From a virus: DNA of 20,352 nucleotides. Positions 1 through 20,352 of this stretch are shown here, piece after piece. The position numbers were made by a program, and so were the translations under genes. The notes under the pieces are model-generated. The model was not told the DNA's origin, ran no database searches, and worked only from the letters and a program-made list of their open reading frames with translations. The stretch lies in the IMG/VR virus record IMGVR_UViG_3300029268_000168, positions 1-20,352 of that record; one strand, written 5' to 3'. Each line of letters starts with the position of its first letter. Position 1 is the stretch's first letter.

Positions 1-1867
1 GAAGCGTCTGGTTGTTGTCCCAATAGTAGGTGAGCGCAGTGTTGTTGAAGGTCATGGAATACGAAACCCCGTCGAGTGAAAGTAATGGGGTTGCAGCCTC
101 GATGGACGCCGTGGCATTCGTGTAGTTGCAGGTGAAGCGGATTGTGTTGGTCGAAACCGAGCCGTTTGGAATGGCTGTGCCTGTGAGCGTTGTTGCCATG
201 TCCGTGAGATTGAACTGGATGTATGCTGGGTCGGAGTAGATGTTCGACGAATTGTTGAAGGCAAACACCCGCATCCAGGCATAGTTCGCATAGTCGCTTC
301 CCTGGCGGTGGGTATCGAGATACGGCGTTCCGTTGTTTGAGGAATTGAAAGGCAGGCTATAAATGTCAGGCGATAACCATTCCCACGAGCTTCTATTGTT
401 CTTGGAAAACGAGATTAGGAGCGTTATATTCGCCCCCTTTGCCACATTCACGGAAATGTTTTGTTTATATGCCGTAAAGTTCGACGTGGAGTTCGGAACG
501 GTAAAACTCATCGATGGTTTTGAAAGGCACGTTGCAGCCGAAATCGATGCCAGCGGGCTGAACCTTGTCCAATTCATTCCTGTGCCGTTTGCGCAATAGG
601 AAACCGACCAGTTTCCTCCGGTCGTGGTAATCATACTCTGAGTTACCGATATGTTGCCGTTTACTGAGATTACGCCGTTCCCTCCTAGCCCATCGCTTGC
701 CGCTGAGAAAGAACAGCCTGTGCCAGACCCGCCTGCCCCGCCACTGCCTCCGCCAAGATGAACCACGTTCGACGAAGTGAAATTAAGGCTTGCTACGGAA
801 AGATTTCCTCCAATTCCGCCGTTTTTACTTTCACCAGTACTTACATAGCACTTGCTCCAACAAGCGCCCGTCCCGCCACTTCCTCCGTTTGAGGTTATGG
901 TGCCGGTGTTATAAAACATGGAAGTTACCGTAGAGATGTTTATTTTTCCTCCGTTCCCCCCCAACGATGCCGGAGTTGCGCAACTGGCTTTGTTTCCAAT
1001 TCCTGCTGCTCCGTTGCCACCTCTTCCGCCGTTGCTTATTATGACATTGGTATTGTTGAAGATGGAGGTTGTGATTATTATGGTCGCTCCGGGATTTCCA
1101 GCGGAAGACCCGAATTGGATATAGCAACACCCAGAGGCGTCATATCCTCCACCTGCGCAGTCTCCACACCCCGTTGAAACCGCATTATAAGCATCGGCAC
1201 CAGCGCTGCCAGTTCCGGTGATTGTTCCAGAGTTCAGAAAACTCAATGTGCTTATATTCAAAACATAAGGAACAGTTGAACTTACGATTGTGATGCTGCC
1301 TGTAGACCCCAAAGTGAAATTCTCAGTTGATAGAATGGTGGTATTTCCCTGAAAAGTAAGCGCCGCGTCTATCCTGAGGTTGCGCATGAAATAGGTACCA
1401 TTCGGAATTGACGCACCAGAAGTGATTGTACAGTCAGCCGCCGTGCAGCCGGGAAAGCGCGACCCCTTCACGCTCGCGGTCTTGAACGTAAAATTTTCAG
1501 TGTCGAGTGTTTCGCTGGTGCCAGGATATTCATTCTGCACCACGCGGATGCCCGGGCAGGTCACGTTGCCCTCAGCTACTGTCACCGAACTGCAATTCCA
1601 AAGAAGAAAATCCGTGGAGTTCTGGGTACAGGAAGTCCAGGACCCGGGTGCGCCGTAGGAAACGGAATTGATTGTTTTGGTCGTATTGGGATGGATTTCC
1701 CAGATGCAGCGCGCGGTGTCGCCCGCGTAGAGCCACTGCTGGGCGGGAAGAAGCTGTGAATAGACTCCCGACTGCGGAACAGACCAGGCGCCCGTGGCAA
1801 GCATGGCTACTCCTCCGAAGCCGAAAAGAGCGAGGATGAATTTCCAAAGGTCTTTCATCTCAATCAT
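1..1867 (-). CDS. Large exported glycine-rich, sequon-rich surface/fibre protein (partial, C-terminus beyond window)
   Basis: A frame stays open from ATG 1867 to the left edge: 622 codons without a stop. Residues 7-25 (around WKFILALFGFGGVAML) form a hydrophobic signal or membrane anchor near the N-terminus, followed by ATGAWS. Residues 30-200 are beta-rich with paired cysteines. About 225-400 are Gly/Asn-rich repeats (NGGRGGNGAAGIG, NGGSGGTGACW, GGGSGGAGGSGTGC) resembling a glycine-rich beta-helix. Residues 430-622 look like Ig-like surface domains. I count about 30 N-X-S/T sequons, which fits extracellular N-glycosylation in archaea. It sits where tail-tip or receptor-binding proteins lie, but an export signal is unusual for a virion protein assembled in the cytoplasm. 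The end and true role are outside the window. Confidence 0.82.
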   Translation of the reverse strand, partial: MIEMKDLWKFILALFGFGGVAMLATGAWSVPQSGVYSQLLPAQQWLYAGDTARCIWEIHPNTTKTINSVSYGAPGSWTSCTQNSTDFLLWNCSSVTVAEGNVTCPGIRVVQNEYPGTSETLDTENFTFKTASVKGSRFPGCTAADCTITSGASIPNGTYFMRNLRIDAALTFQGNTTILSTENFTLGSTGSITIVSSTVPYVLNISTLSFLNSGTITGTGSAGADAYNAVSTGCGDCAGGGYDASGCCYIQFGSSAGNPGATIIITTSIFNNTNVIISNGGRGGNGAAGIGNKASCATPASLGGNGGKINISTVTSMFYNTGTITSNGGSGGTGACWSKCYVSTGESKNGGIGGNLSVASLNFTSSNVVHLGGGSGGAGGSGTGCSFSAASDGLGGNGVISVNGNISVTQSMITTTGGNWSVSYCANGTGMNWTRFSPLASISAATCLSKPSMSFTVPNSTSNFTAYKQNISVNVAKGANITLLISFSKNNRSSWEWLSPDIYSLPFNSSNNGTPYLDTHRQGSDYANYAWMRVFAFNNSSNIYSDPAYIQFNLTDMATTLTGTAIPNGSVSTNTIRFTCNYTNATASIEAATPLLSLDGVSYSMTFNNTALTYYWDNNQTL

Positions 1868-2388
1868 GCAATCCCCATGTTCACGATGTCCTCGACTTCG
1901 ACGAAGGACATGCTGTATTCGACTATCCCAGGCTCGCCGCCTTTGAATTTGATTGGGCTTTTCTCAAGGAGAAGCCGCACCTTCTGCGTGCTGAAGTTGG
2001 TGTTGGTCGAGCGGGAATATGCGGTGCCGTTGAAAACCATGTTGATTGTGATTGCAAAGCCGTATGCCGATGAGGACAGCAGCGCGCCGGTGGTCACATC
2101 CACTCCGTTGAGGAAACATGAAAGATAGAACTCAAAGTCGAGCGGGCGTCCTGTAGACGTTGCCGAATCCCAGGTTGCGTCGGTCGCCTTGAACTTGCCG
2201 GAGATGCTCCATCTGCGCGTGATGTTGTTGTTGTTGAACCAGGTGTTCCAAGGCATACCGGGAATCTCGAAGTTCTCGACGCTTGCGCCGTTGTCTATCT
2301 CGACATCCGCCGCGTCAAGGTAGAAGACCGGGCTGGCGACTATGGTGCCTGCCTCGTCGAGGTAATTGAGTTGGATTGAGGATGTCAT
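1864..2388 (-). CDS. Distal-tail-like structural protein (174 aa)
   Basis: This is a beta-rich 174-aa protein directly after the tape measure, where distal tail or tail-tip adaptor proteins usually lie. Strands include WSISGKFKATDATWD, LDFEFYLSCFLNG, YGFAITINMVFNGT and a late YSMSFVEVEDI; the late IVEYSMSF-type strand is reminiscent of tail-tube-like folds used for hub or distal tail rings. ATG 2388 follows GGTGAG, 4 nt after the tape-measure stop. Its TGA overlaps the start of the next gene (ATGA). I cannot confirm the family by sequence alone; a small tail-tip ring protein is the best reading. Confidence 0.7.
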   Translation of the reverse strand: MTSSIQLNYLDEAGTIVASPVFYLDAADVEIDNGASVENFEIPGMPWNTWFNNNNITRRWSISGKFKATDATWDSATSTGRPLDFEFYLSCFLNGVDVTTGALLSSSAYGFAITINMVFNGTAYSRSTNTNFSTQKVRLLLEKSPIKFKGGEPGIVEYSMSFVEVEDIVNMGIA

Positions 2389-2392
2389 GGTC

Positions 2393-4477
2393 TCACCGTG
2401 CTATCGCGCGCCACTGCTGGGCGATTTCCCTTTGAACCGTGTCGGTAATGAAGCGGGCGGTTTTGTCGTCCACGTTGCCAGAGACGTTGATGACGATGCT
2501 GGTGGAGTTGCCGCCGTCAGATAGACTTCCTGGATTCTTTAGACCGAACACCGTATCGTTTGGACTAAACGAAACAGCTCCCTGACCAGGACGCATTATA
2601 AAATCGTTATGTATTACTCCAGAACCACTATCTTTTGGTTTGGGTCCAAGCCATGAAATTATTGCGCTCTTTATCTGGTCAGCAAGCCAAGTTCCAGTTA
2701 TGATTGAGAATGCAGTTGCTGCTGTTCCAAGAGAGTTATTCAGACTTGTGAAGGCAGTAAGCATACTAGCCCATTCGGTTGTCAAGAACTTGTTTATTGT
2801 CGTCCAAGCTTTATCAAGCACGGGTTTAAGCGTGTCTGCCCAATACGTATTCAAATCTGCCCAGAACTTTCCAACATCTATTCCAGTGAATTGAGATACC
2901 AACATATTTATTGCGCCAATAAGCCCCTTTTCCTCGAAGACTGTTTCAATCGTATCTTGCACAGGAATCTGTGGAGAGGGTTTGTAATTCGGAGTTCCAA
3001 CTGTCAATCCTTTTGGAACTCCGGTTCCAAAGAGGAGTTGTTTGATATTTGATGTAAATGACGTTATCGCACCAATCATGGTCGAATATACCGTTCCCAA
3101 TGGGTCGTTTGTAAACGCAGTAATCCATTCGTTGAAGATGGTCCATAGTTTTTGAAGAGTCTCAGCCAGACCCTTTCCAGCCGCAGCTCCTTCATTCTTT
3201 TTCATCACATCTTCAAATGCTCCGGCTCCGAATAGTTTATCGAAGTTCTCTTCTCCAGCAAGCTGTGCTGCAAAACCGGCAACCGCCGAGATAGCCCAAT
3301 GAAGAACATTTATGAACATTGATACAGTGTCTCCCAAATCCTTTCCGAGAAGTTTCTCCAACGTCATTTTCAACTCGTCTAGGTTGATGGTAAGGAATCC
3401 GATAATCCATTCTCCGAGTAATCCGAATAGTGGCATGACGATACTTCCTATCGCAGAAACAAGTCCTACGATTGCTGGCTTGAGAGCGTCAAATAGTCCT
3501 CCGAGAATTCCGAACAGGTCGCCACTCTTTATCAGTTCTTTATTCTTCTTGAAGAACTCAGCCATCGCCGTCCTGAGAGGTCTGAAGATTGCGTTCATCA
3601 GTCTGACGAACGGCATAAGAACCCAGATGAGAGGCTGGAGAAGAGTCATGATTACCATTGAAATCGGAACGAGAGTAGCACCTAGAACTCTGCCGATTGC
3701 CTGGAGGATTTTCAGGATTGGTTTGAAAGCAACACCGAGTGCGGATATTCCAACAATAAGAGCAAATATTCCTGCCGCTATTAATGCTAAGACAGACGCT
3801 ATTCCTACAACTATACCAATAAGTTGCCCAAAGAAAGCGCCTATAGTTCCGCCCACACTCGCAGCGCCAGTACTTGCTGCGGCAGCCCCGGCTCCTTCTG
3901 CACCAATACCTTCAATTCCAGCAAGAGCAGCCTGCCCACCACTCCCCATTCTCGCACCCGAAGCACTAGCCTGTGTGATAATCCCATGTGCGCTTCTAGC
4001 TGCACGAAGAACGTTTGAGGGCGACATATTTCCCCCCGTCATTGATGAAAAACTAACTACAAACTCTTCCATGTCCTTAGACATTTCCTTAACTGTGTTT
4101 CTTGCAGATTTTAAAGACTCTTCAGTTTCATCAGAAACACCGAAATCAATATCATCGATTTTGAACTCACGTTTATACGCTTCTTTGTTCATCTTCACTG
4201 AGGCATTCATTATCTTTTCGGCTTCCTTTGCATCTTTTCTAAGATTAGCCATATCGAAACGTGCAGCCGCTTTGAATGTTTTTTCTAGTTCCTTTGTGGA
4301 ATTTTCCATCTCGCGTATGTCCTGCTTATTGAGCCAAGTAACGCGCATTCCTTTTCCGCTGCTCCCGCCAGAAACAGACTGAGACACCTTCTTTATCTCA
4401 CTTTCAATCTGTGAAATCCCTGAATTGAACTGAGACGTGTCCAGCTTCAATGCAATCGTTACGGAGTTGTCAGCCAT
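2393..4477 (-). CDS. Tail tape measure protein
   Basis: This 694-aa protein sets tail length and is the longest complete gene here, in the standard place after the chaperone. About residues 1-140 are polar and coiled-coil-prone. Residues 180-210 are Ala/Gly-rich, residues 210-295 strongly hydrophobic, and further hydrophobic helices occur near 325-375. The C-terminus ends in VINVSGNVDDK followed by a charged helix, a common tape-measure ending. No lysozyme or peptidase motif is visible. At roughly 0.15 nm per residue the tail would be about 100 nm (an estimate). ATG 4477 is preferred; the upstream GTG 4486 lies in its GTGAT ribosome binding site. Most of the gene (about 2540-4480) looks more A/T-rich than the terminase-portal region. 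Confidence 0.93.
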   Translation of the reverse strand: MADNSVTIALKLDTSQFNSGISQIESEIKKVSQSVSGGSSGKGMRVTWLNKQDIREMENSTKELEKTFKAAARFDMANLRKDAKEAEKIMNASVKMNKEAYKREFKIDDIDFGVSDETEESLKSARNTVKEMSKDMEEFVVSFSSMTGGNMSPSNVLRAARSAHGIITQASASGARMGSGGQAALAGIEGIGAEGAGAAAASTGAASVGGTIGAFFGQLIGIVVGIASVLALIAAGIFALIVGISALGVAFKPILKILQAIGRVLGATLVPISMVIMTLLQPLIWVLMPFVRLMNAIFRPLRTAMAEFFKKNKELIKSGDLFGILGGLFDALKPAIVGLVSAIGSIVMPLFGLLGEWIIGFLTINLDELKMTLEKLLGKDLGDTVSMFINVLHWAISAVAGFAAQLAGEENFDKLFGAGAFEDVMKKNEGAAAGKGLAETLQKLWTIFNEWITAFTNDPLGTVYSTMIGAITSFTSNIKQLLFGTGVPKGLTVGTPNYKPSPQIPVQDTIETVFEEKGLIGAINMLVSQFTGIDVGKFWADLNTYWADTLKPVLDKAWTTINKFLTTEWASMLTAFTSLNNSLGTAATAFSIITGTWLADQIKSAIISWLGPKPKDSGSGVIHNDFIMRPGQGAVSFSPNDTVFGLKNPGSLSDGGNSTSIVINVSGNVDDKTARFITDTVQREIAQQWRAIAR

Positions 4478-4482
4478 GTGAA

Positions 4483-5003
4483 TCACTTGTGCTGCGCCTT
4501 CTTCATCTGCCGTTCGTCCTCCCTGGCAAACTCGTCAATGAACATCCCAAGTTCCCGCAGGGTGGCATCCTCAATCTCCTCGACCTGCGCTGGAGTCCAT
4601 CCGAAGGTTTTGGCAAAGACATAGTAATCGTACGTCTCAGCCACAGCCCTTGAGATGACACCCCGCTGGACCGAGGTTCTTATTTTTTTTCGATGTTCTC
4701 AGGTTTTATTTCACCATTTACATCCTGTGCGGCGGTAAACAACTCATTGAATGACGTGTCGGGAAGCTCCTGAATAATTGCAATCTGCTTGAACTTGTCA
4801 GGAGTCTTGACTGCGATTGAGATATACTTCTCGCGGTAGTCCTCCCATTTCTCGTAGTTGACCTTGAATTCCGGGTTCTGTGTATTGATGTCGGTCGGAG
4901 CTATCAGCTTGTTCAGCTCGCGCCTTTCCTTGCGCAATATGCGCCTGAGCGTGACAGCCTGCTTCGTGCCGTCAGCCATCTCGATTTCCACGGTTTTCTC
5001 CAT
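4483..5003 (-). CDS. Tail assembly chaperone, frameshifted fusion (GT-type) product
   Basis: A -1 shift at the A-run (4690-4683) bypasses the TAA and enters a frame of 66 codons ending with TGA 4485-4483, giving a fusion of about 173 aa. The extension (ATA AGA ACC... onward) contains VFAKTFGWTPAQVEEIEDA, a Trp/Pro segment typical of the T part of such chaperones, and ends in a charged helix (FAREDERQMKKAQHK). The frame fills the gap between the short product and the tape measure gene and overlaps the latter's ribosome binding region. In lambda the corresponding fusion bridges tape measure and tube subunits. The shift itself is inferred from sequence and analogy, with high confidence. Confidence 0.85.
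4661..4691 (-). promoter_or_regulatory. Programmed -1 frameshift site (slippery A-run plus downstream hairpin)
   Basis: In the chaperone frame the mRNA reads G-AA-AAA-AAA-TAA, providing the heptamer A-AAA-AAA (positions 4689-4683) that suits tandem -1 slippage. Six bases downstream a 5-bp stem, CCTCG (4676-4672) with CGGGG (4665-4661), encloses a 6-nt loop, at the spacing expected of a stimulatory structure. One pair is G-U. Confidence 0.82.
4680..5003 (-). CDS. Tail assembly chaperone, short (G-type) product
   Basis: This 107-aa charged protein lies between the tail tube and tape measure genes, the invariant position of tail assembly chaperones, which coat the tape measure before the tube polymerises. 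An N-terminal beta part (MEKTVEIEMADGTKQAVTLR) is followed by helices with KERRELNKLI and KFKQIAIIQELPDTS. ATG 5003 follows GAGGT by 7 nt. Translation ends with GAA AAA AAA TAA, placing an eight-A slippery run directly before the stop. That arrangement allows a -1 shift into a second open frame. The sequence itself is too divergent to identify without context; position and the frameshift signal together make the call firm. Confidence 0.88.
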   Translation of the reverse strand: MEKTVEIEMADGTKQAVTLRRILRKERRELNKLIAPTDINTQNPEFKVNYEKWEDYREKYISIAVKTPDKFKQIAIIQELPDTSFNELFTAAQDVNGEIKPENIEKK

Positions 5004-5018
5004 TGTATCTACCTCATG

Positions 5019-5060
5019 CCCTACTTGGGACTTTTTAGGTCGGGGCTACTTGCCCCGACC
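5019..5060 (-). promoter_or_regulatory. Tandem stem-loops with AAGTA loops in the tail-chaperone leader
   Basis: On the minus strand a perfect 9-bp, GC-rich stem (5060-5052 with 5046-5038) closes the loop AAGTA. Eight bases later CCC-AAGTA-GGG (5029-5019) forms a minimal second hairpin just ahead of the GAGGT ribosome binding site (5015-5011). No U-tract follows the strong stem, so termination is unlikely. mRNA processing, stability or translational control is more plausible. Confidence 0.6.
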
Positions 5061-5070
5061 GTTATCTGAA

Positions 5071-6324
5071 CTACAGCGTCTGGGTTTCGCTCGTGATGTA
5101 GAAGCCCATGCAGTTGCGCGCCTTGGCTGCAACCGTCTGCTTCACGATGTCCTTCGGGTTCACAGGCAACGATGTCTCGTCGAAGACCACGTCGGTGAAC
5201 ACGAGCTTGAGAGCGCGGTAGTTGTCTCCGTCGGCTGTCGCCGTCTTGCAGTCGATGCAGACGATGAACTTGGTGTAGTTAGAGGTCGACGTTGGTGAAA
5301 GACCGGTTATGGCTCCAGTATAGAACCTTCCGAGCTGGTCGACGTTGGTGAAGTTCAAGTCAAGATTAAGCGAATACTCGCGCTGTTTCTCGACCAGGAA
5401 CTTGACTCCTCTTGCCGTGTCGTTTGCCACAGACCAGTAAGGCTCGAGGTTGTGCGAAAGCGTCACGTCTATTGAATTGCATTGGACTACCTGGTTGGCT
5501 GCGGTAGTAGACAACGGGACAATGACATAAGCTCCGGTTGCGGGAGTGCCTGACACTGTCACGGTTGTCGCAGCGTTGCCTGATATTACAAACGCCATGC
5601 CCAGCCGGTCTATAAGCACCCAGGTAGTTTTCCACTGGTCTGCGGTCCATGCCTTTGACGTATCAGTCAGTGTATTGAGCGTACCAGCTCCCGAAGTGCC
5701 ATAGTCCCCAGTATTAATCAAAAGCTGCCCCCTGTAGAACATCTGCGGCACGTCCTTGTATGCTGTCGGAGCAAGAGCGGAATAATCTCCTGTCGAAGTG
5801 AGCGGCTTCTGCGCAATCCAGTCCAGAGTCGCATGGAGTGGGTTCTCCGTGTCGAACTTCAGTGAAAGCTGGTTGATTTTTGTGCCGGTGTAGATTGTCT
5901 TGATGTCGGTTGCAGAAGCGTCGCTTTGGTTTGTAATCTGCATAGTGAAGGAAGGCAACGCATCAGACTCGATGATAGCGTATCTCTTCAATGCAGCGGT
6001 CGGAGTTCCTGTTATCGCGGTGCCATCAAAGTTTGTTGTAGTGGTTGTCGCAACCGAGAGAGTTCCGATTGCGTACTTGAGAAGAGTACCAGTGTTGACC
6101 TCAAACTCAGTCGTGCCTGACACCTCGAACTTCCCAGGTATTATCTGCTGATAGCTCCTGCCTCCACCAAGCGTGTAAATGGGAATCATGTTGTTCTTCA
6201 TGTTTGAAGTGAAGTTAGTCACCAAACCCATAATGTCGTCGGTTCCTGCGGCATCGGTGCCGTAGGTCGCCTCGACACGAGTGACCATGTAAGTCTTTCC
6301 GCCAACATATAGTACGTCCGCCAT
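5071..6324 (-). CDS. Major tail tube protein with an inserted beta domain
   Basis: This 417-aa protein stands directly upstream of the tail chaperone and tape measure genes, the standard place for the tail tube. The N- and C-terminal portions give alternating beta strands of a tube fold (for example KFEVSGTTEFEV, QLSLKFDTENPLHATLDWI, YSLNLDLNFTNVDQLGRFY, FKLVFTDVVFDE-like ALKLVFTDVVFDE). About residues 210-272 look like a separate inserted module beginning TLTDTSKAWTADQW and ending TPATGAYVIV, a type often seen in viral structural proteins. It may project from the tail surface. ATG 6324 follows AGGTGAT. After its TAG stop comes a strong 9-bp stem-loop. Its size, larger than simple tube proteins, fits the insertion. 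Confidence 0.83.
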   Translation of the reverse strand: MADVLYVGGKTYMVTRVEATYGTDAAGTDDIMGLVTNFTSNMKNNMIPIYTLGGGRSYQQIIPGKFEVSGTTEFEVNTGTLLKYAIGTLSVATTTTTNFDGTAITGTPTAALKRYAIIESDALPSFTMQITNQSDASATDIKTIYTGTKINQLSLKFDTENPLHATLDWIAQKPLTSTGDYSALAPTAYKDVPQMFYRGQLLINTGDYGTSGAGTLNTLTDTSKAWTADQWKTTWVLIDRLGMAFVISGNAATTVTVSGTPATGAYVIVPLSTTAANQVVQCNSIDVTLSHNLEPYWSVANDTARGVKFLVEKQREYSLNLDLNFTNVDQLGRFYTGAITGLSPTSTSNYTKFIVCIDCKTATADGDNYRALKLVFTDVVFDETSLPVNPKDIVKQTVAAKARNCMGFYITSETQTL

Positions 6325-6350
6325 TCAAATCACCTTCTATTTTTTTACCA

Positions 6351-6923
6351 TTATTTTCCAAGCAACCAACAGAAGACCAATGTGTTTATTTTGGTCATCG
6401 TGTCGGGCTTGTTCTGTGAGTGCCATACACTTCGATGAAGCTTCTTTGGAATGAACACCACATGCTCCGTGTCAATGTGGTGTGCTTCACTGCCTTCAAA
6501 TTCCTCATTGAGAACATCGTACCCTAATACTCTTCTTGCCGAATTATGTCGTACCCATGTGAGATGACTTCCTCCTTTCCAGTGTGGATGATTGGCTCCT
6601 TTTTTACCAAACATCGGATTGTTGCTACCCTTAGTTTTTACAGATGTTTTTAATTTACTCTCTTCGGAATGTATTCTACCTAGATTTGCCAAACGTAATT
6701 TTAGTTTTTTCTCCGCACTCATAGGTTTGCCATAACATGGATGAAGAGAACCACTCATCCTCAAACTAACTTTTTTGTTTTGTTCTTCTGAGTGTTTTCT
6801 TCCGAGTTGCCCTTGTCTCGATATTTCTCTTTTTTCTGTTGTTTGATTATTATGGCTAACACATAGATTGCCCTTTGTCTTTCTTGAAAGTTTCTTGTTA
6901 CAAATGATACAGAACTTTAGCAT
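6351..6923 (-). CDS. Free-standing HNH homing endonuclease with NUMOD3 motifs
   Basis: This 190-aa protein has three parts: an N-terminal zinc finger (Cys5, Cys8, Cys21, His24), NUMOD3-type DNA-binding motifs (GRKHSEEQNKK at 41-51, GRIHSEESKLK at 82-92, followed by NNPMFGKKGANHPHWKGG), and a C-terminal HNH nuclease with HH at 148-149, Asp151, and His164/His168. ATG 6923 follows GGTGA. The gene is visibly richer in A/T than its neighbours, with many T-runs on the plus strand. It separates two tail genes that are normally adjacent. These signs point to a mobile gene acquired separately, probably cutting virus copies that lack it. The flanking genes are intact, so it is an insertion between genes and not an intron. 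Confidence 0.92.
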   Translation of the reverse strand: MLKFCIICNKKLSRKTKGNLCVSHNNQTTEKREISRQGQLGRKHSEEQNKKVSLRMSGSLHPCYGKPMSAEKKLKLRLANLGRIHSEESKLKTSVKTKGSNNPMFGKKGANHPHWKGGSHLTWVRHNSARRVLGYDVLNEEFEGSEAHHIDTEHVVFIPKKLHRSVWHSQNKPDTMTKINTLVFCWLLGK

Positions 6924-6925
6924 AT

Positions 6926-7387
6926 TCACCAAGTCTCCGTAGAACGTGACAACCAGCGACCTTGGACATTTATAGTGCGCTGATACAACCCAAGTCCTGC
7001 GTTTATCGCCGTGCCTGAACCTCCATTGACTTCCAATAAAAGAAATTCTCCATCCGCATTGCGGGGGGAAGCCGGAACATAACCTCTATTCTTCCATATA
7101 CACATCATCACTTCATCTGCAACCTGTCGAATTTGCACAGGTTCCTTATCAAAGATATTTATACGGAACGTGTAAACATAGAAAAGCCCCATACCTGTAC
7201 CGAAACGCTCGCCTATTCCAGTCCTTATCTCAGTGGGAGTGGTCTCATCAGTTGTAATTCTTGGTTGTTTAGAGTCTACTCTTTCACCAGAAGGATACAC
7301 TCTCTTCTGCACCGAAGGTACGTTTGCCCTAAGTAGTTCGATTAATGCGAATTGTGGGGTTGACAACCCATTGTTATCGTATGCCAT
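6926..7387 (-). CDS. Tail terminator / tail completion protein
   Basis: This 153-aa protein is placed between the neck protein and the tail tube, where tail terminator proteins lie, and its length is normal for that family. It has a helix near the start (FALIELLRANVP), a beta region with FYVYTFRINIFDKE, a helix RQVADEVMMCIW and a late strand of the type YQRTINVQGRW, the alpha/beta pattern expected of terminators. ATG 7387 is 5 nt downstream of GGTG, which lies in the small AAGTA hairpin. Its stop TGA (6928-6926) is also the ribosome binding region of the HNH gene. The family is divergent, so identity rests on fold pattern and position. Confidence 0.75.
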   Translation of the reverse strand: MAYDNNGLSTPQFALIELLRANVPSVQKRVYPSGERVDSKQPRITTDETTPTEIRTGIGERFGTGMGLFYVYTFRINIFDKEPVQIRQVADEVMMCIWKNRGYVPASPRNADGEFLLLEVNGGSGTAINAGLGLYQRTINVQGRWLSRSTETW

Positions 7388-7392
7388 TATTG

Positions 7393-7434
7393 CACCTACT
7401 TGGTGGCTTCAGCCTTGGTCTACTTGACCAAGGC
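7393..7434 (-). promoter_or_regulatory. Tandem stem-loops with AAGTA loops in the tail-terminator leader
   Basis: On the minus strand a 9-bp stem (7434-7426 with 7420-7412) closes the loop AAGTA (7425-7421). A weaker 4-bp stem, CACC-AAGTA-GGTG (7405-7393), follows after 6 nt, and its 3' arm is the GGTG ribosome binding site. This could hold the start region closed. The same arrangement occurs at 5019-5060. Confidence 0.6.
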
Positions 7435-7457
7435 ACAGATGTCGCAGTTGTATTTAA
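7434..7457 (-). promoter_or_regulatory. Promoter-like element, copy 4 (upstream of tail terminator gene)
   Basis: Minus-strand TTAAATA (7457-7451), 8 nt, then ACATCTGTG (7442-7434), in the intergenic region after the gp10-like gene. Predicted initiation near 7427 would fall inside the 5' arm of the stem-loop that follows, so transcripts started here would lack an intact hairpin while read-through mRNA would carry it. Confidence 0.6.
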
Positions 7458-7459
7458 GC

Positions 7460-7996
7460 TTAACTCTTTATCGATGCCAAAAACGTCGTGGAAAAAATAT
7501 CAAGATACCCGTAGTTCACTAGATTGCTGTTGATTTTCTCAGTCGCAGCCTCGGTGAAAGGATGCGGTTTCGTCGAGTAGATAATCACATCGGACTCGAA
7601 ATCCCTGTCGAGCTTCTCCATAGCCCATTCGCGCGGTGCCATGCCGAATCCGCCGCCTTCCTCGACTTTCCCGGCATAAGACGCAGTGAATGCCATTTGA
7701 TGAGAAAAAGGACCGTCTGCCCCGAGGGATTTGAAAGAATCCAGTAGCCAGCGGGAATAGACAGGCACCTTGCCGCTTCCGTAATAAGCCGCGGCGTTTG
7801 GGTACTTTCCTGTCGGGAAGCGGCTATCTTCGGCAGTATCGGCGAAAATCATGTCGCGGTTGGAGGTAACATCCAGGCTGATTGCCTCAGCCACGCGCGC
7901 GAGACCGTCGGAACAGGCTTTCTCTAAGGCTGCCGGGTCAGAAAGTATTGGTGCGTCGATGCGTATTTCAACGCCCTTTCCCCTTATGACCTTCAT
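7460..7996 (-). CDS. HK97 gp10-like neck / head-tail joining protein
   Basis: This 178-aa protein matches the gp10-like head-tail joining family in length, position and C-terminal signature (YSTKPHPFTEAATEKI, similar to the family's RPHPF segment). The central region has RWLLDSFKS followed by a strand with TASYAGKVEEGG, also typical. It follows the adaptor and precedes the tail terminator, as in siphovirus operons. ATG 7996 follows GAGGT, which overlaps the adaptor's stop. The stop TAA (7462-7460) is next to the fourth promoter-like element. Confidence 0.82.
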   Translation of the reverse strand: MKVIRGKGVEIRIDAPILSDPAALEKACSDGLARVAEAISLDVTSNRDMIFADTAEDSRFPTGKYPNAAAYYGSGKVPVYSRWLLDSFKSLGADGPFSHQMAFTASYAGKVEEGGGFGMAPREWAMEKLDRDFESDVIIYSTKPHPFTEAATEKINSNLVNYGYLDIFSTTFLASIKS

Positions 7997-7998
7997 GT

Positions 7999-9309
7999 CT
8001 ACAACCTCATGAGAACCATTTTCCTGCCGATGGTGTCATAAAACGCTTCGATGTCGCGCTGCATATTCGCCAGGTTCGACGAAGTGAACTCCAGTGGTGA
8101 TGGACTTCCCATTAGGGTACTCTGGAATACAGTACGCGCGGCTATCCTGGTGGCAAGTTCCTGCACCGTGGCGGGTGGCTCTGCGTATCCATAAGCATAC
8201 ACTGCGGTGGCGATTAAGGGGTTGCGCTTGAGCTGTGCCACGGTATCCTTCAGGATGATGGTTCCGCTGTCAGCGCGGAGAAGATAGTCAGCAGCGGCTA
8301 TTACGACGCCCTGTGTGCAATACTGATAATCAGCAGTGATTGCACCGGTTGGAGCCGCCAGGAATGTAATGACGCCCGTGGTGTAGTTTATGGTGTAGTT
8401 TGTGACCTGGGCGCCTGCAACGTAGATTATCTCGCTTCCATAGACAACTGGATTGTAGTCAAGCGTGAAATCCAGGACAACACCTGCTCCGGTCCCGACC
8501 GCTTCGGAAGACACCGAGGTGGGCTGGGCGTTGATTATGAGCTGGGAAACCGAGGTGATGGGATAATTCGCAAGCTGTATCGTCCGGCTGATAAGTGGAG
8601 TGGTAGTGTTGGGCTTATAGGGCTGGACTGCCTCGTCGAAGGTTCCCAATCCGTATGCGCGGATGTCCGTGTTTATCGGGTCATAGCTGTCAATGAATTC
8701 GGTGACTGTCTGCGGCTGATAGAATGACCTGCCGGTCTTGCGGTTTATCTCGTCCTCCGCGCGCCTGATTGCGGCGACCACACGGGAGTTTACAACAGTC
8801 GAGTCTGCCCAGTAATCGGCAGTGACCGCGCCGGTGGTGTTTGCTGCGAATGTGATGATGCCTGTGTCGTAGTCGATGGTGTAGTCGACGTTCCTTTTCT
8901 TGGCAGTTCCTGCGACATAAACCACCTCAGTGTCGGCAATCATTTTCGGGTCGGCGACTGCGTTGCAGATTTTCTCCGCGCTGAGGGTGTCGACCGCCTC
9001 TCCGACAATGGTGCGATAGCGGTTGAGATAGGAAGCTACCTGCCTAGGCGTGGTGTAGTTGGTGTCTGAAGCGGTGCCGGTGTAAGGAATAGGAGATGAG
9101 TAATCGGAATAGACCGCATTCGTCGAGTCGTACCAGCGGACCTTAGCCCACGAGGTAGCAGTTCCGGCGGTGTCGATGTATTTGGTGGTGCGGATATTTG
9201 ATATTGTCGCAATCAACGAGTAGGTTCCGTATTTCGAGGATGCACGATAGACGAGCGTCTGGTCATACGTTGCGTCCGGGTCTGGAAGCGTCCAATTAAT
9301 TTCAGCCAT
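7999..9309 (-). CDS. Head-tail adaptor (connector) with FN3-like N-terminus and duplicated beta module
   Basis: This 436-aa protein probably binds below the portal. ATG 9309 is chosen because the alternative GTG 9318 is part of its AGGTGAT ribosome binding site. Residues 1-75 look like a fibronectin type III domain (strands around YRASSKYGTYSLIATI and WAKVRWYD). The adaptor core follows: helices with PRQVASYLNRYRT and VVAAIRRAEDEINRKTGR, then a C-terminal helix bundle. Two homologous beta modules interrupt it at about residues 126-167 and 292-330, both with an I/V-YVAG start, Y-T-I-(D/N)-Y, TG(I/V)ITF and TGA(V/I)TADY. The helical part resembles gp6/gp15-type adaptors. It is much longer than simple adaptors because of these insertions. 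Confidence 0.78.
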   Translation of the reverse strand: MAEINWTLPDPDATYDQTLVYRASSKYGTYSLIATISNIRTTKYIDTAGTATSWAKVRWYDSTNAVYSDYSSPIPYTGTASDTNYTTPRQVASYLNRYRTIVGEAVDTLSAEKICNAVADPKMIADTEVVYVAGTAKKRNVDYTIDYDTGIITFAANTTGAVTADYWADSTVVNSRVVAAIRRAEDEINRKTGRSFYQPQTVTEFIDSYDPINTDIRAYGLGTFDEAVQPYKPNTTTPLISRTIQLANYPITSVSQLIINAQPTSVSSEAVGTGAGVVLDFTLDYNPVVYGSEIIYVAGAQVTNYTINYTTGVITFLAAPTGAITADYQYCTQGVVIAAADYLLRADSGTIILKDTVAQLKRNPLIATAVYAYGYAEPPATVQELATRIAARTVFQSTLMGSPSPLEFTSSNLANMQRDIEAFYDTIGRKMVLMRL

Positions 9310-9318
9310 GAAAATCAC

Positions 9319-9735
9319 CTAGTTCATTTTCGCATCGGGCGAAGTTGAAGACACAGATGTCTTCGGTGCATTTAAGCCTATCGCCGCGCCTGGAGCGGAA
9401 GAGGATAATCTTGCGTCCGGAGCCGGAGGCGCGTTCACCGTGATAATCGGGGAAAACGTGTAGACAAACGCCGATGCACTTGGTTTGTCATTTACCGCGA
9501 CCGAGATGGACGGAATCGCACCGTGCACGACGGAGAGTGGAGCCGAACTGCTCACAAACACGCCTGGGCTGGAAACTCCTATCGCAGCTATGGGTGCGCC
9601 AGTGGTTATTCCAACCGAAGGCGCGTTCTGATTGACATACAGCCCGGGGAATGCCCGGTCATAATACACCAGATAGACACACTGCGTGCCGAGCTGTGAG
9701 CAGGTCACGCCGAGCTGGTTGTATCCGAGCTGCAT
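9319..9735 (-). CDS. Ala/Ser/Pro-rich repetitive protein (138 aa), function unknown
   Basis: This 138-aa protein starts at ATG 9735, 6 nt after GGAGTG; a GTG at 9744 would overlap the upstream stop. After an N-terminal 30 residues with two Cys (VTCSQLGTQCVYL), the body is a string of short units ending in S/N-A/S-P, such as NAPSVGI, GAPIAAIGV, SAPLSVV and SAPGAAIGL. This pattern suggests an extended beta-solenoid or linker rather than an enzyme. It sits just before the connector gene, and its last codons contain the third copy of the promoter-like element. No signal peptide. Possibly a minor virion protein. Confidence 0.65.
   Translation of the reverse strand: MQLGYNQLGVTCSQLGTQCVYLVYYDRAFPGLYVNQNAPSVGITTGAPIAAIGVSSPGVFVSSSAPLSVVHGAIPSISVAVNDKPSASAFVYTFSPIITVNAPPAPDARLSSSAPGAAIGLNAPKTSVSSTSPDAKMN
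9352..9375 (-). promoter_or_regulatory. Promoter-like element, copy 3 (upstream of adaptor gene)
   Basis: Minus-strand TTAAATG (9375-9369), 8 nt, then ACATCTGTG (9360-9352). This is the only copy with G in the last TATA position. It lies in the 3' codons of the 138-aa gene. Predicted initiation near 9345 would give a leader of about 36 nt before ATG 9309, with AGGTGAT as ribosome binding site. Confidence 0.55.
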
Positions 9736-9740
9736 CTGTT

Positions 9741-9941
9741 TCACTCCGGCGGGTCTGGCGCGGGTTCAGGCGCAGGGAAGAGATTTCCAACGTTGAGCGC
9801 AAGTGCGCATGTTGGGCAAATATCTACTCTCTTGTCCTTCCTTGGCTGGTCTTCCTCAAACTTCTGCACGAGGACTTTGTAGCGCGTTCCCGTTATCAGC
9901 TCATTGCAAACGTCGCAGGTATATGTCTTTGTTTCCGCCAT
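9741..9941 (-). CDS. Zinc-ribbon small protein (66 aa)
   Basis: This 66-aa protein has two CX2C pairs, Cys9/Cys12 (YTCDVC) and Cys42/Cys45 (DICPTC), a classic zinc-ribbon layout. Between them is a beta-hairpin-like, Lys-rich stretch, and the end is Pro-rich (APEPAPDPPE). Such ribbons bind DNA, RNA or protein; the partner here is unknown. I chose ATG 9941 because GGTGAT lies just upstream; the longer TTG start at 9953 would swallow that site. The stop TGA is nested in the ribosome binding region of the next gene, indicating coupled translation. It could be a small structural or regulatory protein of the virion operon. Confidence 0.75.
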   Translation of the reverse strand: MAETKTYTCDVCNELITGTRYKVLVQKFEEDQPRKDKRVDICPTCALALNVGNLFPAPEPAPDPPE

Positions 9942-9955
9942 TTTATCACCCAAAT

Positions 9956-10057
9956 TTATGACGGCGGCATATCACCGAAGATGATGTCATCCAACCACCC
10001 GAGCGTGGTTCATCACATAGCCGAGCATACTGCATCCTCTTGGTGTGCCGCCGTCAT
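9956..10057 (-). pseudogene. 34-codon frame interrupted by TGA TGA, bounded by a 13-bp inverted repeat
   Basis: A frame begins at ATG 10057, overlapping the upstream stop as ATGA. It reads 14 codons, meets two consecutive TGA codons, continues for 17 codons (including WLDDIIFGDMPPS) and ends at TAA 9958-9956. The second half looks like the C-terminus of a small phage protein. The halves are in the same frame. It may be a decayed small gene, a stop-codon readthrough gene, or a coincidence in a spacer. Confidence 0.3.
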
Positions 10058-10058
10058 A
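9957..10058. repeat. 13-bp perfect inverted repeat around the interrupted frame
   Basis: The arms TATGACGGCGGCA (9957-9969) and TGCCGCCGTCATA (10046-10058) are exact reverse complements separated by 76 nt. One arm holds the small frame's start codon and the 475-aa gene's stop; the other holds the frame's stop. No U-tract follows, so it is not a simple terminator. Confidence 0.6.
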
Positions 10059-11481
10059 TCAAACTTACCCTCAAATACTGCCCTATCGCATCTCCGATGT
10101 CACCGTTATCGGTAGTCTGCCTTCTCATCCCGCACGTTTTGATGTGCAGTCTTTGGTTTGCAAAATTGGTGACTATGTTGTGTTTTGTGTCCCTTAGGCG
10201 GAAGAAAAAGTTTCCGCTTCTTGGCTTGTAGGTTTTAGTGAGGAAAGGAAAGGTTGTCATGTCCATCTCGTTCAAATCGTATGTTGCCTGCGGAACCATC
10301 GTGCTGTCCATAGTGGGGCTGAGGCTCAATCCAGACTGACCTCTGCTCTTGCCGTGGGAATAAGCCTCTATCCTGAACGTATAATCAAAACCGCCTACCG
10401 ACAAAATCATATTTCCCTTTTTAAGAAATCCAGCCACCCTTGCCACGTCTGGGAAAGACCAAGCGTATTCCTCATTCGTTGCGACTCTTACGGTGTTGTC
10501 GTATAAGCTATTCGCTATGCTGACCACTTCCTGAAGACCTTTGGAAATGGTGTTAATCCTATAAGGAATGAATTTTTTGAGCTTGAGTGTGCTATCTCTG
10601 GCTATGTAGGTTGTTATTTTCGGGGTGAAGGGGATTACGCTTTCTATATAGACCAACCGATAGGCTCTTGGGTCGGTGTTGGTTATCCTTATCGTGTCGG
10701 TGAGGTCTTTGACGCATCCCTGCTTTAAGTCATAATCAGTCCGATTATCCCAATCACTTCCCCAGTTGAGTTCAATAGGACGTTCTGGGTCTGAGTAATC
10801 GTAGAGTTTGATGAAACCAAGGTCTGACCCTTCATCAAAAAGCATGGCGTGTCTGGTCTTGAAATACATATCCCCTCTATAACTCCCGACATTCGCAATA
10901 TTGCAATCATCTCGTGTGAAATCAACAACCATGTTCGTCGGGATGCTGTTTAACGACGAGGCTTCCCAAACAGGAACGCCTCCCGTGACCGTCAGGAATT
11001 GCCCTTCTCCGAGTGGCATAGGAAGAGGAGGAGCCTCTGGGAGCATTATCCTCATGTCTTTCAGCATATCACTTGTGAGGGCGGTTGCGTTTGCCGGAAC
11101 ATAAACCTGAACGATGTTGAGGTAATCTGCTACCTGCGTCGGCGGGGCGGGGGTGTATCTTTCAAAATACCCGTCTGTTGTGCTGTTCGGGTCGGCGGCG
11201 GTTCCGATTTGGCTTGTCCATGTGCCGTTGGTCAATCCGATTAAGTAAATCCTGTCTTGAGTGGTGGACTGCAAAAGGAGATTGACCCCTCCCTGATAAA
11301 GCGTCTGCCCTCCAAGGCGGTAGAAGCAATAACCTAACGTGACATACATACTCGTTCCAGATACGATTGCGACCCCTCCAGAAACTACGCCATGCCCCTG
11401 TATCCCGAGCTTCGCTGAGTTGTAGTCGTTCTCGTTGAAGACCTCCTTTCTTGTGCTGGAATTTGGCGCAGTGCCGACCAT
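10054..11481 (-). CDS. Putative virion structural / tail- or head-fibre protein (475 aa)
   Basis: I do not recognise a precise family. The N-terminal 150 residues (STRKEVFNENDYNSAKLGI, then Gly-rich beta strands such as VVSGGVAIVSGTSMYV) resemble the start of phage fibre or baseplate-fibre proteins. A short Pro-rich hinge (about residues 148-160) leads to a C-terminal domain of about 280 residues rich in aromatic and charged residues (YSDPERPIELNW, YKPRSGNFFFRLRD). There is no signal peptide. The start codon ATG 11481 lacks a strong ribosome binding site, so the true start may differ slightly. It lies 19 nt after the lipoprotein gene and its TGA overlaps the ATG of the small interrupted frame. 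A receptor-binding or capsid-fibre role is possible but unproven. Confidence 0.7.
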   Translation of the reverse strand: MVGTAPNSSTRKEVFNENDYNSAKLGIQGHGVVSGGVAIVSGTSMYVTLGYCFYRLGGQTLYQGGVNLLLQSTTQDRIYLIGLTNGTWTSQIGTAADPNSTTDGYFERYTPAPPTQVADYLNIVQVYVPANATALTSDMLKDMRIMLPEAPPLPMPLGEGQFLTVTGGVPVWEASSLNSIPTNMVVDFTRDDCNIANVGSYRGDMYFKTRHAMLFDEGSDLGFIKLYDYSDPERPIELNWGSDWDNRTDYDLKQGCVKDLTDTIRITNTDPRAYRLVYIESVIPFTPKITTYIARDSTLKLKKFIPYRINTISKGLQEVVSIANSLYDNTVRVATNEEYAWSFPDVARVAGFLKKGNMILSVGGFDYTFRIEAYSHGKSRGQSGLSLSPTMDSTMVPQATYDLNEMDMTTFPFLTKTYKPRSGNFFFRLRDTKHNIVTNFANQRLHIKTCGMRRQTTDNGDIGDAIGQYLRVSLI

Positions 11482-11500
11482 AAGGAACCCACTCGGATGC

Positions 11501-13099
11501 TCAACACTTGTAAGCCGAAACCGTGCCGCCCTCTGAAACGTTCAAGCACATTCTCTGTGAGGCGTTGTCATTCGCTATTACGCTAATTACGCCAGTGGAG
11601 TTTATCGTCATCAGAGTTCTGTTCAATACGATGTTCCCAATCTGATAGGTCTTGAAGACCAATTTGGGAGACACTGAGGTTGTATTGCAATTTTCAGTGT
11701 CAGTATAAATCTCCATGGAATTGCTTGTGCTCGCAGTGGTGTTCCATGCCACGGCAGTCATTCTCATGGTTGGAGAATTTCGCGTTATGTTGGTGATTGA
11801 ATTGCCTGCCGCTGTGGAGCTTACTATGCTGAGACCAGGTGTATATGACTCATTCAGAAGAGATGCCGTCGATTGTGTGATGATGCCTGAGAAAGCACCT
11901 GTCGTAGCTCCAGTCAACGCGCCTCCAGCGGCAACACCGACAAACGTTCCTGCGCCCGAACTGGTTATTGCACCGGTTGCGGTGAATGCTTGCGGAGTAA
12001 ACATGATTGACGTAAGAGCAGTAAGCGTGGATGTTGTGCGCGGTCCGCTATATGGACGAGGAGTAATGCCAGGAACAAGCTGCGCCCCCCACATTGAAAC
12101 GTTGTTTGTTCCGATATTTATGAACACGGTTTTGGTGGTGTGAGTATTTGTGAGTTCCTGAGTTACATAATATCGCTGCCATTGCCTTCCGATTACTATA
12201 GATTTGGCATCTTTGGTTTCGTTTGACGAATTTATGTTGAGAGAGATTGTTCTTTGGGTCGAGTCGTTGCCCTTCAGCCATACCGAAAAGGTCCAATTTC
12301 CAACAGTTGCGTTTGTGATTGTCTGCCTCACTGTGGCATCCGACACGTTTCCATTCACCCATTCTGCGAGAAGCGCACCTGTTGGGGCGTATGCGGTATT
12401 TGCTCCAGGAGCCGACGTGTTTCCAGTTGCAACCCAGGTAGTTCCAAATACTTCTGTCTGGAGAAGATAGTTCTGATATTGCCCGATGGATATGAATGGG
12501 CTGGAGATATAGCCGTCAATCATCACGGTTCTGCCGTCATCTAAATCAGTGGACAATCCGGTGCTTACCCCATTGTGCACCTCCAACCCAATAAATGATG
12601 CGCCATTCGCCTCAATATCATAACCTACCATACTCAAGTTGGTTTTGACCGGATTGGCGAATCCGCTCGCATATTCCTGGACATCCGCGCCGGAAGTTCC
12701 GACGTAGTTGATTGTCATGTTGGCAAGCGACGTGTTTGCCGTCCAGCCGGTTACTGTGAAACACACATATAGGAGCGGCTTATCAACGACGGTTGTGTAC
12801 GTCGTTGAGTTTCCGCTGACAGAACTCATGCTGAACCAGTTGGTGTTGTCAAGACTGCCGTAGAATGTCGCCGTAGCCGTTGCCCCGCTCCAGTTCCCGG
12901 AATAGTTCACAACGTATGCGTGCTGAGTTTGGATGGTGTTCAGCGTGAACATCTCGCAGGACGTGCTGTTGTTGGAATAAACGCCGATGCGGTATTGCTT
13001 GTCGAAAGAGCCGTTCGCGGAAGTTACGCCACTCTGCCCTAGGCAGCCAGCAATCATGATTACTGCAAGAAGCAGTATGGCAGAAATGGCATAACGCAT
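11501..13099 (-). CDS. Exported lipoprotein with carbohydrate-binding-like and fibre-like regions, rich in N-glycosylation sequons
   Basis: This 532-aa protein starts at ATG 13099 (GAGGTG 6-7 nt upstream). Residues 1-19 form a type II signal: a short basic start, a hydrophobic core, and the lipobox MIAGC with Cys19 followed by LG, a style common in archaeal lipoproteins. Next come a beta-rich domain (about 35-140) and a jelly-roll, CBM-like domain (about 205-355, with WTFSVWLKG and PRPYSGPR) of the type seen in phage fibres. Then come Ala/Gly/Thr-rich fibre repeats (about 365-410) and a beta-rich end with ENCNTT. I count about 25 N-X-S/T sequons, far more than in the capsid protein. It is probably anchored to the outer face of the host membrane, or is a virion fibre made from an exported precursor. 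Why a lipid-anchored protein sits in a structural operon is unresolved. Confidence 0.8.
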   Translation of the reverse strand: MRYAISAILLLAVIMIAGCLGQSGVTSANGSFDKQYRIGVYSNNSTSCEMFTLNTIQTQHAYVVNYSGNWSGATATATFYGSLDNTNWFSMSSVSGNSTTYTTVVDKPLLYVCFTVTGWTANTSLANMTINYVGTSGADVQEYASGFANPVKTNLSMVGYDIEANGASFIGLEVHNGVSTGLSTDLDDGRTVMIDGYISSPFISIGQYQNYLLQTEVFGTTWVATGNTSAPGANTAYAPTGALLAEWVNGNVSDATVRQTITNATVGNWTFSVWLKGNDSTQRTISLNINSSNETKDAKSIVIGRQWQRYYVTQELTNTHTTKTVFINIGTNNVSMWGAQLVPGITPRPYSGPRTTSTLTALTSIMFTPQAFTATGAITSSGAGTFVGVAAGGALTGATTGAFSGIITQSTASLLNESYTPGLSIVSSTAAGNSITNITRNSPTMRMTAVAWNTTASTSNSMEIYTDTENCNTTSVSPKLVFKTYQIGNIVLNRTLMTINSTGVISVIANDNASQRMCLNVSEGGTVSAYKC

Positions 13100-13114
13100 A
13101 ATGAACACCTCAAA

Positions 13115-13417
13115 CTACTTTTCGTCATTGTCCGGACGCAGCATCGTAAGGACGTATCCTCTTGCCGCGTCGTCACCTGTTCCGACGGTTATGGTGTAAT
13201 TGCCACCAGAAAGCGCTATGGACAGGGCTTCAATCGCACCGTTGGTCACATCGAATCCTGTTCCGCCAACAAGCGTCCCGTATGTCGCAGCGGCGAACAC
13301 GATTGTGTTCGTTGCGTCGGCAGTTGCTGGCGCCTCTATTACGAGGATGTAGTACTTGCAAAACCCAAGGGAATCGTAGACCTTCGTGAATGTGCAGTCG
13401 GTTGTTATTGCCGTCAT
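13115..13417 (-). CDS. Small beta-rich protein, paralog pair B member 2 (100 aa)
   Basis: This is a close paralog of the 95-aa neighbour: TFTKVYDS, KYYILVIEAPATAD, EALSIALSGG, YTITVGTGDDAARGYVLTM. It carries a short extra acidic C-terminus (RPDNDEK) and two cysteines (Cys8, Cys20) where its partner has one. ATG 13417 is preceded by GAGGT, which overlaps the previous stop codon. The gene precedes the lipoprotein gene by about 15 nt. Function unknown; interpreted with its three relatives as possible capsid decoration. Confidence 0.73.
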   Translation of the reverse strand: MTAITTDCTFTKVYDSLGFCKYYILVIEAPATADATNTIVFAAATYGTLVGGTGFDVTNGAIEALSIALSGGNYTITVGTGDDAARGYVLTMLRPDNDEK

Positions 13418-13427
13418 ATCAAAAACC

Positions 13428-13715
13428 TCACACTGCCATAGTCAGCACATAGCCGCGCGCCTTGTTGGTGCCGGTCCCAATCGTAATCGTGTAGGTATCG
13501 GTGGATAACGCAATCGAAAGAGCCTCGGATTTTCCCGAAGTTTCCTCTGCCGCGTGCCCGCCAACGACAGTCCCCCATACCGACTTCAGGAAAGTTATCG
13601 TGTCGCCCGAGTCCGCCGTAGCGGGAGCCTCAATCACAAGGGTGTAGTACTTGCCGAGTCCTACAGCAGGTACAACCTTGGTGAATGTGCATGATGTAGT
13701 AATTTCAGCCACCAT
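13428..13715 (-). CDS. Small beta-rich protein, paralog pair B member 1 (95 aa)
   Basis: This is the third of the four small genes. ATG 13715 overlaps nothing and has GGGGTG about 6 nt upstream; an in-frame GTG at 13724 would add three residues but removes this spacing. Strands include CTFTKV, KYYTLVIEAPATAD, EALSIALS, YTITIGTG and a final ARGYVLTM. These are shared in order with the following gene. There is weaker similarity to pair A (an initial short strand, a G-x-K strand, a central WGT and a hydrophobic end), so all four may share one fold. No export signal. Function unknown. Confidence 0.73.
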   Translation of the reverse strand: MVAEITTSCTFTKVVPAVGLGKYYTLVIEAPATADSGDTITFLKSVWGTVVGGHAAEETSGKSEALSIALSTDTYTITIGTGTNKARGYVLTMAV

Positions 13716-13716
13716 A

Positions 13717-13971
13717 TTAAACACCCCATATCCTGATGCAGTGGACAGCCGCGCCTGTCAGGTTTCCCATAGTCACAGTAAGACCGGAAAACGTTGCAGC
13801 CTCTACTCCTCCAGTTGCGTTGCAGACGTATAGCCCGTAGATGGTGGTGAAATACCCCGTAGCATCGAATGTAAAGCTGTCGTCGGTCGCACTGTCGGTC
13901 AGGATGATTATTTCCTTTATGCCCGAATTGGGCGTAAGCTGTCTCAAATCAGAGACTACAATAGCCGTCAT
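13717..13971 (-). CDS. Small beta-rich protein, paralog pair A member 2 (84 aa)
   Basis: This tandem paralog of the 83-aa neighbour keeps MTAI, DLRQ, KEIIIL, DATGYFTTI, LTVTMG and the ending CIRIWG in the same order and spacing. The most divergent part is the middle (CNATGGVEAATF against ADATGAVKIATF). ATG 13971 follows AAGGAGGT with 6 nt spacing, and the gap to the previous gene is 12 nt. The closeness of the pair indicates a fairly recent duplication followed by divergence. Function unknown; a decoration or fibre-type virion protein is plausible from position. Confidence 0.75.
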   Translation of the reverse strand: MTAIVVSDLRQLTPNSGIKEIIILTDSATDDSFTFDATGYFTTIYGLYVCNATGGVEAATFSGLTVTMGNLTGAAVHCIRIWGV

Positions 13972-13983
13972 GTGAAAACCTCC

Positions 13984-14235
13984 TTAAATTCCCCATATTC
14001 TGAGACAGTGCACTCCGGTCGAAATCGTTCCGAGCGTCACGGTAAGACTTGAGAACGTGGCTATCTTCACCGCGCCTGTTGCGTCGGCTAGATAGGTTCC
14101 CCAAATCGTAGTGAAATATCCGGTCGCATCGTAGGTATGCCCAGTTGCTGCTGCCGAACTGGTCATAATGACTATTTCCTTCACACCTGCGTTCGGTACC
14201 GCCTGTCTTAATTCGTCAACCGTTATTGCCGTCAT
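13984..14235 (-). CDS. Small beta-rich protein, paralog pair A member 1 (83 aa)
   Basis: Function unknown. This is the first of four small tandem genes after the capsid gene and terminator. The start is ATG 14235 behind GGAGGT with 7 nt spacing; an upstream TTG would overlap that site. The sequence alternates short beta-like strands and has no signal peptide, membrane segment or Cys pair. It aligns along its whole length with the next gene: shared segments include LRQ, a KEIVIMT-like strand, DATGYFTTI, SLTVTLG and a terminal RIWG. Position after the capsid protein suggests a capsid decoration or head-fibre subunit. That is an inference from location and predicted secondary structure. Confidence 0.75.
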   Translation of the reverse strand: MTAITVDELRQAVPNAGVKEIVIMTSSAAATGHTYDATGYFTTIWGTYLADATGAVKIATFSSLTVTLGTISTGVHCLRIWGI

Positions 14236-14270
14236 AATAATTACCTCCAATAGTTACCTTTTCCTTTTAT

Positions 14271-14308
14271 GAAAAAAGGAAAAAACACTGGCTTCTCTAA
14301 GCCAGTGT
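14271..14308 (-). terminator. Hairpin plus U-tract terminator after the capsid gene
   Basis: On the minus strand a perfect 10-bp stem (14308-14299 with 14294-14285) closes an AGAG loop and runs straight into TTTTTCCTTTTTTC. The stem includes the last capsid codons and its TAG stop. It resembles an intrinsic terminator; poly-U termination is also used in archaea. It probably separates abundant capsid mRNA from the downstream accessory genes, possibly with partial read-through. Confidence 0.75.
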
Positions 14309-15406
14309 GATTATTGCCGTGTTGAATTGCGGAACTGTGCAGATGAGCGCCTCGTACATCTTTATCATGAATTTGTACGAATCGTTCGTCTTGGCAAGCT
14401 CCTCGTATGTCATGTCCTGGAGGACACGCATCTGCCATGTCGAGCTGTCCATAATGGCAATCTTCTTCAGGTTCGCCGTTGTAGGCATGAACTTTGAAGG
14501 TATGATTGGCAGACCCTCGAACACTACAGTCTGGAAGCCCCATGCAATCTTGTCCATCGGAACTATTCTCTGGTAGTCTTGCAGGAGAGCCTTGATGTCG
14601 TCCATCGTCTTGAAGTCTGTGACCATCATGTCCGGGTTGCCCTGACCGAGAGTTGCAGATTCCGCAGCAGTGCGCGCGTACCTGATTCCCTTTCTTAGGG
14701 TTGTTATGTCGATTGTCTGGTTAGCGCGGTCGGTATTGGAGTTGATGCTCGCGGTGTTCAGGATACCTAGGTATTCTGACCCTGCGACGGTTGCCACTCC
14801 ACCATAGCCGGTGCGGGAAGCAGCCAAGCCGTTTATGAGACAGTCCTCTTCAATGAACCTCATTGTCTTGGACTTGTTCATGACTTCGAGATTGAGCGCA
14901 TCGACGTATTGCTGTGAAAGGTACTGCTTGCTCGATGCAAGGTAAGGACCAGTCACACGCCCAATTGCGTATGCGTACTTCATCGCAAACGAGTTTCGGA
15001 CATAGGTGTCGTCAGTCTCGTTGAGAGCCGCATCTTCAATGTTAAATCCACCAACACCACGGGCGGAAAGCTGATTGAACTCAGCGGTCCTTCCGTAGTT
15101 GGTCACGCGGGGAATCAGCTCCACGAGAGGAGTGAGCCTGCGGGTCATGTCTATGATGCTCGGGTCGACGTAAAGCGGTATGACTGCCTTGTCGGTCGTA
15201 CCCGATGCCGCATCGGAAATCGATGCTGCCTTGGAGAAATCAAGTCCGGTCTTTTCGTAGATGCCCTTGGCGAGTGCCGGGCGTCCGTCGAAGCCGTGCA
15301 TGTTGTCCACATACATTGACTTGTTCGGGAGCATCTCGGTCGCTTCAAACGATGAAGCCATCTTCGAGAGTACCTTGTATTTTTCACTCATTGATAGTTC
15401 TTCCAT
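14297..15406 (-). CDS. Major capsid protein (HK97 fold)
   Basis: This 369-aa protein is the main shell subunit. It follows portal and protease in the usual order and has typical HK97-family features: a helical, flexible N-terminal arm (about residues 1-75), the segment VDPSIIDMTRRLTPLVELIP leading into the shell domain, long E-loop and spine-helix regions around residues 120-200, and a beta-rich P-domain with MPTTANLKKIAIMD near the C-terminus. ATG 15406 is preceded by GGAGG with 7 nt spacing, the strongest ribosome binding site in the head module, which fits a highly produced protein. The last codons form the 5' arm of a terminator hairpin. N-glycosylation sequons are sparse, unlike in the exported proteins of this window. 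Confidence 0.93.
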   Translation of the reverse strand: MEELSMSEKYKVLSKMASSFEATEMLPNKSMYVDNMHGFDGRPALAKGIYEKTGLDFSKAASISDAASGTTDKAVIPLYVDPSIIDMTRRLTPLVELIPRVTNYGRTAEFNQLSARGVGGFNIEDAALNETDDTYVRNSFAMKYAYAIGRVTGPYLASSKQYLSQQYVDALNLEVMNKSKTMRFIEEDCLINGLAASRTGYGGVATVAGSEYLGILNTASINSNTDRANQTIDITTLRKGIRYARTAAESATLGQGNPDMMVTDFKTMDDIKALLQDYQRIVPMDKIAWGFQTVVFEGLPIIPSKFMPTTANLKKIAIMDSSTWQMRVLQDMTYEELAKTNDSYKFMIKMYEALICTVPQFNTAIITLA

Positions 15407-15420
15407 AACAAAACCTCCGT

Positions 15421-16455
15421 TTATCTAAGCGTTCCCCTTTGGAAGAGCGCGAAACTTCCCTCTTCTTTCTTCACTTCCTTGTGCATGTCCTCGGCTTCCG
15501 TGGAAAGGGCTTTGGATACAACTCCCTTCTCGGCTGCCTTGGCATCGAGCGCCTTGTGCAGCTCCTCGATGCGCGCGTTCGCGGCTGCGAGGCTGGTCTG
15601 CATTTCGGCTTTCTGAGCGTCAAATGACTTCTGCATCTCGACAAACTTCCCTTCATGCGATTTCTCAAAGTCGGAAAAGACCTTCTTGAAACCATCCGAG
15701 GCGAGTATATCTTCGACGCCTTTTACTTCCCCTGGACCGACTTCGGACTCAGGAACAAACTTGTTTTCAGTGCCGCACTTTGCGCATTTGAGCATCGCCG
15801 GTTTTCCATAAGCGCATTTCACCTTGTGCTCGACAAGCTCCTGCGCATAGGTTTCACTGGCTTCGTGCTTGGGCGTTTCGCCCTGCCCGACCTCGCTTTC
15901 CTTCTTTTCGTTTGCGAGTATCGCAGGCGCGTCGACCGCCTTTTCAACGTCTTCTTTCAATGAATCACCCTTAAAGGATTTGCTCATATAAGACAGAATC
16001 GAGGCGTCCCCGTTCGAGGGGATGCCTACCACCGAAACCTCGTAGCAGTCCACATCCTTGATGGTGCGGACTTTCTTGCCGAGCTTCTCGTCGAACTGGT
16101 CTTCCCAGTCGCGGATTTTTCCGCCGATGGAAAATGATTTTAGGACGCCTTCCTGTATTTGCGTTATGACATCTCTCATGCCTTCTGCTTTCGTGGGTAC
16201 GACCGAAATGCGGACGGAGTCGTTCACTACCTCCGTGGAGGCGACCGTTCCAACTCCGAGACCTTTCAGGTCGTGATTGAAGAAGACAGTGGAATTTTTC
16301 TTTAAGTCGGACGCAATCTTGTTCAGGACGGCTTTGTCCATGCGCTCGTTGTCCTTGTCGATTGACGTGGACGAGGCTATTCCGCCGAAAAGCTTGAGAC
16401 TTCCGTCTGCCGAGACAGTCTTCTCAAACGGTATGAAGATTTCAAAGTCATGCAT
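15421..16455 (-). CDS. HK97-type prohead maturation protease fused to a scaffold-like C-terminus
   Basis: This protease cleaves head proteins during capsid maturation. The first 160 residues match the U35/S78 herpesvirus-assemblin-like fold: His in VFFNHDLKG (residue 61 from ATG 16455), Ser in LKSFSIGG (residue 109), and the strand EVSVVGIPSN. A zinc-knuckle-like segment (CX8-9CX2C, about residues 214-227) follows. After it comes a charged coiled coil (about residues 265-330) like the internal scaffold region. The capsid protein shows no long delta domain, so scaffolding probably resides here. I chose ATG 16455. An in-frame GTG at 16464 would add three residues, but that GTG belongs to the conserved ACATCTGTG motif and has only a weak GGGG upstream. 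The gene ends 14 nt before the capsid start. Confidence 0.92.
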   Translation of the reverse strand: MHDFEIFIPFEKTVSADGSLKLFGGIASSTSIDKDNERMDKAVLNKIASDLKKNSTVFFNHDLKGLGVGTVASTEVVNDSVRISVVPTKAEGMRDVITQIQEGVLKSFSIGGKIRDWEDQFDEKLGKKVRTIKDVDCYEVSVVGIPSNGDASILSYMSKSFKGDSLKEDVEKAVDAPAILANEKKESEVGQGETPKHEASETYAQELVEHKVKCAYGKPAMLKCAKCGTENKFVPESEVGPGEVKGVEDILASDGFKKVFSDFEKSHEGKFVEMQKSFDAQKAEMQTSLAAANARIEELHKALDAKAAEKGVVSKALSTEAEDMHKEVKKEEGSFALFQRGTLR

Positions 16456-16461
16456 AGTTGC

Positions 16462-16485
16462 CACAGATGTCGCCCCTATATTTAA
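16462..16485 (-). promoter_or_regulatory. Promoter-like element, copy 2 (upstream of prohead protease)
   Basis: Minus-strand TTAAATA (16485-16479), 8 nt, then ACATCTGTG (16470-16462). The TATA-like box overlaps the portal stop codon. Its centre is 27 nt upstream of ATG 16455, so transcripts started here could be leaderless with the A of that ATG as first base. This is inferred from usual archaeal spacing. Confidence 0.62.
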
Positions 16486-18188
16486 GCCTTTGGTTTCAGC
16501 TTAATTCTTTCCTCTGTAAGTTGGTCGGTACCTTTGTAGAATGTCGCCGTGTCATCGATGCTCTTCATCGGTCGCGGATGCACCAAGGAAGGGACATGTG
16601 TTTTGTCCGTACCGTCGTAATCGTAATTGATATTCGCATTCACGCGCAGCCATGCGTCGATGACCGGCTTGACCTTGCTGCGGAAGTCCTGCATCATGGT
16701 CGGGCTTGTCACTTCCCGCTCGGGCTCGACCGCACCGAAAGGGTAATCCTTGCCTGGGTCTGCCTTTGCAAACTTGCGCGACTCGTTTGCCTGCGAGGAA
16801 TTGAGACGTTCTGAGTTTTCCTTCTTGTCCTGGTTCTTCATCGGGTGTGCAGCGTTCGGATTGCTGAGCGCGCCTCCCGCTCCGGGTTTCTGCGGCTTGC
16901 CGTCAGCCGTCATGCCCATCGCCATGTTCTGCTCCTGGATTTCCTGCCGGATGTCGTGGATTGTCTTGTCGCCCATTTCCTCGGTTTTCATGTCGATTTC
17001 ATCCTGGGTGGACTGGTAGGTGACTTTCCTGGTCTCAAGCGCAGGAAGCCCCATTTTGTTGCGCACCTCGTTCGGGGTGCACCATTCTATCGTCGAGGTC
17101 AGTTGCGCGACCTGCGCGTTCTTGAGAAGCTCACGGGAGTTTTCGTCGTTGAATTTGAACTTGACGTCGTCAAAACCGAAGTTCGCCGTGGTGAGGAGCT
17201 TCAGGTTCACGATGTCCTGTATCATGAGTCGCAGTTTTTTCTTCTTGCGGTCCCAGGATTCCATCTGGGTTTGAGAGTTTGAGCGGTTGGAGCCTTCGGT
17301 TATGCCGAGGAAGATTGGAGGGACGCCGGTCGCCGCGATGATTTCCTGGCGCAGGAAGTTCATAAGCTCGACGAACTGCATGTCCTGGTTGCTGGGAGCG
17401 ACAAGAACATGTGTGACTTCGCCCGCACCGGCATTCAGAAGAATGTCCGTCTGCGGAGTAGCCTGTCTGAGGGTGGTCGCCATGCGGTTGACCTGCTCCT
17501 GCGACAGGTTCTTCGTGGTGTAGATGGAGCGGGGAAGACCATTGCGCCGGAAATACTCCGCATTGAAGTTATATGCGGACATTTTCGTTTGGATGGTGTA
17601 GACAACAGACTGTATCGGAGTGTTCCCGTATACGCGCCCGCCGGTGTTGTTGATTGAAAAATGAATCATTTCGTCAGGATAGAAGTCGACGCGCCTGTGA
17701 AGGACACGCTGGATGTATTTGAGCGTGTCGCCGTGCTCGTCGTAATCAATGCGTACCGTAGCCGCGTCGACTGGACGGAAATATTGTACAATTCCGGAGC
17801 CGTTGCGGACTATCTCGGAATATGCGTCGCCGTAAATAATGAGCGAAGTGACCGTATCCTGAAGGAATTTCTGGAAGTCTGCCGCCTTGAAAAGTTTTTC
17901 GACCTTCTTGACATGAAGCTCGGTGTCGCCCTCGAGAACCCAGCCGTCTCCGACAATCGCATCGACCGTGATGTCGACGCACGCGCGGATGATTGGCTCC
18001 TCCTGATAGGCTTTCCAGATTAGTTTGTAGGAAACAGGCTGCGGCTGCCCCCACCAGGTGTTGCGGAAGGCTAGGTAATCGGGTGTAAGGGCGTAGGAGT
18101 CGTAAGGAGTAGAAGAAGTGTTCGTGGTCGCGGTCTTTGCAATCGAGCCGGACTTAACATAAGCGAGGTTGTCAATTCCAAAATCCAC
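16482..18188 (-). CDS. Portal protein
   Basis: This 568-aa protein forms the dodecameric ring at the capsid vertex through which DNA enters and to which connector and tail attach. It has the layout of the HK97-type phage portal family: a leading segment with YQEEPIIRACVDITVD, a wing region containing SLIIYGDAYSEIVRN and YFRPVD, a clip/stem region with FLRQEIIAATGVPPIFLG, and SNSQTQMESW before the crown helices. A hydrophilic Gln/Lys/Glu-rich tail of about 160 residues follows the conserved core. The start is GTG 18188, placed immediately after the terL stop (TGA 18191-18189) with GGTGAT upstream. The stop codon TAA (16484-16482) lies within the second copy of the promoter-like element. Confidence 0.95.
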   Translation of the reverse strand: MDFGIDNLAYVKSGSIAKTATTNTSSTPYDSYALTPDYLAFRNTWWGQPQPVSYKLIWKAYQEEPIIRACVDITVDAIVGDGWVLEGDTELHVKKVEKLFKAADFQKFLQDTVTSLIIYGDAYSEIVRNGSGIVQYFRPVDAATVRIDYDEHGDTLKYIQRVLHRRVDFYPDEMIHFSINNTGGRVYGNTPIQSVVYTIQTKMSAYNFNAEYFRRNGLPRSIYTTKNLSQEQVNRMATTLRQATPQTDILLNAGAGEVTHVLVAPSNQDMQFVELMNFLRQEIIAATGVPPIFLGITEGSNRSNSQTQMESWDRKKKKLRLMIQDIVNLKLLTTANFGFDDVKFKFNDENSRELLKNAQVAQLTSTIEWCTPNEVRNKMGLPALETRKVTYQSTQDEIDMKTEEMGDKTIHDIRQEIQEQNMAMGMTADGKPQKPGAGGALSNPNAAHPMKNQDKKENSERLNSSQANESRKFAKADPGKDYPFGAVEPEREVTSPTMMQDFRSKVKPVIDAWLRVNANINYDYDGTDKTHVPSLVHPRPMKSIDDTATFYKGTDQLTEERIKLKPKA

Positions 18189-19613
18189 TCATATCACCAC
18201 GACTGAGCTATCACTGTTTGTCATGTCCGAGTCTTGGACATTGAGCACAGATGTTTCGGCTCTATTTAATGCTTTGCCTTCAGCCGGAATCAGAGTGACC
18301 CCAACATCGGCGTAAATCACAGCGCATTTCCAGTAAGCCAAAGCCAGCGCAATCACGCAGTCATCATGCTTTCCGGAAGGCGCGTTCATCTTGATGCCGC
18401 CTGTCTCCTCCGAAATCTCATATTGGTAATATCGAAGCTCATCGGTGAGCGTCGCGTTGTCATGGGAGAATTTGATGCGCCGCTGCTCAAGCCCGGTCTT
18501 GAGCGTGTTGATGAGTTCTATCTTCGCTGGCATGGAAAACTTGAATCCTTCTGTCATCGGCGCCTTGGAAAGAATTTGCTCGGTCAAGCCTGCTCCGACT
18601 CCTGTTTCGTCGACCGTGATTCTGAGCGGCTGGAAGTTGGCGGCGACCGCAAGGACGCGGTCGACGATATAAGAATAAGGTTTGTTGTTGAATCGCTCAG
18701 TGAATACCACTTTGCAACTTTTTTGGTCAGTACCGTCAACGACGTATATTGTGGTGTAGTCGTGCATCTTGGCGATGTCGACCCCGATGAAGTAGTTTTT
18801 CTCCTTTTCACGCTCGAACACCTCCGGAAAGTTTCCGATTGCGTCATTGATTGAATCCCACTTGAACACGCAGACCTGGTCGTCCACGAATTCGCCGAGC
18901 CATTCCGTCCTGAACTGGAGGTCGGTGACCTGCAATTTCTGGCGGTCGATGAAGGCGTGGGAGATATGCGGGTTTTCGTAGGAAGAGAACTGAAAAGATG
19001 CGTGGTCCGGGTCGCCCTTCCTGCCGCGCATGAACATCTGGTAGAAGTGGTTCTGCCCGAGAGGGGTGGAGATTTCGATGATGTCGCCATCGAAGTCGGC
19101 GAGCATGGGCAAAATGACGGTGTTGATGACGTTTTCCTTCACGAAGGCTGCTTCATCTATGATGATGCGGTGAGCGTTGTGACCTCGGAGATACTTTCCC
19201 TCGTTGTTGCCGGTCGAGCGCGCATAGATGACGGAGCCGTTTTCAAGGACAAGCTCAGGAAACGGGAAGTCCTTGGTGCGCTCGATGAGATTCCGTATCA
19301 TCGGGGAGGTCAGCGCCGTGTTCCTGAGTTCGTCGAAAATGATTTCAGCCTGGTCCTGCGAGTGGGAGATTATGTATTGGATTGATTTCTTGTGAGTCAG
19401 GGCATAATGGAGCGCGAGGGCTGCCATCATCTTCGATTTTCCGAACCGCCTTCCCGCCACGATGCAGGTGTTCTTCTTCATGCCGCCGATTATCTTGCGC
19501 TGTGCCTCGTGCGGGATGAAGCCGGTCCAGTGGTCGAGGGCATGAAAAACGTCGATTTGACCGAGGCGCCAGCATTTGTCGTCGGAATCACAGGCGGTTG
19601 TTTGGAGTTCCAT
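18189..19613 (-). CDS. terL: Terminase large subunit (packaging ATPase-nuclease)
   Basis: This is the motor that translocates viral DNA into proheads and cuts the concatemer. The 474-aa length is typical. The N-terminal ATPase domain has a Walker A loop GRRFGKSK at residues 54-61, a Walker B strand IIIDE at 150-154, and STPLG at about 182-186 in the expected position of the coupling motif. The RNase H-like nuclease domain has the three expected acidic positions: Asp279 in FIGVDIAK, Asp335 in ITVDETG and Asp417/418 in KHDDC. All key residues are present and there is no intein. The start at ATG 19613 follows GGAG and overlaps the preceding gene. The 3' end carries one copy of the TTAAATA-N8-ACATCTGTG element, read as codons for A-L-N-R-A-E-T-S-V, ahead of the portal gene. 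Confidence 0.97.
   Translation of the reverse strand: MELQTTACDSDDKCWRLGQIDVFHALDHWTGFIPHEAQRKIIGGMKKNTCIVAGRRFGKSKMMAALALHYALTHKKSIQYIISHSQDQAEIIFDELRNTALTSPMIRNLIERTKDFPFPELVLENGSVIYARSTGNNEGKYLRGHNAHRIIIDEAAFVKENVINTVILPMLADFDGDIIEISTPLGQNHFYQMFMRGRKGDPDHASFQFSSYENPHISHAFIDRQKLQVTDLQFRTEWLGEFVDDQVCVFKWDSINDAIGNFPEVFEREKEKNYFIGVDIAKMHDYTTIYVVDGTDQKSCKVVFTERFNNKPYSYIVDRVLAVAANFQPLRITVDETGVGAGLTEQILSKAPMTEGFKFSMPAKIELINTLKTGLEQRRIKFSHDNATLTDELRYYQYEISEETGGIKMNAPSGKHDDCVIALALAYWKCAVIYADVGVTLIPAEGKALNRAETSVLNVQDSDMTNSDSSVVVI
18246..18269 (-). promoter_or_regulatory. Promoter-like element, copy 1 (upstream of portal)
   Basis: On the minus strand, TTAAATA (18269-18263) is followed after exactly 8 nt by ACATCTGTG (18254-18246). 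TTAAATA resembles an archaeal TATA box. Initiation about 27 nt downstream of the box centre would fall near 18239, leaving a leader of about 50 nt before the portal GTG. The element lies inside the last codons of terL. Three other copies share its spacing. Confidence 0.6.
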
Positions 19614-20109
19614 CTATTTTCTCCTTGCGCAGTTTCTCAAGCTCGGCTTTGTCCGCGCGCGCGGCTTCGACCTCGGCTTTGAGCTTCTTGACCTGCTCGT
19701 CCTCTTCCCAGGGGACGGCGGACTTGGACTTTTCATCGACGAGGTCTCCCTTCTTGTCGGCGTACAGCGAGGTCATCATGGTCATAAGCGACCGGAAAAG
19801 CATGATTTCCTCAGAAGACAAAGGAATCCCGAACTCGCGCATGAGAGTCAGGTCGACCCAGTAGCGCGTGCCGATGGAAAGATTGTTTTTCGTGATTGGG
19901 TCGGAGACCTTGAACTCGACCTTGGAGAACTCGTCGTCGAAAATCTTGCGCCGCATCTGGCAGCCGCCGTCGCCCGAGTTGAAGTAGGGGCATTGCTGCG
20001 AGTATGCGCACTGCGAGCATTTGATATAGCGGTAGCTGGTGTAGTCAGCGGTCATCAGGATTGTAGCCCGCTGCGGAAACTGCGCCAGCTTGTCCTCCAT
20101 CTCGCCCAT
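19588..20109 (-). CDS. Four-cysteine protein preceding TerL; candidate small terminase subunit
   Basis: This is a 173-aa soluble protein. An N-terminal cysteine cluster (Cys31, Cys34, Cys40, Cys50; spacing CX2C-X5-C-X9-C) could bind zinc or an iron-sulfur cluster. A central region contains the hydrophobic helix around EEIMLFRSLM. The C-terminus (about residues 130-165) is a highly charged Lys/Glu/Ala coiled coil. It lies immediately upstream of the large terminase and overlaps it by 26 nt, where small terminases usually sit. The coiled coil would suit oligomerisation. No helix-turn-helix is obvious and small terminases are poorly conserved, so this role rests on position. A zinc-binding DNA-binding accessory protein is the main alternative. 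Confidence 0.6.
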   Translation of the reverse strand: MGEMEDKLAQFPQRATILMTADYTSYRYIKCSQCAYSQQCPYFNSGDGGCQMRRKIFDDEFSKVEFKVSDPITKNNLSIGTRYWVDLTLMREFGIPLSSEEIMLFRSLMTMMTSLYADKKGDLVDEKSKSAVPWEEDEQVKKLKAEVEAARADKAELEKLRKEKIDGTPNNRL

Positions 20110-20304
20110 CTATTTCCTCTTTTTCTCCAAGACGTGCTCGACCGCCTTGTGCTTGATGTTTTCTGTGAGGATGCGCTCAAGCGCGTCCTTCGGGACATCG
20201 ATTGGGGTTTCGACGTCGACCATCTGGAGGATGTCGTAGCCGTTCGAGCGGAACATGTCGAACGTGTGCCCGGGGATGCATTGCTTCAGCAAAACGTATT
20301 TCAT
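20110..20304 (-). CDS. Small hypothetical protein (64 aa), upstream of terminase genes
   Basis: I do not recognise this 64-aa protein. It starts at ATG 20304 behind a GGTGAT ribosome binding site. It has an N-terminal beta-like stretch (MKYVLLKQ) followed by a charged, helix-prone C-terminus rich in Lys and Glu. No membrane segment or cysteine cluster is visible; there is a single Cys at residue 9. The stop codon TAG directly abuts the ATG of the 173-aa gene, so the two are probably co-translated as part of the packaging module. Tight packing and a good ribosome binding site support a real gene; its function is unknown. Confidence 0.6.
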   Translation of the reverse strand: MKYVLLKQCIPGHTFDMFRSNGYDILQMVDVETPIDVPKDALERILTENIKHKAVEHVLEKKRK

Positions 20305-20305
20305 C

Positions 20306-20352
20306 TTAAATCACCCGAACCAGCTTTGCCATGCCGTAGACCAGCAGCGTCG
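20306..20352 (-). CDS. 3' end of an unidentified upstream ORF (partial)
   Basis: An open frame enters from the right edge and ends with TAA at 20308-20306. The visible C-terminus is about 15 residues and ends in LVRVI. Its last codons (GTG ATT TAA) overlap the GGTGAT ribosome binding site of the next gene, the same arrangement seen between other genes here. It is too short to identify and could be a chance frame. Confidence 0.4.
   Translation of the reverse strand, partial: TLLVYGMAKLVRVI

Follow-up and report, generated by a model that had tools for sequence, protein, structure and literature searches.

Structural genes and repeated elements of the window

The window, a linear fragment of 20,352 nt that makes up the entire viral record, carries a structural module on its minus strand. 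Pfam profiles identified genes for the terminase large subunit (TerL; 18189-19613; PF03237 and PF17289), the portal protein (16482-18188; PF04860), the prohead protease (15421-16455; PF04586) and, downstream of the protease, an SU10-like major capsid protein (MCP; 14297-15406; PF17236), the last with its own Shine-Dalgarno sequence, GGAGGT. Tail tube (PF18906) and tape measure genes were also identified. The gene at 7999-9309 (minus strand) is called adaptor-like, or virion structural, after weak profile matches (phrog_11431, and DUF2460 below the cut-off). The gene at 6926-7387 (minus strand) had no match in the profile search and is said to be in the tail-terminator position from gene order alone.

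Several other genes were observed. A NUMOD3 homing-endonuclease-like gene (6351-6932, minus strand) lies between the tail-terminator-position and tail tube genes and is missing at the equivalent place in the relative G002. A small zinc-finger-like protein with a CxxC...CxxC pattern (9741-9953, minus strand; weak ZZ match only) is encoded directly upstream of ORF 9319-9744. A tail-chaperone-like gene (4483-5003, minus strand; from 18654 on in contig L019 and from 10670 on in L009) ends at an A8 run (GAAAAAAAATAA) in both the window and G002, and is followed by a conserved second frame (KKIRTSVQRGVIS...) that runs to the tape measure gene; this arrangement is likely to reflect a programmed frameshift, as in tailed phages.

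Among cellular genomes, relatives of the MCP (32-34%) were found only in metagenome-assembled genomes (MAGs) of the phylum Nanoarchaeota. The best TerL match among phages was a haloarchaeal virus, Halogranum tailed virus 1. These two findings are suggestive of a tailed virus with an archaeal host. TerL also resembled proteins of Thermus and T4-like phages at about 30%.

The pattern TTAAATA-N8-ACATCTGTG occurs four times in the window, always on the minus strand, and a search allowing up to three mismatches gave no further matches; the mean in 100 dinucleotide shuffles was 0.12, with a maximum of 1. Neither part is found elsewhere, ACATCTGTG having exactly four occurrences and TTAAATA three on both strands, all within the element sites. 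The first copy (18246-18269; spacer gagccgaa) is exact and lies within the 3′ end of TerL, ahead of the portal gene, with a predicted transcription start at about 18241. The second (16462-16485; taggggcg), also exact, spans the portal stop codon ahead of the protease gene, and its predicted start is the protease ATG itself (16455), i.e. leaderless. The third (9352-9375; caccgaag) has one mismatch (TTAAATG) and lies within ORF 9319-9744, ahead of the adaptor-like gene, with a predicted start at about 9346. The fourth (7434-7457; caactgcg) is exact and intergenic, just after ORF 7460-7996 and ahead of the tail-terminator-position gene; its predicted start is G 7429.

The pattern search thus bears out the coordinates and strand given in the initial annotation. 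Its description of differing reading contexts holds for TerL, the portal stop codon, ORF 9319-9744 and the intergenic copy, but the two coding copies share one frame (TTA AAT ... ACA TCT GTG). Its statement that every copy precedes a structural gene is secure by Pfam for portal and protease, whereas the adaptor was named from weak profile matches and the tail terminator from gene position.

Conservation at the same junctions in related viruses

Five genomes were compared, namely the window, L005, G002, L009/L008 and L024. As there are only five lineages, two of them closely related, tests that treat the genomes as independent are optimistic. The element was present at the portal and protease junctions in all five and at the tail-terminator junction in all three that reach that gene. 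In L005 (TerL 91% identical), the junctions ahead of portal and protease both carry TTAAATA-N8-ACATCCGTG. G002 (35 kb; MCP 80%) has TTAAATA or TTATATA followed by N9-AATCCGC at the portal (4521), protease (6338) and tail terminator (16792). L009 and L008, which are 99.7% identical over their overlap (MCP 64%), both have TTAAATA-N9-AATCCT at the protease; the longer contig, L009, has it also at the tail terminator (site 8845), and the right half of its copy at the portal is weak (TTCTCCGTA). L024 (MCP 61%) has TTAAATA or TTTTATA followed by N9-AATCC at portal and protease. The copy at the adaptor junction was seen in the window genome only and was not found in G002 or L009; the adaptor protein used as a query found no relative. 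In the more distant MCP relatives L023 and L079, no clear TATA-ATCC arrangement was found at matching junctions.

The generalised pattern TTWWATA-N10-MTCY, which does not cover the TTAAATG copy of the window, matched 15 times in the five genomes, each time on the coding strand, against about 0.6 matches expected from shuffles over both strands. The proposed scan of relatives against shuffled controls therefore revealed enrichment ahead of the same genes. Thirteen of these matches coincide with the junction sites already listed, and the other two are G002 356 and L009 6036 (TTATATAATGGTACGTTCTCTTTG), the latter probably a chance match. The former (TTTTATA-N9-AATCC; L019 356-379) is near the left end, about 190 nt before a Cas4-like gene, with no clear gene directly after it. 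A scan of 2.9 million viral contigs for the exact pattern returned 37 stretches, single and unrelated except for L005, the only contig with two copies. Therefore, the 9-mer form does not extend beyond this small group.

Codon usage points to a constraint on the DNA. The portal-junction copy lies in the C-terminus of TerL, where it is read TTA AAT, and this TTA-AAT is kept in all five genomes. TTA accounts for 5% of leucine codons in the window and 2-3% in three relatives (18/365, 2/98, 7/237, 64/166 and 2/129 over the five genomes). The probability of such retention calculated from codon usage is about 6e-10 with the lineages taken as independent, which overstates the surprise because the lineages share ancestry. 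In another reading frame, TTAAATA gives an immediate stop. Since another frame stops at once and TTA is rare, the codon choice indicates constraint at the DNA level. As originally argued, protein constraint does not explain the copies, in view of the retained rare TTA and the two copies outside coding sequence. Two copies do lie within coding sequence in a single frame, but chance or coding constraint as the origin of all four is extremely unlikely, being contradicted by the shuffles and the conservation between genomes as well.

Probable promoter architecture and the varying right half

An A resembling part of a BRE is found upstream of the TATA-like sequence at position -6 in 12 of 14 sites and at -4 in 13 of 14. 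The protease start codon lies 30 nt from the first T of TATA in the window and L005, 29 nt in G002 and L024, and 28 nt in L009; the G002 start is a GTG in frame with an ATG at offset 38. In each of the five genomes this start codon is preceded by a pyrimidine and has a Shine-Dalgarno match of at most 3 nt, and most other genes have GGTGAT, AGGTGAT or GGAGGT. A start without a Shine-Dalgarno sequence 28-30 nt after TATA fits a leaderless mRNA starting about 26 nt past the TATA centre; in archaeal promoters the TATA box is centred some 26-27 nt ahead of the start site. The earlier suggestion of an archaeal TATA box is thus supported, and the reading of the four sites as archaeal-type BRE/TATA promoters, although made from sequence, is well supported.

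In the leader of the tail-terminator-position gene, a hairpin GCCTTGGTC-AAGTA-GACCAAGGC (7412-7434, minus strand; z of the leader fold -3.4) contains an inner 4-bp hairpin that begins at the predicted start. The AAGTA loop is the same in G002 and L009 with different stems, and in all three genomes the base at the TATA-to-start distance is a G that follows T or C and begins the 4-bp AAGTA hairpin. Hairpins in the portal and adaptor leaders were no better than shuffles. Tandem C-G-closed hairpins with the pentaloop AAGTA (variants AGGTA and GAGTA) were observed in three lineages, with differing stem sequences, in two leaders, one belonging to the tail-terminator-position gene and the other to the gene that follows the tail tube gene (window 7393-7434 and 5019-5060, minus strand; L019 16821-16858 and 18598-18639; L009 8873-8885 and 10626-10642). 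The second hairpin in places carries a Shine-Dalgarno sequence in its 3′ arm. AAGTA was the sole recurrent loop among strong hairpins with 5-nt loops, and these hairpins had no match in Rfam. They look like a translational operator.

When sites were aligned on TATA, columns 0-6 and 17-19 (ATC) were almost fixed and column 20 was C or T. The left half, TTAAATA with BRE-like A's upstream, was near-invariant across genomes. The right halves were ACATCTGTG at four sites of the window, ACATCCGTG at two of L005, AATCCGC at three of G002, and AATCCT or AATCC elsewhere. Their identity was 83% within genomes and 56% at the same junction between genomes (p = 0.00075 with genome labels shuffled within junction classes). 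Identity of the N8 spacer at portal and protease was 33% both within and across genomes, and that of the downstream 12 nt was 30% within versus 35% across. Lineage-specific states appear at all copies simultaneously: C at offset 16 is shared by the window and L005, and T at offset 20 is peculiar to the window. The right half has thus been altered in step within each genome, the trace to be expected of a trans-acting factor with a lineage-specific preference. A dyad with ACA/TGT arms, initially read in ACATCTGTG, did not survive the comparison and was rejected: its arms are lost in L005 (ACATCCGTG) and missing in the other relatives.

Proposed function and comparison with known systems

We consider it probable from these sequence patterns that the sites are BRE/TATA promoters serving the structural module and supplemented by a specific element, which is probably the operator of a virus-encoded regulator. 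The promoter claim is based on several independent lines of evidence and the regulator claim on the concerted change and the position. The TATA box, together with the A-rich BRE-like stretch, would be recognised by TBP and TFB of the host, and RNA would start 28-30 nt downstream of the first T of TATA. The protease mRNA would then be leaderless, and those of the portal, adaptor-like and tail-terminator-position genes would have short leaders. The right half would then lie at about -14 to -6, with its ATCY core near -12 to -9, most likely bound by the regulator. Such a regulator would occlude initiation and repress the structural genes until they are needed. Occlusion is likelier than classical activation because the right half sits inside the initiation footprint, and an operator is the likelier role because known archaeal repressors work by occluding TBP/TFB or RNA polymerase; F55 of SSV1, for example, covers the start site and the BRE when bound (PMC5569661). 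An archaeal host, transcription itself, a regulator, its sign and its timing are inferred, as would be the division of one operon into separately timed units that was initially suggested. Among the accessory genes of G002 and L008, no HTH or RHH profile was found, only a Cas4-like exonuclease and unknowns; the window and its relatives are genome fragments.

A specificity factor or a host core element are possible roles for the right half. A rather unlikely reading is that of a sequence-specific -12 element which a virus-encoded factor, either a viral general factor or a late-promoter specificity protein, recognises as part of the initiation complex. If true, this factor would single out late genes in the way that sigma factors or T4 gp55 select promoters in bacteria, and the element and factor would co-evolve quickly between viral lineages. 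It is unlikely that the right half belongs to the host core promoter as an unusual promoter proximal element (PPE) contacted by TFB, TFE or RNA polymerase, with lineages differing as their hosts differ. ATCY is common to nearly all sites, and the right half lies where the archaeal PPE does, at about -10 (PMC5316973). However, every copy in the window differs from those of L005 at one and the same base, which is fast for a host core factor, and a TATA-like site at G002 544, with an ATG 28 nt on, ahead of the Cas4-like gene, is without ATCC. A host-wide element in the Nanoarchaeota MAG G006, which is not an established host, was rejected, since its pattern count was little above control (103 versus 75).

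We regard a bacterial phage promoter, whose transcribed leader would include the right half, as very unlikely. TTAAATA resembles the T4 late -10 box, TATAAATA, and the TerL similarity to Thermus and T4-like phages agrees with such an origin, but the BRE-like A's, the leaderless spacing in five genomes, the GGTGAT Shine-Dalgarno sites and the restriction of cellular MCP relatives to archaeal MAGs do not, and the fixed TATA-to-ATCY distance would be left without reason. Equally improbable is a role other than that of a promoter, either as a dispersed repeat or as a conserved site bound in recombination, in packaging or by a nuclease. Short identical blocks are indeed repeated and the homing-endonuclease-like gene is nearby, but spacers and flanks are unrelated, so the element is not a recent duplication, and the sites are stranded, lie ahead of genes, and are spaced from a start codon as TATA is from a transcription start.

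Little is known of how tailed archaeal viruses control their late genes, and almost nothing has been tested for relatives of uncultivated Nanoarchaeota viruses. The sequence alone provides a promoter grammar (BRE, TATA, N10, ATCY, start), which predicts the four start sites within about 2 nt and may be used for promoter finding in related metagenomic viruses. The concerted change implies that each lineage has a factor of its own specificity. Promoters within apparent operons have a precedent in HFTV1, where a gene-internal promoter splits one (PMC12542753); what is new here is the co-varying -12 element.

The PPE is at an equal distance from the start site, but it is A/T-rich and genome-wide (PMC5316973), whereas the right half is ATCY-based and specific; no A/T-rich tract was found near -10, where the conserved core is ATCY with adjoining G/C. 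Halovirus HF2 has intergenic repeats of 58 bp (class I) and 29 bp (class II) with cores CTTTAAGT or CCCTTTAC, which are promoters of early-middle and late classes, class II driving the late morphogenesis transcript (PMC8707807). Together with the SIRV promoters described below, these repeats are the nearest precedent: they too are promoter-bearing blocks that recur within the genome of an archaeal tailed virus, with positions conserved among relatives. However, they are intergenic, whereas two copies here are inside genes and only TATA and the 9-nt block are shared; the shared blocks (7 and 9 nt, with unrelated spacers) do not include the HF2 cores. SIRV2-type early regulatory sequences around the BRE/TATA core are shared by many genes and thought to be bound by viral regulators (PMC11065993). 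There too, one regulatory sequence serves many genes and varies between viruses, but it marks early anti-defence genes, not structural genes. Finally, promoters of the rudiviruses SIRV1 and SIRV2 have a GTC motif downstream of TATA that was proposed to be virus-specific (Kessler 2004, as reported in PMC5569661). They share with the present sites a host-type TATA and BRE, a short virus-specific cis element past TATA and many promoters per virus. No GTC downstream of TATA was common to our sites, whose right halves are ATCYGY or ATCC. SIRV1 and SIRV2 belong to another virus realm and host, and their motif has three bases versus 5-9 here; unlike theirs, the present element has copies that change together from one related virus to the next, and it marks structural genes.
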